From IMG/VR virus record IMGVR_UViG_3300021364_001752, positions 1-64,000 of that record: 64,000 nt of DNA. The stretch is one strand, 5' to 3'. Positions 1-64,000 of the stretch are shown here, piece by piece (positions within the stretch are counted from its first letter, which is position 1; every line of letters begins with the position of its first letter). Made by a program: the position numbers and the translations under genes. Source of the stretch: a virus. Below the pieces are notes generated by a model. It did no database searches. It was given only the letters and a program-made list of their open reading frames with translations, and was not told where the DNA came from.

Positions 1-63
1 GTTCTATTTATTATGTTACAAAACATTTACAAAGTTTTTGATAGACAAAGAGTAAATAGATCT

Positions 64-109
64 GTAGTATCTAAATTACTACATTTGTGAGCGACGGGGT
101 AAAGCCGTC
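64..109 (+). promoter_or_regulatory. Two small hairpins in the leader of the phosphate permease
   Basis: Two short inverted repeats precede the first gene: GTAGTA/TACTAC (64-69 with 77-82) and GACGG/CCGTC (93-97 with 105-109). The second ends just before the ribosome-binding site AAAGGAG (114-120). A TAAATA core lies at about 53-58. They could shape the leader RNA or be the end of an upstream unit; no known riboswitch is recognised. Confidence 0.3.
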
Positions 110-126
110 AAGCAAAGGAGAAAAAA

Positions 127-1092
127 ATGGAAGCACTCACTTTATGGAGCCTGGTTGGGTTCCTTTTCGCTGCATATGCAGTTATAGCCAATGATAGTGT
201 GCAAACTCTCGGCACATGGATGGCATCAAACAACGAGAGATTTAATTGGAAAGTCATGTGGGCCGCAGCAAGTGCGGTTTTATTATGGGCAATTTGGTAT
301 GGATGGTATGTCTATGGTGGAGATATTTCCTATGGAAGACTTAATAAAATTCCATTCCAAGAAGTGCAATGGTATCATGCAATGGCGCCGGCTGTGTTGC
401 TGGTGCTGACTAGAGTCGGAGTGCCAGTGAGCACAAGTTTTCTAGTGTTAAGCGCATTCGCATCTACATTTGTATTAGAAAAGATGTTGATTAAATCAAT
501 GATGGGTTATGTGGTAGCAGCTACCGCGGCCTATGGTATTTGGTTTGCTGTATCACGACTGTTAGATGAAACCAAGCCAGTTCCTGAAGGACAAAAACGT
601 TGGTGGCGTATTGCACAATGGGTATCCACAGGAGGACTTTGGTGGACATGGCTGAGCCATGATATGGCCAACATCGCAGTGTTCTTGCCAAGAGAACTAT
701 CAGTTGATTTAATGATTCTTATCAGTGTAATCTTTGTAGGCGGCCTTTGGTTTATGTTTAGAGAGCGTGGAGGAAAGATCCAGAACATCGTTCTAGAAAA
801 ACACAACACAAGATATGTGCGCAGTGCAACACTGATTGACTTGTTCTATTGGCTGGTGCTTTGGTTCTTCAAAGAACTGAACGATATTCCAATGAGCACT
901 ACATGGGTCTTTGTTGGGTTACTTGCCGGACGTGAGTTTGCCATTGCAAGTTTTACAAACAAAAGAAAGACCAAAAGTGTATTTCCACTAGTAGGTCGAG
1001 ACTTTATGAAAATGATGATAGGACTGAGTGCTTCATTAGCAATTGTCCTGCTTATCCATTATGTTATTGTTCCTAACAATATAGGATTATAA
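127..1092 (+). CDS. PiT-family-like inorganic phosphate (phosphate/sulfate) permease
   Basis: A 321-aa multi-spanning inner-membrane protein with about eight hydrophobic segments. It resembles the PiT/COG0306 permeases, which import inorganic phosphate with a cation. The family's duplicated signature is visible: first half IANDSVQTLGT (about residues 20-30) and VPVSTSF (about 98-104), second half SHDMANIAVF (about 177-186) and IPMSTTWVFVG (about 255-265). The start has a strong AAAGGAG seven bases upstream. The motifs diverge from E. coli PitA, so a sulfate or other anion is possible. Phage phosphate permeases are auxiliary genes thought to feed nucleotide synthesis. It is followed by a strong promoter for a different gene, so it may be the last gene of its unit. 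Confidence 0.72.
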   Translation: MEALTLWSLVGFLFAAYAVIANDSVQTLGTWMASNNERFNWKVMWAAASAVLLWAIWYGWYVYGGDISYGRLNKIPFQEVQWYHAMAPAVLLVLTRVGVPVSTSFLVLSAFASTFVLEKMLIKSMMGYVVAATAAYGIWFAVSRLLDETKPVPEGQKRWWRIAQWVSTGGLWWTWLSHDMANIAVFLPRELSVDLMILISVIFVGGLWFMFRERGGKIQNIVLEKHNTRYVRSATLIDLFYWLVLWFFKELNDIPMSTTWVFVGLLAGREFAIASFTNKRKTKSVFPLVGRDFMKMMIGLSASLAIVLLIHYVIVPNNIGL

Positions 1093-1098
1093 TATAGG

Positions 1099-1137
1099 TT
1101 GACAATGCAATCCTACGATGCTATAATCGTAGGATTG
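1099..1137 (+). promoter_or_regulatory. Perfect sigma-70 promoter with embedded 12-bp palindrome
   Basis: TTGACA (1099-1104), a 17-base spacer and TATAAT (1122-1127) match the sigma-70 consensus exactly. A perfect inverted repeat, CAATCCTACGAT (1108-1119) and ATCGTAGGATTG (1126-1137) with a 6-base loop, covers the spacer, the -10 box and the likely start point. It therefore looks like an operator for a dimeric repressor of the peroxiredoxin gene. It could also form a hairpin at the end of the upstream transcript, but no T-run follows. Confidence 0.8.
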
Positions 1138-1172
1138 TAGTCAACAGAACATTACAATGAGGAAATAAAACT

Positions 1173-1712
1173 ATGATTGAAGGATTTAGACCACCTTGCG
1201 TGGTTTTCCGCACACGGGTAAGAGATGAAAGTATCGAAGGACCTAATCCCTATCGTTGGCAAGATGTAACCAGCGATGAAATATTCAAAGGCAAACGTGT
1301 TGTGTTGTTTAGCCTGCCGGGTGCATTCACACCGACATGCTCAACATATCAACTACCCGGCTTTGAAGAAAACTACGATAGAATTCGTAACAATGACATA
1401 GATGAAGTGTATTGCATATCAGTCAATGATGCATTTGTTATGAACGCTTGGGCAAAGAACCAAGACATCCAGCACGTAAAAGTTATTCCAGATGGTTCTG
1501 GTAACTTTACTCGTTACATGGGTATGCTGATTGGAAAGAACCATTTGGGTTTTGGCATGCGCAGTTGGAGATACATGTGCATTATCAATGATGGTGTAGT
1601 TGAGAAGTGGTGGCAGGAGCCTGGCATCAACAACAACGGAGAGGACGATGATCCTTACGAACAAACTACGCCAGAAAATTGTTGTGCATATTTAGAAAAA
1701 GGGTTAACCTAA
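1173..1712 (+). CDS. Peroxiredoxin (Prx5-like, AhpC/TSA family)
   Basis: A 179-aa thiol peroxidase that reduces hydrogen peroxide and organic peroxides. The core motif LPGAFTPTCS contains the peroxidatic cysteine C56 with the expected upstream Pro and Thr. The ISVNDAFVMNAW segment and the RSWRYMCIINDGVV strand fit the Prx5 subgroup. No signal peptide is present, so it acts in the cytoplasm. The start follows AATGAGG and its own consensus promoter with a palindrome, so it is probably expressed early and separately regulated. A plausible role is protecting RNR radicals and Fe-S proteins during infection. Glutaredoxin, a common reductant of this group, is also encoded in the window. Confidence 0.9.
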   Translation: MIEGFRPPCVVFRTRVRDESIEGPNPYRWQDVTSDEIFKGKRVVLFSLPGAFTPTCSTYQLPGFEENYDRIRNNDIDEVYCISVNDAFVMNAWAKNQDIQHVKVIPDGSGNFTRYMGMLIGKNHLGFGMRSWRYMCIINDGVVEKWWQEPGINNNGEDDDPYEQTTPENCCAYLEKGLT

Positions 1713-1774
1713 GTCAACCCTTTCAATTAAAACAGTCAGGTCATAGACCTCGTGTTGCGGCGGAATACGCACGA

Positions 1775-1807
1775 GCAGGGCCAATGGTTAGCCCTGCATG
1801 TTTTTTT
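1775..1807 (+). terminator. Rho-independent terminator after the peroxiredoxin gene
   Basis: GCAGGGC (1775-1781) pairs with GCCCTGC (1791-1797), followed by ATG and seven T. It ends the + transcript and overlaps the 3' end of the convergent lipase gene. A weaker stem AAAGGGTT/AACCCTTT sits upstream at 1698-1723. Confidence 0.75.
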
Positions 1808-2549
1808 CAATATTAGAAATGTAATCGCCTATGTTATGGTCTGAAAAACTGTCAATGCTCTTGTTTTTTAAACCCATCAAATAACCTTGAAACTTGTCTT
1901 TGATGCGTTGCATTGGAGTCATTGTTCTTTCTATTCCGTTGCAATCCATATAGTGCTCATGTCCGTCGTGGACGTATCCCATTATTCTCAGTGGCACAGT
2001 GGTTACAATATCATTGTTGTTTACCCAACGGTGATGTTTACAACCTAGATTTTTTACAAATTTGCGCCAACCAACACGTGGTGAACCGTATGTGTAAACT
2101 TCTTCGATGTTAGGCATCTCATTATCTGCTTCACAACGGCTTGCCATAATGGTTGTCATGGCTGCACCAAGGCTATGCCCAGTGAACCATACTGTGACAT
2201 GTGAATTATCCTTGTCAAGCAGATCTTCTTTGACCATAGGCCACAGTTCGTCTACTTCCTTTTTGAAACCCATATGCACTCTACCCACAGTCTCTGCTAT
2301 GACAGGAGCAGCCTTTAGGTCTGCTGCAATATCATTGAATTGTGTGGGTTCTGTTCCACGACATGCGATTACCATGTCTGTATCGTTTTGAAATCTATAT
2401 GCTTGAGCTCCTCCGAGATCGTAAAACTCACACTCTTTGAATCCTAATGCTTTACCATCTTTGGCAGCAGCCTTTGGACCTTTATAAGCAATTTGTGAAA
2501 GTTTTGCGAACAGCAGACTACGCTCATAAAAAGTCATGTCTTTGATCAT
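1788..2549 (-). CDS. Class 3 (fungal-type) lipase
   Basis: A 253-aa alpha/beta hydrolase of the lipase class 3 family, which cleaves acyl esters in glycerolipids. The nucleophile elbow TGHSLGAA places Ser126. NNNDIVTTVP gives Asp180 and SDHNIGDY gives His238, so the triad is complete and the C-terminal DH...Y pattern is typical. There is no signal peptide, so a cytoplasmic or membrane-facing role is likely, perhaps attacking host membrane lipids at lysis. It is one of few minus-strand genes and has its own minus-strand TAAATA late promoter at 2574-2579, a GAAGGG ribosome site and ATG at 2549. A second, unrelated lipase-like gene lies at 50174. Confidence 0.88.
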   Translation of the reverse strand: MIKDMTFYERSLLFAKLSQIAYKGPKAAAKDGKALGFKECEFYDLGGAQAYRFQNDTDMVIACRGTEPTQFNDIAADLKAAPVIAETVGRVHMGFKKEVDELWPMVKEDLLDKDNSHVTVWFTGHSLGAAMTTIMASRCEADNEMPNIEEVYTYGSPRVGWRKFVKNLGCKHHRWVNNNDIVTTVPLRIMGYVHDGHEHYMDCNGIERTMTPMQRIKDKFQGYLMGLKNKSIDSFSDHNIGDYISNIEKNMQG

Positions 2550-2573
2550 ATATTTGCCCTTCAGTTGTAAAAC

Positions 2574-2599
2574 TATTTAGTCTTTTGAATTACTAAATA
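2574..2599. promoter_or_regulatory. Divergent late promoters (TAAATA on each strand)
   Basis: TAAATA reads on the minus strand at 2579-2574, toward the lipase, and on the plus strand at 2594-2599, toward the 2618 gene. The two cores are only 14 bases apart. Both match the core of the T4 gp55-type late promoter TATAAATA. Confidence 0.65.
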
Positions 2600-2617
2600 C
2601 AAACAAGGAAAGACATT

Positions 2618-2869
2618 ATGAGAAAACGCACAAGAAGTATATTAGAAGAACTCAACAATCTGCATAGTGCAGATCGTGGCGATGACTTTATTCAAACAAC
2701 AGGCACTAATATTATTGAAAGTGCTGTTAATCTTATAGAAAAAATTTATAAAACCTATGATACCGAACAGGCAATAGATCTAGAACGTAGACTGCTCAAT
2801 AGTATTCGAGCAGGCAGCAGTAAAAAATTCAAAGTGGGCGTTGAAAAAATCAAAGAGAGTAAACGTTAA
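2618..2869 (+). CDS. Hypothetical protein, 83 aa, late
   Basis: A small charged, mostly helical protein (starts MRKRTRSILEELNNLHSADR), not recognised. It follows a TAAATA late promoter and has an AAGGAAAG ribosome site. Its stop overlaps the next ATG by one base (TAATG), so the two genes are probably translated together. Its place at the head of a late operon suggests a virion or assembly role. Confidence 0.7.
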   Translation: MRKRTRSILEELNNLHSADRGDDFIQTTGTNIIESAVNLIEKIYKTYDTEQAIDLERRLLNSIRAGSSKKFKVGVEKIKESKR

Positions 2870-3738
2870 TGAACTTTATACAAGAGCTGCAAGAGGCTAG
2901 ATTAACACGCAACAGCAATAATCAACGTGAATTAACTTATACCGATTGCAAAGAGCGAGCATATCTGTTGATGCTGATGCTGCAAACCATGCGTCAATAT
3001 AGGCAATATCGTGGTGCAGCCGCAAGTTATGCCCAAAGAACAGTTATGTATCGCGATTATACAAGATTTAGAATCGACAGCACTGATCTATACAACTTCT
3101 TTTATTTTATAACTGGAGATAAAGACGCATTAAGCAAACTTAAAAATCCAGGTGCAGCTGAAAAAGAACGTAGAACAACTATTATCAGTCAAGGTAATTT
3201 AAACGGTTTGTTGAGAAGAATGGGCAGCAATGATTCGCCTTCCAAACAAGACACTGTTGATTTAAAACGATTAGAAGATGACTTGGGAATACGCAATGGA
3301 GATTATAAAACACTGCGTAGACGTCTTAGCACATTTTCAACTGATACACAAAGTGAACGCAAGACCACAGTCACCAGGCTGATATTTGCTGCAAGAGCAA
3401 AGCTCAGTGACAGTGACTTTATGCCTTTGTTTAGCAAGTTTGCATTGGATAAGAATTTAGAAGACTTTGATGCTACCAATCCAGAACCTACTATCAGCTC
3501 GCCTGATATCAAAAGCGACTTTGATGCAGTCAATTATAGATTCTTATTAAATCCTAGAGCTATACCATATGTGGCAAGGTTTTTAGAAATTGCTAGCAAG
3601 GGAGGAAGTATACCATCTACCTATGTAAGCACATACTTTCCTATTATAAAAATGGTGCATGACATTGTAAAAGCAGGTCCAGTGTATGTAGAACAGCTGA
3701 AAATGGTGCATTCTAGAGCAAAAAATAGCCGTAAGTAA
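2869..3738 (+). CDS. Hypothetical late protein, 289 aa
   Basis: A soluble basic/acidic mixed protein with no signal peptide or membrane segment. It begins MNFIQELQEARLTRN, a style of N-terminus (short amphipathic helix with an E-A-R pattern) common to small virion proteins of marine T4-like phages. No catalytic motif is visible. It is coupled to the preceding gene by TAATG. The following gap carries another late promoter, so this looks like a two-gene unit. Function unknown; a structural role is inferred from promoter class only. Confidence 0.72.
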   Translation: MNFIQELQEARLTRNSNNQRELTYTDCKERAYLLMLMLQTMRQYRQYRGAAASYAQRTVMYRDYTRFRIDSTDLYNFFYFITGDKDALSKLKNPGAAEKERRTTIISQGNLNGLLRRMGSNDSPSKQDTVDLKRLEDDLGIRNGDYKTLRRRLSTFSTDTQSERKTTVTRLIFAARAKLSDSDFMPLFSKFALDKNLEDFDATNPEPTISSPDIKSDFDAVNYRFLLNPRAIPYVARFLEIASKGGSIPSTYVSTYFPIIKMVHDIVKAGPVYVEQLKMVHSRAKNSRK

Positions 3739-3758
3739 CCGTTTTTTTCCTAAAAGAC

Positions 3759-3764
3759 TAAATA
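3759..3764 (+). promoter_or_regulatory. Late promoter core
   Basis: GACTAAATAC, about 60 bases upstream of the 3823 start. It matches the T4-type late core TAAATA. The leader runs from about 3770 to the AAGGAG ribosome site. Confidence 0.6.
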
Positions 3765-3822
3765 CAATATACAAAAGTCCACAGAGTGTGGGCAGTCATT
3801 TAGAGATATTAAGGAGAAAAAA

Positions 3823-4188
3823 ATGGCAGAGGTAACAAGAGTAAATCCAACAGCAGTAGCTCGCGGAACAATCCAAAAAACACGTGAACTTAATATGTTC
3901 AAAGTCGTTCTAGCAGGCGGCAACGGTCTAGGTGCAATGGGCACAGACGCAGCCGCAGCTAAAGTAACAGATGCTTGTGGTTCATTCGCAGGTCTATTCC
4001 AAGTGAAATCAGACGGTAGCGAACTATACATGGTAGCAGACAACCATGGTGTTGATGCTGATGCAATTGCAACAACTATTGCACAGGTGCTAGACACAGG
4101 CGCATTTACAGTAACAGGTGGTGAAGCAACACTATCAGATGGCGACACTGTAACAGTTACAGAAGTAACAGACTTCGAAACTATCTAA
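3823..4188 (+). CDS. Small Ala/Thr/Val-rich late protein, probable virion component
   Basis: A 121-aa protein rich in Ala, Gly, Thr and Val, lacking Trp, with no signal peptide and no known motif. Composition (beta-rich C-terminus with TVTGGEATLSDGDTVTVTEV) resembles small head-decoration or tail proteins. Expression should be high: it has its own late promoter, an AAGGAG site seven bases upstream, preferred codons, and its own terminator right after the stop. This single-gene, strongly expressed layout is typical of abundant virion proteins. Not recognised by sequence. Confidence 0.72.
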   Translation: MAEVTRVNPTAVARGTIQKTRELNMFKVVLAGGNGLGAMGTDAAAAKVTDACGSFAGLFQVKSDGSELYMVADNHGVDADAIATTIAQVLDTGAFTVTGGEATLSDGDTVTVTEVTDFETI

Positions 4189-4210
4189 GTTTAGATACTA
4201 TAAAAAATTA

Positions 4211-4240
4211 AAGCGTCACTTTTACAGTGGCGCTTTTTTT
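4211..4240 (+). terminator. Rho-independent terminator
   Basis: AAGCGTCAC (4211-4219) pairs with GTGGCGCTT (4227-4235, one G-T wobble), followed by a run of T to 4240. It ends the 3823 unit. Confidence 0.85.
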
Positions 4241-4247
4241 ATGGCTG

Positions 4248-4260
4248 TAAATAACATATG
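4248..4260 (+). promoter_or_regulatory. Late promoter abutting the start codon (leaderless arrangement)
   Basis: TAAATA at 4248-4253, then four bases, then ATG at 4258. A T4-type late core places transcription start about 5-6 bases after its last A, that is at the ATG itself. No Shine-Dalgarno sequence is present, so the mRNA should be leaderless. Confidence 0.7.
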
Positions 4261-4821
4261 CGTTACTTGCCTGAACACAGTGTTACTTTTATACACAATC
4301 CTAAAACAGCCGGAACCAGTATCAGTCAGTGGCTGGATGATAACTTCAAAACTGTTGCAGGACGCAAGCATGGAAATTATGAGGAAGTTCAAAACTATTT
4401 TCCAGACACAGTTTACACTTTTGGCGTTGTGCGTAATCCTTGGAGCAGACTGGTAAGCTGGTATAAATTTAGAGGACAAGGAGCAGGCACATTTGAAGAA
4501 TGGTTTTGGGACAGATATTCAGCTGCTCAACACAATGCACTAGGTTTCAACAGCAATTTAATCTGGGCAAGGAATTGGTATACACTGATAACTCCACAAT
4601 GCAATTGGTTTGATGACGAAACAGTGGTGTTAAAATTTGAAGAATTAGAAACTGATTTTGGAATCATACAAGAAAAATTACAGTGTAAACTAGATCTACC
4701 AAATACAAATAACACTCCTGTTGATGATTATACACAATATTATAATAGAGACCTGGCCGAAACTGTAAGAGATATATATTTAGATGATGTAATAAAGTTT
4801 GGATATGAGTTTGGAATTTGA
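4258..4821 (+). CDS. Sulfotransferase-family protein
   Basis: A 187-aa protein with sulfotransferase motifs for the donor PAPS: a 5'-phosphosulfate loop-like segment, FIHNPKTAGTSI (about residues 11-22), and a 3'-phosphate-binding segment, VVRNPWSRLVSWY (about 60-72). The family transfers sulfate from PAPS to sugars or other hydroxyls. Length is short but covers the core. It starts leaderless behind a late promoter, so activity would come late, perhaps modifying surface sugars or a virion component. The acceptor cannot be told. The first codons ATGCGTTAC are shared with two other leaderless genes. Confidence 0.75.
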   Translation: MRYLPEHSVTFIHNPKTAGTSISQWLDDNFKTVAGRKHGNYEEVQNYFPDTVYTFGVVRNPWSRLVSWYKFRGQGAGTFEEWFWDRYSAAQHNALGFNSNLIWARNWYTLITPQCNWFDDETVVLKFEELETDFGIIQEKLQCKLDLPNTNNTPVDDYTQYYNRDLAETVRDIYLDDVIKFGYEFGI

Positions 4822-5173
4822 ATTATATACCACAGTTGACATAACTAACACAAAAGCTCGTAAAGGAGCAGACCCTAAGGCATACAGGCAATACCAAAAC
4901 TATATGACTGTATTGCAAACAATAGGCATGCGCAGCAATCCTACGGTAACCAAAGACCCTGTTAAAACCACCCACAAAAACTTTCCTGATCAAAATGTAT
5001 GGTATTTAGGATTTAGCATTGAATACGAGCAAGGACACAGCCTTGATTTATTGAATAATGATTTTAATTTGGTTCCATTTATAAGTGGATTAGACGAAAC
5101 AGCTGAATTTAATGATACAGTGTTTATTACAAAAGGTGGTAAACAAAATATTCTTTTCATTGAAAAAGAATAA
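4805..5173 (+). CDS. Conserved late phage protein, 122 aa (unknown)
   Basis: It starts at the ATG inside the end of the sulfotransferase gene (17-base overlap); an upstream TTG at 4799 is less likely. The sequence FELYTTVDITNTKARKG...TIGMRSNPTV is of a type often seen next to structural genes of T4-like marine phages, but no function is known to me. There is no signal peptide, membrane segment or catalytic motif. The stop codon TAA forms part of the next TAAATA late promoter. Confidence 0.7.
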   Translation: MSLEFELYTTVDITNTKARKGADPKAYRQYQNYMTVLQTIGMRSNPTVTKDPVKTTHKNFPDQNVWYLGFSIEYEQGHSLDLLNNDFNLVPFISGLDETAEFNDTVFITKGGKQNILFIEKE

Positions 5174-5176
5174 ATA
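5171..5176 (+). promoter_or_regulatory. Late promoter core overlapping a stop codon
   Basis: GAATAAATAC: the stop TAA of the 4805 gene is the first half of TAAATA. It drives the 5255 gene after a leader of about 75 bases containing GGAGAAATAA. Confidence 0.65.
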
Positions 5177-5254
5177 CAAGCAGCTCTATGAGCTTAGGCA
5201 TTTATTTTAGGTAACGAAAAGGCTATTTCCTGTCGTAAACAATTGGAGAAATAA

Positions 5255-5488
5255 ATGTCGACATCTGCATTAGAAAAAGAAAGTTTAGAAGCACACGTTG
5301 ATTTGTGTGCGTTACGTTATGAACAATTTGATAAACGTTTAACTTCGGTCGAATCCAAGTTAGATGATATTGCAGATCAAATGTCACAAGGACAAAGCAG
5401 CCTAGTAAAAGTCATTATTGGTGCAGCAGGAACAATTGTTGCAGGACTACTTTCAACTATTGTCGTTATTTTATTACAGGTTAACTAA
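5255..5488 (+). CDS. Small membrane protein with N-terminal helix, holin-like
   Basis: A 77-aa protein with an acidic amphipathic/coiled helix (residues 1-45, including RLTSVESKLDDIADQM) and one strong membrane segment (about 51-75, VIIGAAGTIVAGLLSTIVVILL). This layout matches single-span phage hemolysin/holin-like (XhlA-type) proteins, but that class is defined loosely. It has a GGAG site and its own late promoter. It could equally be a virion-associated membrane protein. Confidence 0.6.
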   Translation: MSTSALEKESLEAHVDLCALRYEQFDKRLTSVESKLDDIADQMSQGQSSLVKVIIGAAGTIVAGLLSTIVVILLQVN

Positions 5489-5489
5489 C

Positions 5490-5774
5490 ATGAATTTAAG
5501 AGAGCTTTTTACTGATATCAATGATGATCTATACGAAAGACAAGTTTGGGGCAAAAGCGGCAACAAGGTTGTCCGTAAATTCCGCTGCACTAGCGGACCA
5601 AGAAAAGGCAGAGCAGTTGCACAAATGGCACAATGCTTTGCAGCACCTGATATTAAAAAACGTGTAAAATTAAAATTGACAAAAGCTCGCCTAGGTGCTA
5701 AAATGGCAAGAAAAGCCAAAAAGACCAAAAGAGTAAATCCAGCAAGCGTTAGAGTAAAGGCACTAAACAGATGA
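5490..5774 (+). CDS. Small, very basic late protein
   Basis: A 94-aa protein whose C-terminal two thirds is extremely Lys/Arg rich (KKRVKLKLTKARLGAKMARK), preceded by FRCTSGPRKGRAV. I chose MNLRELF at 5490, just after the previous stop, rather than an upstream in-frame ATG inside the membrane-protein gene. Basic proteins of this layout occur in marine T4-like phages beside structural genes. A DNA-packing or head role is possible but not shown. Confidence 0.7.
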   Translation: MNLRELFTDINDDLYERQVWGKSGNKVVRKFRCTSGPRKGRAVAQMAQCFAAPDIKKRVKLKLTKARLGAKMARKAKKTKRVNPASVRVKALNR

Positions 5775-6598
5775 GATTCGAGGAGATAATGGAAAGGGGG
5801 CAAGACCCTGACCAGCAACGTCCGCCACGCCGTGGAATGGATCCATCTACCTACAACGATAAAGACACGAAGCCTGGTAACACTAGATCTATAGATGACA
5901 TACTTAGAGATTTAGAAGCAGAGTATGGAACAGGAGATGAATTTTTGCCTCCTGAGGCAGGTGATATCGGAGCAGCCACAGTGCCTAGCGAACCGAGCAC
6001 TCAAGGATTTCCAGGCGTTCCTTTTCCTGATCCAGAACCAAAAGATCCAGACCCTGCGCCTGATCCTAGTCAAACACCTCCGCCACCTGACCCAGCAATG
6101 GAACCAGATGATGGCGATATTCCCCCGGAGCCAGAGCCAGAACCACAGCCGCCTGAAATGCCGGATCCAATGGATGACTTGCTAGGTCCAGACGAACCAG
6201 ACGTTCCACCAGCACCAGAGCCCGATCCTGAACCAGATCCTGAACCAGGCAGTGACGAAGGTCCTACACCTGATCCATTAACACCAGGGGACGATGTGCA
6301 AGCTGAGCCAGAAGTTGATCCTGGCACACCCCCAGAAGATGTTGCAGCAGATGCAGTAGCCAAAGGCACAGGCGAGCAAGGGCAATCAGAAGTCAAAGGC
6401 GGAGAAGAAGCACCACCTTACACAAAGAAAAGAACGTTAAGCAGCACAGGCACTACCACAAACGTGGGTGTTAGCCGGGCAGAAAAAGGTAATCAAACTT
6501 ATGTAATTGCAGACGTTACTGGCGATTCTGCTAAAATCTATGGCGACGAAGAGGCCCTGCGCCAGTATTACCCAGATGCGGAGATATATCGTGACTAA
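5771..6598 (+). CDS. Acidic proline-rich repeat protein
   Basis: A 275-aa protein with a long central stretch (about residues 75-195) of degenerate P-D-P/P-E-P repeats, forming a stiff, acidic, extended linker. Short folded-looking ends flank it: N-terminal RFEEIMERGQDP and C-terminal QTYVIADVTGDSAKIYGDEEALRQYYPD. It is coupled to the 5490 gene by a 4-base ATGA overlap. A similar Pro/Glu-rich linker recurs in the 957-aa protein at 6915, suggesting the two belong to one structure. Function unknown; likely virion or tail linker. Confidence 0.7.
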   Translation: MRFEEIMERGQDPDQQRPPRRGMDPSTYNDKDTKPGNTRSIDDILRDLEAEYGTGDEFLPPEAGDIGAATVPSEPSTQGFPGVPFPDPEPKDPDPAPDPSQTPPPPDPAMEPDDGDIPPEPEPEPQPPEMPDPMDDLLGPDEPDVPPAPEPDPEPDPEPGSDEGPTPDPLTPGDDVQAEPEVDPGTPPEDVAADAVAKGTGEQGQSEVKGGEEAPPYTKKRTLSSTGTTTNVGVSRAEKGNQTYVIADVTGDSAKIYGDEEALRQYYPDAEIYRD

Positions 6599-6905
6599 AT
6601 CAGCAACAGAACTTTTAAGAGCCTATTCAGACATACTAGCCGAACAGCCTACCATGCCAAATACTGGGCAACAAATGGGTGCCAAAGCAGATGCACAAAT
6701 TGCAGCTCAACAACAAGCAAATCCTAATCAACCTCAGTCACCTGAACAACAGCGTCAACAACAAATGCAACAACAGCAGGATGCTGAACAACAAAAAAGA
6801 GATCAGCAAACTAATTTAAGGATGCAAATCAAACAAGCACAGGATGCTGAAAGGCAAGCCCGTGAGCAAATAGCAGTATTACAAAAACAACTAGCAGAAT
6901 TGTAA
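6591..6905 (+). CDS. Gln-rich coiled-coil protein (GTG start)
   Basis: A 104-aa protein. The start chosen is GTG at 6591, with GGAG about eight bases upstream and an 8-base overlap with the previous stop; an upstream in-frame ATG at 6507 lies deep in the previous gene. The middle and C-terminus are Gln/Ala-rich helices (EQQRQQQMQQQQDAEQQKRD) ending in a coiled coil. Probably a structural or assembly partner of its neighbours; not recognised. Confidence 0.65.
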   Translation: MTKSATELLRAYSDILAEQPTMPNTGQQMGAKADAQIAAQQQANPNQPQSPEQQRQQQMQQQQDAEQQKRDQQTNLRMQIKQAQDAERQAREQIAVLQKQLAEL

Positions 6906-6914
6906 GGAGTTGTT

Positions 6915-9788
6915 GTGCGTCTTCGTCAATTATATACAGAACAAACATTAACACTAAAACAAGCTCTCAAAGCATACGCCAAAGAAGTGTATGGATCTGG
7001 CATGATGACAATATATCCAGAAGCTCTAGTCGGCGGTTTGCTCTACAGTCTGGATCCTGTAGATTTTACTAGTAAATGGCAAGAAGGTATAAATGCAATG
7101 ACCTCTCTAGAAGACGGCAGATATATTTCAGATAAATTAGATGTTGACCGTATAGTTAAAATTTTGCAAGATGCAGATAACAAGCCAGGTTCTGATTTTC
7201 ATAGGTGGGCCAGCAGGTGGTATGCATTGGATGACCCTAGCAAAAACAAAGCAGTTGATAACTGGAAAAAAGCCATTAAAGACAAGACTGAGTTTGACTT
7301 AGATGCCTATAGAAAAGCTGGAATACGATCATATGGAGGAACATCTGGATCTGATGACTCAGATGAACCATCATCATCTGCACCTGATTATATTCCAATA
7401 AATCCTGATGCAGCAAAGTTTACTAAACCGGCATCGGAATATTCCAACAAGCCGCTAACTCCTCAAGTGATTGCAAACGGGACATGGACCCCTGACGAAA
7501 TTCCACCTCCGCAGCCAATTATTCCTGAACAAAAAACTGGCGAATTTTACTTTGGAGATGAGTTTGCGGGAGATTGGAAATATTCACAGTTTGCCAAGCT
7601 GGCTGTAGGTGTTGCCCTCACAGGTGACACTAGATTATTTAATCGCCAGACAAAGCAGGATTGGTATTTCGAAGATTTTCTTGCTTCATATCCAGGTAAT
7701 ATAGATATCAATCATGGCATTAACCAATACAACAGGACATCAAGATATGACGGCGGCGGATCTAAATGGGAAAATGGATTATTATATTATTTAAATGACC
7801 TGACTGATATCCCTAGGTATATGAGAATACTTCCTGATATGATACAAACCGTGAAGGAAAATTACAAAGCAGCACAAGAGGCTGCTGCTAGAGGCGACAA
7901 GTCTAAGATACAAAAACCCAAAAGATATGCTGCACCATCTAGACCAGGGGAAGTTTCGAATTTTGGTAAAGATCATTGGGTAACATTCAACATGAGTGTT
8001 TTTAAAGACAGCCTGCAATTGATGGCAGATCGTGGAATTGCCAGTAAATTGAATACACTAAAAGATCCTATCCTTACACTTGGATTGTTAGGCGATCCAA
8101 GAATGAAAGAAGATATAGACAAAGTTAAGATGATGTATGGTCCTATTGAGGAAATTGACTTTGATGCTATGCCTTATGGGTTTTTAGGTATTTACAGTAT
8201 TAAAAAACCAACACCTAAAGATGATGGCACGATTCCTGATATTGCAATAGGCGGAACACAAATGGGTTTGACCTTGCTTGACAGAGCTTTTGGACTGGAA
8301 CAAACCAGTATATCAAAAACATTAGCACACGAACTTAGACATAGAGCTTTCAATATTATAATGGATATTGAAGAGCTACGCAATATGATGCCAGCAGATC
8401 TTCGTGAAGGTGGAGACTGGTGGGGAAGCTGGGGAGGCTATTACGAGGATAGCAAAACTGATGAAGGTGCCACAGCAGAACATGCAATGCTTTATGCTAT
8501 GGATTGGGGTTTAAACCCCCCTTTAAGGCGAATGGGTTTCTTTGATAATCGTGTGTTTACTACTGAAACCCATCCTATACAGTATTGGCATGACCTTTAT
8601 GAAGAATGCTCTAAAGCTGTTGGGGAATATTTGAAAAAAGTAGGAGCCGGGTTAGTAGATGTGGAAGCCGTCACAATCAATCGTCCTGACACATTTGGCG
8701 ATGATGTCATTACACCGCAGGATACAAGAAATCAAGCATTGTTGAATCTTACTCCGGGCTTGCCCGAATTGTTTAGACATATAGTGCAAACTGATCAATT
8801 GGATGCACTAGAAGCTGTAGAAGATGCAGCCGGTTTTCTTGATATGCTGATAATCGGTTTTGGTGATATTCTTTGGGGCGAAGATGTCAAAGAATATTTA
8901 ATGCCAACTCTTAACAGTCTTGTAGCTGCTACAAAGTATGCAGATTTCAAAGTAGCACTTGCTCAAACAAAAAAATTAAAAAGAATTTTGAATTATGTGC
9001 AAATGTTAAAAGATAGAAATCCTGACTACGGCGGAAAATATTTCAAGCAAAAAGATATAGAAAGGCAGATAGAATTTATAGACAAACACCTTGAAGCATT
9101 GGGTAAATTCAAAGACATAAACAAACTATCTCCATCTTACTTTGCTGCACTGTTAGCGGCTGGAAAAATTGAACCAGCAACACTTGCCGAAGTAAGAGCA
9201 GCAATGCCTTACACCATGTGGGACCTGGCAGATTACAGTGGTTATGATAGAGAACAATTCAAAGATCCAGGTGCTCAGCCACCAGAAAATGTTGGGCTAC
9301 CTAATCCGTTAACACCGCCCGAACCTGATCCAGCCAGCGAACCAGATGACGGCGACTTTGGGCCAGCAGAACCAGAAAAACCAGAAGACACACCAGAACC
9401 CGAGGACGAACCAGAAGATACACCAGAACCCGAGGAGCCACAACGAGGAGACGATCCTGAAGATCTTCCTTACATCTATGATGGAATACCGTTATTTCAT
9501 GTCGGAGGTAAACCTTTGACAGGCAATGAACTCCTCACATCTCAAGCTATTCAAGAAGTTTTAGATTATTTGATAAACTCAGATCTCACAGATGAGTTTG
9601 ACGATTGGGCAGGCACACCATGGCCTGGCAATTATGATATGCGTAAAACAATTGATTACTACAATAAAAACATAGGCGGTAATTCAGATGCAGCCTATAG
9701 AGGCAGCATTGGAGAATATATAGATGACGAACTTGCTGCTAAAATTATACGTAGATACGAAAAAGAAAAAGCAACAAGAGATGTATAA
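6915..9788 (+). CDS. Large late protein with HExxH zinc-protease motif
   Basis: A 957-aa soluble protein starting at GTG 6915 with GGAG nine bases upstream. Residues 468-480 read KTLAHELRHRAFN: H472, E473 and H476 form a zincin metallopeptidase motif. A nearby downstream Glu/His could be the third ligand. Residues about 800-860 form a Pro/Glu/Asp-rich linker followed by a C-terminal domain (FHVGGKPLTGNELLTS onward). It is the largest gene in the window and sits in a run of late structural-type genes, so it may be a virion protein carrying a protease, for maturation or for entry through the envelope. No close family is recognised. Confidence 0.72.
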   Translation: MRLRQLYTEQTLTLKQALKAYAKEVYGSGMMTIYPEALVGGLLYSLDPVDFTSKWQEGINAMTSLEDGRYISDKLDVDRIVKILQDADNKPGSDFHRWASRWYALDDPSKNKAVDNWKKAIKDKTEFDLDAYRKAGIRSYGGTSGSDDSDEPSSSAPDYIPINPDAAKFTKPASEYSNKPLTPQVIANGTWTPDEIPPPQPIIPEQKTGEFYFGDEFAGDWKYSQFAKLAVGVALTGDTRLFNRQTKQDWYFEDFLASYPGNIDINHGINQYNRTSRYDGGGSKWENGLLYYLNDLTDIPRYMRILPDMIQTVKENYKAAQEAAARGDKSKIQKPKRYAAPSRPGEVSNFGKDHWVTFNMSVFKDSLQLMADRGIASKLNTLKDPILTLGLLGDPRMKEDIDKVKMMYGPIEEIDFDAMPYGFLGIYSIKKPTPKDDGTIPDIAIGGTQMGLTLLDRAFGLEQTSISKTLAHELRHRAFNIIMDIEELRNMMPADLREGGDWWGSWGGYYEDSKTDEGATAEHAMLYAMDWGLNPPLRRMGFFDNRVFTTETHPIQYWHDLYEECSKAVGEYLKKVGAGLVDVEAVTINRPDTFGDDVITPQDTRNQALLNLTPGLPELFRHIVQTDQLDALEAVEDAAGFLDMLIIGFGDILWGEDVKEYLMPTLNSLVAATKYADFKVALAQTKKLKRILNYVQMLKDRNPDYGGKYFKQKDIERQIEFIDKHLEALGKFKDINKLSPSYFAALLAAGKIEPATLAEVRAAMPYTMWDLADYSGYDREQFKDPGAQPPENVGLPNPLTPPEPDPASEPDDGDFGPAEPEKPEDTPEPEDEPEDTPEPEEPQRGDDPEDLPYIYDGIPLFHVGGKPLTGNELLTSQAIQEVLDYLINSDLTDEFDDWAGTPWPGNYDMRKTIDYYNKNIGGNSDAAYRGSIGEYIDDELAAKIIRRYEKEKATRDV

Positions 9789-9799
9789 CCTGGTGATTT

Positions 9800-10210
9800 A
9801 TGAACAAACTAGCAACTGAATTACAAAATCTGATAGAATCAGGCAGTAAAAAGTATCCTTTGCCTTATAAAAAAGGTAACAGTATACGTTTAGGTCACGT
9901 AATCATACGTGCAAAGAAAGACGGATTTATACTTTTTGACTGCAAAGAAGGCGCACAAATTTGTATGACAGCCAGCAAGCACGGAGCATTGGCCGCAGCA
10001 AAAACCTATCTTGCAAATCAAGACATAAACAAAGTTTTACGATTGGATCATAGTTACAGTAAACATGATAATGATTGTGCTTTTTATTCTCATACAATCA
10101 AAAAAGCAAAAGATGACTTTAAAAAAGAAATTGCACAAACCAGATTAGATATCAGCGAAGCCGAGCGCAGTGGCTTGGTAAATGATTTAGAGGCTATCAT
10201 CTTTAATTAA
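9800..10210 (+). CDS. Hypothetical protein, 136 aa
   Basis: A basic, soluble protein with no signal peptide. The N-terminal half looks like a small alpha/beta domain (GHVIIRAKKDGFILFDCKEG), and the C-terminus is helical (KKAKDDFKKEIAQTRLDISEAERSG). It is the last gene of the unit that starts at 5255. No motif tells its function. Confidence 0.65.
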   Translation: MNKLATELQNLIESGSKKYPLPYKKGNSIRLGHVIIRAKKDGFILFDCKEGAQICMTASKHGALAAAKTYLANQDINKVLRLDHSYSKHDNDCAFYSHTIKKAKDDFKKEIAQTRLDISEAERSGLVNDLEAIIFN

Positions 10211-10214
10211 ATGA

Positions 10215-10220
10215 TAAATA
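10215..10220 (+). promoter_or_regulatory. Late promoter core
   Basis: GATAAATAAC, 25 bases upstream of the 10245 ATG. An AGGA ribosome site lies in the short leader. Confidence 0.6.
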
Positions 10221-10244
10221 ACTTAAACAACCAGGAACAGATCA

Positions 10245-11426
10245 ATGCACATATCAGAATTTGCTAAACCGGTAACATCAAAGAGCTTGAACGAAAGTCT
10301 AGCTCGCCGTTTCGGTAATAAAATTAAATTAGAAACTTATACATTGGAGCAGCTACAAGATGCTCGCAATAAACTACGCACAAAACTTAGTCAAGTTGAA
10401 ATGACTGAAAACTTTAATACAGTCGTAGAAAGCGATAGTTACCAAAAAAGTAAACTAATGTTAGACATTCTAAATGCTGCTATTACAGAGCGTGGGGATA
10501 TCGAAGAAGCTGAAGCAAAGCCAGACTTCCGTGATGTTGATGGCGACGGCGATCGCGAAGAATCATGGAAAGATGCTGAAAAGGACAAAGAAGAACAAAC
10601 AGACGAAGGTGCATACGGTAAAAAGAAAAAGAAGCGCAAAATGTCTGAAGGTGCTGAAGATCAGGCAGAGATTGTTATGGCAGCAAAAGAAATGGTTGAC
10701 CGTCTTACTGGTTGGATGGAAGACACAGCTGAAATGCAAACTGAATCTATGCTAGAACTTGCAGATGCTATTCGTGATGAAATGGGTTCACAACAAAGCC
10801 AAGCATATGTAGACAGCATCAAGCCTGCTCTACAAGATCTTTACAGTGCAATGGAGGTCACACGTGGTGCATTAAGTTCAGGTGTTGGCATGCTCACTGG
10901 TGAAGAACAACCAGCAGCACCAATGGGTGCAGAAGAACCAATGCCAGCAGGTGACGAAATGGCAATGGAACCAACAGTAGATATGGAAGCACCAGTTGAT
11001 GATGGCGAAGGCTTTGCTGTCGCTGGCGCAGCAGCTGGAGGAGATGAAGCAGCAGGTAGAGCACGTAGAGAGTCTATACAGTTTAACGAAGACAACGCTG
11101 GCGCTGATATTGAAGATGCCTGGAAAGGACATCTAAGCGCGGAATTGGTTGGCCCAGAAGCTCGTGAAGAAGTTAAAAAATTAATACTTGCATATCGTCA
11201 CCAAATGAAGATTGGTAACAAAGCCGGAGCAATGTTAATTCTTGATACTATTAAGAAAAAGCATGATTGGGCGATGTATATAATAAAAGGTGACAATTTG
11301 CTTGACATCGCACCACAATCGAACATACCGCCTAACCAGTCACGACCAATGTCGACTCCTAACCAAAGAGAAAGTGTTGATCCACGCAAGCTGGCCAACA
11401 AACTTGCTAGCTCAAAAAAAAAGTAA
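10245..11426 (+). CDS. Acidic late structural/scaffold-like protein
   Basis: A 393-aa protein. Residues 1-90 are helical (LEQLQDARNKLRTKLSQVEM, DSYQKSKLMLDILNAAI). The middle (about 95-130) is highly charged and resembles an EF-hand-like acidic stretch (DVDGDGDREE). Residues about 220-270 are Ala/Met/Pro/Glu rich. The C-terminus is basic and ends LASSKKK. Proteins of this build lie among head/core genes of marine T4-like phages, so a prohead-core or virion role is likely but unproven. The gene ends at an A AAA AAG slippery run, and an open -1 frame continues for 105 codons, so a longer fusion form is possible. Confidence 0.72.
   Translation: MHISEFAKPVTSKSLNESLARRFGNKIKLETYTLEQLQDARNKLRTKLSQVEMTENFNTVVESDSYQKSKLMLDILNAAITERGDIEEAEAKPDFRDVDGDGDREESWKDAEKDKEEQTDEGAYGKKKKKRKMSEGAEDQAEIVMAAKEMVDRLTGWMEDTAEMQTESMLELADAIRDEMGSQQSQAYVDSIKPALQDLYSAMEVTRGALSSGVGMLTGEEQPAAPMGAEEPMPAGDEMAMEPTVDMEAPVDDGEGFAVAGAAAGGDEAAGRARRESIQFNEDNAGADIEDAWKGHLSAELVGPEAREEVKKLILAYRHQMKIGNKAGAMLILDTIKKKHDWAMYIIKGDNLLDIAPQSNIPPNQSRPMSTPNQRESVDPRKLANKLASSKKK
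11414..11426 (+). promoter_or_regulatory. Candidate programmed -1 frameshift site (A AAA AAG)
   Basis: Nine A followed by G (11414-11423). In the reading frame this is TCA AAA AAA AAG TAA, so the last sense codons form the A AAA AAG heptamer used in E. coli dnaX, immediately before the stop. A -1 slip enters an open frame running to 11740. No strong downstream stem was found by eye. Confidence 0.6.
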
Positions 11427-11740
11427 TTGAAGCCATAGACACTGATACGCTGTTTGCAACCCTTAGACATCTTAAGAACAAAGGTGTAGAAAGCCTATCG
11501 TTCAAGCAGTTGGATAAGTTTATGGCTAACAGCGATAGACAACAGTTTGATTTTGAAACTTTCAAAGCAGCATTTGATACAGATCCACGTATAAAAAATG
11601 TTGTCACAAACTTTGACCAAGACAAAATAGATTTTAAACAAAGTGAAGTCGACGACTTAGGTGCAGCAAGTGCTCCTGGTGGTGATGCAGTTGGCAAGAT
11701 GGCATCTAAGGCAACTGATCTTGGTGCAAGTTTAACTTGA
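11423..11740 (+). CDS. -1 frame extension of the 10245 gene
   Basis: An open frame of 105 sense codons (KVIEAIDTDTLFATLRHLKN... to ...ATDLGASLT) that continues the 10245 protein after a -1 slip. Its codon use and charged/helical content look coding. The first in-frame ATG (11522) and TTG (11510) have no convincing ribosome site, which favours expression by frameshift. Alternatives are weak internal initiation at 11522, or a homopolymer length error that splits one real gene. Its TGA stop lies inside the -35 box of the next promoter. Confidence 0.6.
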   Translation, partial: VIEAIDTDTLFATLRHLKNKGVESLSFKQLDKFMANSDRQQFDFETFKAAFDTDPRIKNVVTNFDQDKIDFKQSEVDDLGAASAPGGDAVGKMASKATDLGASLT

Positions 11741-11765
11741 CAACAAAATTACAATAAGTTATAAT
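11737..11765 (+). promoter_or_regulatory. Perfect sigma-70 promoter
   Basis: TTGACA (11737-11742), 17-base spacer, TATAAT (11760-11765). It drives the NifU-like gene and the nuclease gene behind it. The -35 box overlaps the previous stop codon. Confidence 0.85.
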
Positions 11766-11787
11766 ACAAATATTAATAGGAGGTCTT

Positions 11788-12105
11788 ATGACTGAAAGAA
11801 CACAAGAGCAGATTGTGGAGCATATCCAGTTGGTGCTGGAGACATATGTTGCACCCGCAGTAGCAGGACACGGCGGAGAAGTAAATTTTGTAGAATACAA
11901 CAATGGCAAGGTATTGCTTGAACTTAGTGGTGCATGTAGTGGTTGCGCAGGCAGCACTATGACACTTAAATTTGGTGTTGAAAACATGCTACGAGATATG
12001 ATTCCTGAAGTAGAAGAAGTTGAAGGAATGGACGATCCATTTAGCACTGTAGATCCTTTCTACTCAAGTGCTCCTCATTGGATGTATGAAGACGAGACTC
12101 CTTAG
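11788..12105 (+). CDS. NifU/NfuA C-terminal-domain Fe-S scaffold protein
   Basis: A 105-aa protein made almost entirely of the Nfu domain: VAPAVAGHGGEVNFVE...LLELSGACSGCAGSTMTLKFGVENML. The C50-x-x-C53 pair binds a [4Fe-4S] cluster at a dimer interface, which the family passes to client enzymes. It has a very strong AGGAGG site and a consensus early-type promoter. The acidic tail (residues 80-105) is extra. Clients could include phage radical SAM or RNR-linked enzymes; this is inference. Such single-domain Nfu genes are known in T4-like marine phages. Confidence 0.9.
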   Translation: MTERTQEQIVEHIQLVLETYVAPAVAGHGGEVNFVEYNNGKVLLELSGACSGCAGSTMTLKFGVENMLRDMIPEVEEVEGMDDPFSTVDPFYSSAPHWMYEDETP

Positions 12106-12785
12106 TGTCCCTTATTGTAGAAAAGTATAGTTACGAAAAATTAAAGCGTGTAGAAGTTGACGGTAAGAGACGTTACGCTGCCCCCGGCGGTGCTCCTGTA
12201 GCAAGCGTTACAACTATCTTAGGCGAAACAAAAGATAAGACACATTTAATTGAATGGCGTAAACGTGTAGGTGAAAAGAAAGCACAAGAGATTACAACTG
12301 AAGCAGCAGGTGTAGGCACAAGGATGCACCACTATTTAGAGAAGTATGTTGAAACTGGGGAATGGCCTAGTGCAGGTAGTAATCCTTATGCACAGCAAGC
12401 ACACATGATGGCAACAAAGATTAAAGTCCATGCAATGGATGATGTAGATGAAATTTGGGGCAGCGAAGTTCCGCTTTATGTTCCTAATATCTACGCTGGC
12501 ACAACTGACCTTGTAGGTGTTTACAAAGGCAATCCTTGCATAATGGATTTTAAACAAACCAACAAGCCCAAGAAACTTGAATGGGTAGAAGATTATTTCT
12601 TACAACTTACAGCATACGCAATTGCGCACAATGAAGTTCATGGCACAGACATACGTGAAGGACATATCTTTATGTGCAGTCGTGCAGGCGAATACCAACA
12701 GTTTGATTTATGGCCAGATGAATTTGCAGAGTGGGAACAAGAATGGTGGAATAGGTGTAAGCAGTATTACGAGAAGTTCGGCTAA
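12105..12785 (+). CDS. PD-(D/E)XK exonuclease, RecB/Cas4-like
   Basis: A 226-aa nuclease starting at GTG 12105, overlapping the previous stop (TAGTG). The restriction-like core is visible: E121 region, D135 in GTTDLVG, then D148-F-K150 in CIMDFKQTNK, followed by LQLTAYAIAH (the motif with Q and Y seen in RecB nucleases). The family cuts DNA ends in recombination and repair. It shares the promoter of the NifU-like gene; some RecB/Cas4 nucleases hold an Fe-S cluster, but no cysteine cluster is seen here. Confidence 0.85.
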   Translation: MSLIVEKYSYEKLKRVEVDGKRRYAAPGGAPVASVTTILGETKDKTHLIEWRKRVGEKKAQEITTEAAGVGTRMHHYLEKYVETGEWPSAGSNPYAQQAHMMATKIKVHAMDDVDEIWGSEVPLYVPNIYAGTTDLVGVYKGNPCIMDFKQTNKPKKLEWVEDYFLQLTAYAIAHNEVHGTDIREGHIFMCSRAGEYQQFDLWPDEFAEWEQEWWNRCKQYYEKFG

Positions 12786-12807
12786 ATACTAGTAATAATA
12801 CTAGGAG
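12783..12807 (+). promoter_or_regulatory. Late promoter within an RBS-hiding hairpin
   Basis: TAAATA (12783-12788, overlapping the stop) is followed by CTAGTA (12789-12794), AATA-type loop, and TACTAG (12799-12804) running into the ribosome site AGGAG (12803-12807). Late transcripts should start near 12794 and lose the left arm. Read-through RNA keeps the hairpin next to and partly over the ribosome site. Confidence 0.6.
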
Positions 12808-12813
12808 CATAGA

Positions 12814-14565
12814 ATGGCAGTCGTTCAGATTTCGAGGATACAACTTAGAAGAGGTAGAGTAGGTGATAGCAGTCCTCCTATTCTTGCTTCTGGCGAAATG
12901 GGTTGGGCAATTGATACCCAGGAGTTGTTTATTGGTAATGGTGCTGTATCAGAAGGCGCACCCGAAGTTGGTAATACTAAAATCCTTACCGAACGAGATA
13001 ATCTATTTGACTTAATAGGCGAATACTCACTAGGTAAAAGCGGCGATACTTTTTCAGTTACCACAGGCATTTCCCCAGCACAACCTATACAACGTCCTTT
13101 ACAATCAAAGTTAGACGACTTTGTTACAGTAAGAGATTTTGGTGCAGATGGTGATGGAGACGACGGCGGCGGCATACAAAGAGCTATCTATGAATTGTTT
13201 CTAAATCAAAGAGCAGGTTTTGAAAATGTAGAACTACGCATACCTGCAGGAACCTATTTGTTATCTGCTCCTCTTTTTGTTCCTCCGGGAGCAAAGATCG
13301 TAGGCGATGGCAAAGGCGTTACAACTCTACAATTAGAAAATGGAATCAATACTCCTATTTTCCAAATGGTAAATTCCACATGGGATCCTAACACACAGCT
13401 ACAAGATACTACCACCGTAGATAACCAGTCAAAAAATGTTATAATCAAAGATATGTCTTTAGATAACACTACAAACTTTGGCGGTTGTATTTTGTTATCC
13501 AGCACTATAAACAGTGTGTTTGAAAATTTACATCTAACAACAGCACATGATTTTGCAATTGACGGATTATATACAGATGGTGTAACTGAATTGTCTATTA
13601 CCGATCAGGGCGGTATTAAATTTGATTACAATGCAGGCAACGCATACCCAAGTGAAAATAATAAGTTTATCAATATAGAATTTGAAAACATGGTTTATGG
13701 TGTTGATGCTCCAAAGAATGCTAACTATAATTTGTTTGAAGGATGTTCATTTAACAATGTAGGTTATGGGATAATGTTTGGTGAAGTAGACGGAGTATCT
13801 ACTAGAGTAATACCTACTGCGGATTATGCATTTGCACCAAAATACAACACAGTTACTAATAGTTATTTCAACGATGTAAGAAGAGAAGCATGGCGTATTT
13901 CCAAAGGACAATACAATAGAAGCAGCAGCAACACATTTTTACGTGTAGGAAATAATGGCGGTAGCAGCGCAGGAAATGCATGGCCAGTGCTTACTTTTGA
14001 TGATTTACATAACAAAAGTGATAATGACTATTTCCAAAGAACATTTGATCTAGCTCTTAATTATGATGTGTTTAATACTTCAGACGAAGATACCATTATT
14101 GATAACTTTGCTGACTATAATTATTATCCTGAGATATCAGGCAGTTTTGATTATGTTAATAGTTTTCCAATTGAAAAGGGCATCGGCAACAATGACTCTC
14201 CATTGCCCTCTGAAAGTAGTTTAGAAACATCATTTATGTATTTGCCAGCACCAGCATTCCAAGGTATTATACAGCTAGACTATACTTATAATGTTCAATT
14301 AGCATCAACACAATTAATACGCAACGGAAAAATTGAAATAATATATGACCAACGAGAAGGCAGTATTACACTAAGCGACGATTATGTTTTTGTAGGTGAC
14401 GAGTCAAGAGATGACTTGCTTACCTTTACTGCTAGTTATGCAAATGGCCGCAATGATGTTATCAGTATTAAGGTAGTAAACGAAACTTTGCTGGATGGCG
14501 AATCATATACAGATTTGTTTACTACAACCATTAGACAAAAATCAACTTATCTGCAGGCTCCGTAA
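12814..14565 (+). CDS. Tailspike / receptor-binding protein with pectate-lyase-3 fold
   Basis: A 583-aa protein. The N-terminus (VVQISRIQLRRGRVGDSSPP...GEMGWAIDTQELFIGNG) is the short phage-fibre attachment domain seen in many tail proteins. From about residue 103 the motif VRDFGADGDGDDGGGIQRAIYEL begins a right-handed beta-helix of the Pectate_lyase_3 type, with repeated N-x-F/I turns through about residue 420. Such spikes bind or cleave host surface polysaccharides at adsorption. The C-terminal 130 residues form a beta-rich cap. It has its own late promoter. Confidence 0.85.
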   Translation: MAVVQISRIQLRRGRVGDSSPPILASGEMGWAIDTQELFIGNGAVSEGAPEVGNTKILTERDNLFDLIGEYSLGKSGDTFSVTTGISPAQPIQRPLQSKLDDFVTVRDFGADGDGDDGGGIQRAIYELFLNQRAGFENVELRIPAGTYLLSAPLFVPPGAKIVGDGKGVTTLQLENGINTPIFQMVNSTWDPNTQLQDTTTVDNQSKNVIIKDMSLDNTTNFGGCILLSSTINSVFENLHLTTAHDFAIDGLYTDGVTELSITDQGGIKFDYNAGNAYPSENNKFINIEFENMVYGVDAPKNANYNLFEGCSFNNVGYGIMFGEVDGVSTRVIPTADYAFAPKYNTVTNSYFNDVRREAWRISKGQYNRSSSNTFLRVGNNGGSSAGNAWPVLTFDDLHNKSDNDYFQRTFDLALNYDVFNTSDEDTIIDNFADYNYYPEISGSFDYVNSFPIEKGIGNNDSPLPSESSLETSFMYLPAPAFQGIIQLDYTYNVQLASTQLIRNGKIEIIYDQREGSITLSDDYVFVGDESRDDLLTFTASYANGRNDVISIKVVNETLLDGESYTDLFTTTIRQKSTYLQAP

Positions 14566-14595
14566 ATTGTCCATAAATATTTCAACGGTATTTTA

Positions 14596-15018
14596 ATGTT
14601 TGACAAACCATTTTACGATAGATTAAAGTGCTGGAAAGAATTAAGATATGAAATTGAAACAGCCAAGGATCCTTTTTCCTTGGTGCTTGATTTTTGGCGT
14701 TCTGCTCCAGCAACCAAAATTGCCACTGATCCATACGACAGTGAGACATGGCCAGATCCCTGGGCAATGATAGAAGAAAATCAATACTGTGACTTTATGA
14801 AAATTCTAGCAATTTTCTATACTTTACAGTTAACAGAACGTTTTTCGGAGAGTGAATTTGAGATACATATATTTTTAGACCAGAAAGAATGTTCAACAAT
14901 TTACCTTCTTTCAGTTGACAAAAAATCAATAGGATATTACAATGAAAGTTATATTGCAAGAGTTACAACTACCTTTAAACCGCAAGCGCATTATAACTCT
15001 TTACCAACATATACATAA
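14596..15018 (+). CDS. Hypothetical late protein, 140 aa
   Basis: A Trp/Phe/Tyr-rich soluble protein (MFDKPFYDRLKCWKELRYEI...) with no signal or motif known to me. A TAAATA core at 14574-14579 lies 16 bases from the ATG, giving a leader of about ten bases without a clear Shine-Dalgarno, so it is nearly leaderless. It follows the tailspike gene and may be its chaperone or a small tail protein; this is position-based inference only. Confidence 0.65.
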   Translation: MFDKPFYDRLKCWKELRYEIETAKDPFSLVLDFWRSAPATKIATDPYDSETWPDPWAMIEENQYCDFMKILAIFYTLQLTERFSESEFEIHIFLDQKECSTIYLLSVDKKSIGYYNESYIARVTTTFKPQAHYNSLPTYT

Positions 15019-15037
15019 CAAATAATAAGGAGCAAAA

Positions 15038-17344
15038 ATGTCCAATGGAACTATGATAGTGAAACGTAGTGGCGCGAAGGAGCCTCTAAACATCGACAAA
15101 ATACATTTTGTTGTTGAAGAAGCATGTAAAAATTTGGCAGGCGTAAGCAGTAGCCAAATTGAGATGAACGCCAATCTACAGTTTTACGATGGCATGACCA
15201 CAAAGGATATACAGGAAATTCTAGTGCGCAGTGCTAATGATTTAATTTCCTTGGACAATCCAAACTATCAAACAGCAGCAGCACGGCTTCTCAGCTATGG
15301 TATCAATAAAGAAGTTTTTGGTCGCTATGAGCCAATAAGCCTGCGTGAAATGATTGACCTAAATATCAAGCGTGGTGTTTATGATGATGAAATACTAGAC
15401 TGGTATACAGACGAAGAAATTGAACGTATGGATAGTTATATTCATCACAAGCGTGATGAAAACTTTACCTATGCAGGATTACGTCAAGTGGTAGACAAAT
15501 ATCTATGTCAGGATAGATCTACTAACCAATTATTCGAAACTCCTCAGTTCATGTATATGATGATTGCTGCCACGTTGTTTGCAAATTATCCTAAAGAAAC
15601 ACGTATGCACTATGTAAGGAGATACTACGATGCGACCTCTCTTTTTAGAATCAATATCCCAACGCCAGTCATGGCAGGAGTCAGAACACCTATACGACAA
15701 TTTGCAAGCTGCGTTCTTGTTGACAGCGATGATACCCTTGATAGCATCTTTGCCAGCGATATGTCTATTGGACGCTATACTGCGCAAAGAGCAGGAATTG
15801 GAATCAACTCGGGACGCATCAGAGCAGTAAACTCAAAAATACGTGGAGGTGAGGTAGCACACACAGGGATCATTCCATTTCTTAAAAAGTTTGAATCAAC
15901 TGTAAGATGTTGCACACAAAATGGAGTGCGTGGTGGTAGTGCGACTGTGCATTTTCCTCTTTGGCATTATGAAATCGAAGACATCCTTGTGCTGAAGAAC
16001 AACAAGGGCACTGAGGATAATCGTGTGCGCAAGTTAGACTACAGTATACAGTTGAACAAACTCATGTATGAGCGTCTACTACAAGACGGTGAAATTACAC
16101 TGTTCTCACCGCAAGACGTTCCTGGACTTTATGATGCGTTCTACAGCGACCAAGACAAGTTCAAAGAACTTTACGAAATGTATGAACGTAAAACCAGCAT
16201 CCGTAAAAAGAAAATTAGTGCAATGGAACTGTTCAGCGATCTTATCAAAGAACGTGCAGAAACAGGACGCATTTATATTATGAATGTAGATCATGCTAAT
16301 ACACACAGTTCATTCAAAGACACTGTTTACATGAGTAACCTGTGCCAAGAAATCACATTGCCCACAAAGCCACTACAGCACATTGATGATCCAGATGGCG
16401 AGATTGCTCTGTGTATCCTAAGTGCAATCAATGTAGGTATTATCAAAGACTTGGACGATCTAGAAGAGCTTTGCGATTTAGCTGTAAGAGCATTAGAAGA
16501 AATTATTGATTATCAGCGTTACCCAATTGTTGCTGCTGAGAAATCAACCAAGGCTAGACGTTCGTTAGGCATAGGTTATATCGGACTTGCTCACTATTTG
16601 GCAAAGAACAAAGTTCAATATAACGACCCAGAAGCATGGAAGGTTGTGCATGATCTTACTGAAGCGTTCCAATACTATCTACTCAAAGCCAGCAACAAAT
16701 TAGCGCAGGAGCGTGGTGCATGTGATTACTTTGACCGCACTAAATACAGCGACGGCATTCTTCCAATTGACACATACAAGAAGGATGTAGACGCAATAGT
16801 GGAGAACAAGTTAAACTATGATTGGGATAGTTTACGCAATGATATCAGAGAGCACGGGCTACGACATTCAACGTTGTCCGCACAGATGCCATCGGAGAGT
16901 AGCTCTGTTGTGTCGAACGCTACCAATGGAATCGAACCACCCCGCGGTTACCTGTCCGTTAAGAAGTCAAAGAAAGGGCCTCTTAAGCAGATTGTTCCGC
17001 AATATCAAAGTCTAAAACAATACTACACATTGTTGTGGGACATGCCTAGCAACGAAGGTTATATCAATGTAGTTGCAGTAATGCAAAAGTTCTTTGATCA
17101 GGCTATCAGCGGTAACTGGAGTTACAATCCAACACACTATCCAGATAATGAAGTGCCTATGAGTCAGATGATCAACGATTTGTTAATGACTTACAAACTG
17201 GGTTGGAAAACAAGTTACTATCAGAACACATACGATTATAAAACTGATCCTAGCGAAATTGAAGAAGAAAAACCGCAGACAGAATTAGCACCATCAGAAC
17301 TTGATCTCAGTGAAGATGAAATGTGCGAAGCCTGCGCTATATAA
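15038..17344 (+). CDS. nrdA: Ribonucleoside-diphosphate reductase alpha subunit (class I)
   Basis: A 768-aa catalytic subunit that reduces ribonucleoside diphosphates to deoxy forms. The N-terminal ATP-cone-like segment (MIVKRSGAKEPLNIDKIHFVVEEA) holds the usual activity-site sequence. Catalytic-core motifs include ASCVLVDSDDTLDSIF (first redox Cys), NLCQEITLPT with the thiyl-radical Cys, and QMPSESSSVVSNATNGIEPPR. The C-terminal CEACAI is the redox-exchange CxxC tail. It has an AAGGAG site. With nrdB and glutaredoxin downstream it forms the dNTP supply operon. The stop overlaps a perfect TATAAATA sequence (17340-17347), which may be chance. Confidence 0.97.
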   Translation: MSNGTMIVKRSGAKEPLNIDKIHFVVEEACKNLAGVSSSQIEMNANLQFYDGMTTKDIQEILVRSANDLISLDNPNYQTAAARLLSYGINKEVFGRYEPISLREMIDLNIKRGVYDDEILDWYTDEEIERMDSYIHHKRDENFTYAGLRQVVDKYLCQDRSTNQLFETPQFMYMMIAATLFANYPKETRMHYVRRYYDATSLFRINIPTPVMAGVRTPIRQFASCVLVDSDDTLDSIFASDMSIGRYTAQRAGIGINSGRIRAVNSKIRGGEVAHTGIIPFLKKFESTVRCCTQNGVRGGSATVHFPLWHYEIEDILVLKNNKGTEDNRVRKLDYSIQLNKLMYERLLQDGEITLFSPQDVPGLYDAFYSDQDKFKELYEMYERKTSIRKKKISAMELFSDLIKERAETGRIYIMNVDHANTHSSFKDTVYMSNLCQEITLPTKPLQHIDDPDGEIALCILSAINVGIIKDLDDLEELCDLAVRALEEIIDYQRYPIVAAEKSTKARRSLGIGYIGLAHYLAKNKVQYNDPEAWKVVHDLTEAFQYYLLKASNKLAQERGACDYFDRTKYSDGILPIDTYKKDVDAIVENKLNYDWDSLRNDIREHGLRHSTLSAQMPSESSSVVSNATNGIEPPRGYLSVKKSKKGPLKQIVPQYQSLKQYYTLLWDMPSNEGYINVVAVMQKFFDQAISGNWSYNPTHYPDNEVPMSQMINDLLMTYKLGWKTSYYQNTYDYKTDPSEIEEEKPQTELAPSELDLSEDEMCEACAI

Positions 17345-17353
17345 ATATAACAC

Positions 17354-17383
17354 TTGACATACAGCCCTCATGGGCTGTATACT
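17354..17383 (+). promoter_or_regulatory. Sigma-70 promoter with embedded 9-bp palindrome
   Basis: TTGACA (17354-17359), 18-base spacer, TATACT (17378-17383). The inverted repeat ATACAGCCC (17359-17367) / GGGCTGTAT (17372-17380) fills the spacer and touches both boxes, like an operator. It allows nrdB to be expressed apart from nrdA. It is the second promoter in the window with this design; the first is at 1099. Confidence 0.75.
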
Positions 17384-17413
17384 CTATACAGACACAATTA
17401 AAAAGGAATAACA

Positions 17414-18517
17414 ATGTCGAAGACTGTTTTTAATCAAGAAAAAGTTGACTTTACAAAACAAAACATGTTCTTTGGCGAAGACCAAAACACACAGCGTTAT
17501 GATACATTTCGCTTTCCTGTCTTCGACAAGTTGAACCAAACCATGCTAGGTTACTTCTGGCGTCCGGAGGAAGTGAGTCTGCAAAAAGATCGTGCTGACT
17601 TTGCTAACTTCCGTCCAGAACAAAAACATATTTTTACAAGTAACCTAAAATATCAAACATTGCTAGACAGTGTGCAAGGACGTGGCCCGTGCCTAGCATT
17701 TTTGCCACACGTAAGTTTGCCTGAGCTCGAAGGTTGCATTGTCACTTGGGACTTCTTTGAAACTATCCACTCACGTTCATATACACACATTATGAAAAAC
17801 GTGTATGCAGATCCTGCAGAGGTTTTTGATACTATCCTCGACGATGAAAAGATTATTGCTCGTGCAACCAGTGTAACCAAACACTACGATGCATTCAATG
17901 AAGCAGCTGATGCATACTTCCATAGAGGTGAAGGCTCTTTGTATGATGTAAAGAAAAAACTATATCTTGCAATGATGACAGTTAACATCTTAGAAGGGTT
18001 GCGTTTCTATGTAAGTTTTGCTTGCACGTTCGGCTTTGGAGAACTCAAGCTAATGGAAGGTAGTGCAAAGATTATTAGTCTTATCGCACGTGATGAAGCA
18101 CAGCACCTGGCACTAAGCACACACGTTCTTAAACTTTGGGCACAGGGCAAAGACGATCCAGAGATGGCCAAGGTTGCTAAAGAGTGTGAAGAAGATGTTT
18201 ATGACCTGTGGCGTGAATGTGTTGCAGAAGAAAAAGATTGGGCAGAGTATCTATTCAAAGACGGCTCAATGATTGGACTTAACACAAACCTATTGAATCA
18301 ATATGTTGAATATATTGCAAACAGACGTCTAAAAGCCCTTGGCTTCAATGCTATTTTTGATGCACCAGTGAACACCAATCCACTACCGTGGACACAGCAC
18401 TGGCTTTCAAGTTCAGGCTTGCAAGTTGCTCCACAGGAAACAGAAGTAGAAAGTTATATTATTGGCGGCATCAAACAAGATGTTGATAAAGACAAATTAA
18501 AAGGATTTTCACTATGA
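17414..18517 (+). CDS. nrdB: Ribonucleoside-diphosphate reductase beta subunit (class I)
   Basis: A 367-aa ferritin-like subunit carrying the di-iron/tyrosyl-radical cofactor that starts catalysis in NrdA. Iron-ligand helices are visible: CIVTWDFFETIHSRSYTHI (Asp/Glu and Glu-x-x-His), then ILEGLRFYVSFACTFGF and RDEAQHLALSTH (Glu and Glu-x-x-His). The C-terminal tail needed for NrdA binding is present. It has a GGAATAACA leader and a private promoter, and its stop overlaps the glutaredoxin start (ATGA). Length is normal. Confidence 0.97.
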   Translation: MSKTVFNQEKVDFTKQNMFFGEDQNTQRYDTFRFPVFDKLNQTMLGYFWRPEEVSLQKDRADFANFRPEQKHIFTSNLKYQTLLDSVQGRGPCLAFLPHVSLPELEGCIVTWDFFETIHSRSYTHIMKNVYADPAEVFDTILDDEKIIARATSVTKHYDAFNEAADAYFHRGEGSLYDVKKKLYLAMMTVNILEGLRFYVSFACTFGFGELKLMEGSAKIISLIARDEAQHLALSTHVLKLWAQGKDDPEMAKVAKECEEDVYDLWRECVAEEKDWAEYLFKDGSMIGLNTNLLNQYVEYIANRRLKALGFNAIFDAPVNTNPLPWTQHWLSSSGLQVAPQETEVESYIIGGIKQDVDKDKLKGFSL

Positions 18518-18765
18518 TACACATTTGGGGTAAACCAGCATGTCCATCATGCACTAAAGCAAAAGCACTTTGCGAGTCAAATAGTTTTCAATACGAGTAT
18601 CTTGAATTAGGTAAAGATTTTGATAGAGAAGCAGTATTAGCAGAATTTCCAGAAGCAAGAACGTTTCCGCAGATTGTGATTAACGGACAAAAAATTGGCG
18701 GGTATGAACAGATGCTTAAATACATTGAAGACACAGGTTACACAGGAACAGGACACACTTTATGA
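18514..18765 (+). CDS. Glutaredoxin
   Basis: An 83-aa thioredoxin-fold protein with the dithiol active site C10-P-S-C13 and the cis-Pro segment RTFPQIVINGQKIGGYEQM, which binds glutathione. It supplies electrons to the phage RNR directly upstream; start and stop overlap its neighbours by four bases (ATGA). It may also recycle the phage peroxiredoxin. Confidence 0.95.
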   Translation: MIHIWGKPACPSCTKAKALCESNSFQYEYLELGKDFDREAVLAEFPEARTFPQIVINGQKIGGYEQMLKYIEDTGYTGTGHTL

Positions 18766-19055
18766 TTATTGAAACACCTTACAAACAAAACGACACAGTA
18801 TCAATAAAAACCAACGCTGGTGACGAAGTTGTTGCACGTTTTGTTGAAGAGGACAAAGATACAATTACAGTTCAGAAGCCTCTTGCATTGATGGCAACAC
18901 CTCAAGGCGGTGTAGGACTAGGCAACTTTGCGTTTACTATTCCACAAGATACAAAATTAAAGTTAAATAAAAGTGGTATATTATTTGTGCATAAAACAGA
19001 AGCTGAGATGGCTAAACAATATGTTAATAGCACAAGTTCTATACAAATGGTTTAG
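18762..19055 (+). CDS. Conserved phage protein, 97 aa, Sm-like barrel appearance
   Basis: A small beta-rich protein (QNDTVSIKTNAGDEVVARFVEEDKDTITVQKPLALMATPQGG), with the strand pattern of an Sm/SH3-like barrel. It sits directly behind the RNR-glutaredoxin genes, overlapping by ATGA, and just before the PAAR gene. I do not know its function; the N-terminal pattern suggests a small RNA- or protein-binding barrel. Confidence 0.65.
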   Translation: MIIETPYKQNDTVSIKTNAGDEVVARFVEEDKDTITVQKPLALMATPQGGVGLGNFAFTIPQDTKLKLNKSGILFVHKTEAEMAKQYVNSTSSIQMV

Positions 19056-19063
19056 GAGTTAAA

Positions 19064-19372
19064 ATGCCAGGGGTGGTTAGAGAAATAGTTGATACAAATA
19101 TTGGACATGCAAAGCCACCACCTGATCCAGAACCATTTCACCAGTTTCCTTTTGTAAGAAATCAAAGCACAGTTTTTGTAGACACCTATGCAGTTATTAC
19201 AGATGGCGGATCAACACAGTGCGGCGATGGTGTAAATGTCCCAAGTAGTAGAAATGTCTATGTAGAGAATCAACGGGTTGCTATTATAGGTGATCCAACA
19301 GGCGGCCATGGCGGGTTTGGAGGCAACAGTGTTGCCAGTGGAAGCGGAGATGTTTTTATAAATGGCCTTTAA
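19064..19372 (+). CDS. PAAR-like spike-tip protein
   Basis: A 102-aa Gly/Val-rich protein with the PAAR-type repeated beta-strand pattern (DGGSTQCGDGVNVPSSRNVYVENQRVAIIGD, GGHGGFGGNSVASGSGDVFING). In T4-like phages such proteins cap the gp5 needle as the sharp tip that first pierces the envelope. His/Cys residues may bind the structural metal. A strong TTAGGAGTTAAA ribosome site is present. It heads the baseplate/fibre gene run. Confidence 0.8.
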   Translation: MPGVVREIVDTNIGHAKPPPDPEPFHQFPFVRNQSTVFVDTYAVITDGGSTQCGDGVNVPSSRNVYVENQRVAIIGDPTGGHGGFGGNSVASGSGDVFINGL

Positions 19373-19631
19373 CGTAAGCTATGGTAGTTTTGATTTTCCT
19401 CCTAATCCTGATATTGCAGGGTTACTGGCTCAAGCAGCGGCAGAAACTGATCCTGTATTACAGGCACAACTTTATCAACAGGCTTATAGTTTTTCAGCAC
19501 CCTTGACAAACGAAGAAAAAACTTTGTTTTCTTATATGCAAGATGATTACATAGAAAACAATCCAGGACTGGTAGGCAATCGACAAACCAGTTATGTAGG
19601 AGCAAGAACGTTAGACGACCTTACAGAATAA
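19362..19631 (+). CDS. Hypothetical baseplate-region protein, 89 aa
   Basis: A small acidic protein overlapping the PAAR gene by 11 bases, so translation is probably coupled. Sequence MAFNVSYGSFDFPPNPDIAGLLAQAAAETDP... has no known motif. Its TAA stop is the first half of the next late promoter. A structural role is inferred from its neighbours. Confidence 0.65.
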   Translation: MAFNVSYGSFDFPPNPDIAGLLAQAAAETDPVLQAQLYQQAYSFSAPLTNEEKTLFSYMQDDYIENNPGLVGNRQTSYVGARTLDDLTE

Positions 19632-19641
19632 ATACTGTATG
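19629..19641 (+). promoter_or_regulatory. Late promoter abutting the start codon (leaderless arrangement)
   Basis: TAAATA (19629-19634), CTGT, ATG (19639). The 17-base string AGAATAAATACTGTATG occurs identically upstream of the 39812 gene. No ribosome-binding sequence precedes the ATG. Confidence 0.75.
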
Positions 19642-21117
19642 GCAATAACGAAAAGAGCAGACAAAGGTGCTGCATTATCATATGAAGAAATGGATGCAAA
19701 CTTTGACGCAGTTGCTCCTCGTGACAGCGCAACCGGTGCAATAGAAATACCTACAGGCACCACTGGAGAACAGCCTGCTTCTCCTGTAGTTGGACAACTT
19801 AGATTTAACACACAATTAAATTTGTTTGAAGGTTACTTTGATACATTAGGATGGAGTGCCTTAGCAGCTTCTGGTGTATCAGGCGAAGTAAACCAAAATG
19901 CTTGGGCTGAAATAGCAGTGGCAGGACAAACAAACGTTGCCGCAGATCAAAAGTCAGATGTGTTAACATTTGTTGCCGGCACTGATATTAGTATTACTAC
20001 CAACGCTACAGCTGATAGCATAACAATCAACAGCACATATACACCACCGAGTAACGTGAGCGCATTTACAAACGATTCGGGTTACTTGACTAGCGAAACT
20101 ACAACCACGCTTACCGCAGACAGTGTCAACACAAAACTTGTCTTTACAGACGAAACTGGCACAGCAAACGATATCGATCTCAGTTGGACCATTGATGACA
20201 CAAATCTAGCACGTATCACCAGCGGCACTGTAGATGGTGCAACAGGCATTGCAACATTCACAAGAGATGATGCTACAACTTTTACAACAGACTTTAGTGC
20301 TTTATTTGATGATACAAACCTTACAAGAATAACCAGTGGTAGTTTTAACAGCGGCACTGGTGACCTTACACTCACTCGCAGTGATGCAACTACAGCGGCG
20401 ACTATAAGTCTAGACGGAAGATACCTTACCAGTTACACAGTTACAGAATCAGATGTGACACAGCACCAAGCAGCATTAAGTATAACACAAAGTCAGATAA
20501 GTGATTTAGCACATTATTCTAATAGCGATGTTGATTCACATTTAAATACAGGAACTGCATTAGGAAGTCAAATTTTAAGTTGGACTGGCACTGATTATGA
20601 CTGGGTAGCACAGCCTAGTGGCGGACTTGCAAATGTTGTTGAAGACACAACTCCACAACTTGGCGGCAACTTGGATGTTAATAGCAACTCTATTACAGGC
20701 ACCACAGTGAATATTACAACTACAACAAATGGTGATGTTGTGATTCAGCCTTCTGGAACAGGTGGAATATCTTTACGCAAAAGCTACGATGAACACTTTG
20801 TATCACTTGGAACCTTGTTTGGCACAGAACAAATTGATGTAGGAACAGCAAGTCATTTTTATGGCTCAATACAAAGCAACGTTACATTTCAGTTTATAGG
20901 GGAGACTGCTACAACTAACCAAGTAGATAGTTTTACTTTGTATCTTTATAGAGCAACCAGTTTTAGTATTACACTAACATGGCCTGCTGAAGTTCAATGG
21001 AGTAACGGAACAGCACCGGCTCTACCTGGTGTAGGCGAAATGGATATCTATGTATTTACTACTATCAATAACGGAACATCGTGGTTTGGCTTCCAAGCCG
21101 GAGATGCTATGGCATGA
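19639..21117 (+). CDS. Tail fibre protein
   Basis: A 492-aa fibre subunit. The N-terminus MAITKRADKGAALSYEEMDANF is the conserved fibre start of many marine T4-like phages. Then come Thr/Ser/Asp-rich strand repeats (DDTNLARITSGT..., DDTNLTRITSGS...), two copies of a DDTNL-x-RITSG unit around residues 190-245 that suggest a triple beta fibre. The end (SFTLYLYRATSFSITLTWPAEVQWSNG) resembles a common C-terminal domain of fibre and collar proteins. It starts leaderless behind a late promoter and overlaps the next gene by ATGA. Confidence 0.85.
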   Translation: MAITKRADKGAALSYEEMDANFDAVAPRDSATGAIEIPTGTTGEQPASPVVGQLRFNTQLNLFEGYFDTLGWSALAASGVSGEVNQNAWAEIAVAGQTNVAADQKSDVLTFVAGTDISITTNATADSITINSTYTPPSNVSAFTNDSGYLTSETTTTLTADSVNTKLVFTDETGTANDIDLSWTIDDTNLARITSGTVDGATGIATFTRDDATTFTTDFSALFDDTNLTRITSGSFNSGTGDLTLTRSDATTAATISLDGRYLTSYTVTESDVTQHQAALSITQSQISDLAHYSNSDVDSHLNTGTALGSQILSWTGTDYDWVAQPSGGLANVVEDTTPQLGGNLDVNSNSITGTTVNITTTTNGDVVIQPSGTGGISLRKSYDEHFVSLGTLFGTEQIDVGTASHFYGSIQSNVTFQFIGETATTNQVDSFTLYLYRATSFSITLTWPAEVQWSNGTAPALPGVGEMDIYVFTTINNGTSWFGFQAGDAMA

Positions 21118-23000
21118 TACATAAAATGCTTATGGCTGCTGCCGGTGCAGGCGGCGCCCCTGACACTTCATATCATATAACCAATATAGCATACAGTGGG
21201 ACAGATACACCTAACGTTCAAACGATAGAAGCTCAGCGTGATACAAGGAAAGGAGGAAGTAAAATATTATACAATTTTGACTTCTTCAATAATGGGCAAG
21301 GTATAATCACATCCAGTGGTGCTAATAGTGATTTTTGTGCATACACAGTTGAGTTTGGCGGAGGCGCATATACAAAAGGCACAGAATTATTTGATTCTTC
21401 CACAAGTGTAAGCATGCCAACAAATGACAGATGTGATTTTTTAACTTTTATTGACAGCACAAATTTAGTTGGCGCATATGGTAATACATTAAAAAAATTC
21501 ACATGTTCAACACCCTGGGACATAAGCACTTTAAGCAATAACACCTACTTTACCAGTTCTTTTGCCAGTCCTCCGTTTTCGGGTCTTATAAAATATTTTA
21601 AGTTTAACTCTACTGGAACTGAAATAATAATAGTTACCCCAGGTCAGTCTCCTAATGGCTTGTTTAAATTTACTTTGTCAACGCCATATGATATAGCAAC
21701 TATATCGTCCAGTCCGACACAGTCCGATGCTACTCATCCTAGAGGCGTTGTTCATATAAACGATGCAGGCACAGTCATAACATACCAAAACGGTGGTGTG
21801 GATTGGAACTACAGGCAACAAACAATGAGCACACCATTTGACCTATCTACACTGAGCACAGAAACTGTTTACACATTTAACTTTTCGGACGGCTACGGAA
21901 CTCAATATAATGAAGGATTAGGTTTTGCCGAAGCACATGGATCTTTTGCAGCAGGAGAAGTATTCTTTTTTAACAAGGGTCCAAACGTTATCGGTAGAGG
22001 TGTTTGCTCTACAGCATACGACCTAAGCACTATCACATGGGATACAGATATTCCTAGCGGATCAAAAGCTACAACAATATTCCAAGCAAGCGGAAATGCA
22101 GATATAGCTTCTACCAACAGAATGTGGTATTTAGAAAATTATCCTGATAATTTTAATCGTAATGGCCAATTTTATGTAGGATTTGATAGGTATCCAGGGC
22201 AAGGCGATAAATGGGTTTGGCAACTTAGTTTTCCATATACAATAGAAAATTTAAGTGTTTATGGGGACGGAAGTGCAATAAATCTTACCAATACCTCAAA
22301 ACAAAGAAGGACATTCTGTAGAACTAGAACCAACTATTATGCATTTATCAGCACTGAGTATGTTAATAATGCTTATGCATTTTATCTTGACTATGTGCCT
22401 CAAGTTTTCGGCGGCGGTATAGATTCTACCAATGCAGTCGACTATGGGTCCGAGATTACAGTAGATATTACTAGTTGGATATCAGATGGTGGGTTAAATT
22501 TGAACACAATTTATCCAAAAAGAATACAAATGAGACAAGAGCATGAGTATACCAGCGGTTTGAACGAATATCGTTGTTGGGTATTGTTAGCAACACAATC
22601 AACCAGTGCGACACCACAGGTAGATATAATTAGACAAATGACAGCAACAACTAGCCCTCAGAGTGATCCTACAGTATGGTCTCTTGACACAGGAGCCAAT
22701 GCAACATGGCAAATACCAAGAGGAGGAACTTATGAACCTGCTACAGATGAACTCATATCTGATTTCCAAGTTAGTCATGATGGAAGATATATTTTAATTT
22801 GCACTTGGCGAGGTAAACTTTACCTTTTTGAAAATGACGATCCTTGGAACTTGAGTGGTAATATCACAGCAATTCAGGAAGCTACTATACCATTAGAGGG
22901 AAATAAAAGACCAGAACAAATACATTTTAACAGCGACGGAACCAAACTTTTTGTGCATGATACGAGTGCAATTATATATGAATACGATATTGGCACTTAA
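21114..23000 (+). CDS. Fibre/adhesin with propeller-like repeats
   Basis: A 628-aa protein. The start chosen is ATG 21114, overlapping the previous stop, instead of the upstream in-frame 21081. It contains at least four spaced repeats of ST-P/A-W/Y/F-D-L/I-S-T (about residues 129, 194, 240 and 300) followed by serine-rich strands. This spacing suggests a beta-propeller of the kind found in phage tail proteins. The last 100 residues (DFQVSHDGRYILICTWRGKLYLFENDDPWNLS) repeat the same theme. It probably displays the host-binding end of the fibre encoded upstream. Confidence 0.78.
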   Translation: MIHKMLMAAAGAGGAPDTSYHITNIAYSGTDTPNVQTIEAQRDTRKGGSKILYNFDFFNNGQGIITSSGANSDFCAYTVEFGGGAYTKGTELFDSSTSVSMPTNDRCDFLTFIDSTNLVGAYGNTLKKFTCSTPWDISTLSNNTYFTSSFASPPFSGLIKYFKFNSTGTEIIIVTPGQSPNGLFKFTLSTPYDIATISSSPTQSDATHPRGVVHINDAGTVITYQNGGVDWNYRQQTMSTPFDLSTLSTETVYTFNFSDGYGTQYNEGLGFAEAHGSFAAGEVFFFNKGPNVIGRGVCSTAYDLSTITWDTDIPSGSKATTIFQASGNADIASTNRMWYLENYPDNFNRNGQFYVGFDRYPGQGDKWVWQLSFPYTIENLSVYGDGSAINLTNTSKQRRTFCRTRTNYYAFISTEYVNNAYAFYLDYVPQVFGGGIDSTNAVDYGSEITVDITSWISDGGLNLNTIYPKRIQMRQEHEYTSGLNEYRCWVLLATQSTSATPQVDIIRQMTATTSPQSDPTVWSLDTGANATWQIPRGGTYEPATDELISDFQVSHDGRYILICTWRGKLYLFENDDPWNLSGNITAIQEATIPLEGNKRPEQIHFNSDGTKLFVHDTSAIIYEYDIGT

Positions 23001-23003
23001 TGG

Positions 23004-23032
23004 TTGACAGAGGTTGTAGGTAAAGTTATTAT
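23004..23032 (+). promoter_or_regulatory. Sigma-70 promoter
   Basis: TTGACA (23004-23009), 17-base spacer, TATTAT (23027-23032). It drives the lipoprotein gene at 23070. Confidence 0.75.
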
Positions 23033-23069
23033 TAATCATAGGCGATGTTGCCTATTGAACGGAGATCTT

Positions 23070-23588
23070 ATGTTTAAAATTATCGCGGGTGTCGCAGTAG
23101 CAGGCGCCCTCACTGGTTGTGCTATTGGTGCAGAACCACAGGCGTTTGGTGTTGTCCGCAGCATTGAACCACATTACGAAACAGTTAGTTTCTTTCCTCC
23201 TGATGCAAACTGCACAGTGTATCCTCATTACCAGCAAGAACTTAGCCCTAGTGGTGCTCTAGTTGGTGCTGCTGCCGGATACGTTCTATCTGGTGGATTG
23301 TTGGTTCCGACTCTTGCAGTCGGCGGCGCAGGTGCAGTAGCATTTGGTAATGTTGAAAACTACTCAAATGTTGTATGCGAAAATGATTATTTGCCACCTG
23401 TAGAGCAAGAGGTAATTTCACACTTCAATGTCACTTACGAATACAAGGGTTATGAAGGCCGTGGCACTACCCAAACACAATACCAGGTTGGAGATAGTAT
23501 TCCGCTATCCCATACACAAACTTATGCTCGTGAACTTACAGAATTTTTCACTGATGCACCTTATATCAATCCTGTATTAGAAAAGTAG
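23070..23588 (+). CDS. Glycine-zipper lipoprotein (17-kDa-antigen/SlyB-like)
   Basis: A 172-aa protein. The start is ATG 23070 with GGAGATCTT upstream; an in-frame upstream start would destroy the signal peptide. The signal sequence MFKIIAGVAVAGALTGC ends in a lipobox with Cys17, so it is probably lipidated and anchored in the outer membrane. A Gly/Ala-rich hydrophobic hairpin follows (residues 69-100, ALVGAAAGYVLSGG...), as in Rick_17kDa_Anti/SlyB proteins. The motif EPHYETV is shared with the 60443 protein (EPRYETI), so the two are probably distant paralogues. Role in infection unknown; a surface-exclusion or envelope-stability role is possible. Confidence 0.75.
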   Translation: MFKIIAGVAVAGALTGCAIGAEPQAFGVVRSIEPHYETVSFFPPDANCTVYPHYQQELSPSGALVGAAAGYVLSGGLLVPTLAVGGAGAVAFGNVENYSNVVCENDYLPPVEQEVISHFNVTYEYKGYEGRGTTQTQYQVGDSIPLSHTQTYARELTEFFTDAPYINPVLEK

Positions 23589-23589
23589 G

Positions 23590-23618
23590 TTGACAAATAC
23601 TTGCAAATCTACTAAAAT
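23590..23618 (+). promoter_or_regulatory. Sigma-70 promoter
   Basis: TTGACA (23590-23595), 17-base spacer, TAAAAT (23613-23618), upstream of the HAD-family gene. Confidence 0.75.
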
Positions 23619-23646
23619 ATGATATAGGCAAAACAGAAAGGCAAAC

Positions 23647-24246
23647 ATGAACAAGATTATACTTACAGACTGTGACGGAGTGCTACTTAATTGGGAGTAT
23701 GCTTTTTGTGTATGGATGGAACAACATGGCCATGCACAGATAGAAAATGGCAACGAAGAATATAACATCGCAAAACGATTTAATATTACTGAAGATGCAG
23801 GCAAAAAACTGGTAAAACAGTTTAATGAAAGTGCTGCAATGGGCTTTCTACCTGCACTGCGTGATGCACGTTATTATGTAAAACGGCTACACGAAGAACA
23901 TGGATACGAGTTTCATTGTATTACTAGCATGAGCTTGGATCCTAATGCTAAAAAACTACGTCAAATGAATCTTGATAAGATGTTTGGTCCAACAGCATTT
24001 CCGGTTTTGCACTGTTTAGATACTGGTGCAGATAAAGATGAATTCTTAGATGAACACTATAGCGATAGTGGTCTATATTGGATTGAAGACAAAATGTCTA
24101 ATGCTATTGCTGGACTTAACGTAGGATTGAATCCTATATTGATTGAGCATGGTTGGAACATGAACGATAGCGTTCCAGTAGGTATGCGTAAATGTGTCAA
24201 CTGGAAAGAAGTATATGAGCTTATCGTAAATGACAGAGTTACATGA
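23647..24246 (+). CDS. HAD-superfamily phosphatase, 5'-nucleotidase-like
   Basis: A 199-aa HAD-fold hydrolase. Motif I is LTDCDGVLLNW with nucleophile D8 and acid D10. Motif II is the Thr/Ser in HCITSMS, and motif IV is in YWIEDKMSNA. The spacing and the helical cap after motif I fit 5'(3')-deoxyribonucleotidase-like members, which dephosphorylate nucleotides. The substrate is not certain. It heads a run of small overlapping genes driven by its own early-type promoter. Confidence 0.75.
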   Translation: MNKIILTDCDGVLLNWEYAFCVWMEQHGHAQIENGNEEYNIAKRFNITEDAGKKLVKQFNESAAMGFLPALRDARYYVKRLHEEHGYEFHCITSMSLDPNAKKLRQMNLDKMFGPTAFPVLHCLDTGADKDEFLDEHYSDSGLYWIEDKMSNAIAGLNVGLNPILIEHGWNMNDSVPVGMRKCVNWKEVYELIVNDRVT

Positions 24247-24409
24247 ACAATTAAAACTGGCTTTCGCAGTTTACGTTAGAGAAAGCGAAAAATTTGAAAA
24301 TGAAGGTGTCAAGGTGAGTGCAGTAAGAGCTCGCCAGGCACTTTCTGATATCAACAAATTGATTGCTGCTCGTAGAAAAGAAATTCAAACATTAAAAGAT
24401 AATACATGA
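24230..24409 (+). CDS. Small basic histone-H1-like protein, 59 aa
   Basis: Found by reading the gap: ATG 24230 to TGA 24409, overlapping the genes on both sides by 17 and 4 bases. The sequence (LHEQLKLAFAVYVRESEKFENEGVKVSAVRARQALSDI, split across residues 4-41) resembles short Hc1/histone-H1-like helical proteins of marine T4-like phages. A DNA-binding role follows only from that resemblance and its basic C-terminus (AARRKEIQTLK). Confidence 0.6.
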   Translation: MTELHEQLKLAFAVYVRESEKFENEGVKVSAVRARQALSDINKLIAARRKEIQTLKDNT

Positions 24410-24720
24410 TTAGTAATTACTTGGATAACATAGCACATCGTGTGCAACGATTAAATGATGCAAAAGAAACCACAGTCAAGTATCTGATTAAAGAAGAAGT
24501 AAAAGACAAAGACAAAATTGAAAATTGTGTGGTGATGAGTCAAATTTGGGCTGCGCATCAATTGGGTGAGCGCATGACAATGACAGACTTGAATATTGCT
24601 TTAGGTGGTCATGAAGATGTGATTGACCATCGAGAGCTATCACTTGATCCCGAATATGAAGATTATACCCTAATCGAAATGCTAGACGAGCTTTTACACA
24701 ATGATGACAATAAGAATTAA
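24406..24720 (+). CDS. Hypothetical protein, 104 aa
   Basis: An acidic helical protein overlapping its neighbours (ATGA at the start). Sequence MISNYLDNIAHRVQRLNDAKETTVKYLIKEEVKDKDKI... shows no known motif. Part of the small-gene run behind the HAD phosphatase. Confidence 0.65.
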   Translation: MISNYLDNIAHRVQRLNDAKETTVKYLIKEEVKDKDKIENCVVMSQIWAAHQLGERMTMTDLNIALGGHEDVIDHRELSLDPEYEDYTLIEMLDELLHNDDNKN

Positions 24721-24946
24721 TAAATCAGAATTAAAAGTTTGCGAGAGCACTGCTAAAGTAGCAGTTTTAAATGCTACAGAAACTGATGTTAATGATATAG
24801 CAGAGTTGATCACCAGCAGGAACTATACTTGTGCTGTGATATATACCAAAGATCAAACAGCAGCACAAAAGTTATTTGAACAGGTAGGTGGCGAAACTAC
24901 AAATTCTTACGACCGTCTGTATGCTTATGTAAGCAGTTTCACTTGA
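24701..24946 (+). CDS. Hypothetical protein, 81 aa
   Basis: A small alpha/beta protein (KSELKVCESTAKVAVLNATETDVNDIAELI) overlapping the previous gene by 20 bases. The start could be ATG 24701 or the adjacent ATG 24704. No function is recognised. A short weak hairpin followed by five T's lies at its end (about 24944-24965). Confidence 0.6.
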   Translation: MMTIRINKSELKVCESTAKVAVLNATETDVNDIAELITSRNYTCAVIYTKDQTAAQKLFEQVGGETTNSYDRLYAYVSSFT

Positions 24947-24973
24947 TGTTAGCGCCAGCATTTTTAAAAAATG

Positions 24974-24986
24974 TAAATACAGTATG
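24974..24986 (+). promoter_or_regulatory. Late promoter abutting the start codon (leaderless arrangement)
   Basis: TAAATA (24974-24979), CAGT, ATG (24984). Same four-base spacing as at 4248, 19629, 39802 and 40588; no ribosome-binding sequence upstream. Confidence 0.7.
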
Positions 24987-25205
24987 TTGAGAAACGACCT
25001 TAAAGAATACTACAAAGTTTTCTACATGGTGAAAGGTCACCTCGACGCATCACCTCAGACAGTTATAGATAGTTACAACGGATACTTTCGTCGACTATGG
25101 ATCGATGGAAGTAACGGCGCTCCTCTGTATGACTATGAAGAACAGTTCGAACAAGCATGGGAAGACATACAAAATGGTTTCAAAGAAAATACAAGAACTC
25201 AGTAA
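24984..25205 (+). CDS. Hypothetical late protein, 73 aa, leaderless
   Basis: A small soluble protein (MLRNDLKEYYKVFYMVKGHLDASPQT...), not recognised. Its ATG coincides with the predicted late transcription start. It overlaps the next gene by 32 bases. Confidence 0.65.
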   Translation: MLRNDLKEYYKVFYMVKGHLDASPQTVIDSYNGYFRRLWIDGSNGAPLYDYEEQFEQAWEDIQNGFKENTRTQ

Positions 25206-25392
25206 CGACGACTTGTCGTATTTAGAAAAACTATTAGGCGAGCAATTTGCCAAAGAACTTGAAAGAGACAAAACCTGGGTCCAAAAAAATAACTATCATC
25301 GCCCAGGTGAAAAGAAAAGCAGAATACTTCGCCTTATGAATGCCATCCGTGCTCAACAAGATATCAAAAAACGCACAGCAGAAAAGTGGTAA
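25174..25392 (+). CDS. Hypothetical basic protein, 72 aa
   Basis: The start chosen is ATG 25174 (MVSKKIQELSNDDLSYLEKLLGEQ), which has a GGAAG about nine bases upstream, rather than the in-frame ATG at 25105. It is helical, basic at the C-terminus (EKKSRILRLMNAIRAQQDIKKR), of unknown function. Confidence 0.6.
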   Translation: MVSKKIQELSNDDLSYLEKLLGEQFAKELERDKTWVQKNNYHRPGEKKSRILRLMNAIRAQQDIKKRTAEKW

Positions 25393-25418
25393 TGCATATC
25401 TGATATGCACCAAAAAGG

Positions 25419-25449
25419 TTGACCTCATTTACATAACATGTTATAAATA
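25419..25449 (+). promoter_or_regulatory. Dual promoter for the tmRNA locus
   Basis: TTGACC (25419-25424), 17-base spacer and TATAAA (25442-25447) form a sigma-70 promoter. The same -10 reads TATAAATA (25442-25449), the full T4 late consensus, so the tmRNA could be made early and late. A palindrome GCATATC-T-GATATGC lies just upstream (25394-25408). Confidence 0.7.
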
Positions 25450-25454
25450 GCTTT

Positions 25455-25516
25455 GTTAGCGTTGAAGCAACGTGGACACATACTGGACCCGGGTGCGATT
25501 CCCGGCAGCTCCACCA
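25455..25516 (+). ncRNA. ssrA: tmRNA acceptor piece (two-piece, permuted tmRNA)
   Basis: The 3' (tRNA-like) half of a circularly permuted tmRNA, placed upstream of the coding half as in alphaproteobacteria. It contains the T arm CCGGG-TGCGATT-CCCGG and ends CAGCTCCACCA at 25516. CAGCTCC pairs with the GGGGCTG that starts the coding piece at 25671, giving a 7-bp acceptor stem with a G-U wobble at pair 3, the alanine identity element. The CCA is encoded. The 5' end is estimated from the promoter. Confidence 0.88.
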
Positions 25517-25529
25517 TAAGGACACTATA

Positions 25530-25658
25530 ATGGCATTGATTTGGACAGGAATACAATACACAAGTTTAGCCGCACTACTGGGAATGTGTGTGACGAAATG
25601 GGTTATTGATTTCCGTGCTTGGAGAGCAGGCAGACAAAAGCCAAAATGCTGCGGATAG
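25530..25658 (+). CDS. 42-aa membrane peptide inside the tmRNA intervening segment
   Basis: ATG 25530 (AAGGA site seven bases upstream) to TAG 25658 lies wholly between the tmRNA acceptor and coding pieces. It encodes one hydrophobic segment (IQYTSLAALLGMCVTKWVI) followed by a basic tail ending KPKCCG. In permuted tmRNA precursors this segment is normally a short processed-out loop. An ORF with a proper ribosome site there is unusual. It may be chance, but length, ribosome site and membrane character argue for a real gene. Confidence 0.5.
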   Translation: MALIWTGIQYTSLAALLGMCVTKWVIDFRAWRAGRQKPKCCG

Positions 25659-25670
25659 TGTTTTTATGAT

Positions 25671-25865
25671 GGGGCTGATCAGGATCGACAGGTGTGAAAG
25701 TGAAGTGGAGTTAACCGGATGACTGCGTAATAAGTCAATCAAACTAGATGCAAACGATAATTTTGCACCATCTGAGTTCGCTCTAGCAGCGTAACCACAG
25801 GGGGTATGGGCTCCACCTAGCAACAGAACGGGCCTCCAAGATGAAACATAGGTTATAGCACATCT
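25671..25865 (+). ncRNA. ssrA: tmRNA coding piece (tag ANDNFAPSEFALAA)
   Basis: It starts GGGGCTGATC at 25671, which pairs with the acceptor piece upstream. The resume codon is GCA 25750 and the tag reads ANDNFAPSEFALAA, ending at TAA 25792. The AND start and ALAA end are typical for alphaproteobacterial tags recognised by Clp proteases. tmRNA rescues stalled ribosomes and marks the broken protein for degradation. The 3' end (about 25865) is estimated. The phage also encodes ClpS and ClpP. Confidence 0.9.
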
Positions 25866-25880
25866 GAAAGGAAACCCAAA

Positions 25881-27008
25881 ATGTTTAAAACAATCGCCGC
25901 ATCGATGATGCGGTTTTCAGCGTTAGCAGCGTTGGCATTGACTATTCTCACTCCATCACAAGCAGCAGCAGAAACCAAAGTAGGTTTTGTTTACGTAGGT
26001 CCAGTTGGCGACCTTGGTTGGACATACCGCCATGACATTGGACGTCAAGCTGTAGAACAAGCATACGGTGATGAAGTTTCTACTACCTACCTAGAAAACG
26101 TGCCAGAAGGTCCTGAAGCAGTTGAAGCAATTACTCAACTTGCAGAAGCTGGACACGATATTATCTTTACGACCTCTTTTGGATTCATGGATGCAACCAA
26201 CGAAGTTGCTTCTAGATATCCAGACATTGCATTTGAACATGCAACTGGTTATATTCGCGAAACTGAAAACATGGCTACCTTTGGAGCACGTTTTTATGAA
26301 GGGCGTGTTGTAGAAGGCATGCTTGCAGCGGAAATGACCAAAACCAACAAGATTGGTTACATCGCATCATTCCCTATTCCAGAAGTGGTGCGCGGTATCA
26401 ACGCATTTATGTTGGAAGCACAAAAGCACAATCCAGATGTTGAAGTTGACATTGTTTGGGTTTACACCTGGTTCAACCCAGCAGTTGAAGCATCAGCAGC
26501 ACAGGCATTGATTGATGAAGGTGCTGATATCATTGTGCAGCATACAGACTCGCCAGCGCCATTAAGTATTGCAGAAAAAGCTGGTGTATACGGATTCGGA
26601 CAAGCGTCAAACATGAGCCGCTTTGGTCCTAGTGCGCATCTTGTGAGTATTGTAGATGATTGGGATAGTTACTATGTTGACCGTGTAGGTGAAGTTATCA
26701 ACGGCACCTGGGAAGGCGGAGACACCTGGTGGGGTCTTACCAAAGACGGTCAAGGTGGCGAAAAGGGTATGGTAGCCCTTGAGAGCTACAATGTCGAAGT
26801 GCTTGGACAGGATCTAGTCGATCGTGCCATTGCACTTGAAGAGTCACTTGCTAATGGTGAGCGTCACGCATTTCCATGTGAAGGATTGTTTATGCAAGAC
26901 GGTTCGGTTCCAGAGGACTGTGCAAATGGCGAAGAGCATCTTACAGATGGAACTTTGCTTGGTATGAATTGGTATGTAAAAGGAATTGACGCATCCCTTC
27001 CAAACTAA
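25881..27008 (+). CDS. BMP-family periplasmic substrate-binding protein (nucleoside/purine-type)
   Basis: A 375-aa secreted protein with a signal peptide (about residues 1-30, ending PSQAAAE) and the BMP/Bmp-PnrA domain (VGFVYVGPVGDLGWTYRHDIG, FTTSFGFMDATNEVA, GFGQASNMSRFGPSAHLVSIVDDW). In alphaproteobacteria this family feeds ABC importers of purine nucleosides and related solutes. No permease or ATPase is encoded nearby, so it would have to work with host ABC components, raising or redirecting nucleoside uptake. It sits immediately after the tmRNA with a GAAAGGA site. Its GC-richer coding and close bacterial character suggest transfer from the host. GMP reductase at 34883 could use imported guanine compounds. 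Confidence 0.9.
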   Translation: MFKTIAASMMRFSALAALALTILTPSQAAAETKVGFVYVGPVGDLGWTYRHDIGRQAVEQAYGDEVSTTYLENVPEGPEAVEAITQLAEAGHDIIFTTSFGFMDATNEVASRYPDIAFEHATGYIRETENMATFGARFYEGRVVEGMLAAEMTKTNKIGYIASFPIPEVVRGINAFMLEAQKHNPDVEVDIVWVYTWFNPAVEASAAQALIDEGADIIVQHTDSPAPLSIAEKAGVYGFGQASNMSRFGPSAHLVSIVDDWDSYYVDRVGEVINGTWEGGDTWWGLTKDGQGGEKGMVALESYNVEVLGQDLVDRAIALEESLANGERHAFPCEGLFMQDGSVPEDCANGEEHLTDGTLLGMNWYVKGIDASLPN

Positions 27009-27190
27009 CCAATTTATATGTTGTCATCCATTATGATGATAGAGACTGGTGGGCACCGCCTAAAACGGTGTCTGCTAGACTGCCCTACGAAAATGCAATG
27101 GATGAGCTCGCTAGGTTAAATGCAATGGCTGGTCCACCGGACAAATATCAAGTTATGATGATTGAATGCCATCGGCCTGGTAAGAAATAA
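26990..27190 (+). other. Small open frame without a standard start codon
   Basis: An open frame in the -1 phase relative to the BMP gene continues past its stop to TAA 27190. It reads LYVVIHYDDRDWWAPPKT and then a helical stretch ending CHRPGKK, which looks coding. No ATG, GTG or TTG precedes it in frame except ATG 27098, which gives only 30 residues. It could use ATC 26993 with AGGAA upstream, be a frameshift extension, or be a gene broken by insertion of the BMP gene. Confidence 0.4.
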
Positions 27191-27191
27191 A

Positions 27192-27222
27192 AAAGGGGGA
27201 GTGTAAAAACTCCCCTTTAGTT
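27192..27222 (+). terminator. Hairpin terminator between convergent units
   Basis: AAAGGGGGAGT (27192-27202) pairs with ACTCCCCTTT (27209-27218, one G bulged), followed by T-rich sequence to 27235. It separates the BMP unit from the convergent gene ending at 27234. Confidence 0.7.
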
Positions 27223-27233
27223 TTGCGCTTTTT

Positions 27234-28241
27234 TTAAAAAGTTTTACCTATTTTTTCTTCGTCGTGGTCAGCGCCGAAAAACTCTTTGTAGGTATCAGGA
27301 TTTATAATGACCTTAAGTTTATCTTCAAGGTTTAATGATTTATACCATTCTTTGAAATTGTTGCCAAATGTGTCTACGTCATCACCAATTTCAACAGTTG
27401 CATTTACCCAGCCAGTGTTTCTTTTCCTGTCCGGATCTACGTAATATTTTACTTCAGGCCAACGGCTTGCCATATCGTCAAGAAAGTCTTTTTTGTTGAT
27501 AAGTGCATAAAGTTTTTTTAGCTTTTCAACATCATCGTTTTGATGGAACGCTATAAGTATACCCTGTAACACTATATCATCTTGTGGATTTTTAATGTAT
27601 TTAGAAAGTTTTTCTACTCTGTAGTGTGCCAATCTACGTAGTTCAATAGCTGATTCAATAGATAACTTGCTACGTAGAGCAAAGGTGGTTGCTACAGCGT
27701 CAAGTTTATCTTGATCGTCCATTTGCGCTAAAGTCATATCCCAATCTCTGTTGGCTCGAACTTCCTTATACATCGGAATATTGTAAGCATCGTATCGTTG
27801 ACTGCCTTGCGATCTTCGGCGTGGAGGAGTTGTAGTAGATCTGCCTTGATCAAAACCTGATGCATCTCTATCGCCTCTAGCTCTACGTCTTCCTTTACCA
27901 GGATTCATCCATTGATAATGTTGACCAGCAATTGCAACCATACCAGTGACTAGATTGCCTAATTTATCTAATAGTTGCTTAGTTTTAGATGAAGGACCAG
28001 CTGCCCGTCTTGAACCTCTAGGCGAATCAAATTCATCTCCATATGCTCTTGGTGGTGCATCAAATTCGTCGCCGTAGTTTGCACCTGGTGGTGCATCAAA
28101 TTCATCTCCATATGTTGCACCTGGACCTGCTGAAAATTCATCACCGTATGTAGCAGGTGTTCTTGCTGACATCATACGGTCAAATGCATCTCTCGAGGAT
28201 GGCATGCGTGGATCTTCACTAAGGATATCAATAATTTTCAT
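27234..28241 (-). CDS. Late protein with YGDEFDAPPGA repeats
   Basis: A 335-aa protein. The start is ATG 28241 (GGAG site seven bases upstream), not the longer frame to 28352, which crosses the late promoter. After MKIIDILSEDPRMPSSRDAF comes a tandem repeat of about 11 residues, YGDEF-D/S-A/S-P-P-G-A, four times (about residues 29-75). A Gly-rich hydrophobic segment (LGNLVTGMVAIAGQHYQW) and a charged region follow, then a helical domain. The N-terminal pattern recalls small virion proteins. It is alone on the minus strand with its own late promoter. Function unknown. Confidence 0.68.
   Translation of the reverse strand: MKIIDILSEDPRMPSSRDAFDRMMSARTPATYGDEFSAGPGATYGDEFDAPPGANYGDEFDAPPRAYGDEFDSPRGSRRAAGPSSKTKQLLDKLGNLVTGMVAIAGQHYQWMNPGKGRRRARGDRDASGFDQGRSTTTPPRRRSQGSQRYDAYNIPMYKEVRANRDWDMTLAQMDDQDKLDAVATTFALRSKLSIESAIELRRLAHYRVEKLSKYIKNPQDDIVLQGILIAFHQNDDVEKLKKLYALINKKDFLDDMASRWPEVKYYVDPDRKRNTGWVNATVEIGDDVDTFGNNFKEWYKSLNLEDKLKVIINPDTYKEFFGADHDEEKIGKTF
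28025..28150 (-). repeat. Tandem coding repeat (YGDEF units)
   Basis: Four imperfect copies of a roughly 33-39-base unit within the minus-strand gene; each encodes TYGDEF/NYGDEF/AYGDEF plus an acidic Pro/Gly linker. Copy number probably varies by slippage between related phages. Confidence 0.7.
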
Positions 28242-28260
28242 TGTGTTCTCCGTGTTACAG

Positions 28261-28266
28261 TATTTA
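28261..28266 (-). promoter_or_regulatory. Late promoter core (minus strand)
   Basis: On the minus strand GGTAAATACTG, about 20 bases upstream of the 28241 ATG, with CGGAG in the short leader. Confidence 0.65.
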
Positions 28267-28392
28267 CCTTGCCTATCAAAACCATGCATGCCTTTAAATG
28301 GGTAATATTTGCAAGAAAACCTATTGCTCCAAGCGAAGGTATATAAACGCATTGTTTACCATGCCTGCTACACTTTAGCGCAGTTCTACAAC

Positions 28393-28421
28393 TTGACATT
28401 GTAAAATTTGTATGCTATATA
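28393..28421 (+). promoter_or_regulatory. Sigma-70 promoter
   Basis: TTGACA (28393-28398), 17-base spacer, TATATA (28416-28421; TATATT two bases on is an alternative -10). It drives the unit from 28449 to the pseudoazurin gene. Confidence 0.72.
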
Positions 28422-28448
28422 TTAATACTTAGACACACGGAGATTAAT

Positions 28449-28652
28449 ATGAGTGATACTGTAAGAGCAGCAGCACAAAAGCAAGCCGAAGAAGCAATGG
28501 ATGGATTTATCCTATGGAGCAAACGAGTCACACTGTGGAGCGCATTCTTTTTATGTGTTGTTGTATTTGCTTGTAACTCAGGCGTAGACGGCAGTGGCAG
28601 TGGTTATAACGGAGAACAATATTCTCCTAGCAACTTGAATGTTAAAAAATGA
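28449..28652 (+). CDS. Small single-span membrane protein, 67 aa
   Basis: An N-terminal amphipathic helix, one membrane segment (about residues 27-45, VTLWSAFFLCVVVFACN) and a Gly/Ser-rich tail. It might be a lipoprotein-like anchor, but the Cys context is not a clear lipobox. It overlaps the next gene by ATGA. Unknown function. Confidence 0.6.
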   Translation: MSDTVRAAAQKQAEEAMDGFILWSKRVTLWSAFFLCVVVFACNSGVDGSGSGYNGEQYSPSNLNVKK

Positions 28653-28885
28653 AGTGGTTAATCGTATTTGCAATGTTGGAAGCAGATCCATTTGCAATAA
28701 AAAGTTTACAATTTGACACACAAAACGAATGCAAAGCATATATCAATGATCCTGCTAACAGCAGCAGACTTGCAATAGAAGTGATTGATGTGGCAGGATT
28801 TAACGATACAATATTAAATGTGGCTTGTATGCCCGCAAACAAAATTACGAGGGAGATGTTGAATGAAACCGAACAAGAAGTTTGA
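28649..28885 (+). CDS. Small protein with hydrophobic N-terminus, 78 aa
   Basis: MKWLIVFAMLEADPFAIKSLQFDTQNECKAYINDP...: a short hydrophobic lead that could be a weak signal or anchor. C28 and C59 could form a disulfide if exported. Similar small proteins occur in marine T4-like phages; function unknown. Overlaps the next gene by 23 bases. Confidence 0.6.
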   Translation: MKWLIVFAMLEADPFAIKSLQFDTQNECKAYINDPANSSRLAIEVIDVAGFNDTILNVACMPANKITREMLNETEQEV

Positions 28886-29027
28886 GTTATCAGTAAAAGA
28901 TTTAGAACTTATCGAGAATGCACTGCACAGACTAGAACCAACTCGAGAAGTTCAGGAACTTTTAGGACGACTACACAATCAAAAGAATTGGTATCGTCCA
29001 AAAGACGCAATCTATGTAGGAGGATAA
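28863..29027 (+). CDS. Small conserved phage peptide, 54 aa
   Basis: ATG 28863 to TAA 29027, overlapping the previous gene. It encodes KFELSVKDLELIENALHRL...GRLHNQKNWYRPKD, a compact helical peptide with the look of a small phage regulator, of unknown function. The ribosome site of the next gene (AGGAGG) lies at its end. Confidence 0.6.
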   Translation: MKPNKKFELSVKDLELIENALHRLEPTREVQELLGRLHNQKNWYRPKDAIYVGG

Positions 29028-29029
29028 AG

Positions 29030-29464
29030 ATGCGGATTTTAACTACACTAGGACTACTGTTAGTAATGGCAACAAGTGCCTTTGCTGAATCAAGGACAGT
29101 TGAAATGTGGAACAAGGACCCAGAAGACAAAAAGCGTAAGATGGTGTTCTCAGAAGAAATCGTCGTTATTGAACCAGGCGAATCAGTTACTTGGTTAGCA
29201 ACAGACAAAGGTCACAATGTGCAATTTATTGACGGTCCAGATGGCTACGAACTGCCAAAGAAATCAAAGATTTCAAAAGACGTTACAATTACATTTGATA
29301 CTCCAGGTGTTTATGTTTATGTTTGCACACCACACGCAACAATGGGCATGATTGGAATGATCATAGTAGGAGATTTAACTCAAGAAGGAGTTGATGCAAT
29401 ACGTGACGCAAAGTTACGTGGAAAAAGCAAAAAGAAGTTTAAACAACTTTTGAGCGAACTGTAA
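29030..29464 (+). CDS. Pseudoazurin (type 1 blue copper protein)
   Basis: A 144-aa exported electron carrier. The start is ATG 29030 behind AGGAGG; residues 1-19 are a clean signal peptide (ILTTLGLLLVMATSAFA). The cupredoxin copper ligands are visible: His in DKGHNVQFI, then Cys, His and Met in VCTPHATMGMIG. In alphaproteobacteria pseudoazurin passes electrons in the periplasm, for example from the bc1 complex to nitrite or nitrous-oxide reductase, or to oxidases. The C-terminal AIRDAKLRGKSKKKFKQLL helix is typical. No partner reductase is near. A phage copy would alter periplasmic electron flow, which is striking. Confidence 0.9.
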   Translation: MRILTTLGLLLVMATSAFAESRTVEMWNKDPEDKKRKMVFSEEIVVIEPGESVTWLATDKGHNVQFIDGPDGYELPKKSKISKDVTITFDTPGVYVYVCTPHATMGMIGMIIVGDLTQEGVDAIRDAKLRGKSKKKFKQLLSEL

Positions 29465-29480
29465 ACACATTTTGCTTTAA

Positions 29481-29502
29481 AGTGTTGTTTTTAAGCAACA
29501 CT
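29481..29502 (+). terminator. Weak hairpin after the pseudoazurin gene
   Basis: AGTGTTG (29481-29487) pairs with CAACACT (29496-29502); the T-run lies in the loop rather than after the stem. A possible transcript end of modest strength. Confidence 0.4.
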
Positions 29503-29569
29503 CACTGGTTTTATAATACTATCCACAGGGTAATATGCTCATAAAACTTACAAAGCAAAATTAGTGTGT

Positions 29570-29613
29570 TATAAATAAAGAGTAATTTGAAAGGGCACCT
29601 TTTGCGCCCTTTC
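29570..29613 (+). promoter_or_regulatory. Full-consensus late promoter with 5'-end hairpin
   Basis: TATAAATA (29570-29577) is a complete T4 late octamer. The transcript, starting near 29583, would open with the stem GAAAGGGC (29589-29596) / GCCCTTTC (29606-29613). A hairpin this close to the 5' end is known to stabilise mRNAs such as ompA, which would suit a highly expressed porin-like gene. Confidence 0.65.
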
Positions 29614-29647
29614 ATTTTGCCTCATAATAAAAAGAAGGAAAAATATT

Positions 29648-30499
29648 ATGCGCAAGGTATTTACCATTTTAGCGGCTACCATGGTAGCTGGTGTAGCTTC
29701 AGCACAAGAAGCACCAGCACCGACAGTCGTAATGCCAGTTGTAAGTGGCGAAGTTTCACTAGATTTTGCTGAAACTGCAGGCGGTTCAATTGGCGGCACT
29801 ATGGGTCTTGATTTAGGTATTGATGCAGGCGATATTGCTTACATCGATCTTGGTCTAAGTGCAACCGACGGAAATGCAGTTACACTAGATAACTGGGAAG
29901 TCGGAACCGAACTAGGCGGTGTAGGCGTTGCATTAGGTGACGACATTAACCTATTCTCAGAAGCAGAAGATGGTTCAACACTTTCTGCACCAGGCGGCGC
30001 CGAGTCAGTTAAAGTTACTGTAGGCGGTGCAGCAGTTGCAGTTGGTCTAACTGACTGGACAACCGACGTTACTGATTTTAGCAATGTTCAGGGTTCATAC
30101 ACCATCGGTGATGTATCAGAACTATCAGCTATAACAGTAGCAGGTGAAATGGATCTAGCAGACGATACACTATTGCTAGGTGCAAGTGCTGGTTATGGCT
30201 TCAATGACATTGGCCTTACTGGACATCTTACTTGGGAAGAAGCAGGTTATGTATCAGACACAGTAGCTGGAACTTCAAGTGACCTAATTGGTTACGAAGT
30301 TGTTGCTAGCCTTGGTTCACTAACTGCTTATGCCAACGGCAACAACCAGTCAATTGACGAGGCTGACGTTGAGTGGATCCAAAACATTGGTGCTTCATAT
30401 GAGTATGGACTAGGTGGTGCAACATTCACTGCCGGTGCAAACTACGATATGGTTGCACAAGAACTTGCTCCAACAGCAGGTATCAGCTTCAGCTTCTAA
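29648..30499 (+). CDS. Porin-like outer-membrane beta-barrel protein
   Basis: A 283-aa exported protein with a signal peptide (residues 1-19, ending GVASA). The mature part is made of short alternating strands rich in Gly, Ala, Asp and Ser, ending in SFSF with a C-terminal Phe, the outer-membrane assembly signal. Overall it resembles small general porins of marine alphaproteobacteria, with very low Lys/Arg. Full late promoter, a 5' hairpin, an AAGAAGG site and a strong terminator suggest abundant late synthesis. It might change host permeability, block superinfecting phages, or be carried in the virion; which one is unknown. Confidence 0.75.
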   Translation: MRKVFTILAATMVAGVASAQEAPAPTVVMPVVSGEVSLDFAETAGGSIGGTMGLDLGIDAGDIAYIDLGLSATDGNAVTLDNWEVGTELGGVGVALGDDINLFSEAEDGSTLSAPGGAESVKVTVGGAAVAVGLTDWTTDVTDFSNVQGSYTIGDVSELSAITVAGEMDLADDTLLLGASAGYGFNDIGLTGHLTWEEAGYVSDTVAGTSSDLIGYEVVASLGSLTAYANGNNQSIDEADVEWIQNIGASYEYGLGGATFTAGANYDMVAQELAPTAGISFSF

Positions 30500-30522
30500 G
30501 CAATAGAAGAAAAACAAGTATC

Positions 30523-30549
30523 AAGGGGCGTTTCGGCGCCCCTTTATTT
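30523..30549 (+). terminator. Rho-independent terminator after the porin-like gene
   Basis: AAGGGGCG (30523-30530) pairs with CGCCCCTT (30537-30544) around TTTCGG, followed by a short T-rich tail. A strong GC stem. Confidence 0.8.
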
Positions 30550-30554
30550 GTGAC

Positions 30555-30560
30555 TAAATA
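30555..30560 (+). promoter_or_regulatory. Late promoter core
   Basis: GACTAAATAA directly after the terminator, 30 bases before the nuclease start; GGAGGG ribosome site in the leader. Confidence 0.6.
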
Positions 30561-30590
30561 ATACGGGCATATTACTTTAGGAGGGCAGAA

Positions 30591-31073
30591 ATGCAACAAA
30601 ACGAATATGATGTAGTGCTACTCAAATGTGTAGATGGAGATACAGTTGATGTAGATATTGACCTAGGCTTTGGCGTATGGTTAAAAGATGAACGTGTTAG
30701 AATAATGGGTATTGATACACCAGAATCACGCACAAGAGACAAAGTAGAAAAACTTTTTGGCACAGCAGCAAAAGAAAGACTCAAAGAATTATTAGCAGAA
30801 GGCGGCAAACTAATCACTACAGAAAACAAAGACGGTGAAGATATGAAAGGCAAGTTCGGACGTATCCTAGGCGACTTTTATGTAGAGCGTTACGAAGGAC
30901 AGCGTGAAAAAGTAACAGACATTATGATCGAAGAAGGACATTGTGTTGCTTACTTCGGCGGTAGCAAAGAAGAAATTGCAATGAAGCACATGGCCAATAG
31001 AGAGAAGTTATTACGTGAAGGTGTGGTAAGTAGAGAAGCATATGAAGAAGCTCAAAACCTAATGGAGGACTGA
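30591..31073 (+). CDS. Staphylococcal-nuclease-like (SNase) protein
   Basis: A 160-aa OB-fold nuclease. Family motifs: VDGDTVDVDIDLGFG (calcium and substrate Asp), ERVRIMGIDTPESR (catalytic Arg and Asp) and GRILGDFYVE (second Arg), followed by EEGHCVAYFGG. SNases cut DNA and RNA to 3'-phosphates using calcium. There is no signal peptide, so it acts in the cytoplasm or inside the virion. Late expression fits host nucleic-acid breakdown or release. Confidence 0.88.
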   Translation: MQQNEYDVVLLKCVDGDTVDVDIDLGFGVWLKDERVRIMGIDTPESRTRDKVEKLFGTAAKERLKELLAEGGKLITTENKDGEDMKGKFGRILGDFYVERYEGQREKVTDIMIEEGHCVAYFGGSKEEIAMKHMANREKLLREGVVSREAYEEAQNLMED

Positions 31074-31074
31074 A

Positions 31075-31329
31075 TTGTTCAATACCAGACCGTCAACTAT
31101 ACGAGAAATACAAAGTTGGATTCACGGAAGAAAAAGTGCTGCAAGAGCAGAGCTTAAAAACACAGAGCCAGGCACCGAAAAGTATGATTACCTACTAGGT
31201 CGCTTGGCTTACTACGATGAATGGTCACAAAAATATGGATCTTTAATAGGAAAAAAGATGCCACCTAAGCGTGATCGTAGTAATGAAAAAAACCTGCCAG
31301 AACATTTGAAAACCAAAAAAAGAACTTGA
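31075..31329 (+). CDS. Hypothetical protein, 84 aa (TTG start)
   Basis: TTG 31075 has AATGGAGG six bases upstream and follows the nuclease stop by one base. A basic soluble protein (FNTRPSTIREIQSWIHGRKSAARAEL...) with a Lys-rich tail. Unknown; probably co-expressed with the nuclease. Its stop lies in the -35 box of the next promoter. Confidence 0.62.
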   Translation: MFNTRPSTIREIQSWIHGRKSAARAELKNTEPGTEKYDYLLGRLAYYDEWSQKYGSLIGKKMPPKRDRSNEKNLPEHLKTKKRT

Positions 31330-31353
31330 CAAACACTGACTATCTGCTATAAT
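31326..31353 (+). promoter_or_regulatory. Perfect sigma-70 promoter boxes
   Basis: TTGACA (31326-31331), 16-base spacer, TATAAT (31348-31353). It drives the 31384 gene. Confidence 0.82.
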
Positions 31354-31383
31354 GAAAGAACAGTAACAACGCAGGAGTCTAAT

Positions 31384-31746
31384 ATGAGTATGCATCTTGT
31401 AGGTCCACATATGACCACAACCAATTACAAGAAACGCAAACAGAAAGGTCTTACAAAAAGAGATCGTCAAGCTCAAGTTGAACACGAAGCATGGCTTAAG
31501 AAGATGGGTGTGCATCCAACACAGATCAAACCCAAGAGTCAGCCGTTGCAAACAAAAAACAATTACCAGCGTAATCCTGACATTCCTAGTTGCAGCGATA
31601 AGATTGATGGCTATGCACCTAAGAAAGAGTCACAACAGTATACAGGCACGTATATCACTGGTATTGCAACCATGCATAAATCTAACATGGTTCCTATTAG
31701 CAATAAGAAAGATGCTATTGAAGTTGCTAGAATGCGCAGAGGTTAA
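31384..31746 (+). CDS. Basic protein of unknown function, 120 aa
   Basis: Lys/Arg/Gln-rich and low in hydrophobic residues (TTNYKKRKQKGLTKRDRQAQ), so probably nucleic-acid binding or disordered. It has its own consensus early-type promoter and a CAGGAG ribosome site. Not recognised. Confidence 0.65.
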   Translation: MSMHLVGPHMTTTNYKKRKQKGLTKRDRQAQVEHEAWLKKMGVHPTQIKPKSQPLQTKNNYQRNPDIPSCSDKIDGYAPKKESQQYTGTYITGIATMHKSNMVPISNKKDAIEVARMRRG

Positions 31747-31777
31747 ACTGCGCATTTATAACCATATTACTTAACCG

Positions 31778-31783
31778 TAAATA
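31778..31783 (+). promoter_or_regulatory. Late promoter core
   Basis: CGTAAATAAT, 18 bases before the SleB-type gene. The ribosome site is GAGGT. An out-of-frame ATG at 31788 has the four-base spacing but opens only a short frame. Confidence 0.55.
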
Positions 31784-31800
31784 ATATATGAGGTATAATA

Positions 31801-32292
31801 ATGAAAACTCTAATCTTAGTGTTGGCAGGTGTTTTGATGGCTAGCCAAGTTGTAGCAGAAAGTTTGTTTGACAAAGATGCACATCCAGATGCCTTTTGTC
31901 TTGCACAAAATATATACTACGAAGCACGTGGTAGTAATCTAGCTGACCGAGCAGCAGTTGCAGATGTAGTTATTAACCGTGTAGAAGATACACGTTATCC
32001 TAATACAGTGTGCGAAGTAGTAAAACAAGGACGTAAAGATTCAAACGGAAATATGATTAGAAACCAATGCCAATTCAGTTGGTATTGTGATGGAAAAAGT
32101 GATAACCCTCAGGATGCCGATCTATGGGCGGATGCACAAATGTTGGCATGGAATGTGTTTTATTTCGATAAGTATAATGGACTGACCGAAGGTGCAACAC
32201 ACTATCATGCAACTTATGTTTCGCCGAGTTGGGCAAAAGAATTACAATTGGTAGGAAGAATCGGAGGACATATCTTCTACCGTTGGGAATAG
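31801..32292 (+). CDS. Cell-wall hydrolase, SleB/CwlJ family, exported
   Basis: A 163-aa enzyme with a signal peptide (residues 1-19, ending QVVAES) and the Hydrolase_2/SleB domain: DAFCLAQNIYYEARGSNLADRAAVADVVINRVED (with the catalytic Glu in YYEARG) and QCQFSWYCDGKSDNP. The family cleaves peptidoglycan glycan strands. Export by the host Sec system plus a late promoter fits an endolysin that gathers in the periplasm, so lysis would need only membrane depolarisation by a holin or pinholin. No separate spanin pair is evident next to it. Confidence 0.88.
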   Translation: MKTLILVLAGVLMASQVVAESLFDKDAHPDAFCLAQNIYYEARGSNLADRAAVADVVINRVEDTRYPNTVCEVVKQGRKDSNGNMIRNQCQFSWYCDGKSDNPQDADLWADAQMLAWNVFYFDKYNGLTEGATHYHATYVSPSWAKELQLVGRIGGHIFYRWE

Positions 32293-32304
32293 GAATTTCA
32301 ATAA

Positions 32305-34230
32305 ATGTTTTTAGGTTTACTAGTTTTAATCACGGCCCTATCTATCTCTGCCGTTGCAATTTATTACAGTGTTAGCGGTCTGGTAGCAATCTTTGCTGCC
32401 GCCGCTATACCAATTCTAATCATGGGAGGAGTATTAGAAATAGGAAAACTTGTGACTGCTGTTTGGTTGCATAGGTATTGGCGTGAAGCCAAGTGGTGGC
32501 TTAAAACTTATCTCAGTATCAGTGTCCTTGTGCTCATGTTTATTACAAGTATGGGTATTTTTGGTTTCCTATCAAAAGCACACATTGAGCAAACGGCTGC
32601 CGCAGAGGAAGGTATTGCTCAATTACAGATTATTGACACAGAAATTGCAAGATCACAAGCAATCATTGAAAGAGCAGAAATAAAGATAGAAGAAGCTCTT
32701 GCCAGTGTAGGACAAGGCAACGATGCAATACAAGCTCAAATTGACAAAGAGCAAGAGCGAATTGATACAGCATACGATCGCATTCAGCCTGCTATTGATG
32801 AACAAAATGCCATTATAGCCAATGCAAGACAAGACGATGCAAAAAGAACCGAACCTTATGAGCAACAGCTGGCGTCTTTAGATGTTGAGCTACGCAGTCT
32901 AGCAGAGCAAGCCAATCAATATGAAGAACGTATAAGTGCCTTGGTTGTGGATAACAGTGCAAGTAATCCGCTATTAGATAATATTGCTCTTATACGTGAA
33001 AGTATAACTAGAGTAAACGCACAACTTGCCAGTAGAGAACGTGAGCAAATACGACAGGCACAAAGAACTATTGGTGCTAATCCTGATGGATGGGCAGGAC
33101 AAAATACAAGAAACGCAGCCGATGCATGGATCAATCAACAAAATCTAGTAATTGAAGATTTACAAGAACAAGTTAGTATTCTAAGAGAAGAAGCACAAAC
33201 TGAAGTTAACAATGAACGAACAAGGTTGAGCAATCTTGTTGCATCATTGCGAGGGCAAAAGACAGACGAAATTAAAAGTAGACAACTTGAAATTCTTGCT
33301 ACCATAGATCAAGTTAGGGGAACAGAATCTCCTATAATTGTTTCAGCAAGAAAAGAAATATCTAGGCTACGAGAAAGTGCAGATACACAAATTACACAAT
33401 CAAATGATCTTATACAAAGACTACGTGATAGTCTTACAGTAGGCGTTGATGAAGAAGTAGAAGCAGAAGTAGAACAGCAACAACAAAAAATTATAGAAGC
33501 AAACAATTCTATTGACACACTTACAGAACAAAAGTATACTCTTCAAGCAGAGTATAGAAAACTAGAAGCAGAAGTAGGACCAGTAAAATATCTTGCAGAG
33601 TTTGTTTACGGAGAAACCGCTAACCAAGATTTACTAGAAGAGGCAGTAAGATGGGTCATTATTATGATTATTTTTGTATTTGATCCCCTGGCAGTCCTTC
33701 TGTTGATAGCAAGCCAGACAACATTCGAAATGCGCCGAGCCAATAAGATGGCTAATAAGGAGTATCTTCGGCAAAAAGAGTGGAAAAACTATGAGCAAGC
33801 AAGGGCACAAGCTATAGTCAATAATCCTGGCTTCACAGTAGGAGATAAAGATGACAATGAAAGCATTGATAATAAGCATGATGAACATGCACAATCCAGA
33901 AGTGTCGACAGAGGATCTAGTGACACCAACGGAGCCACCCATGAAGACGGAGCCGGACCAGGAGAAGATATCCTCGCCTATGCCGAAATGTATCACGATA
34001 CTGGAACCAACGATAATGGAGGAAGCACTACCGTCGGACTTTCTGACTCCCAAAAACAAGAACGAATAAGTGAATTAGAAGAAAAAGAACAGGATCTAAA
34101 TTATACAGAGCTGAAAAGAAAATGGAAATTGAAATATCCAGATCAGACCGCAAAGTTTTGGAAAGAGCAATATATACTTGGTAAAATTAACAGTCTTCCT
34201 TGGGAAGATTTTGAAAACACATCTGATTAA
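32305..34230 (+). CDS. Large membrane-anchored coiled-coil protein
   Basis: A 641-aa protein. Three or so N-terminal membrane segments (residues 1-25, 27-48, 72-95) are followed by a coiled coil of about 320 residues (QTAAAEEGIAQLQIIDTEIA onward). Another membrane segment lies near 448-468 (WVIIMIIFVFDPLAVLLLIA), then a hydrophilic tail with WKLKYPDQTAKFWKEQ. Similar proteins are common in marine T4-like phages, but their role is not known to me. The position after the endolysin allows a role in membrane remodelling or superinfection control. Start spacing from the previous gene is 12 bases. Confidence 0.7.
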   Translation: MFLGLLVLITALSISAVAIYYSVSGLVAIFAAAAIPILIMGGVLEIGKLVTAVWLHRYWREAKWWLKTYLSISVLVLMFITSMGIFGFLSKAHIEQTAAAEEGIAQLQIIDTEIARSQAIIERAEIKIEEALASVGQGNDAIQAQIDKEQERIDTAYDRIQPAIDEQNAIIANARQDDAKRTEPYEQQLASLDVELRSLAEQANQYEERISALVVDNSASNPLLDNIALIRESITRVNAQLASREREQIRQAQRTIGANPDGWAGQNTRNAADAWINQQNLVIEDLQEQVSILREEAQTEVNNERTRLSNLVASLRGQKTDEIKSRQLEILATIDQVRGTESPIIVSARKEISRLRESADTQITQSNDLIQRLRDSLTVGVDEEVEAEVEQQQQKIIEANNSIDTLTEQKYTLQAEYRKLEAEVGPVKYLAEFVYGETANQDLLEEAVRWVIIMIIFVFDPLAVLLLIASQTTFEMRRANKMANKEYLRQKEWKNYEQARAQAIVNNPGFTVGDKDDNESIDNKHDEHAQSRSVDRGSSDTNGATHEDGAGPGEDILAYAEMYHDTGTNDNGGSTTVGLSDSQKQERISELEEKEQDLNYTELKRKWKLKYPDQTAKFWKEQYILGKINSLPWEDFENTSD

Positions 34231-34235
34231 AACAT

Positions 34236-34628
34236 ATGGCTCACATAAACGTTATTACTCCTCCTGACATGTTGCACAATGCTGCATTGACATTTTGTTT
34301 GATACAACCTAGCGACAGTATCAAAGAACAGACGCAAAAACTTATAGAAAATTTTGATGATCCTGTGAACATTTATATCTACGACCCAGAAGCCGAGCAA
34401 GACAGAGATTGGGACTGGCTTATCAACACAGCTAGGTTAGCTGATTATACCATATTAGATATTGATAATTTAGATGTAATCACACGTAATTTTGCAAGCT
34501 ATTTCGTCAGCTTGCCAAATGTTTTTTACTTGACAAATGACGAAAACACCCCTTATAATAAATTAAGTTTGAACAGAGTTTACAACTTAGATTGGCTTTA
34601 CGATAAAATCTTAGAGAGGAAAACATGA
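34236..34628 (+). CDS. Hypothetical protein, 130 aa
   Basis: A compact alpha/beta protein, starting MAHINVITPPDMLHNAALTF, with a Rossmann-like strand pattern (NIYIYDPE, YTILDID, VFYLTNDE). It overlaps the bS21 gene by four bases. No catalytic motif is firm enough to name. Confidence 0.65.
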   Translation: MAHINVITPPDMLHNAALTFCLIQPSDSIKEQTQKLIENFDDPVNIYIYDPEAEQDRDWDWLINTARLADYTILDIDNLDVITRNFASYFVSLPNVFYLTNDENTPYNKLSLNRVYNLDWLYDKILERKT

Positions 34629-34873
34629 GCAGATACAATCGCAAACAAAAAAACTTTGAAGAAGGCATCAAAGGCCTTGCTGTAGAAGTTTACAACAACG
34701 ACATCAACAAAGCACTTCGCAAGTTCAAAAAGAAAGTGCAAGAGGATGGAATTTTACAAGAGCTTCGTAAGCGTGAATATTACGAAAGCAAAGGCACAAA
34801 GAAACGTAAAGCCAAAGAAGCTGCAATCCGTCGTCATCGCAAGCAGCGTCTCAAAGAAGCAGCTAACTGGTAA
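34625..34873 (+). CDS. rpsU: Ribosomal protein bS21 homologue
   Basis: An 82-aa basic protein. The bS21 core is clear: VEVYNNDINKALRKFKKKVQEDGI, then ELRKREYYESKGTKKRKAKEAAIRRHRKQRL, as in E. coli S21 ([21 protein letters not shown]...). bS21 sits on the 30S platform beside the anti-Shine-Dalgarno end of 16S rRNA and affects which mRNAs are initiated. Phage bS21 genes are known and are thought to replace the host protein on ribosomes. This phage also encodes IF-1 and seems to make leaderless late mRNAs, which gives the gene special interest. Confidence 0.92.
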   Translation: MSRYNRKQKNFEEGIKGLAVEVYNNDINKALRKFKKKVQEDGILQELRKREYYESKGTKKRKAKEAAIRRHRKQRLKEAANW

Positions 34874-34882
34874 GAGGTAATT

Positions 34883-36019
34883 ATGCGTCTCGAAGAAGAC
34901 CTTAAACTAGACTACAAGGACGTCCTAATTCGTCCCAAGCGTAGCACTCTCAAAAGTCGTTCTGAAGTTAGTCTCGAACGTAAAACAAACTTTCGTAACT
35001 ATGAACCAGACTTTGATATTGGAGACTACCATTACCGTGGTATTCCAATTATGGCAAGTAATATGGATGGTGTTGGCACATTTGAAATGGCTGACAAACT
35101 TGCCGAAGGCGATATATTCACCTGTCTAGTAAAGACCTATAGCGTAGAGGAACTAGTTGAATATTTCAATGGTCCTATTGAACGCACTGAATGTGTTGCA
35201 ATGAGTATTGGCACAGGTGATAGTGATTATAATAAACTTATCCAAGTTAAGAAAGAATGTGATAACAAATTAAAATATGTTTGTATGGACATTGCAAATG
35301 GATACAGTGAACATTTTGCTGACCATGTAAGAAAGGTCCGCGAAGATTTTCCTGATCTTGTGATTATTGCTGGTAATGTTGTCACTAGAGAAATGACGGA
35401 GGAATTGATTCTTGCTGGAGCCGACATTGTTAAAGTGGGCATTGGCCCTGGTAGTGTTTGCACTACTCGTATTCAAACTGGTGTGGGTTATCCACAACTT
35501 TCGGCTGTTATTGAGTGTGCTGATGCTGCTCATGGTCTCGGCGGTCACATTATTGCTGATGGCGGGTGTTCGACGCCTGGAGATGTCGCAAAAGCCTTTG
35601 CCGCAGGAGCCGACTTCGTCATGCTTGGAGGAATGCTTGCAGGACACGATGAAGGCGGAGGAGAATCCATTTTCAAATATGAAGGAACTGGTGAGTTCTA
35701 TTTTATGAAAGAGGACGAAATTTACAAGCCGGTTATCAACAGAAAAGAATATCGTAAGTTTTACGGTATGAGTAGCGAAACAGCTAATGAAAAACATTTT
35801 GGCGGACTTAAAGACTATCGTTCGTCGGAAGGTCGCACAGTGCTTGTGCCATACAGAGGACCTGTAGCTAAAACAGTGCAGGAAATCATGGGTGGTGTGC
35901 GTAGCACCTGCACCTATACGGGTGCAAAGAAAATCAAGCAGTTGCCCAAGTGTGCAACTTTTATACGTTGTTCACAAACACATAATTCAGTGTATGAAGG
36001 AAGCACAATTGGTAAATAA
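34883..36019 (+). CDS. guaC: GMP reductase
   Basis: A 378-aa TIM-barrel enzyme that converts GMP to IMP with NADPH, releasing ammonia. It aligns with E. coli GuaC from residue 1 ([53 protein letters not shown]). The catalytic Cys is C193 in GPGSVCTTR. There are no CBS domains, which separates it from IMP dehydrogenase. The C-terminal part ([29 protein letters not shown]) is intact. It would turn host or imported guanine nucleotides into IMP and then adenine nucleotides, useful for an AT-rich phage. Confidence 0.94.
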
Positions 36020-36070
36020 ACATGAGCGCCGAAAGGGCTCAACATATCTTGCTTAAAAAGGAGAAATGAC

Positions 36071-36517
36071 ATGACAAGATTAACAACTCTAGACTTACCT
36101 ACATTCGCTCGTGCCACAATTGGCTTTGATAGAATGTTTGAGCAACTCGATAGAGAGTTTTCAAATTCAAAAAGCTCAGGATATCCTCCATACAATGTTG
36201 TCCAAGAAAACGACGATGAGTATACTATCTCATTGGCTATTGCTGGATTTTCTATGAACGACCTTGACATCACTTTGGAGAAAAATGTCCTAACAATCGA
36301 AGGCACATCGCCCGAAGTTCCAGAAGGTAAAAATTACCTACATAAAGGCATTGGCAACAGAAACTTCCGTAGACAGTTTACACTAGCTGAACACATTGAA
36401 GTTGAAGATGCTGAACTAGAAAACGGTATGCTACATATCAATTTGGTGCGTAATGTGCCAGAAGCACAGAAGCCAAAGAAGATTAATATCCGTGAAGTTG
36501 GAATGATCGAAGGCTAA
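36071..36517 (+). CDS. Small heat-shock protein, Hsp20/IbpA-like
   Basis: A 148-aa ATP-independent chaperone. The alpha-crystallin domain spans about residues 37-130 (YNVVQENDDEYTISLAIAGFSMNDLDITLEKNVLTIEG, split here only to locate it, and NRNFRRQFTLAEHIEVEDAE). The A-x-L-x-N-G-x-L motif reads AELENGMLHINL, and a C-terminal I-N-I provides the oligomer contact. It holds unfolding proteins during infection or assembly. Hsp20 genes are common in T4-like marine phages. An AAGGAG site precedes it. Confidence 0.93.
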   Translation: MTRLTTLDLPTFARATIGFDRMFEQLDREFSNSKSSGYPPYNVVQENDDEYTISLAIAGFSMNDLDITLEKNVLTIEGTSPEVPEGKNYLHKGIGNRNFRRQFTLAEHIEVEDAELENGMLHINLVRNVPEAQKPKKINIREVGMIEG

Positions 36518-36525
36518 AAAGTCTA

Positions 36526-36547
36526 GGGGGAGTGAAATACCTCCCCC
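36526..36547 (+). terminator. GC-rich hairpin between hsp20 and clpS
   Basis: GGGGGAG (36526-36532) pairs with CTCCCCC (36541-36547), loop of eight. No T-run follows, so it may be an attenuator or an RNA-processing/stability element rather than a full terminator. Confidence 0.5.
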
Positions 36548-36566
36548 AATTATAGGAGATGAATGA

Positions 36567-36872
36567 ATGAGTGTTGATACAGAAGTTGTATTAGACGAAA
36601 AAATTAAAATCAAACAGAAACAGCCAAAAAAATATAAAGTTGTTTTCCTAAACGATGATACTACGCCTATGGAGTTTGTTGTAGGTGTGTTAATGGAAAT
36701 ATTCAAACACTCTGCCGCTACAGCAGAAAAAATTACAATGACTATACACAACGAAGGCAGTGGTGTCGTTGGTGTTTACAGTTACGAAATTGCAGAACAA
36801 AAAAGTATCGAAACTACACAAGCTGCAAGAAACAATGGTTTTCATTTACAGGTTAGATTAGAAGAAGAATGA
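36567..36872 (+). CDS. clpS: ClpS, adaptor of the ClpAP protease
   Basis: A 101-aa adaptor. The ClpS domain covers residues about 20-101: YKVVFLNDDTTPMEFVVGVL with the N-degron pocket residues N-D-D and Met, then TMTIHNEGSGVVGVYSYEIAEQK with the His that contacts the N-terminal residue. ClpS delivers proteins with destabilising N-terminal residues to ClpAP and blocks ClpA from SsrA-tagged substrates. Here it would shift host Clp specificity while the phage also provides tmRNA and ClpP. It overlaps the heme oxygenase start by ATGA. Confidence 0.93.
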   Translation: MSVDTEVVLDEKIKIKQKQPKKYKVVFLNDDTTPMEFVVGVLMEIFKHSAATAEKITMTIHNEGSGVVGVYSYEIAEQKSIETTQAARNNGFHLQVRLEEE

Positions 36873-37405
36873 GCAAACTCAAAGAACTTACTTGGGCAAA
36901 TCATCAAAAAGCAGAACGCACAGAACATGCCCGTAAACTGCTAAAAGGAATGACTCCTGAAGAGTATCACAGATACATTTATAATCAATATGTGCAATAC
37001 GCAGTTTTAGAAAGTAGAGCAAAAGATGTTTCTGCTCTTGCTGGTATAGAAACTATATGTAGAGCAAAAAATATATTAGAAGACTTGGAAGAATTAGAAT
37101 CAGAATTTGATATTCAACGCAATGTCGACTTGCTTTGTCCGGTGGTTGCTCAATATACAGGACATGTAATGAGTCTAACTGAAATTGATGACTTGCTTGC
37201 ACACATTTACGTAAGACATTTTGGTGATATGTATGGCGGACAAATGATCAACAAACGCAACCCCGGCTCGGGTAAAATGTATGAGTTTGAAGATGTAGAA
37301 GGTTTGAAACTTACGGTAAGAGCAAGGCTAAAAGACTCAATGGCAGACGAAGCCAATCGCTGCTTCGAGTTTGCAATGCAATTATTCGAAGAACTTGATG
37401 GTTAA
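36869..37405 (+). CDS. Heme oxygenase (biliverdin-forming)
   Basis: A 178-aa all-helical enzyme that opens heme to biliverdin, releasing iron and CO, with electrons from ferredoxin. The proximal ligand is H12 in WANHQKAERTEH. The distal helix YVRHFGDMYGGQMI (residues 114-127) holds the Gly pair over the heme. It is shorter than plant/cyanobacterial HO1 and fits the phage/alphaproteobacterial HemO group. The bilin reductase at 38093 would use its product. Stop overlaps the next start. Confidence 0.9.
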   Translation: MSKLKELTWANHQKAERTEHARKLLKGMTPEEYHRYIYNQYVQYAVLESRAKDVSALAGIETICRAKNILEDLEELESEFDIQRNVDLLCPVVAQYTGHVMSLTEIDDLLAHIYVRHFGDMYGGQMINKRNPGSGKMYEFEDVEGLKLTVRARLKDSMADEANRCFEFAMQLFEELDG

Positions 37406-38096
37406 AACTGTATATTCAATAGGGTGCAGTCATACTAATGGCTGCATGATTGACGGTATAAACGGAACAAGTAAAGTTAATAAACAAAATAGCTTTGCAG
37501 GACAAATTGCAAAAAGGCTTAAAGCAACACATTATAATCTGTCTTTAAACGGCGCAAGTAACCAGTATATATTTCGCATAGCTAACCAAGTTGTAGCGCA
37601 GGTCACTGACTCTGATGACACATTGTTTATAATAGGGTGGACTAGTCCTACTAGATTAGAGTTAAGAGAAGATAATAAAATTTTTCCAGGCCATCCTGAG
37701 GGATATGACAATAACTATATTCCTTTTAGTGTTGGGGCTAATAAAGACAACTTTTCTAAAGAGTATAAAAGGCTATTAAATGATGCACCTGCATTGTGTA
37801 ATATAACAATGTTAATTGATCACTGGACTTGCTACATCATTGCACTTCAAAATTTATTTGCACAGCATAAAATAAGATATATAATGTGTAATACAATGCA
37901 GCCCATTGAGCAAACAAGCAATAATAGTGACATGATTAAAATGATAGATACATCAAATTATTATAAACCTTTTGATGTTGATGAAAGTTTTTATAATTGG
38001 GCAAACCTTAATTATGAAAGAACACCATGTCATCACTTCCCCTTAAAAGCACATAAAGATTTTGCTGTAAAAATTATGAAAGAGATGAAATTATGA
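37398..38096 (+). CDS. SGNH-like hydrolase domain protein
   Basis: A 232-aa protein. The chosen start is ATG 37398, overlapping the heme oxygenase stop; the upstream in-frame start would extend further into that gene. VYSIGCSHTNGCMI resembles block I of SGNH esterases/lipases with Ser or Cys as nucleophile position. Block II-like SLNGASNQYIFR and a terminal DESFYNWA...CHHFPLKAH, with a possible Asp...His pair, also fit. Substrate unknown. It lies between the two bilin-pathway genes and may be a later insertion. Confidence 0.65.
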   Translation: MVKTVYSIGCSHTNGCMIDGINGTSKVNKQNSFAGQIAKRLKATHYNLSLNGASNQYIFRIANQVVAQVTDSDDTLFIIGWTSPTRLELREDNKIFPGHPEGYDNNYIPFSVGANKDNFSKEYKRLLNDAPALCNITMLIDHWTCYIIALQNLFAQHKIRYIMCNTMQPIEQTSNNSDMIKMIDTSNYYKPFDVDESFYNWANLNYERTPCHHFPLKAHKDFAVKIMKEMKL

Positions 38097-38779
38097 GTGA
38101 AGTTTGGAATACACTGATTAAAATTCAAGATAGACTAATTGAACGTTTTGATGATACTGGCAAAGAAATAGAAGAACCAGGAATGAATAGATTCAATCAA
38201 CCAGGCTGGATTAATAGAGTTTGGAGCAGTGAAGCCTATCGTCGAGCTCACGTAGATGTTGTCGATGCAAGAGACACTAAAGGTCTATGGATGATGCATT
38301 GTTGTGTGTTTCCACACTTGCACAACGATGGTCCTATCTTTGGATTAGATGTTATTGCAGGTAAAAATAAAATTACAGGTTACTTTCATGATTACTCACC
38401 GACTAGCAATCCTGCAAATGAAATGATTGAGGCGTTTGGAGATGAAGTTGCAAAACTAGAATGGCGCAAACCTCGCGAGCTACCAGATTGGGCCAAAGCA
38501 ATATTTACAGAACATATGGTAGCAGCAGGAAATGTTAACAGCGAAGAAGAATTACAGCAGTTGCTTGATCTTAGTTTTGAAAGCATAGATAACTATCTAG
38601 AATACATTAGTGCATACAATAACGTAGCCAACGAGCAAGCAGGTAAAGATGCACAAAATCGCTATGCTCATTATCAAAAACAAAATCCGCATACGCCACG
38701 CACAATGACCAGTTTAGGACTTGATGAAGAAGATGTGCAAGTATTTGTGCAGGAGTGTCTTTTTCCCGACATTGAATAA
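38093..38779 (+). CDS. pcyX: Ferredoxin-dependent bilin reductase, PcyX/PebS-like
   Basis: A 228-aa protein with the FDBR fold signature: CCVFPHLHNDGPIFGLDVI (about residues 69-87), where PebS has LPCFGMDL, then YFHDYSPTSNP, and a C-terminal QVFVQECLFPDI like the PebS ending VNDFLFCYK. These enzymes reduce biliverdin to open-chain pigments. From memory, phage PcyX enzymes found beside hemO in marine metagenomes make phycoerythrobilin and form a clade near PcyA. The catalytic Asp/Asn near QNPHTPRTM appears to be Asn. The neighbouring heme oxygenase supports the call. Exact product is uncertain. Confidence 0.78.
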   Translation: MSEVWNTLIKIQDRLIERFDDTGKEIEEPGMNRFNQPGWINRVWSSEAYRRAHVDVVDARDTKGLWMMHCCVFPHLHNDGPIFGLDVIAGKNKITGYFHDYSPTSNPANEMIEAFGDEVAKLEWRKPRELPDWAKAIFTEHMVAAGNVNSEEELQQLLDLSFESIDNYLEYISAYNNVANEQAGKDAQNRYAHYQKQNPHTPRTMTSLGLDEEDVQVFVQECLFPDIE

Positions 38780-39804
38780 TGCCACAATGCAAAGCTCTAA
38801 CAAACCAACTTCATATTAATGTAGACGGGGAATATAAGCCCTGTTGTGCCTATAGTGGTGATACAGGTTACAAGGTAGCTAACACCGATCATAAAGATTT
38901 TTTGTCCAGCCCGTTGATGCAAACCATTAAGCAAGAAATGGAACAAGGATGGCATGACGGGTGTCTTGGGTGCAAACACGCAGAAGAAAGTGGACAAATG
39001 AGTGCTCGCAATGCATTTAATATGTGGTGCAAACAGCAACCTGGTGTGTTAGAATATCTTGATATAAGTTTAAGCAATCAATGCAATCTAGCCTGTAGAA
39101 TGTGCAATGAGATAAGCAGTAGTCGTTGGGAAAAATTATTAGACTGTAAAACTGCTCCTAAAAATAATTTAGATAGCATAATAAAAGACCTAGATTTAAA
39201 TCTATTAAATCACATAAAGTATCAAGGCGGCGAGCCTTTTATAACTCCTGAAATAATAGATGTGTTAAAATTAGTTGCTTCGCAAAAAACTTTCTTTACA
39301 TTCAGCACCAACTTGACGCTGTATCCTAAAAAGTATGAAAGCCTACTAATGCAAGCCAAAGGAATATATGCAAACTTTAGTTTGGACGGATACAAGCATG
39401 TAAACAATTATATAAGAAGTTGTGCTTGGGATACTATAGATTCTAATCTAGATCGTTGGCTTAAATTTTTTAAAAAATACAATATCAAAGGTATGCAAAA
39501 TGTTAGCACAGTGGTTCAAGCTCTAAATTTTCACGACCTTCAAAATATAAAAAATTATGTAAACGGAAAAAATATAATTTGGATAGCACAAGAAATAGTA
39601 GATCCTGATTATATGAGTATAAATGCTTTACCTGAATCTTATATAGAGCAAGTTATAGACGATGTAAATTCAAAATTTTTACACTCATACAAATTTGATC
39701 AACAACTTTTTAAAGATTTTAAACAAAACATTTTGGCACAAGATAAGTTGTTAGGCACAACATTGCAAACAGTAAATCCGTTGCTGTATTCTTATTTAGA
39801 ATAA
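38779..39804 (+). CDS. Radical SAM protein with N-terminal cysteine cluster
   Basis: A 341-aa enzyme. The SAM [4Fe-4S] motif C102-NLA-C106-RM-C109 and the GGEP box (YQGGEPFI, about residue 155) define a radical SAM core. Upstream, C4, C22, C23, C62 and C65 (C-L-G-C) look like a second cluster site placed before the core instead of after it, as in twitch/SPASM proteins. That arrangement suggests modification of a peptide or protein. No precursor peptide is obvious next to it. Similar twitch-domain proteins are known in T4-like marine phages. Its stop is part of a late promoter. Confidence 0.85.
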   Translation: MPQCKALTNQLHINVDGEYKPCCAYSGDTGYKVANTDHKDFLSSPLMQTIKQEMEQGWHDGCLGCKHAEESGQMSARNAFNMWCKQQPGVLEYLDISLSNQCNLACRMCNEISSSRWEKLLDCKTAPKNNLDSIIKDLDLNLLNHIKYQGGEPFITPEIIDVLKLVASQKTFFTFSTNLTLYPKKYESLLMQAKGIYANFSLDGYKHVNNYIRSCAWDTIDSNLDRWLKFFKKYNIKGMQNVSTVVQALNFHDLQNIKNYVNGKNIIWIAQEIVDPDYMSINALPESYIEQVIDDVNSKFLHSYKFDQQLFKDFKQNILAQDKLLGTTLQTVNPLLYSYLE

Positions 39805-39814
39805 ATACTGTATG
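39802..39814 (+). promoter_or_regulatory. Late promoter abutting the start codon (leaderless arrangement)
   Basis: TAAATA (39802-39807, including the previous stop), CTGT, ATG (39812). Identical over 17 bases to the 19629 promoter. No ribosome-binding site. Confidence 0.75.
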
Positions 39815-40594
39815 CGTTATAAAGAAGTTATACCAGAACAAGATAGAATCGTGTCTGTCGGCGGCGACAAATTGCTATATCATTCAACCAGCTATGCGCA
39901 TGCCGCTGCCATACTAAGCGATGATGGATTCAAGCCCGGAGTATCAGATGGCGGGCAACCTGTAAAAAAGGACAGTTTTATCAGTTTTAGTAGAACACCC
40001 GGAAACACATATGCAGGGTCATCTATGACTGTTACATTTGAAATTGATGAAGAAAAATTACAAAGACATTTGAATAGCCAGGCAAGAAAATTTGACATGG
40101 AGCCGCATAGATTTGCAAGATTTTATCACGGAGAGCGTGAAACAAGATTGAACCTAGGCGGTGCTGACAAAATTACAAACTTAAAAAAATTTGTAAGAGC
40201 AATTCATGTATGGCCTGTCAAAGATATACAAGATGTAGCATCATGGGAAATTGAAGCAGACAAAATGCCTGCTATGGTAGGAGGTTTAGACAGTGATCCT
40301 AATCGTGTTGATCCAGCTGATCCTAATGCTAGAACACCCAAAGGCGAAGCACAATATAGAAAAATAGTTACAGGCCATGCAAAAACAGAAGCAGAACCGT
40401 TGGATGTGATGCTTAAACTTGCAAAACAAAAAGGCATACGCACTCATATCTATTTAGACAGAACAGACTTTTTGTCTAAGCGCATAGACCGTAGTGCAAG
40501 GGTAACAAATAGGCCTGCAATTTTTCCAATTGTTAAGGCATTACTACAGCGCAAATTTGTAAAAGCAGCAAGGTTAATAGGCGGAGATAAATAG
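39812..40594 (+). CDS. Late protein, possible ADP-ribosyltransferase-like domain
   Basis: A 260-aa soluble protein. Residues 21-70 (LLYHSTSYAHAAAILSDDGF ... SFISFSRTPG) resemble the opening of ADP-ribosyltransferase/RES-type folds, where Y-H-S/T-T binds NAD and a later S-F-S strand lines the site. A catalytic Glu cannot be assigned with confidence. T4 packages ART enzymes (Alt) in its head, so a late, leaderless ART-like protein could be injected. The alternative is a plain structural protein. The start shares ATGCGTTA with two other leaderless genes. Confidence 0.5.
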   Translation: MRYKEVIPEQDRIVSVGGDKLLYHSTSYAHAAAILSDDGFKPGVSDGGQPVKKDSFISFSRTPGNTYAGSSMTVTFEIDEEKLQRHLNSQARKFDMEPHRFARFYHGERETRLNLGGADKITNLKKFVRAIHVWPVKDIQDVASWEIEADKMPAMVGGLDSDPNRVDPADPNARTPKGEAQYRKIVTGHAKTEAEPLDVMLKLAKQKGIRTHIYLDRTDFLSKRIDRSARVTNRPAIFPIVKALLQRKFVKAARLIGGDK

Positions 40595-40600
40595 TATATG
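40588..40600 (+). promoter_or_regulatory. Late promoter abutting the start codon (leaderless arrangement)
   Basis: TAAATA (40588-40593), GTAT, ATG (40598). A GGAG lies upstream of the core (40583-40586), 11 bases from the ATG, so read-through RNA might still be translated normally, while late RNA would be leaderless. Confidence 0.68.
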
Positions 40601-41695
40601 CGTTACAATGATTTTAAATTAGTTGAATATGTAGATCCAGAAGAAGCCAAGCGTGAAATCTTGACAAAAGTTCAACAACTAGATGTAAATACAGAAGAAA
40701 ACCAAGCTCTGCTTGACAGAGTTTACAGCATTGTGCATCAGACAGGTGTTACTGATAGACTTATGCCCAGCCTAGAAGGTGCTCTTAAAGACGAGTATAA
40801 CGATGCTGCAATCAAAATGATAGCAGAAAAAATTGTAATAGCAAATAGTTTAAATTTAGCGCAAAAGAAAAAATTCTTACAAAACTTAGAAAATAACAAG
40901 TGTGTAAATCACAAGTTATTTCTTCAAAATGGCCATTTCAATTTAGACGAATTGTTCTACAACGACCCTATTAACAAACAGATGTTTTTAGAATTTATAA
41001 ACTTTGGTGCTGGCCAAAAACGTGCAGGTAAAGGTGAACATGCATTTGCTATTCTAAGTCAGAATATTACACAAAAAGGCTTAGGCGATCTTGATGTTGA
41101 TGGTGCACCAGTTGAGTTAAAAGTTGCAACTACAAAAGGTAGCGGTAGACTAGGCGAAGGCGGAGTTAACCCAGAAAAAGCAAGACAAATAATTGCACAA
41201 TTTGAAGAACTAACGGATGCACTAAATGGATACTCCAAAGGTGGACACCAAGGTGATAGTGAATTTATTAAAAGTCGCGGCACTCCAGACAAACCACAAA
41301 AAAGTGTAAACCTAGTAGACTTTACTCGTATATGTAATGCATTGAGATTAGACGAGCAGCGCAGACAAGCCATAGGCAAAGCAGTATTCAATGATAGGTT
41401 TGGAAAGTTTGGCGATACTATTACAGCAGTATTCCAAAAACCTGGTGCAGCACCAACAGCAGTGCTTGATGCTTATATTGAAGCAAACTTTGAATTCTAC
41501 AAAGCAAGTGAAGGTGGCGGCGCATGGCAAACATTAACTAGTATTGCATTAGGATCAAACAGTGGTGTGACAGCTGATACTGGCAAAGCATTAGCTCAAC
41601 TTTTTGCAGATGGCGCTCTTGCTAGCAGTATTCCTGCTGTAATTCCTACACAAGATCCTGAAGTTTTCTATCAAGTTAACCCAGCCGTAAAGTAA
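40598..41695 (+). CDS. Late protein with restriction-endonuclease-like (PD-(D/E)XK) motif
   Basis: A 365-aa soluble protein. Around residues 148-178, GKGEHAFAILSQ is followed by GLGDLDVDGAPVELKVATTKG: Glu, then Asp, then E-L-K, the order of a PD-(D/E)XK nuclease core. The N-terminal 140 residues are helical. Late and virion-linked nucleases of this type are found in T4-like marine phages, but target and role are unknown. It directly precedes the curli-type operon but has its own promoter. Confidence 0.65.
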   Translation: MRYNDFKLVEYVDPEEAKREILTKVQQLDVNTEENQALLDRVYSIVHQTGVTDRLMPSLEGALKDEYNDAAIKMIAEKIVIANSLNLAQKKKFLQNLENNKCVNHKLFLQNGHFNLDELFYNDPINKQMFLEFINFGAGQKRAGKGEHAFAILSQNITQKGLGDLDVDGAPVELKVATTKGSGRLGEGGVNPEKARQIIAQFEELTDALNGYSKGGHQGDSEFIKSRGTPDKPQKSVNLVDFTRICNALRLDEQRRQAIGKAVFNDRFGKFGDTITAVFQKPGAAPTAVLDAYIEANFEFYKASEGGGAWQTLTSIALGSNSGVTADTGKALAQLFADGALASSIPAVIPTQDPEVFYQVNPAVK

Positions 41696-41719
41696 GCAGT
41701 TATAAAAGAACTGTTTCGA

Positions 41720-41743
41720 TAAATATACATGGAGGGCCATGTA
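41720..41743 (+). promoter_or_regulatory. Late promoter within an RBS-hiding hairpin, upstream of csgF
   Basis: TAAATA (41720-41725) is followed by TACATGG (41726-41732), loop AGGG, and CCATGTA (41737-41743), whose last base is the A of the start codon. The Shine-Dalgarno GGAGGG is therefore in the stem-loop. Late transcripts should start near 41730 and cut off most of the left arm, freeing the site. Confidence 0.65.
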
Positions 41744-42225
41744 TGAAAAGAATAGCGAACATCGCCATGTTGCTGCCTATGTTTGTGTCACTGTCAGTGT
41801 CACATGCAGGAGCAGATCTAGTTCATCAGTTTAAAAATCCCAGTTTTAGTGGTATTGGGTATAGCACCCATGTTTTGAGTTTAGAACAATTACAATTTAA
41901 CAGAACAGAGGACATTGCAAAGGCAGCTGAAGCAGAAGAGCGTAGGCTAGAGCGCGAGCTAGAAAATTCAACATTAAACAAATTTATTAAAAATGTAGAG
42001 TCTCGCATATATGCAACATTGAGCAAGCAAATGGTAGACGCTATGTTTGAATCATGCACTGATGACACTGGGCTTACCTGTCCTACAAGCGGAACTACTG
42101 AAATTGAGGATAGCACCATTACTTGGAGCAAAGATACAACCACAGGAGAAATTACAATTGTTGTTGATGGTCCTGACGGTTATACTGAAATCAGCATACC
42201 GGGATCAGGGGAGTTTGCCTTTTGA
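41743..42225 (+). CDS. csgF: CsgF-like curli assembly protein
   Basis: A 160-aa exported protein with a signal peptide (residues 1-23, ending SVSHAG). The mature N-terminus ADLVHQFKNPSFSGIGYSTHVL matches the CsgF start (TFQFRNPNFGG) that plugs into the CsgG pore and forms its second constriction. A helical middle (about 55-105) and a beta-rich end (ITWSKDTTTGEITIVVDG) also fit CsgF, which links the pore to the fibre nucleator outside the cell. Two Cys (SCTDDTGLTC) may form a disulfide. It overlaps csgG by four bases, as an operon partner. Confidence 0.88.
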   Translation: MKRIANIAMLLPMFVSLSVSHAGADLVHQFKNPSFSGIGYSTHVLSLEQLQFNRTEDIAKAAEAEERRLERELENSTLNKFIKNVESRIYATLSKQMVDAMFESCTDDTGLTCPTSGTTEIEDSTITWSKDTTTGEITIVVDGPDGYTEISIPGSGEFAF

Positions 42226-43001
42226 AGTATTTAATGATACTTGGAATTTTATTTTTAACAGGTTGCACGGTGCCACAAAGCGTTCAAGAAGCAATGGATA
42301 GCGAACCTGAAGTCCAAGTAAATCCTATGCAAGCTGAGTTGAGAGCACTACCTGGACCAGATGGCGATCCAGTGCCAATAGGTGTTTACAGTTTTTCAGA
42401 CAAAACTGGACAGCGTAAGCCTGCTGACAGTGTAGCAAATCTAAGTTCAGCTGTTACACAAGGCGCAGAAGTATGGCTTATTGATGCACTACTGGAGGCA
42501 GGCGAAGGCGAATGGTTTAATGTTGTCGAGCGTGTTAGTTTAGACAACATTATAAGAGAAAGACAACTTATACGAAGCACAAGGGAAAATTATGATGATC
42601 CAAGTCCTTTAGAGCCAATGCTCTTCGCAGGAGTGGTTTTAGAAGGCGGAATTATAGGATATGACAGCAACCAGACCACAGGAGGGTATGGTGCAAGATA
42701 TTTTGGAATAGGCGCTGCTACTGAATACAGAGTAGATACTGTGACAGTTGGCATGCGTTTAGTGAGCGTTGGCACTGGAAGAGTGTTAATGAGCGTGGCA
42801 GCAGAGAAGACTATAGCTAGCCATAGGAGTGGGGCAGATGTTTTTAAGTTCTTAGACATGAGCACCAAGGCACTGGAAATAGAGAGCGGATACAGTGTCA
42901 ATGAGCCTACCAATTATGCTGTGAGGGCAGCAATAGAGGCAGGAGTAATAGAACTAATTTATGAAGGAAATCGAAAAGGTTTTTGGACATTTAAACAATG
43001 A
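42222..43001 (+). CDS. csgG: CsgG-like outer-membrane curli secretion pore
   Basis: A 259-aa lipoprotein: signal MKYLMILGILFLTGC with lipid Cys15. It aligns with E. coli CsgG along its length: VGSIIGYESN is VLEGGIIGYDSN here, GARYFGIGA is identical, and YSVNEPTNYAVRAAIEAGVIELI matches the C-terminus. CsgG forms a nonameric outer-membrane barrel that secretes curli subunits. In the constriction loop (KPADSVANLSSAV) the Asn is kept, but the position of Phe56 is Leu and Tyr51 has no clear match, so the channel may be wider or choose other cargo. It lies between csgF and two curlin-repeat genes. Confidence 0.93.
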   Translation: MKYLMILGILFLTGCTVPQSVQEAMDSEPEVQVNPMQAELRALPGPDGDPVPIGVYSFSDKTGQRKPADSVANLSSAVTQGAEVWLIDALLEAGEGEWFNVVERVSLDNIIRERQLIRSTRENYDDPSPLEPMLFAGVVLEGGIIGYDSNQTTGGYGARYFGIGAATEYRVDTVTVGMRLVSVGTGRVLMSVAAEKTIASHRSGADVFKFLDMSTKALEIESGYSVNEPTNYAVRAAIEAGVIELIYEGNRKGFWTFKQ

Positions 43002-43013
43002 GGGCAACGATAA

Positions 43014-43721
43014 ATGAAAAAAATAATATATGCCGCCTTATTTGGTCTTATTAGTTCGGTTGCATTAGCAAATGAAATTTATATCAGTCAAATAGGTGAC
43101 ACATTAGACTTAGACATTACCCAAAGCGGTGATAACAACAAAATAGGAACCAGTTTAGCCGATATGGTTATTCAAGGTGACGACATGACATTCAGTATTA
43201 CACAAACTGGAGATAGCAATACGATTGATGCAACTATAAAAGGAGCCAATTATACAGGCACATGGGATTTTACAGGAAGCAATAACGATGTTGATCTTTT
43301 ATGTAGTTCAACTACCGCAGGCAATTGTGATACTGTAACCCTTAACATAGATACCACTGGCGGATACAACAATTTCACATTTGCTATTGGCGAAACCGCT
43401 TCGGCTGACAGCAGTATTATTAACTTTACTGTGACAGGGGATAGTCAAGTATTTGATGTTACTGTAGATGGCGAAGCAATTGATGTAACAGTTGTAATTG
43501 ATGATGGCACAAGCGGTCTTACAAACACAGCGGGCAACACTAACAATTTAACAATTGATACAAGTGGCAATGGCGGAACCAACGGTAACACAGTTGACTT
43601 GAACATTACAGGTTCGGGTGGGACATACAACGTTACACAAACAGGAACGCTAATTGATCAGACCATTGATGCAACATTCAGTGGCGATGACGCAACAGTT
43701 GATATCACACAGAGCGACTGA
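43014..43721 (+). CDS. Curlin-repeat protein 1 (CsgA/CsgB-like)
   Basis: A 235-aa exported protein with a signal peptide (residues 1-20, ending VALANE). The mature part carries curlin-type repeats with Q-x-G-D-x-N spacing: ISQIGDTLDLDITQSGDNNK, FSITQTGDSNTIDATI, NVTQTGTLIDQTI, ending VDITQSD. Each predicts a strand-turn-strand unit of an amyloid beta-solenoid. It is longer than CsgA, with a Thr/Asp/Gly-rich middle. As the first gene after csgG it is the obvious cargo. Whether it forms amyloid cannot be told from sequence alone. Confidence 0.82.
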   Translation: MKKIIYAALFGLISSVALANEIYISQIGDTLDLDITQSGDNNKIGTSLADMVIQGDDMTFSITQTGDSNTIDATIKGANYTGTWDFTGSNNDVDLLCSSTTAGNCDTVTLNIDTTGGYNNFTFAIGETASADSSIINFTVTGDSQVFDVTVDGEAIDVTVVIDDGTSGLTNTAGNTNNLTIDTSGNGGTNGNTVDLNITGSGGTYNVTQTGTLIDQTIDATFSGDDATVDITQSD

Positions 43722-44812
43722 TGTGGAGATTGTTATTTGTGCTGCTGTTTTTTGCCAGCAGTGCTATAGCTCAAATAGGCGAAATCGCTGACATAGAAGG
43801 CAGCGGCATTGTTAAGCGTGACAGTGAAAAGATAAAAGGTGAACTGGGCATTGGTGTTCAAATGGCCGACAAAATTATTACGGCCAAAGGACGTATGCAA
43901 TTACACTTCTCTGACGAAACTCGTGTAGACGTAACTGAGCATAGTGCAATGGTGATCGATGAGTTTATATATGATCCTGCACAAGGCACAGGTGCATTAA
44001 AAATGCGAGCTACATTGGGTGCAGTAAGATATGCCAGCGGACAGATAGCCAAAACCAGCAGACAAAGAGTTAGTATCAGAACACCTAGTGCAACTATCGG
44101 TGTTCGCGGCACAGACTTTATAATGATTGTTGATGAAATAGGCGGCAGCATGGTTACCCTCTTACCTAGCTGTGATGACAGAGGCTTTTGTATGGTTGGT
44201 GAAATTACTGTAGAGAGCGATGCAGGTATTGTAATAATGAATCAAGCCTATCAAACAACAATAGTTAAACACAGTGCTGCTCCTCCTGCGCCACCTAAGA
44301 TATTAGACTTACCAGACGATCTTTTACGTGCAATGTTGATAGTAAGAAAGACTTCTCCTTACGATGAAATTAATGAAGAGGCTGTAGCTGCAACAGATAT
44401 TTTAAAATTTGATTTTCTAGCATTTGATGGTTTAGATGAGGATTTACTTAATGCAGATGAGCTATGGGTAACTGATTTAGACAATGAATCTTATTTAAAC
44501 CAAATGTTTGTAGATCAGTTAACCCAGGCACTGAAAGAATTGTTCGCATTACTTACAAGTCTATTGGATTTACAAGCAGAAGAATTTATGCGTATACAAG
44601 TATTTGGATACGATCCCGAAACTGGTATAACCTTAGAAGACCAGCCACCAAATTATGTATTCACACGAACAGAAAATACACACCATGTGAGATTAACATT
44701 GAATGAAAATTATGGTTATAATATTGATTTAATTCAAAACGATTTTTCAATATTTGATTACAGTATAGGAGTAGGAGCAAATGACATTTACATCAATCAG
44801 CAAGAAAATTAA
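43721..44812 (+). CDS. FecR-domain protein in the curli-type operon
   Basis: A 363-aa exported protein with a signal peptide (residues 1-17, ending SSAIA). A FecR domain spans about residues 45-160: DKIITAKGRMQLHFSDETRVDV, then VSIRTPSATIGVRGTDFIMIVDE, the hallmark TP-T/S-A-x-x-G-V-R-G-T. In bacteria such domains sit in the periplasm or at the surface as sensors or peptidoglycan/sugar-binding scaffolds. The remaining 200 residues are acidic and helical, then beta. It lies between the two curlin genes, overlapping the second by 32 bases, so a role as fibre anchor or assembly factor is likely. Confidence 0.8.
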   Translation: MWRLLFVLLFFASSAIAQIGEIADIEGSGIVKRDSEKIKGELGIGVQMADKIITAKGRMQLHFSDETRVDVTEHSAMVIDEFIYDPAQGTGALKMRATLGAVRYASGQIAKTSRQRVSIRTPSATIGVRGTDFIMIVDEIGGSMVTLLPSCDDRGFCMVGEITVESDAGIVIMNQAYQTTIVKHSAAPPAPPKILDLPDDLLRAMLIVRKTSPYDEINEEAVAATDILKFDFLAFDGLDEDLLNADELWVTDLDNESYLNQMFVDQLTQALKELFALLTSLLDLQAEEFMRIQVFGYDPETGITLEDQPPNYVFTRTENTHHVRLTLNENYGYNIDLIQNDFSIFDYSIGVGANDIYINQQEN

Positions 44813-45473
44813 ATTGCTGGTATTATTTGCAGCATTTCCTGCCCATGCTAACGAAATTTATATTACGCAAACCGGTGATAGCCTTGCCTTGCGTGTTGAG
44901 CAGCGAAGTGCAGACAATTATGTCAATCTAAGCAGCACTGGTAATACAAACGACATAAGCATTACACAAGGCATGCATTACGATGGCTCTACATATTGGG
45001 TAGACACAGACGAGACTGGTGGACACGAAGCATACTGGACCATTACTGGTGCAAACAATACCGTGTGGAGTAGTCAAACAGATGTCAACAGAGGTGGTGG
45101 TGGAGGATCTCCGCACCATTTGGCAAACATAGTAAATGGAGATTACAATACAATTGCACATACACAAATGGGAAAAGCAGGACACGATGGCTTTGTAGAA
45201 ATACAAGGTGACAACAATGATGTTACACTTTATCAGAGAGGTAATGGTGGTGCAAAGTGGGCAGATGTTGTGCTCAACGGTGATGGACATAGTGTAGACG
45301 TTAACCAAAGAGGAAGCCAAAGTGCTAATGCTACTGTAGATTTAACCAATAGTGGCGGTGCATATGATTTTATACTCACACAGAATGTTACTACTAGTGC
45401 TGATACATATAGTATAACTGGCATTTGCACAAACAGTGCAGGTTGCGCATTGTCTGTTGATCGCAACAACTAA
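44781..45473 (+). CDS. Curlin-repeat protein 2
   Basis: A 230-aa exported protein with a signal peptide (residues 1-23, ending FPAHAN). The mature start EIYITQTGDSLALRVEQRS parallels curlin protein 1 (EIYISQIGDTLDLDITQS), so the two arose by duplication or form a major/minor pair like CsgA/CsgB. Repeats continue (DISITQGMHYDG, VEIQGDNNDVTLYQRGNGG, VDVNQRGSQSANATV, FILTQNV). It is richer in aromatic and His residues than protein 1. The AGGAG site lies in the end of the FecR gene. Confidence 0.82.
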   Translation: MTFTSISKKIKLLVLFAAFPAHANEIYITQTGDSLALRVEQRSADNYVNLSSTGNTNDISITQGMHYDGSTYWVDTDETGGHEAYWTITGANNTVWSSQTDVNRGGGGGSPHHLANIVNGDYNTIAHTQMGKAGHDGFVEIQGDNNDVTLYQRGNGGAKWADVVLNGDGHSVDVNQRGSQSANATVDLTNSGGAYDFILTQNVTTSADTYSITGICTNSAGCALSVDRNN

Positions 45474-45476
45474 ATA
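45471..45476 (+). promoter_or_regulatory. Late promoter core
   Basis: AACTAAATATATG overlapping the stop of curlin protein 2; a GAGGGCATACA ribosome site follows before the 45493 ATG. Confidence 0.6.
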
Positions 45477-45492
45477 TATGTGAGGGCATACA

Positions 45493-45633
45493 ATGGGCGA
45501 AAGTATCATAGCATTCTTTGTAGCAGGATTTTTCACCGCATTTGGCTGGTGGGCTGCCGGCAAGGTTACCACACAGATTGACTCTCACATAGAGGAGCAG
45601 CACAATGGATCTAATTTGGGCACTGGCGATTAG
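45493..45633 (+). CDS. Small membrane peptide, 46 aa
   Basis: ATG 45493 with GAGGG seven bases upstream, to TAG 45633. One membrane segment (IIAFFVAGFFTAFGWWAAGKV) and an acidic tail. It overlaps the next gene by 29 bases and carries that gene's ribosome site (GAGGAG). Its build resembles a pinholin or small holin, as well as small accessory peptides. Confidence 0.62.
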   Translation: MGESIIAFFVAGFFTAFGWWAAGKVTTQIDSHIEEQHNGSNLGTGD

Positions 45634-45952
45634 CACACATCTAGGAATGGAAGGCGATTACAACAGCATTCATCCACACGTAAGGATAGAAGATGGAGGA
45701 GCAATAGCAGGAGCCTATTACAACAGCATGGACCGCATAAGTTTATATGCGGGGCACAGATTAGAATCGGGTAACGCAGGCTTAGAGTTTGCGTTGGTCA
45801 CAGGATACGATGAATGGATGCCCGTAGCACCATACATTAGAGGCACATATGACTTAGGCAATGTTAGAGCGTTTGCATCACCAACAGGGGAAGTATGGAA
45901 CGGCGAAACCAATATAGGCGTGGTTTTTGGAATTGAATACACGTTTAAATAG
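45605..45952 (+). CDS. Small beta-barrel-like protein, 115 aa
   Basis: Alternating strands with aromatic ends (AIAGAYYNSMDRISLYAGHRL, AGLEFALVTGYDEW, TNIGVVFGIEYTFK) and a C-terminal strand ending T-F-K, like a very small outer-membrane barrel or half-barrel. A weak N-terminal hydrophobic start (LIWALAISTHLG) is not a full signal peptide. Similar proteins occur in marine T4-like phages. Function unknown. Confidence 0.62.
   Translation: MDLIWALAISTHLGMEGDYNSIHPHVRIEDGGAIAGAYYNSMDRISLYAGHRLESGNAGLEFALVTGYDEWMPVAPYIRGTYDLGNVRAFASPTGEVWNGETNIGVVFGIEYTFK
45946..45951 (+). promoter_or_regulatory. Late promoter core
   Basis: TTTAAATAGT at the end of the 45605 gene, followed by a leader of about 60 bases containing GC-rich repeats and the AAGGAG site of the 46019 gene. 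Confidence 0.55.
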
Positions 45953-46018
45953 TATGTGGACCGCGGCGTGAGGGCGCAACCGGCATAACAAGAAGTCTTC
46001 AATCAAGGAGAACATTAA

Positions 46019-47518
46019 ATGAGGGCAATCAAAAATACGTTAGGCGGAGCCATTGTCGCCTCTTTATTATCAACAACAGCAATGGCACACACAAATTCAG
46101 TTGGTTATGTTGGTGACGGTAACGGAAACATTACTGTATGGTATGGTTCATGGCACGACGGCACAACATTTAACGAAGCAGAACTAAAAGTATTAGATTC
46201 TAATGATGCTAAAATTACACAAACACAGTTTAACTTACTGTCGCAGGATTCACCAGCAGGACTTATCTCAGGTGTAAACTACTTTGGTAGTGATGGTATA
46301 CAGTTGATTGATTATGATGTAAACACGGGTGGTGGCGAGTCATACACTTGGCAAGGTGCAACATTTACACTGGCACCAGGTGACTACACATTTGTATACA
46401 TTCCATTACAGGATGCAGAAAGCACACTATGTCCGGCTGGCACATCAGGATGCGGTCCAACACAAGACTGGGTTCCAATGGACGAAATTATTCGCAGTTT
46501 AAGTATTACACTTACACAAAATGATATCGATGGTGATGCTAACGCAAACGGAATCCTTGATACAACTGAAGTTGCTGTAGGTGATGCGGCGGCCGCGGCA
46601 AGTGGTCCAACAGTAGTAAGCCAGGGTTCAAGCACAGTAATTGGATATGTTGCGGCAAGCGGCGGCGTTATACAGATTGTTCAAAGAACAAGCACAACAA
46701 CTATGTGGAATAATATGAGTGACGGATCTATAGATGGACTACACACAATGGCTCCTGTTACACTCGATCCGTTCGAAGGACGCATTGATCAGGTGGATCA
46801 AATGTTAAATTTAAATTTACATAGAAGCACACCTATTGCAGATGGTATTCAAAGCGGACGTATCAGTCACGAAATGGGCGACGGATATGACGCAGATACA
46901 AGAACCTATAGTTTAGGACACACTGTATTCACAGAAGAAGGTATGAGTATACAAGGTGGAATAACAAAAGGATCAACTACCTTTACAGGAAGCGATAGCA
47001 CAGGATCAATGGAATCTATGATGTTGCAAGGAAGAGTAGGTAAAGCCTTAGATGATAGAGATATTACAATAGGCGTAGGTGCGCATGTGCATAACAGCGA
47101 TATTGAATATTCTAGAACAATAGGAGATTTCAGTGCTGCTGGTTCAACCAGTGCAAGTGACATCGGAGCTAACATTACTTTTGAAAAATCAACTGGTAAC
47201 GTTCGTCCTTTTGTAGGATATACAATTGGAAAGCAGTCAACAGATGCTTATGATGAGACAGGAGATGCACAAGTAGCTCTATCACGTGATGCAGCAGAAG
47301 AGACTTACAACTTTGCAACAATTGGTATCAACATTGATGCAGGAATGTTTACAGCAAATTTTGCTAGAGATTTCGACGATGTAGGAACTACCAGAATAGG
47401 GCTGGGCATTGATAAGCACATAAATGATAGAATATCTATAGGTGCAAGTGCTAATCGTTCTATGAGTGGTGACAACACAAGCACATACCTAAGTGCAGGA
47501 TTTAAAATTAAATTTTAA
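46019..47518 (+). CDS. Outer-membrane protein with autotransporter-like barrel
   Basis: A 499-aa exported protein with a signal peptide (residues 1-23, ending TTAMAH). The N-terminal 190 residues are a beta-sandwich-like domain (SVGYVGDGNGNITVWYGSWHDG). The middle holds an Ala-rich stretch, and the last 250 residues are barrel-like strands (SIQGGITKGSTTFTG, ARDFDDVGTTRIGLGIDKHI), ending SAGFKIKF with C-terminal Phe. An acidic DIDGDANANGILDTTE segment (about 174-189) looks like a calcium-binding dockerin/EF-type loop. It may work with the curli genes upstream as surface anchor, or replace a host porin. Confidence 0.75.
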   Translation: MRAIKNTLGGAIVASLLSTTAMAHTNSVGYVGDGNGNITVWYGSWHDGTTFNEAELKVLDSNDAKITQTQFNLLSQDSPAGLISGVNYFGSDGIQLIDYDVNTGGGESYTWQGATFTLAPGDYTFVYIPLQDAESTLCPAGTSGCGPTQDWVPMDEIIRSLSITLTQNDIDGDANANGILDTTEVAVGDAAAAASGPTVVSQGSSTVIGYVAASGGVIQIVQRTSTTTMWNNMSDGSIDGLHTMAPVTLDPFEGRIDQVDQMLNLNLHRSTPIADGIQSGRISHEMGDGYDADTRTYSLGHTVFTEEGMSIQGGITKGSTTFTGSDSTGSMESMMLQGRVGKALDDRDITIGVGAHVHNSDIEYSRTIGDFSAAGSTSASDIGANITFEKSTGNVRPFVGYTIGKQSTDAYDETGDAQVALSRDAAEETYNFATIGINIDAGMFTANFARDFDDVGTTRIGLGIDKHINDRISIGASANRSMSGDNTSTYLSAGFKIKF

Positions 47519-47529
47519 GTGATAGTTTT

Positions 47530-47564
47530 ATTGCCCTCATTGGATAAATACCTTTGAGGGCAAT
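47530..47564 (+). promoter_or_regulatory. Late promoter within an RBS-hiding hairpin
   Basis: A perfect 10-bp inverted repeat, ATTGCCCTCA (47530-47539) and TGAGGGCAAT (47555-47564), encloses the late core TAAATA (47545-47550). The right arm holds the ribosome site GAGGGC directly before ATG 47565. Read-through RNA would sequester the site; late RNA, starting near 47556, would not. This matches the design known for T4 genes such as e and soc. Confidence 0.75.
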
Positions 47565-47960
47565 ATGAGAATAATAATTTTATTATGTATACTGGCGGGA
47601 CCAGTATGGGCTGACTCCAATCACGATAGCAAACTCTGCTTGGAGCGGTATGGGTATTCTGTAGAAAATTTTGATAGGTTTGACTGGAACAAAGCAGCAG
47701 CATGTGCAAGTAAACTAAGACAAAAACAAAATGCAGAAGAATTAGCAGAACTAAGAGACTTTCTCAAACATAATCCAAGATACAGAGTGCCAGGACAGAG
47801 TTTAAATCGTTGCTGGGGCAAGCCACGTGAAATGCCGTTTGAAAGTGTAACAGCAAGTGCCAGTGCAGATGGCAGTTGGCATGTGGGTGTAAATTATAAA
47901 GATAAACTGCCAGCAGGATGCTATGAAAATGCTCCGTGGGATAATAGGGACTCAAAATAA
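47565..47960 (+). CDS. Exported Cys-containing protein, 131 aa
   Basis: A signal peptide (residues 1-16, ending GPVWAD) and a mature domain with four Cys (SKLCLERY, AAACASKL, LNRCWGK, AGCYEN) likely forming disulfides in the periplasm. Not recognised. It is controlled by a hairpin/late-promoter switch, which argues that early expression is harmful, as for lysis or envelope proteins. Confidence 0.65.
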   Translation: MRIIILLCILAGPVWADSNHDSKLCLERYGYSVENFDRFDWNKAAACASKLRQKQNAEELAELRDFLKHNPRYRVPGQSLNRCWGKPREMPFESVTASASADGSWHVGVNYKDKLPAGCYENAPWDNRDSK

Positions 47961-48118
47961 TGTGGAAAACATCATTAGCAATACTTTTAATCATACTAGG
48001 CGTAACTTGGTGGAGGTATGGAGAGCAAAGTCAAACATATTGGCAGAACGTAGGACCTTCTTGGGACAAGATGTTAAACCCGAATAAATACACGGAGCAA
48101 CACAATGAAGGACAATAA
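47960..48118 (+). CDS. Small membrane peptide, 52 aa
   Basis: ATG 47960 overlaps the previous stop (TAATG). One membrane segment (SLAILLIILGVTWWRYG) and a polar tail. It might be an Rz/spanin-like or pinholin-type peptide, but no clear feature proves it. Another late promoter lies inside its end (48085-48090). Confidence 0.6.
   Translation: MWKTSLAILLIILGVTWWRYGEQSQTYWQNVGPSWDKMLNPNKYTEQHNEGQ
48085..48090 (+). promoter_or_regulatory. Late promoter core
   Basis: GAATAAATACACGGAG inside the end of the 52-aa gene, upstream of the adenylate cyclase gene. Confidence 0.55.
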
Positions 48119-48120
48119 TA

Positions 48121-50169
48121 ATGACCAAAAAAATTCTTCTGTCACCACTGTGGAGCGTTCTGCTTTTAGGCCTCTTAGCCTACGTGATATCGCTGTCGCC
48201 CAGCTTCCTGCAGAGCATCCAACTAAGATACTTCGACCAACTTATAATCAATCAACCAAAAGTTGAAAACAATATCTACACTGTAGACATTGACGAAGAT
48301 ACAATCAACGCATATGGACAATGGCCATTTCCAAGGGGCGATTATGCAATGCTTATTGATGATCTTTATGCTAGGGGTGCAGGTTTGGTTGTGTTCAATG
48401 TTTTAATGAGTGAGCCTGATAGGTCTGGTCAGGACGATATACTTGCAGATACAATGGAACAGTTTCCTGTTATTTTAACCATGCTAGGAGCAGCAGAAGG
48501 TAAAAATGAACCTATCAATCCAGGTGCAACCATTGTTAACAGTGACTTCTTACACACAATTCCCAGTGTTCCAGGCATAATTGCCAATGTGCCTGAAATT
48601 GAAAATGTAGCAGTTGGAAGTGGAATAATCAACTCATGGGCAGAAATAGACGGCGTTACTAGACGCATACCACTGGTTGTTATGGCTGATGGCACATTGT
48701 ATCCTAATGTAACAATGGAAGTGTTACGTGTGTTAGCAGGTGATCCCTCGTTCCAAATCAAACTAAATGCACTAGGTGTAGACAAACTACGCATACCACA
48801 GTTTGGCTTTTTACAAACAAATCCAGATGGTGAAGTATGGATTGACTGGAGTCAAGGATATAAACGTTATAGTGCAGTAGACTTGCCAGACGACTTTGCG
48901 GGTGGTATTGTATTTGTAGGTCCAACAGCAGCTGGTGTAACACAACCTATAGCTACTGCAATGGGCAGTGTATTTCCGCATCAAATACAAGCAGCATTGC
49001 TTGGCACAGTTTTTAACGAATCAAACATAAGCAGACATCCTGACGCAGAAGCATGGGGCGAATTAGCCGCCTTTGTTGTTGCAGGCTTGCTGTTAATCGC
49101 ACTCGCCCGATGGACATATGTTGGCATAGCCTTTTACATTATGTCAGTAGGCGGCTTTATTGGAGTTAGTATATATGTATTTAATACGCAAAACATTCTT
49201 ATTGATGGCGCTACTATCAGTGCTTTCCTCTTGCTCGTGGGCCTTCAACGATACGTGCTCAAGTTCATCGACGAGTTCTTGCAAAAGCAAGCCATTAAAA
49301 AACAATTCGAAGGATACGCCAGCCCAGCAGTTGTTAAATTACTACAACAATCTCCAGAGCTTGTTAAGCAGGGTATAAAGAAAGATGTAAGCATCGTGTT
49401 CTCAGACTTACGTGGCTTTACACCATTAGGTGAAAGTTTTGGTGATGATGTGCAAGGACTTACAAGAATAATGAATGGCTATATGGATGCCATTACACAA
49501 CCTGTGCTAGACGCAGACGGGATGATTATAAAATATATTGGTGATGCAAGTATGCATATACACAACGCACCTATAGACGATGCTAACCACGCTAGAACAG
49601 CAGTGCAGTGTGGCTTAGACATGTTAAGAGCAGTGGAGAAATTCAATGACGAAGTTATTATTCCAGAAGGTCGCCCTCCTGTTGGGATGGGTGCTGGGAT
49701 TAATACTGGCCTTGGCTACATTGGCGAAATGGGCAGTAGTAAGCGGCATAGTTACGATGTGCTTGGAGACGCCGTCTCAACGGCTGCTAGGGTTGAATCT
49801 AAATGTAAAGAATACGGTTGTTTGTTATTGGTGGGAGAAGCCACCTATGAAGCAACTAAGGATGATTTCTTCTATTTAAAAATTGACGACTTGCAAGTTA
49901 AAGGCAAAAGTGTAGGATTAGGCATTTATACAGTTTTAGACGACACAAAGGCACACTTTACAGTTAGCAAAAAGTATCACGATCAAATGCACAAACAATA
50001 TAGAGATCAAGACTTTGACGGTGCTATAGAAACAATAAAGAAAATATACAGTGGATTTGATGGCAGGATGCAAGGGTATTATGATATGTGGATAGAACGT
50101 TGTGAGTATATGAAGAAGCAAGAATTGCCTTCAAATTGGAATGGCACATTTATAGCAACGTCTAAATAG
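48121..50169 (+). CDS. CHASE2-domain class III adenylate cyclase
   Basis: A 682-aa membrane enzyme. An N-terminal membrane helix (about 8-28) leads to a CHASE2 sensor domain outside the inner membrane (about 30-300; VDIDEDTINAYGQWPFPRG is typical). Three membrane helices follow (about 305-385), then a cytoplasmic cyclase domain (about 420-600): metal Asp in FSDLRGFT, K-Y-I-G-D for adenine recognition, and YDVLGDAVSTAARVE for the transition state (Ser where Asn is usual). The K/D pair predicts ATP as substrate, giving cAMP. The late promoter and the neighbouring envelope genes suggest signalling tied to the envelope state. A phage-borne receptor cyclase is very unusual. Confidence 0.9.
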   Translation: MTKKILLSPLWSVLLLGLLAYVISLSPSFLQSIQLRYFDQLIINQPKVENNIYTVDIDEDTINAYGQWPFPRGDYAMLIDDLYARGAGLVVFNVLMSEPDRSGQDDILADTMEQFPVILTMLGAAEGKNEPINPGATIVNSDFLHTIPSVPGIIANVPEIENVAVGSGIINSWAEIDGVTRRIPLVVMADGTLYPNVTMEVLRVLAGDPSFQIKLNALGVDKLRIPQFGFLQTNPDGEVWIDWSQGYKRYSAVDLPDDFAGGIVFVGPTAAGVTQPIATAMGSVFPHQIQAALLGTVFNESNISRHPDAEAWGELAAFVVAGLLLIALARWTYVGIAFYIMSVGGFIGVSIYVFNTQNILIDGATISAFLLLVGLQRYVLKFIDEFLQKQAIKKQFEGYASPAVVKLLQQSPELVKQGIKKDVSIVFSDLRGFTPLGESFGDDVQGLTRIMNGYMDAITQPVLDADGMIIKYIGDASMHIHNAPIDDANHARTAVQCGLDMLRAVEKFNDEVIIPEGRPPVGMGAGINTGLGYIGEMGSSKRHSYDVLGDAVSTAARVESKCKEYGCLLLVGEATYEATKDDFFYLKIDDLQVKGKSVGLGIYTVLDDTKAHFTVSKKYHDQMHKQYRDQDFDGAIETIKKIYSGFDGRMQGYYDMWIERCEYMKKQELPSNWNGTFIATSK

Positions 50170-50176
50170 TATTATG
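50163..50176 (+). promoter_or_regulatory. Late promoter five bases from the start codon
   Basis: TAAATA (50163-50168), GTATT, ATG (50174). No ribosome-binding sequence; nearly the same leaderless geometry as the four-base group. Confidence 0.65.
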
Positions 50177-50818
50177 CTGAACTACATAAGAAATTTATTC
50201 GGTAATCATACCGAAGAAAAACGCACTACAGATGATATAAATGTTATATGGCTACATGGCGCAAATCAGTCAAGTCTAAGTTTCAAATATCTACAAACCA
50301 AAACACAATTTTCAAATGAAATATTGCCTAACTATAGCAGTATGAATCGCTTCTATGATAATCTTGAAATGATTGCAGATTCATGCCAAGGCAAAGGTCC
50401 TCATTTTGTTATAGGTCATTCTATGGGCGGTCTATATGCACTGCATTTAACTAGATATGTTAGGGTAATTGGAGGAGTAAGCATAGGAACTCCCTTTGCA
50501 GGCAGTAGCACAGCAGATTGGGCAAAATATATAGTGCCAAACTATCAATTGTTTAGAGACATAGGACGTAAAAGCGACCCTGTAAAAGAATCACAACAAA
50601 TAGAATTAGAAATACCTTGGACTCAGATAGTAAGCACTCACGGAAGCGTTCCTTATCACGGTGGACCAAATGATGGTGTAGTGACAATTGCTAGCATGAA
50701 GTATAGAAAAGATATGAAAATTATTGAAGTTCCACATACACACCATGAAGTTATGGTTAGTGATAAAGTAGGCGAAATAATTTTAGATTCTTACAACGCT
50801 ATTGTAAATCCTTCTTGA
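50174..50818 (+). CDS. Alpha/beta hydrolase (lipase/esterase-like)
   Basis: A 214-aa protein with the nucleophile elbow GHSMGGLY (Ser about residue 77) preceded by a strand (GPHFVIGHS). A possible Asp lies in HGGPNDGVV and a His in PHTHHEVM, so the triad seems complete. No signal peptide. Distinct in family from the class 3 lipase at 1788. Likely an esterase acting on lipids or acylated sugars late in infection. It ends in 20 bases of overlap with the convergent minus-strand gene. Confidence 0.75.
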   Translation: MLNYIRNLFGNHTEEKRTTDDINVIWLHGANQSSLSFKYLQTKTQFSNEILPNYSSMNRFYDNLEMIADSCQGKGPHFVIGHSMGGLYALHLTRYVRVIGGVSIGTPFAGSSTADWAKYIVPNYQLFRDIGRKSDPVKESQQIELEIPWTQIVSTHGSVPYHGGPNDGVVTIASMKYRKDMKIIEVPHTHHEVMVSDKVGEIILDSYNAIVNPS

Positions 50819-51197
50819 TTTCTTTTAGATCGTCTTTGCTAAAACTTTCTTTATTTAAATCTGGCTTAGGCTTTGGTGCTTCCTCTATGCCTGTGCTGTT
50901 GAAAACTTCGCTAGTGCTTTGGTAACGAGCAACAATATCATTTAGTTCGTCCTGTCTTTCTTTGTCTAACATGGCACGATGTTCTAGAACCATACTTAGT
51001 TTACTATTAAGTCTAATCATATCATTGTCAAGCATACGAATACGATCAACAAGTTTTATTAATGTTCCCATTGTTTCACCTAGCACAGGATCAATGGTTT
51101 CAGTTACCCATTTCCATATAAAGAATATAAAATACCCCATACCCATTGCGGCAATAATAGGAAATCCGTATTCTGCTACTGCTGCTCCGATATCCAT
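50799..51197 (-). CDS. Single-span coiled-coil membrane protein (holin-like), second of pair
   Basis: A 132-aa protein with an N-terminal membrane segment (about 10-33, YGFPIIAAMGMGYFIFFIWKW) and a long helical cytoplasmic part (LIKLVDRIRMLDNDMIRLNSKLSMVL). It shares the layout x-x-GFPI/A-A...-D-N-x-x-x-x-M-x-N-D with the gene just before it on the minus strand, so they are paralogues. Such pairs in marine phages are often called holin-like, but evidence is structural only. Start follows the first gene's stop with no gap. Confidence 0.62.
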   Translation of the reverse strand: MDIGAAVAEYGFPIIAAMGMGYFIFFIWKWVTETIDPVLGETMGTLIKLVDRIRMLDNDMIRLNSKLSMVLEHRAMLDKERQDELNDIVARYQSTSEVFNSTGIEEAPKPKPDLNKESFSKDDLKEIKKDLQ

Positions 51198-51476
51198 TTA
51201 GTCTCTCCTAGCATCATTTTTGCCTTCGTTGGCTGCAATACGGTCTATATTTGGTTTTACATTGAGTGCGTAACTAAGTAGTGCATCTATCTTAACAAGG
51301 TCATTGTTCATCGTTTGAACACGGTTGTCCAATTGACCAATGATGTTCTTAAGAGTCGTTACACTACCTGTTACACCAGCTAATATGAATTTTAGTGTGA
51401 GAAATACAAAGCCACCTGCGGCTAATGCTCCAGCTATTGGAAACCCTACATCGCCCACTAAACTTAAAAAATCCAT
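51198..51476 (-). CDS. Single-span coiled-coil membrane protein (holin-like), first of pair
   Basis: A 92-aa protein with a membrane segment (about 11-35, GFPIAGALAAGGFVFLTLKFILAG) and a helical tail (IGQLDNRVQTMNNDLVKIDALL). It has an AGGAGGG ribosome site and a minus-strand late promoter. A paralogue of the gene following it. Late time, membrane location and pairing suit a holin/antiholin pair partnering the exported SleB hydrolase at 31801; this is inference. Confidence 0.62.
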   Translation of the reverse strand: MDFLSLVGDVGFPIAGALAAGGFVFLTLKFILAGVTGSVTTLKNIIGQLDNRVQTMNNDLVKIDALLSYALNVKPNIDRIAANEGKNDARRD

Positions 51477-51514
51477 TTGCCCTCCTGGTAGAACGCCCTC
51501 ACGCTCTGCACTTG

Positions 51515-51552
51515 TATTTAGTAGTTGACAACCGTAAATGATATGTTATACT
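51515..51552. promoter_or_regulatory. Back-to-back late (minus) and sigma-70 (plus) promoters
   Basis: Minus strand: TAAATA at 51520-51515, toward the holin-like pair. Plus strand: TTGACA (51525-51530), 16-base spacer, TATACT (51547-51552), toward the 51571 gene. The two promoter classes abut, marking the switch from the late block to an early-type block. Confidence 0.75.
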
Positions 51553-51570
51553 ACAACAAAGGAGTAAAAA

Positions 51571-52296
51571 ATGGCTACTAAAGAAGAAAAGCAAGAAACG
51601 GTTGATGTTCTAAAAGGTCCGCGATACTATCGTATCTATTTGAATGGATATGGTGGCGAAGCAGCATACATCAACATTTCAAAAGAAGCATATGAATTTT
51701 GGAAAGATGTTACTGAAGAAAATGGCGACAGCGATCTTGTAAATTATATGGTAGAAGCAGAGAACGGCGATTTAGATGATCTAGAAGTTATCGTTCCGCC
51801 TGAAGCAATGTTTATGCAGGAAGAAGACGATGGGGAAGTATATGCTTATCCTTGGTATGAATCACCACATGAATTTGTGCATCAATACGGTGTAGAATAT
51901 GGTAGTGCTAGGCTTGTAGTTGAGGAAGTTGATTCAGATGACTATATGAGCAAAACAATTGCAGATGTAATTGATGGCGAAGATCTACAAGAGTATATGG
52001 ACAATGTAATGGAGAAAAACAATTACGAATTTGATCTAGTTGAAGCAGATGAGGACTTTGGCGAAGAAGGCGATTATGTTGTTCAATTCTACAGTAGTGA
52101 AAAAGGCTGCTTTTTTGATGGCATCATCGACACTCACGGCGAGTTTGATCCTACAAAATTAAAAGTCATTTATACAGAATATCCTAATGGCGAAGATGTT
52201 GTAACCAGTATTGAATACGACGGTGTTGAGATTGATAATCAAGGTGGCGATACAAACGGCAAAGGATATTCAGCTCACCTTTGGAAAAATGTATAA
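51571..52296 (+). CDS. Acidic protein of unknown function, 241 aa
   Basis: A strongly acidic soluble protein (Glu/Asp about a quarter of residues) with aromatic patches (GPRYYRIYLNGYGGEAAYINIS, AYPWYESPHEFVHQYGVEYGSA). An acidic early protein of this kind could mimic DNA or bind a basic host protein, but nothing specific is recognised. It has its own sigma-70 promoter and an AAGGAG site. Confidence 0.68.
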   Translation: MATKEEKQETVDVLKGPRYYRIYLNGYGGEAAYINISKEAYEFWKDVTEENGDSDLVNYMVEAENGDLDDLEVIVPPEAMFMQEEDDGEVYAYPWYESPHEFVHQYGVEYGSARLVVEEVDSDDYMSKTIADVIDGEDLQEYMDNVMEKNNYEFDLVEADEDFGEEGDYVVQFYSSEKGCFFDGIIDTHGEFDPTKLKVIYTEYPNGEDVVTSIEYDGVEIDNQGGDTNGKGYSAHLWKNV

Positions 52297-52333
52297 AATA
52301 TTTTGCTAAATTATATATAACCAGGAGTTGTAT

Positions 52334-52564
52334 ATGATTTGGGTAGATTATATTGTAGAAAGTGCTGGAGGTAAAGGCCAAGCATTTCGTGTAAAAGGTG
52401 ATTGGGAAGGTGAAGTTATGGGTGTCGGTAAAGATGGCACTCCTAAAGATAGCTGGTTATACAAACCAGGAGATGTGTTTATTGTGAATGAACACGGATG
52501 GCTGGTAAAAACAGACGAAGTAAATATGCTGTTAACAAAGTATGAACAAGGAAAGAAAAAATGA
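52334..52564 (+). CDS. Hypothetical protein, 76 aa
   Basis: The start chosen is ATG 52334, six bases after AGGAG; an upstream TTG is out of place. A small beta-rich protein (IWVDYIVESAGGKGQAFRVKGDWEGE). Overlaps the next gene by ATGA. Unknown. Confidence 0.62.
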   Translation: MIWVDYIVESAGGKGQAFRVKGDWEGEVMGVGKDGTPKDSWLYKPGDVFIVNEHGWLVKTDEVNMLLTKYEQGKKK

Positions 52565-52752
52565 TTGTGGTAGGATACAGATCAACTGCAAATTTTATAG
52601 AAGCAACCAATGTGATTAGAAAGCACACAGAATTTAGTCTAAATGATACGAAAACTATCATTGAAAACATTAAATCAGGTAAGGGTGTAAAGCTGCCCGA
52701 TGACTTTGTGCTTAGAGCAGACTTAGAAGACCTTGATTTTTTGGTGCAGTAG
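52561..52752 (+). CDS. Small protein resembling the L7/L12 C-terminal fold
   Basis: A 63-aa protein (MIVVGYRSTANFIEATNVIRKHTEFSLNDTKTIIENI, located here by its ends, with KSGKGVKLPDDF) with the beta-alpha-alpha-beta pattern and the L-x-x-x-K-x-x-I-E segment of the ribosomal L7/L12 C-terminal domain. That domain recruits translation factors. The match is weak. Its place two genes before IF-1 makes it worth noting. Confidence 0.45.
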   Translation: MIVVGYRSTANFIEATNVIRKHTEFSLNDTKTIIENIKSGKGVKLPDDFVLRADLEDLDFLVQ

Positions 52753-52753
52753 C

Positions 52754-52945
52754 ATGGTAAATAATACTTACACATACAAAGTTGAAGAAATATTTGAAGA
52801 TATCCCTGGAGATCCAGATAATGTTAATATGAACATTCCTAATGAGATTATGGAATCTCAAGGCTGGAAAGAAGGGGATATTTTAAAAATTAAAATAGAA
52901 GAAGGATTAATAACAATAGTGAAAGCAAATAATGGCGAAGAGTGA
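52754..52945 (+). CDS. AbrB/SpoVT-like small protein
   Basis: A 63-aa protein; start ATG 52754, right after the previous stop. [34 protein letters not shown] fits the swapped-hairpin AbrB/MazE DNA-binding fold (the I-P-x-E-I...G-x-G/D-x-L pattern). It may be a small transcription regulator. Overlaps the IF-1 gene by 14 bases. Confidence 0.6.
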
Positions 52946-53150
52946 AGACCTGCTCGAGTTTGAAGGCGATATAATAGAAGTGTTGCCTAATCAAATGTTT
53001 AAGGTCAAACTGGATAACGAACATGTAGTCACATGTTATACCGGCGGAAAGATGCGCCAGTTTAAGATAAGACTAGTAGCAGGCGACAGGGTGCGCATAG
53101 AAATGACGCCTTATGATTTAGAAAAAGGCCGTATAGTTCGTAGATTATAG
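52932..53150 (+). CDS. infA: Translation initiation factor IF-1 homologue
   Basis: A 72-aa OB-fold protein, the same length as E. coli IF-1. Matching positions are numerous: [26 protein letters not shown] against [26 protein letters not shown], and [34 protein letters not shown] against the IF-1 C-terminus. IF-1 binds the 30S A site and tunes start-codon selection with IF-2 and IF-3. A phage copy is rare. Together with phage bS21 and leaderless late mRNAs it suggests control of initiation. It is in an early-type operon. Confidence 0.93.
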
Positions 53151-53179
53151 TTGACAGCCATTTTGCCTTGTGCTATAAA
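53151..53179 (+). promoter_or_regulatory. Sigma-70 promoter
   Basis: TTGACA (53151-53156), 17-base spacer, TATAAA (53174-53179), directly after the IF-1 stop. Drives the unit from 53201. Confidence 0.78.
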
Positions 53180-53200
53180 ATAGTATACACGGAGGGTAAC

Positions 53201-53503
53201 ATGGCGTTATTAGAATTAGCAAGTTTTGAAATGATTGAAGAGCATGACATACTGGGTAAACAACAGTGTGTGCTTGCGTTTGGCGATGAATATGAACTCA
53301 GCATTATTTCTGGCGAAGGAGCATACAGCACCAAAGATGCTCCATATGAAATTGGTGTTTTCAAAAACGGTGACTTTGTGCATATGCCTGGTATTACAGA
53401 TGATGGTGATACTGTAAAAGGTTACCTTACCGAAACTGAAGTCAACGGTATAATCAAAAAAATGTTTTTGGTTAGCGGCTTCAAAAATCCGGTGCAAGTA
53501 TGA
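53201..53503 (+). CDS. Hypothetical protein, 100 aa
   Basis: Start ATG 53201 behind GGAGGG; the longer in-frame start would include the promoter. A small alpha/beta protein (LASFEMIEEHDILGKQQCVLAFGDEYELSII, by its ends). Overlaps the GIY-YIG gene by ATGA. Unknown. Confidence 0.65.
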   Translation: MALLELASFEMIEEHDILGKQQCVLAFGDEYELSIISGEGAYSTKDAPYEIGVFKNGDFVHMPGITDDGDTVKGYLTETEVNGIIKKMFLVSGFKNPVQV

Positions 53504-53892
53504 AAGACAAAATAAAAGAAAGCATTAATAAGATTGTTACCCTATATGATATATGGGGCAATATACAATTTGATCAATGGAGTTCTAAACCCAACATTGA
53601 AAATAAAAGAGCACGTGGTGTCTACGTTATCTATGATAATGAACGTGTTTATTATGTCGGAAAGGGATTTATACGAGATCGTCAAGACAAACACAAAGAA
53701 AAGTTTTTAGGCGAATTCCGTAATGCAAGAGACACTAGAGGTTTTAAAGCCTTTAGAGACAAATTTGGCATTTTAGACTTGACACAGCTGGATTTCTGCT
53801 ATATAACTTTAGATGAGGAAACAGCAATAGGTGCTGTTGAAACAGGGCTAATTCACTTACTTCAGCCTTTAGCAAATGATGAGACACAATGA
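53500..53892 (+). CDS. GIY-YIG nuclease-domain protein
   Basis: A 130-aa protein. The GIY-YIG core is GVYVIYDNERVYYVGKG (G40-V-Y, Y51-Y-V-G), followed by IRDRQDKH with catalytic Arg59 and a His, and E114 in AVETGLIHLL as metal ligand, with P and N near the end. It is a stand-alone domain with no DNA-binding extension seen in homing endonucleases. Probable roles are DNA repair or degradation of foreign DNA. Coupled to both neighbours. Confidence 0.82.
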   Translation: MKDKIKESINKIVTLYDIWGNIQFDQWSSKPNIENKRARGVYVIYDNERVYYVGKGFIRDRQDKHKEKFLGEFRNARDTRGFKAFRDKFGILDLTQLDFCYITLDEETAIGAVETGLIHLLQPLANDETQ

Positions 53893-54287
53893 TTTATGTA
53901 GAGGGCGGCACAAAGTCACAAAAGACATATGCATACAGCATGGCAGACTTTGTATGCAATAAATTTAATATCGATGCAGATATAGAAATCTACTTTCGCA
54001 GCATGACTAATGATAGGAGTTTAGGTGGGTGTGTTCAAGTAGATCAGCATGAATATGAGATTGATATTAAGCGTGGTATGAAACTGCGTGATATGCTTAC
54101 AACACTTGCGCATGAACTGGTTCATGTTAAACAATATGAAGCAGGCGAACTTGATCACGATGCAGAACGTGATATTGAATACTGGGACAAGCCCAGTGAA
54201 ATCGAAGCACATGGACGTGAAGTTGGACTGTTTGTTCGGTGGGCAGAACAGCACAATCACGCACACAAAAAATGGACTCAGGTATAA
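53889..54287 (+). CDS. SprT-like zinc metallopeptidase
   Basis: A 132-aa protein with TLAHELVHVKQ: H75, E76 and H79 form the HExxH site. The downstream PSEIEAHGREVG gives a likely third ligand. Layout (strands, then HExxH helix) is like small SprT/DUF zincins. There is no signal peptide. It could clear proteins from DNA or process a phage protein. Overlaps the next gene by TAATG. Confidence 0.75.
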   Translation: MIYVEGGTKSQKTYAYSMADFVCNKFNIDADIEIYFRSMTNDRSLGGCVQVDQHEYEIDIKRGMKLRDMLTTLAHELVHVKQYEAGELDHDAERDIEYWDKPSEIEAHGREVGLFVRWAEQHNHAHKKWTQV

Positions 54288-54895
54288 TGTGGACACAGGA
54301 TAACGTTGACTTCTTACGAGGATTAGGAAAAAGAAGTATCACACTCAATGACTATGTAAAGGCATATTATGATGTAGAAATTTTGCCTTACGATACAGCT
54401 CTCAATAATACACTACAAAAAGTTATAGATCGTGTATATGAGATTACAAAAGAAGCATATGACAATCCTAGTCATGAATATTACTATGCTCCTAACAGAC
54501 GCATTAATGAATACGGAAACCACGTGGAAGATGTATTGTGTCAGGCAATTGAAGATGTAGATGGCACAGAAGCAAAAAACCTTGGTGTTGGTTATCCGGA
54601 TGTGCGGACAAAACTAGGCGGCACGTTTTTATATCCAGAATGTAAAATCAGCAGCAACATAGACGAAGTGGGTTCTATGCGCAGTTTTTATACCAGTGTT
54701 CCTGCTGAACGCACAAAGAAGATTAAAAACCTGCAAGATGGTATGCATATCCTATTCAAGTTTCAACACAATGGACCAGGTGTGCTTACGGGGCGCCACA
54801 AGGTGTTTGATCTAAACGGAATGGAGTATGTAAGCGAAGCATTGCAGCAGGGCAATGACAAAAATGTTTATGCTTGTAAAATGCTTTTCGGTTGA
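54287..54895 (+). CDS. Restriction-endonuclease-like protein
   Basis: A 202-aa protein; start ATG 54287 overlapping the previous stop. GVGYPDVRTKLGGTFLYPECKI carries Asp and then E-C-K, a PD-(D/E)XK-type metal site with an Asp, a spaced strand and E-x-K. The helical N-terminus (NVDFLRGLGKRSITLNDYV) may bind DNA. Substrate unknown. Its end overlaps the next promoter. Confidence 0.65.
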   Translation: MWTQDNVDFLRGLGKRSITLNDYVKAYYDVEILPYDTALNNTLQKVIDRVYEITKEAYDNPSHEYYYAPNRRINEYGNHVEDVLCQAIEDVDGTEAKNLGVGYPDVRTKLGGTFLYPECKISSNIDEVGSMRSFYTSVPAERTKKIKNLQDGMHILFKFQHNGPGVLTGRHKVFDLNGMEYVSEALQQGNDKNVYACKMLFG

Positions 54896-54920
54896 CATTG
54901 GGCAAAAGACTCGTTATATT
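54892..54920 (+). promoter_or_regulatory. Sigma-70 promoter
   Basis: TTGACA (54892-54897), 17-base spacer, TATATT (54915-54920), upstream of ATG 54955. Confidence 0.78.
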
Positions 54921-54954
54921 ACACTTACACAAAGGCAAAACAAAGGCACAACAA

Positions 54955-55635
54955 ATGGAATATCCTACTCAACAACTCCTCGAAATGTCATATGCTGCTT
55001 ATCGTATTAACAAGGGCTATGTAAAACAAACACGCCGTTACAGCGAAGGCCAGCCCACAACATTCAGCAACAAAGAAATGATTACATACACCGCACATGG
55101 TGAATGGAAGCCAGAAGACTTTGTCCCAATTGAGATTACTGACGAAGATCGTGAAGCAAAGGTTAAAGGCGACAAGCATATGCGCCGTTATACTCTTTTG
55201 GCAATGGGCGATTTGCCGCAGTTTGAATCAGATCTTTTTGCTGCTTACAGCAGTGATAAAATGCCAATTGGTCGTGTTGGCTTAATTGCATATTTACCTG
55301 CATTTGTTGACCGTGAACTACAGGATAAAATCTATAAGCAGCGTCTTAAGACTGAATTTAGTGATAGTCAATATCTCAATGACAATATCACCGAGGCAAC
55401 CGATGTTGAAATATTGAAAGTCATTCCACTTAACAATGACTGGATGTCGGAACCTGCTTACATGCACTTTGGTGCAATTGGCAAAGATTTGGTTTGCTTT
55501 ACAAAGAAAGAAATGTTTGCAGTTGGAGAGACATATGACCTTATTGGTCGTATCAAAGGGGTGGACACAGAACGTGACAGCGGATTGCCGCTAACACGTC
55601 TTAACTATGTTAAAATTCGTAAACAAGAGGTATGA
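54955..55635 (+). CDS. Hypothetical protein, 226 aa
   Basis: The start is ATG 54955, downstream of the promoter; the longer frame from 54892 would cross it. A soluble protein (MEYPTQQLLEMSYAAYRINKG...) with a beta-rich second half (VGETYDLIGRIKGVDTERDSGLPLTRLNYVKIRK). No motif recognised. It heads a chain of overlapping small genes that runs to TilS and beyond. Confidence 0.65.
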   Translation: MEYPTQQLLEMSYAAYRINKGYVKQTRRYSEGQPTTFSNKEMITYTAHGEWKPEDFVPIEITDEDREAKVKGDKHMRRYTLLAMGDLPQFESDLFAAYSSDKMPIGRVGLIAYLPAFVDRELQDKIYKQRLKTEFSDSQYLNDNITEATDVEILKVIPLNNDWMSEPAYMHFGAIGKDLVCFTKKEMFAVGETYDLIGRIKGVDTERDSGLPLTRLNYVKIRKQEV

Positions 55636-55636
55636 T

Positions 55637-55879
55637 ATGAATCGAGTTACAAAAAAGTTTCTAAACAAAATATGGCCGCCGTTTGCAGTAATGGCGTATG
55701 TGTTTGTAGTTTTCTATGTCGCAACAATGGCAAAGGATCCGCTAACCATGGCATTGATCATAGGAAGTTGTTTGGCTGTTCCTATATTGTATGTTTTCTT
55801 TAGAGATTCATACAAAGATGCTAAATGGGAAGTAGAACAAGAAAACCAAATAATGTTGAGTAAAATTAAAGGTGAATAA
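55637..55879 (+). CDS. Two-span membrane protein, 80 aa
   Basis: Start ATG 55637 with AGAGG upstream. Two hydrophobic helices (about 13-31 PPFAVMAYVFVVFYVATMA, 38-57 MALIIGSCLAVPILYVFF) and a charged tail. Stop overlaps the next ATG (TAATG). Unknown. Confidence 0.62.
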   Translation: MNRVTKKFLNKIWPPFAVMAYVFVVFYVATMAKDPLTMALIIGSCLAVPILYVFFRDSYKDAKWEVEQENQIMLSKIKGE

Positions 55880-56055
55880 TGTTCAACTACTATAATGTAT
55901 GGTTAGTTGATGCAAATGGCAAAAAAATCAAACACATTGATACTGTCAAATGTATTAGCAAAAGCACAGCAGAACAACGCTGTTTCATGGCATATGGTTC
56001 AGCAAGTAAATACACTGGCTGGGGCCGAGATAATTTTGTAGCGGAGGTAGCATGA
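55879..56055 (+). CDS. Hypothetical protein, 58 aa
   Basis: ATG 55879 to TGA 56055, overlapping both neighbours (TAATG and ATGA). A small soluble protein (NYYNVWLVDANGKKIKHIDT, SASKYTGWGRDNFVAEVA). Tight coupling on both sides supports that it is a real gene. Unknown function. Confidence 0.62.
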   Translation: MFNYYNVWLVDANGKKIKHIDTVKCISKSTAEQRCFMAYGSASKYTGWGRDNFVAEVA

Positions 56056-56273
56056 TTACAGATATTATTACAGATCCATTAACCTATTGGTTTTTGCTAA
56101 CAGCAGTTATTTTTACTCTGCTCGGACGTTGGATGGCATACCATGACATTATCCATAATGCCGTAGAAGCAACACTTGACAGTCTTATCAAACAAGGTTA
56201 TATTAAAACCAAAGGTGTTGGTGAAGATATGGAAATTCTTAAAGTTTCGGAGTGGTGCAGCAAAGATGATTAA
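56052..56273 (+). CDS. Single-span membrane protein, 73 aa
   Basis: One membrane helix (about 10-28, TYWFLLTAVIFTLLGRWMA) and a helical acidic tail (NAVEATLDSLIKQGYIKTKG). Overlaps the TilS gene by eight bases. Unknown. Confidence 0.6.
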   Translation: MITDIITDPLTYWFLLTAVIFTLLGRWMAYHDIIHNAVEATLDSLIKQGYIKTKGVGEDMEILKVSEWCSKDD

Positions 56274-56886
56274 ACTACAGGGCAAACTGCCTAGACGGGT
56301 TTATCTTGCATGTAGCGGTGGAGTAGATTCAATGGCAGCATTGGATTTTCTTCGCCGTAATCATGACATCCATGTGTTACATTTTAATCATGGAACAGCA
56401 CACGGTGAAAAAGCACAAGCGTTTATGGAACGCTATTGCACCGAAAAGCAAATTCCTCTTACCATCGGAGAAGTCAGTGGCACTATTCCTCCTGGCCCAA
56501 TCAGTAGAGAAGCATGGTGGCGTGAACAGCGTTATGCTTTTCTTGACAAGTTTTTTACTGTTCCTGTTATTACCTGTCATCATTTAGACGATTGTGTTGA
56601 AACTTGGGTAATGAGCAGTATGCACGGAACAGGTAAATGGATTCCGTATCGTAGACGTCATGTAATTCGTCCCTTCCGTCTTACTCGTAAGAGAGATCTT
56701 ACTTTATGGTGTGAACTAAATAATGTGCCATGGATTGAAGACGGAACAAACGAAGATATTCATTATACCCGTAATTATGTGCGGCATGAGATGATGCCAC
56801 ATGTATTGCAAGTAAATCCAGGCATCCATAAAACGATTGCAAAAAAGGTTAAAAAAGATGTCGAAGGCATCGAAAGAACAGAGTAA
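56266..56886 (+). CDS. tilS: Short TilS-like tRNA(Ile)-lysidine synthase
   Basis: A 206-aa PP-loop ATPase; start ATG 56266. The ATP loop is CSGGVDSMA (residues 16-24). TilS landmarks follow: HFNHG, REAWWREQRYAFLDK (R-x-x-R-Y), THCxDD-like TCHHLDDCVETW, and PWIEDGTNEDIHYTRNYVRHEMMP. TilS changes C34 of a CAU-anticodon tRNA to lysidine, so it reads AUA. The usual C-terminal domains are missing, making it about half length, like a minimal catalytic form. No tRNA gene is present in this window; a tRNA-Ile(CAU) elsewhere in the phage would explain it. Confidence 0.85.
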   Translation: MIKLQGKLPRRVYLACSGGVDSMAALDFLRRNHDIHVLHFNHGTAHGEKAQAFMERYCTEKQIPLTIGEVSGTIPPGPISREAWWREQRYAFLDKFFTVPVITCHHLDDCVETWVMSSMHGTGKWIPYRRRHVIRPFRLTRKRDLTLWCELNNVPWIEDGTNEDIHYTRNYVRHEMMPHVLQVNPGIHKTIAKKVKKDVEGIERTE

Positions 56887-57001
56887 AAAGTTGTTGAAGG
56901 AATGGAAGCAGCATCTAGCACAAACAAGGCTCACACCTCAACAACAAAATAAAAGGGCACGTGAGTTTACAAGGAAAGGAATGCGACCTAATGAGTCATG
57001 A
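56858..57001 (+). CDS. Small basic protein, 47 aa
   Basis: ATG 56858 to TGA 57001, overlapping the TilS end by 29 bases and the next gene by 11. Very basic and Gln-rich (SKASKEQSKKLLKEWKQHLA, then NKRAREFTRKGMRPNES). An AAGG lies upstream. Possibly nucleic-acid binding. Confidence 0.55.
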   Translation: MSKASKEQSKKLLKEWKQHLAQTRLTPQQQNKRAREFTRKGMRPNES

Positions 57002-57194
57002 TTATCTAGGGTTAGAAGATAGTTTAGAAGAAGATGATTACGGATTCATCTTGGATAAAGAAGGCAATCTCAAAGGCATGTGGATACCACAAAGCCAAGA
57101 AGATGAACCTGTGCCAGAAGCCATAGTTGCCTTGTTAAAAGCTCACTGGGGAGTTGACTTAACAGATCCTACGGAATATGGAACAATCCATTGA
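56991..57194 (+). CDS. Acidic protein, 67 aa
   Basis: Start ATG 56991, within the end of the basic small gene. Sequence MSHDYLGLEDSLEEDDYGF... is acidic and soluble. The pairing of a basic and an acidic tiny protein is notable but function is unknown. Confidence 0.6.
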   Translation: MSHDYLGLEDSLEEDDYGFILDKEGNLKGMWIPQSQEDEPVPEAIVALLKAHWGVDLTDPTEYGTIH

Positions 57195-57307
57195 AACTGT
57201 ATTGGGTGTTCCTTTTCTGTATTTCTGTAGCATTTGGAGTTGCTGTTTATTTTTGGTTATGGCAATTCCTACTTTTAGCCTATCTTAATATTGGATTAAA
57301 ATCATGA
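57191..57307 (+). CDS. Membrane peptide, 38 aa (TTG start)
   Basis: TTG 57191 overlaps the previous stop (TTGA) and the TGA 57307 overlaps the next start (ATGA). It encodes one long hydrophobic segment (VFLFCISVAFGVAVYFWLWQ). The exact fit between neighbours supports it, although the TTG start lowers certainty. Confidence 0.5.
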   Translation: MKLYWVFLFCISVAFGVAVYFWLWQFLLLAYLNIGLKS

Positions 57308-57534
57308 CACCACAAGAGATATTTGAATACAAACAACGTTGGAAACCAGGTCATACTGTAAGACTTCACAGCGATGTAGTTGACTTGGGCAAGACATGGT
57401 GTAAACGGCAATGTGAAAAACACGAATGGAGTTGCACCACATGGACTGGCCCTTACGAACATACATTCCATTTTGAAAATATTTTAGCAGCACAAAATTT
57501 TGCAATGGAAATGGGAAGGTATGCAAATCAATGA
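57304..57534 (+). CDS. Hypothetical protein, 76 aa
   Basis: A small soluble protein with several His, Trp and Cys (TWCKRQCEKHEWSCTTWTGPYEHTFHFEN, by its ends), which could bind a metal. Overlaps its neighbours by four bases on each side. Unknown. Confidence 0.62.
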   Translation: MTPQEIFEYKQRWKPGHTVRLHSDVVDLGKTWCKRQCEKHEWSCTTWTGPYEHTFHFENILAAQNFAMEMGRYANQ

Positions 57535-58001
57535 AAATACATATTCCAAGTTACGACGAAAGAGATGATATAGGCACAGAAATTATAATCCATTCTTGGG
57601 ATACCTGGAATATGGATCATACCTTAGCTTTGATTATTCTGCCTATGCTGAAGCAACTGAAAAAAACAAAGCATGGGTCGCCAAATGTGAAGGACGAAGA
57701 TGTGCCTAAAGAATTACAGTCAACCAATGCTGCGCCTAAAGAGAACACTTGGGATATTGACGAGTTATGGCACCAAAGGTGGGACTATGTTCTTGATGAA
57801 ATGATTTGGACTTTTGAACAAATGCACATAGAACAAGGTTGGGAAGACCAATATTATGGACCATATATCAAGGGGCCAGAAGGCGGCGTCAAAGATGGAC
57901 ATTTTGAATGGATAGATGACAAAGGTTTGAAAGCACACCAAAAACGTATGGATAATGGATTTCTGTTGTTTGGAAAATATTATCAAAACCTTTGGGATTA
58001 A
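57531..58001 (+). CDS. Conserved phage protein, 156 aa
   Basis: A Trp-rich soluble protein (IHSWDTWNMDHTLALIILPMLKQL, WDYVLDEMIWTFEQM, NGFLLFGKYYQNLW). Proteins with this pattern are common in T4-like marine phages, without a known role. Last gene of the chain starting at 54955. Confidence 0.68.
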   Translation: MKIHIPSYDERDDIGTEIIIHSWDTWNMDHTLALIILPMLKQLKKTKHGSPNVKDEDVPKELQSTNAAPKENTWDIDELWHQRWDYVLDEMIWTFEQMHIEQGWEDQYYGPYIKGPEGGVKDGHFEWIDDKGLKAHQKRMDNGFLLFGKYYQNLWD

Positions 58002-58005
58002 CTTA

Positions 58006-58034
58006 TTGACATTAATAGTATTTTATATTATAAT
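58006..58034 (+). promoter_or_regulatory. Perfect sigma-70 promoter
   Basis: TTGACA (58006-58011), 17-base AT-rich spacer, TATAAT (58029-58034). It drives the 58057 gene, clpP and the genes behind. Confidence 0.85.
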
Positions 58035-58056
58035 GAACAAATAGTTTGGAGATAAA

Positions 58057-58335
58057 ATGACTGAATTACTAACTAGAACTGAAGCAGTTGGAAGGCTTAT
58101 AGAGCTTGCCAGAGAAATGGAAATAAAAACCTTTGATGTAGTTCCAAGCGAAATCAATATTGATCATGCATATGAAATGTGTGCAAATAACGTGCTTACA
58201 CAACTATATGCAGTTCCTGAAGACCATAAAGAAACTGTTTCGCTGGCAACTATTACTAAACTGCTGGTAGAAAACATGATGTTACATATTAAATTAAACG
58301 AGGTAAAAAATGTATCTAATTCCAACAGTGATTGA
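58057..58335 (+). CDS. Hypothetical protein, 92 aa, upstream of clpP
   Basis: A helical soluble protein ([36 protein letters not shown]). Overlaps clpP by 26 bases, so the two are probably translated together; it could be a small partner of the protease. Not recognised. Confidence 0.62.
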
Positions 58336-58927
58336 AAAAACAAGTAAAGGCGAACGTGCTTACGATATCTACAGTCGCTTGCTTAAAGATCGTATTGTAA
58401 TGCTGAATGGTCCTGTAGAGGACGGAATGGCAAACAGTATTGTATCGCAATTGCTTTTCTTAGAAGCAGAAAATCCTGACAAAGAAATTAATTTGTATAT
58501 TAACTCTCCAGGTGGCGCTGTAACTGCTGGACTTAGTATCTATGACACCATGCAATTTATCAAGTGTGATGTTAGAACAATTGTTTTAGGTCAAGCAGCA
58601 AGCATGGGTAGCTTCTTAGCACAAGCAGGCACAAAAGGTAAACGAGTAGTGCTACCAGAAAGCCGCACAATGATTCATAGAGTATCAAGTGGAACACGAG
58701 GCACCAGTGGTAGTGTCCATGTTCAAGAACTTGAGTTTGAAGATGCTCGTAGACACTTTGAAGAAAGTAAACGCCTTAATCAACGTTTGACTGAACTTTA
58801 TGTAAAACACAATTCAGTAGGCAAATCTTATGAAGAACTTTTTGAAACTATGAAGTTTGACACATTCTTGAGTGCTGAGGAGGCAGTGGAAAATGGATTC
58901 GCAGACAGAGTCATCGAAAGTCGCTGA
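58310..58927 (+). CDS. clpP: ClpP protease subunit
   Basis: A 205-aa serine protease that forms a double-heptamer chamber and degrades substrates fed by ClpA or ClpX. The triad is complete: S98 in [12 protein letters not shown]123 in [10 protein letters not shown] and D184 in [12 protein letters not shown]. The N-terminus ([22 protein letters not shown]) matches bacterial ClpP. No ClpA/X gene is in the window, so it would use host unfoldases. It may cleave head proteins or, with the phage tmRNA and ClpS, reshape host proteolysis. A GAGGT site precedes ATG 58310. Confidence 0.95.
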
Positions 58928-59252
58928 AACAGTAGCAGCTCTTAAAGGCATACCCACAAGAGAAGAGCTGCTAAAGTTACTCAGTGAAGAAATTTGTTAT
59001 GTAACATTTAAAAAACTAAGTGGCGATGAACGTAAGATGCGCTGCACTTTGATTCCGAGTATGTTGCCGCCGGCTCAGCGTGATGACAAATTAAGTCAAA
59101 CAAAAATACGCAACCTGGAAGACAAAGTTTTTGTTGTATGGGCAATTGACATTGATCCTAGTGCATGGCGCAGTTTCAGATATGATAGAGTTACTGATGT
59201 AGAGGTTGATAAGTATTATGGTAATGGACATGAAGATGGAGCAAACTATTGA
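58893..59252 (+). CDS. DUF2693/WYL-like small regulatory domain protein
   Basis: A 119-aa protein; start ATG 58893 with GAGGAGG about ten bases upstream, inside the clpP end. [28 protein letters not shown] and [25 protein letters not shown] match an SH3-like barrel often labelled DUF2693 in T4-like phages; WRSFRYDRV resembles WYL-type ligand-binding strands. Role unknown, possibly a regulator. Overlaps the next gene by TTGA. Confidence 0.68.
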
Positions 59253-59788
59253 TACTTGAAACAAAACTTAACTATGATTTATCTGTATTTCTATCAGCTG
59301 ATTACGAGCAACACAAAGGTAGCTGTATCAGCTATCAGGTTCGTGAGCAGGAAGACATTCATAAAACATTTGGAGGTTTTCCGCCTAGTTACAGTGAAGA
59401 AAATACAAAGATACAGCAGTTATGGTTTGATGACGGTGATATAGATTATGCTGCTCTAGGCAAAGAGCTTGACATTGAAATTGTAACAGTGAGCAGCATA
59501 TTACAGCCCCCTGGTAATACTATAACCATGCACAGGGATACATTTTTTAAGATTAACAATATGTATCCAGATGACCAACGTAAAAAAGTTCGTGCAAACA
59601 TTTATTTGGAAGATTGGGCACCAGGTCATTTTATAAACTATCAAGATTCTAACAAACAATGGCAAACCAGCACACACTGGCATGCAGGTGATGGATTTAT
59701 TTGGGATAGTGACCATTTGCATTTGAGTGCAAATGCAGGACTCACTCCAAAATATACATTACAAATTTCAGGTTTTTGGCAAAAATAG
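59249..59788 (+). CDS. 2OG-Fe(II) dioxygenase-like protein
   Basis: A 179-aa double-stranded beta-helix protein starting at TTG 59249 (TTGA overlap). Metal-ligand candidates are H-x-D in ITMHRDTFF (about residues 92-96) and a distal His in DSDHLHLSANAGL, followed by KYTLQISGFW, where the Lys may hold 2-oxoglutarate. Family members hydroxylate proteins, nucleic acids or small molecules. Substrate unknown. It is one of three such enzymes in the last 5 kb. Confidence 0.72.
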   Translation: MILETKLNYDLSVFLSADYEQHKGSCISYQVREQEDIHKTFGGFPPSYSEENTKIQQLWFDDGDIDYAALGKELDIEIVTVSSILQPPGNTITMHRDTFFKINNMYPDDQRKKVRANIYLEDWAPGHFINYQDSNKQWQTSTHWHAGDGFIWDSDHLHLSANAGLTPKYTLQISGFWQK

Positions 59789-59789
59789 G

Positions 59790-59818
59790 TTGACCTTGCT
59801 GCATAAGTCGTATATGTT
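59790..59818 (+). promoter_or_regulatory. Sigma-70-like promoter
   Basis: TTGACC (59790-59795), 17-base spacer, TATGTT (59813-59818), upstream of the 59851 gene. Confidence 0.65.
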
Positions 59819-59850
59819 ATTTGCATAGGCAATAACAAAAGGCTAAAGGA

Positions 59851-60438
59851 ATGGCAACTGTATTAACCGAGAACTGTCAAAAAGGTGATAACCTTATTTT
59901 TGACCAAATTATCAATTATGCTTACCAAGGCATTACAAAAGACACTTATAATGTTTTGAGACGTATGGTAGACGACGGTGTTTTGCAAATAGAAACACTG
60001 GTAGAACAAGCAATCAGCAAGGCAGGCCAATTAGAACGTGAAAGTATTGAAGGCCGTGACTTTGTAGACGGCTCAGATGCCAAAAAGGCTATCACAACCG
60101 AATGTGTAGAACCTAGTAAAAACACTTATAGACGTGTTGCACATATCAGTAATATCAAAGGCAAACAAGGTATTTTGCGTATTGTTGTCAGCGAAACTGT
60201 AAACAATAAGCTTCATTATTTTGCTATTCCAAAATATGCATACGAAGGACTACAAAGTATCCGTATCTATTTTAATTGGGATGGAACCCCTAAGCTAGGT
60301 GGTAAATGGTTTGTTTACCGCTGCAAATCTTTTGAACAGATGGCAAATATAAAAGATGAAGATATCAATCAATTAATGGTTGACAATAACCCTATGTTGC
60401 GCTATATTATAAATACAGGCACAAACTTGGAAGGCTAA
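59851..60438 (+). CDS. Hypothetical protein, 195 aa
   Basis: A soluble alpha/beta protein. The N-terminal half is helical (FDQIINYAYQGITKDTYNVL), the second half strand-rich (TYRRVAHISNIKGKQGILRIVVSETVNN, and SIRIYFNWDGTPKLGGKWFVYRC). No motif recognised. First gene of a new early-type unit. Confidence 0.66.
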   Translation: MATVLTENCQKGDNLIFDQIINYAYQGITKDTYNVLRRMVDDGVLQIETLVEQAISKAGQLERESIEGRDFVDGSDAKKAITTECVEPSKNTYRRVAHISNIKGKQGILRIVVSETVNNKLHYFAIPKYAYEGLQSIRIYFNWDGTPKLGGKWFVYRCKSFEQMANIKDEDINQLMVDNNPMLRYIINTGTNLEG

Positions 60439-60442
60439 AACT

Positions 60443-60952
60443 ATGAAAAACATTATTGCAGGTGCAATCATCTCATCATCTGTCTTTGCAACCACTGCAA
60501 TGGCAGAAACCGTTACGGCTACTGTAACATACGTAGAACCTCGTTATGAAACTATCTATCAAAATGTTCCATCAACGCACTGTCAAAATGTGCAAGTTCC
60601 GATTTATGGAACTGTGCAAGGCGGCGGAGCAACCGGTGGCGATGTATTAGGTGGAATGATTATCGGCGGTTTGCTTGGTAAAGGTGTAACTGGCAAAGAC
60701 AACGGTGCAGCAGCTGGTGCTGTTATTGGCGGTATCATTGCTGCTGATCAAGGTAACCGTAGTCAGCAAGTTATTACAGGCTACAGAAATGAACGTCAGT
60801 GCAGCGAAGTTATTAATCGTGAACAAGTGCGTCAGCTAAAAAACTATTACATTGAGTTTGATTGGAACGGTGTTGAAGGAAGTGCATACACTTACAATAA
60901 TTACCGTATCGGCGATCAACTTTATGCAACAGTTTCTATTGTGGCACAATGA
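60443..60952 (+). CDS. Glycine-zipper outer-membrane protein (17-kDa-antigen-like)
   Basis: A 169-aa exported protein with a signal peptide (residues 1-21, ending TAMAE), no lipobox, and a Gly-zipper hairpin (GGDVLGGMIIGGLLGKGVTG, then GAAAGAVIGGIIAADQG). The motif VTYVEPRYETIYQN parallels the 23070 lipoprotein, so they are distant paralogues. Such proteins stabilise or span the outer membrane. Overlaps the next gene by ATGA. Confidence 0.75.
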   Translation: MKNIIAGAIISSSVFATTAMAETVTATVTYVEPRYETIYQNVPSTHCQNVQVPIYGTVQGGGATGGDVLGGMIIGGLLGKGVTGKDNGAAAGAVIGGIIAADQGNRSQQVITGYRNERQCSEVINREQVRQLKNYYIEFDWNGVEGSAYTYNNYRIGDQLYATVSIVAQ

Positions 60953-61095
60953 ACGATAACCGTGAAATTCTAGCCTTCCTACAAGAAATTTTAGCAAGGC
61001 TAGAAAAGATTGAACAGCAGTTGAAATCCCCTAAAGCTGCCAATGTAAATCGTTTGGCTCCAAAATTACGATTGATTACAGACGAAGACGAATAA
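60949..61095 (+). CDS. Small coiled-coil peptide, 48 aa
   Basis: ATG 60949 to TAA 61095, overlapping the previous stop (ATGA). Residues 5-27 form a heptad coiled coil (REILAFLQEILARLEKIEQQ). Possibly an oligomerising partner of its neighbour. Unknown. Confidence 0.58.
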   Translation: MNDNREILAFLQEILARLEKIEQQLKSPKAANVNRLAPKLRLITDEDE

Positions 61096-61102
61096 CTATA
61101 AT

Positions 61103-61363
61103 ATGGACATCAAAGATATTATACCTGGCAACAGTTATGGTTGCAAATTTAGAATAACAACAATGCTCAATGAGCTAGGTCATCCTGTAGCAGAAGATGA
61201 GAAACTTGCTATCAAAGGACCAGGACGTTATGAAGCGTTTGGTATTTTAGTAAGACGTGATTCAACAAATCAACTTGTAGAAGTCTATGACGATGATATA
61301 AAACGTAATTTTGTTGTGCATTGGGATGACATTTGGGACGTAGATGATATAGAATGGATATAG
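61103..61363 (+). CDS. Hypothetical protein, 86 aa
   Basis: A small beta-rich acidic protein (MDIKDIIPGNSYGCKFRITTML, GRYEAFGILVRRDSTNQLVE) with an SH3/OB-like strand pattern and acidic end. Overlaps the following oxygenase gene by ten bases. Unknown. Confidence 0.62.
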   Translation: MDIKDIIPGNSYGCKFRITTMLNELGHPVAEDEKLAIKGPGRYEAFGILVRRDSTNQLVEVYDDDIKRNFVVHWDDIWDVDDIEWI

Positions 61364-62031
61364 AAAAATTACTGTATCTACCAATTGAAATTGAAAAACC
61401 GCCTACAGATTTTCTGGATCATCTGAATAATTTAAAATTAGAAAAGTTATACGACGATGAATACAGGCAATGTTATCATGTGCCTATCATGTATGACTTT
61501 AAGCCTGGCAACTTTACTTGGACACCTTATGCCTTGCCTTATCCTTCATTGAGAGAATGGGCAGAAGATGTTTTACTACCTGCATTTGGAAAAAGTCGTA
61601 TTATGATTATAACAACTCCGGCAGGTATAACAAATCCTCCACACATTGATTGTGATAGGAAAAAATTTCACACTACATTACAACACAAGTTTAGATATGT
61701 GTTGCAAGGCAATATAGATGATTTGTATTTTATGTCCGACAAAGGCGATGTTAGAGCACCTCACGGTCCAGACAAGCCATTTATTATGAGTGGCAAATGG
61801 CCTCACTATATGACCAATACCAGCAGCGATACAAAATTCACATTGGCGCTTGGAGCACCTTGGGATGGTAGTATAGACGATAAAGCATATGTTGATTTGC
61901 TAACAAACAGTCATAAGGTGAATAAAAAATATTACCTAGAAGCAGATTTTGATTTACCAAATGACTATGATAACCTGTTTGAAGAATCTTATGATTTTAG
62001 AGAACGTGCAAAAAAGTTTATCAAACACTGA
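61354..62031 (+). CDS. 2OG-Fe(II)/aspartyl hydroxylase-like protein
   Basis: A 225-aa protein. The metal triad is likely H-x-D in NPPHIDCDRK (about residues 89-95) and a distal His in SGKWPHYMTNTSSDTKFTLAL (about 152). The stretch between (HTTLQHKFRYVLQGN) fits the beta-helix core of aspartyl/asparaginyl hydroxylase-type enzymes. Substrate unknown; protein hydroxylation is possible. It ends in a short overlap (11 bases) with the convergent aminotransferase gene. Confidence 0.72.
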   Translation: MDIEKLLYLPIEIEKPPTDFLDHLNNLKLEKLYDDEYRQCYHVPIMYDFKPGNFTWTPYALPYPSLREWAEDVLLPAFGKSRIMIITTPAGITNPPHIDCDRKKFHTTLQHKFRYVLQGNIDDLYFMSDKGDVRAPHGPDKPFIMSGKWPHYMTNTSSDTKFTLALGAPWDGSIDDKAYVDLLTNSHKVNKKYYLEADFDLPNDYDNLFEESYDFRERAKKFIKH

Positions 62032-62842
62032 GAAGGTTAGATAAGCACATACGATTGATAATCGTTCTTTCAAATTTATCCCATTTAGCGTCATTACTGG
62101 TTCCAAATATCACAGTATTGGTAGTATCAATGTTGTGTTCATTGCAAATTTCTACACTGCGTGATTTGTATTTGTCAACGATGTAATTAGAACTAAATTC
62201 TCTCATTAGATATTGATGTATCAAAGAACCTAATTGATTATTGTATGCCCAAAGATTTTGATGTAACAAAGGTGTGTTGTATTTTTCTCTAGTATATAAA
62301 AAGCCAGTCCTATAGGAGCCTGTATTAAATGCTTTGCTAAAACTAAAAGCGCAGTGAGTTACACATTTAGGAATACTCAATTCTAAATCGTATGCAACAC
62401 CAAATAGGCACAAGTCAAGAAACACACTTATGTTCAAGGACTCGCATACATTGATTATGTTTTGCCAGTCTGGATGCACTGTGCCTGTTGCGCTGAATGG
62501 AAAGCTGATAATCAATGCACTGTTTGGCTCTATCTCTCCAATGCGACTTATTTGTTTTATGCCTATGTCTCTATGATAATTGTATTCTCCTTCGAGAACA
62601 AATATATTTTTATGCAAGAAATAAAAATCGTTAAAAGCATCTGTGACGCCGTGCGTAACATTACAATATTCAAAATCCAAGTCTATTTTAAAATTTTTAG
62701 ATTTTGCTATCCATTGCCTGTGTTGTTTTACAATGGTATCTGGTAACACAAGTTTGTTATAGTTTCTAGCAAAATCAAAATTTAGTATTGCATCATCTAC
62801 ATCATTGTCTTTGATAGCAAATGCTTTACGAACTAGAGCCAT
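62021..62842 (-). CDS. PLP-dependent aminotransferase-like enzyme (fold type I)
   Basis: A 273-aa protein. ALIISFPFSATGTVHPDWQNI and VFLDLCLFGVAYDL hold the PLP-ring Asp. FSFSKAFNTGSYRTGFLYTR has the Schiff-base Lys (S-x-S-K) and a phosphate-binding Arg. It is shorter than standard class I aminotransferases (about 380-400 aa), lacking part of the N- and C-terminal small domain, so it may be a trimmed or specialised enzyme. It lies in a three-gene minus-strand set with a 2OG oxygenase and an amidinotransferase-like gene, overlapping the oxygenase by 17 bases. Confidence 0.78.
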   Translation of the reverse strand: MALVRKAFAIKDNDVDDAILNFDFARNYNKLVLPDTIVKQHRQWIAKSKNFKIDLDFEYCNVTHGVTDAFNDFYFLHKNIFVLEGEYNYHRDIGIKQISRIGEIEPNSALIISFPFSATGTVHPDWQNIINVCESLNISVFLDLCLFGVAYDLELSIPKCVTHCAFSFSKAFNTGSYRTGFLYTREKYNTPLLHQNLWAYNNQLGSLIHQYLMREFSSNYIVDKYKSRSVEICNEHNIDTTNTVIFGTSNDAKWDKFERTIINRMCLSNLLSV

Positions 62843-63551
62843 TGTTCTTTACCACGTTTTGTGAAAACACATTGTAAAATCCTGTAAGTGTCACTCTCAT
62901 ATTTTGTCCTGCGTCTGGATCTACTCTAGTGATACCATGCACAGTGCCGCCATTTATAAGCACAAGTCTATTTGGTTTAGGACTTACAAATGTTCCTAAC
63001 CCATGTTGTATTAAATTTTTATTCTTTTCTTTTTGTTCAAATAATTCTAAACTGACTAAATCTTTATAAGAATCATATTGCACAGTCCCAGGTAGCAATG
63101 GCATTTTTTGTTTAAAATTGACACTGCCTTTTGGTAATACCAATAGTGTGCTATCCCAGTTGATTTCCCATTCCTTATGAAGATAGTAGGTATATGTTGT
63201 AGCACCTAAATCCATATGCCACGGGTTCTTAGAACCTACAGGATAGGCATGGCACCGCATGGCTATGTCTGTGTATTTTTTTACATATGGCTGTGCTGCT
63301 TCACACTTGCTGCTAAATTCGTGTATCGCTTGAAACCAAAGATCAAAATTATCATTGTATGGTGCCTGTTTAAGAAAACGTTTGATACCTTTGTAATTAG
63401 GACCATCTGTGATGTGCCAATATCTATCATCTGTTTCGGTTTGTGTCCATGCATCTACCTGAGCTTGGTTGAGTATTTTATCCCATGTGGTTTCGTCAAG
63501 AAAGTCATCAACAACCAACAGCTCTGGTGTTTGCATTACAATATTATACAT
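62826..63551 (-). CDS. 2OG-Fe(II) dioxygenase-like protein
   Basis: A 241-aa protein starting MYNIVMQTPELLVVDDFLDETT, the common start of prolyl-4-hydroxylase-like 2OG enzymes. Metal ligands: H-x-D in NPWHMDLGATT (about residues 111-115) and distal His in GGTVHGITRVDPDAGQNMRVTLTGF, with an Arg for 2-oxoglutarate. It sits between the amidinotransferase-like and aminotransferase genes and overlaps both, pointing to a shared pathway, perhaps hydroxylating a guanidino or amino-acid product. Confidence 0.8.
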   Translation of the reverse strand: MYNIVMQTPELLVVDDFLDETTWDKILNQAQVDAWTQTETDDRYWHITDGPNYKGIKRFLKQAPYNDNFDLWFQAIHEFSSKCEAAQPYVKKYTDIAMRCHAYPVGSKNPWHMDLGATTYTYYLHKEWEINWDSTLLVLPKGSVNFKQKMPLLPGTVQYDSYKDLVSLELFEQKEKNKNLIQHGLGTFVSPKPNRLVLINGGTVHGITRVDPDAGQNMRVTLTGFYNVFSQNVVKNNGSSS

Positions 63552-64000
63552 AACTCTCGCAAGTTCCTTCTCTTGTCAAATCAAGTGTTACACAGTGCAA
63601 GCCTCCGTCCCAGAAAAATTTATGTCTAAAATCAAAAGGCACCATTTCTACACCATAGCGTTTTAATTGTGCAGCAATGTCTTTGTCGTATCCATTGGTG
63701 ACAACAAGTTCTGGTGAAACACTGACTATATTTACATCAAATATTGTTTCGTCTACATGCCCTATCCAACTGTCTAACCAACGTGCTACATTTTTTGCTT
63801 TGATAGGTTGTATTTTACTTTGCCAAAATTGCTCTGGCACAGGTTGCTTGGGCACCTGTATGTAATCCCATGACTTTAATTCTTCTGGAATCATGTCAGG
63901 TGTCCAACACATCAACAAGCCCGGTTTGATTAGTGCTAACTTTCCATCTGCATGTCCGCTTTCGTGCAAACCAATCCATTTAGCATCTATGGTGTCTTGC
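63544..64000 (-). CDS. Amidinotransferase/arginine-deiminase-family protein (partial, runs off the window)
   Basis: The frame is open to the window edge, so the N-terminus is missing; 151 residues are visible. Family landmarks: WIGHVDETIFDVNIVSVSPELVV with the catalytic His-x-Asp, and FFWDGGLHCVTLDLTREG, where the Cys is the nucleophile. The pattern fits glycine amidinotransferase-like enzymes, which move an amidino group from arginine to an amine. The residues upstream of TTG 63969 (DTIDAKWIGLHESGHAD) also match the family, so that TTG is not the start. It overlaps the oxygenase gene by eight bases. Confidence 0.8.
   Translation of the reverse strand, partial: QDTIDAKWIGLHESGHADGKLALIKPGLLMCWTPDMIPEELKSWDYIQVPKQPVPEQFWQSKIQPIKAKNVARWLDSWIGHVDETIFDVNIVSVSPELVVTNGYDKDIAAQLKRYGVEMVPFDFRHKFFWDGGLHCVTLDLTREGTCESYV

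Follow-up and report, generated by a model that had tools for sequence, protein, structure and literature searches.

Why should the candidate promoter of a small gene lie between the two arms of a perfect hairpin, and why should the right arm of that hairpin be the gene's own ribosome site? This is the question raised by a short element in the window, i.e. the 64,000 nucleotides analysed here, which are part of a virus record of 80,455 bases (Table 1). On direct reading and by script, ATTGCCCTCA and TGAGGGCAAT pair perfectly over 10 bp and an eleventh pair (T47529-A47565) takes in the first base of the ATG start codon, so that the perfect 10-bp inverted repeat which the initial annotation had seen around TAAATA is confirmed and even extends to 11 bp. 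Its view that the right arm provides the ribosome site of the gene at 47565 is borne out by GAGGG (47556-47560), which lies within 47555-47564 and hence inside the right arm of the 47530-47564 hairpin.

Table 1. Coordinates of the hairpin element, the gene it precedes and the second candidate switch of the window.
Feature	Position	Strand	Details	Basis
Left arm of hairpin	47529-47539	+	TATTGCCCTCA; 10-bp repeat part ATTGCCCTCA at 47530-47539	read directly and by script
Interval between arms	47540-47554	+	15 nt, TTGGATAAATACCTT	
TAAATA promoter box (candidate) between arms	47545-47550	+	longer string GATAAATA from 47543	
Right arm of hairpin	47555-47565	+	TGAGGGCAATA; 10-bp repeat part TGAGGGCAAT at 47555-47564	
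Controlled gene (putative)	47565-47960	+	131 aa; hydrophobic N-terminus	N-terminus by eye
Upstream co-directional ORF, 499 aa	46019-47518	+	ends 46 nt before the ATG; possible source of read-through	
csgF-like gene	41743-42225	+		Pfam CsgF
csgF TAAATA box, second candidate switch	41720-41725	+	compact form	
csgF compact hairpin	41725-41744	+	ATACATGG-AGGG-CCATGTAT; left arm from box end, right arm into ATG	

RNA spanning 47510-47590 folds at -21.8 kcal/mol compared with -10.5 ± 2.6 kcal/mol for shuffles (z -4.41; 0 of 200 as good), and the predicted structure of the long transcript holds both the ribosome site and the start-codon base in a helix; RNA from 47553 on, from which the left arm is absent, gives a fold z of -0.44. 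Opening the ribosome site of the 131-aa gene, computed with 60 nt upstream and 25 nt of the ORF, costs 16.4 kcal/mol in read-through RNA versus 1.4-1.7 kcal/mol for all starts 3-10 nt past the box, and 17.8 versus 3.4 kcal/mol with 70 nt upstream and 35 nt of the ORF. With the box between the arms, RNA that begins from it is predicted to lack the left arm, and this holds for any start 3-10 nt past the box. The same computation on T4 controls (long/short RNA) returns 15.6/1.9 kcal/mol for e, 15.7/3.1 for 49 and 13.3/0.4 for I-TevII; soc, at 9.9/6.3 kcal/mol, is energetically weak.

Our best reading of this evidence, all of it computational, and one we consider probably correct, is that the element works as a switch on the origin of the transcript. 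RNA entering from the 499-aa ORF would form the 11-bp hairpin (47529-47565), which in the computed fold buries the ribosome site together with the first base of the start codon, and the 131-aa protein would go untranslated from such upstream RNA. RNA of the gene's own should begin near 47555-47557 if the box lies about one helical turn before the start, as T4 late promoters do (PMC2988020); it would have lost the left arm and carry a leader of about 8-10 nt with the ribosome site free. Since the promoter would lie between the arms and the site would be hidden in upstream RNA, the 131-aa protein would be made only when its own promoter fires.

As for the protein itself, its description as exported and Cys-rich holds: besides the hydrophobic N-terminus, four cysteines are invariant in 25 aligned homologues, and together these features suggest an exported, disulfide-bonded protein. 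It has no match in Pfam, PHROG or NCBIfam, a PDB profile search gave just two matches (E about 0.8), neither convincing, and AlphaFold2 modelled it poorly (mean pLDDT 72.9, pTM 0.38). Among bacterial species genomes six pattern matches turned up, none of which was confirmed, and named phage records yielded a single weak partial match, in Roseobacter phage CRP-207. The gene belongs to a run on the plus strand (41743-50169) that opens with csgF, csgG, a curlin-repeat gene, a FecR-domain gene and a second curlin-repeat gene and goes on with three more ORFs, the 131-aa ORF, a 52-aa ORF and a CHASE2/guanylate-cyclase gene. Of the 'curli/lysis block' in which the gene had been placed, the curli half therefore stands and the lysis half is not supported, the endolysin-like gene being found at 31801-32292; that gene has a box at 31778 without such a hairpin. 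A pair of small ORFs at 50799-51476 belongs to phrog_18771, whose function is unknown.

That TAAATA is a promoter box is suggested by where it is found. When all hexamers in the interval -34 to -17 are ranked for ATGs that have a ribosome site and open an ORF of at least 60 aa, it comes top in the window (9 seen, out of its 62 occurrences, against 0.9 expected); it is also first in three of six further stretches tested (L140, L196, L164), second in L138 and outside the top eight in L210 (2 of 13) and L172 (2 of 21). The bare strings show no enrichment in the window, be it GATAAATA (4 found, 3.8 expected) or TATAAATA (4 found, 5.6 expected), so what speaks for a promoter is the location ahead of genes and not the string. 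Further TAAATA boxes precede upstream genes at 41720, 45471 and 45946, and these are nearer than, or comparable to, the nearest upstream sigma-70-like promoters on the plus strand, at 44693 (11/12, within an ORF) and 34530 (12/12); the RNA to be silenced may thus be late as well as early. This bears on two earlier claims. The one that early read-through RNA would be silent is backed, as regards silence, by the cost of opening the hidden ribosome site, and loses its 'early' to the upstream TAAATA boxes; the other, that late RNA without the left arm is translated, agrees with the predicted freeing of the ribosome site, its 'late' being a putative class suggested by the position of TAAATA. We infer that the element would serve to shield an exported protein from whatever is transcribed upstream, whether early or late, and not specifically as an early/late timer. 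TAAATA and sigma-70 classes interleave on one strand, and it is under such conditions that transcripts running on into TAAATA genes would be of consequence.

Does the arrangement persist in relatives? The 131-aa protein was met at 53 IMG/VR loci in a first scan and at 62 in a second, the two scans overlapping. TAAATA occurs no more than 80 nt from the start in 12 of 46 non-redundant homologue loci, and the other 34, having no such box in that range, cannot use the switch. Setting aside L021 and L107 (box apparently in the preceding ORF) and L117 (box at -51) leaves nine rows, or eight lineages once L009 and L011 are merged. Five of these eight own-box lineages, i.e. the window (W), L002, L004, L013 and L030, have a clear hairpin around the box whose right arm contains the ribosome site, one has a weak hairpin and two have none. 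In the five, opening costs 11.5-17.8 versus 0.3-3.4 kcal/mol, and both arm sequences and upstream neighbours differ; the arrangement thus recurs in related phages with other arm sequences. The weak case, L009/L011, has comparable energies (12.4-12.9 versus 0.5 kcal/mol), yet its structure is weak and its left arm distant. L027 lacks an enclosing hairpin (6.6 versus 6.9 kcal/mol), but a terminator is called there past the end of the upstream ORF and ahead of the box. L029 shows by eye a stable GC-rich stem followed by T's before the box, where the scan called a terminator solely on the opposite strand, and past the box it has another stem, at the ribosome site. Insulation by other means is thus possible in both. 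In L030 a divergent gene, equipped with a box and a ribosome site of its own, shares the palindrome, and the neighbour in L009/L011 is divergent as well; because mirrored start regions alone could yield an inverted repeat there, W, L002, L004 and L013 are the clean cases. Such a palindrome, common to divergent genes with TAAATA and a GAGGGC-type ribosome site on each strand, is seen at L030 (1917-1956) and near 14235-14290 of L164, and could gate two genes at once.

These relatives also speak to the idea that the hairpin is the upstream gene's terminator, or a stabiliser of its mRNA 3' end, which overlaps the ribosome site incidentally. The hairpin does begin 11 nt past the upstream stop codon, the L002 element is called terminator-like, and in L291 and L326, which are other phages met in a scan of the collection, a T run follows the box hairpin, so terminator, promoter and ribosome site may be fusable into one element. 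In the window, however, a terminator scan of 47420-47600 called none, the bases directly 3' of the stem being ATATGAGAATAATAATTTT, and in relatives the element keeps its place before the downstream gene even where the upstream neighbour is a different one, its right arm always over the ribosome site. So to our minds, a role in ending or protecting the upstream mRNA is unlikely.

A perfect 10-bp inverted repeat alone is not rare in the window, which has 11 registers of them at 7 sites compared with a mean of 3.3 registers (maximum 7) in 30 shuffles; the unlikely part is that such a repeat should both enclose TAAATA and include the ribosome site in its right half. Could even this have arisen by chance in an AT-rich genome with stretches complementary to ribosome sites? 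We surveyed 160 loci including the window (2.04 Mb), fetched via the 131-aa gene, the cyclase gene or one structural gene and hence with the 131-aa gene over-represented, and compared 156 non-redundant starts carrying TAAATA 17-32 nt before the ATG with 539 starts carrying any of 13 permuted hexamers. Stems around the hexamer that overlap the ribosome site reach a score of at least 10 at 15 of the 156 TAAATA starts and, as weaker versions, at 8 of the 539 control starts (p 9e-6); without the 131-aa gene family 11 of 149 remain (p 5e-4). At the strength of the 47530-47564 element (score of at least 14) the counts are 5/156 and 0/539 (p 5e-4). Not all of the 15 hairpins are convincing, several having 7-bp stems or long loops. 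Genes marked in this way include csgF (L210, L152), lipoprotein-like genes (L162; L164 by energy), a small membrane-type gene (L164) and genes for 240-aa and 523-aa proteins (L164). An energy-based survey, drawn from loci fetched in the same way, agrees (25/171 TAAATA starts versus 16/312 controls, p 5e-4), but as its rows are distinct by exact sequence only, we prefer the non-redundant count. With these frequencies, and with the same gene carrying a clear hairpin in five of eight lineages, a chance origin appears quite improbable. Swapping left flanks among 13 switch loci, which had been selected for having hairpins, weakens the pairing from -17.1 kcal/mol with own flanks to -10.2 kcal/mol (0 of 20000 permutations), and for the six lineages of the 131-aa gene only the effect is weak (-15.6 versus -11.3 kcal/mol; 851 of 20000). 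Highly improbable, finally, is that the palindrome acts as DNA, as the operator for a regulator of the TAAATA promoter: its centre does lie near the box, and the palindromes of L030 and L164 have a box on both strands, but the arms vary by lineage, in step with the ribosome site of the respective gene and not as copies of one shared binding site would, and the interval between them varies too.

A scan of the whole collection for GCCCTC, TAAATA and GAGGGC in this order is given little weight, since one exclusion was made after seeing the result and some of the hairpins look like terminators. An ATG plus ORF follows in 26 of 87 distinct TAAATA cases among the matches listed, compared with 11 of 65 for TATAAA (p 0.085); once five control rows that also hold TATAAATA are removed, TATAAA drops to 6 of 60 (p 0.004, with the TAAATA figure again among the matches listed). 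The same scan brought up a family of ~161-171 aa (MARPNPIR.. type; L236, L254, L261, L291, L326, L328) with TAAATA in a strong hairpin that ends in GAGGGC, and it is in L291 and L326 of this family that the T run mentioned above occurs. An isolate look-up for two genes from the scan gave no match for one and a weak match for the other.

Returning to the switch on transcript origin, csgF may offer a second, compact version of it, in which the ribosome site lies in loop and stem. Its fold has a z of -3.45 (0 of 200 shuffles as good), and opening costs 10.7 kcal/mol in read-through RNA versus 3.5 kcal/mol for starts 5-9 nt past the box; whether the late csgF RNA would lose its left arm depends on its exact, as yet predicted, start. 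Compact stems, which by definition start at the box, close in the vicinity of the ATG, leave the ribosome site in their loop and score at least 8, are found at 10 of 156 TAAATA starts versus 3 of 539 controls (p 4e-5, a value weakened by the form having been noticed in the same data before testing), and shuffling the six spacer bases gives a mean of 1.7 and never 10 in 200 trials. The form also has a precedent in T4 gene 49, which is comparable in computed fold and likewise has its box directly before the left arm. Compact or enclosing hairpins are seen, too, at the csgF-like genes of L017, L152 and L210. On a broader and more tentative view, which we find possible but doubtful, a group of uncultured curli phages would generally gate the synthesis of exported envelope proteins (CsgF, the Cys protein, a lipoprotein, small membrane proteins) by promoters set in hairpins; in the compact form the left arm would occupy the nucleotides that separate box and start site, and the T4-like TAAATA would be read by a factor outside the known gp55 families.

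Which factor would read the box is indeed less T4-like than the box. Neither gp55 (phrog_234, phrog_12791) nor gp45 (phrog_223) was found in the 80-kb record (G000) or in G001-G009, G011, G013 and G014, records that are perhaps partial, though G001 measures 134 kb; gp55 was found in G010, G012 and G015, and gp45 in G010. A search with a 4-row gp55 alignment, run without a positive control, found nothing in G000 or G001-G008 (again, perhaps partial records), and Pfam Sigma70_r2 and Sigma70_r4 searches found nothing convincing in G000 or its near relatives. A Sigma70_r4 match in G014 was set aside as a late sigma, the protein being LuxR-like by eye. There is thus an exposed gap, in that a T4-like TAAATA box leads before genes while no T4-like late sigma was detected in G000 and its near relatives, whose records may be partial. 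For the earlier assignment to the T4 e/soc type this means that geometry and energies fit, T4 e, 49 and I-TevII being alike, and that T4-type late transcription, which uses gp55 and gp45, finds no counterpart among the genes detected in the window's record.

The principle itself is well known. In PMC3014915, T4 e, soc, 49 and I-TevI are described as hiding their ribosome sites, with ~100-fold less lysozyme made from the long RNA of gene e, and PMC2988022 describes similar leaders for I-TevII, I-TevIII, segB and Aeromonas phage Aeh1 mobE. Gene e comes closest to the 131-aa gene: both have the box 19 nt before the ATG within a hairpin that hides the ribosome site, and their energies are similar (15.6/1.9 versus 16.4/1.4-1.7 kcal/mol). 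They differ in that gene e serves lysis and its repression has been measured (PMC3014915), whereas the window gene encodes a putatively exported Cys protein whose repression is predicted. The leaders of T4 soc, 49, I-TevI and I-TevII and of Aeh1 mobE follow the same principle on other genes and in another phage group. Nearer in gene content are two marine myophages, Pelagibacter phage HTVC008M and Methylophilales phage Melnitz, which have csgF, csgG, curlin-type and additional genes followed by a CHASE2-type cyclase as in the window; tblastn found no homologue of the 131-aa gene in either. The parts consulted of the Melnitz paper predict promoters and mention no such hairpin (PMC9004378); according to the pelagimyophage paper, late promoters could not be predicted (PMC7029224), and both papers treat what phage-borne curli genes do as an open question. 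The literature searched, which includes the accessible parts of these two papers and few subscription papers, describes no such switch in curli-bearing marine phages. Our data may add an uncultured curli-phage group to the phages that use the known e/soc/I-TevI leader switch, and with it new target genes, above all those for exported proteins of the curli block, namely the Cys protein and CsgF. Looking for the hairpin-box layout would also be a simple means of spotting genes whose expression from read-through RNA a phage has to prevent, and genes barred in this manner point to proteins that are costly or harmful at the wrong time.

Other promoter-like elements of the window may be added. A search for TTGACA and TATAAT separated by 16-18 nt, with at most one mismatch, found sigma-70-type promoters to be strongly strand-biased (18 on the plus and 1 on the minus strand, with 3.9 expected on both together), five of them being perfect (1099, 11737, 31326, 34530, 58006). 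The first of these (1099-1143; TTGACA, 17 nt, TATAAT) has its -10 element in the loop of a palindrome running from TTGAC to GTCAA and lies upstream of a peroxiredoxin-like gene at 1173, an arrangement suggestive of an operator or of early transcription under autoregulation. At 60380-60415, ahead of the gene at 60443, a sigma-70-like promoter (11/12) and a TATAAATA box overlap each other and look like a single promoter for two periods. Ahead of the cyclase gene, a TAAATA (48085-48090) is part of the codons for NPNKY in the 52-aa gene, and a box at the matching place is found in at least six other loci.
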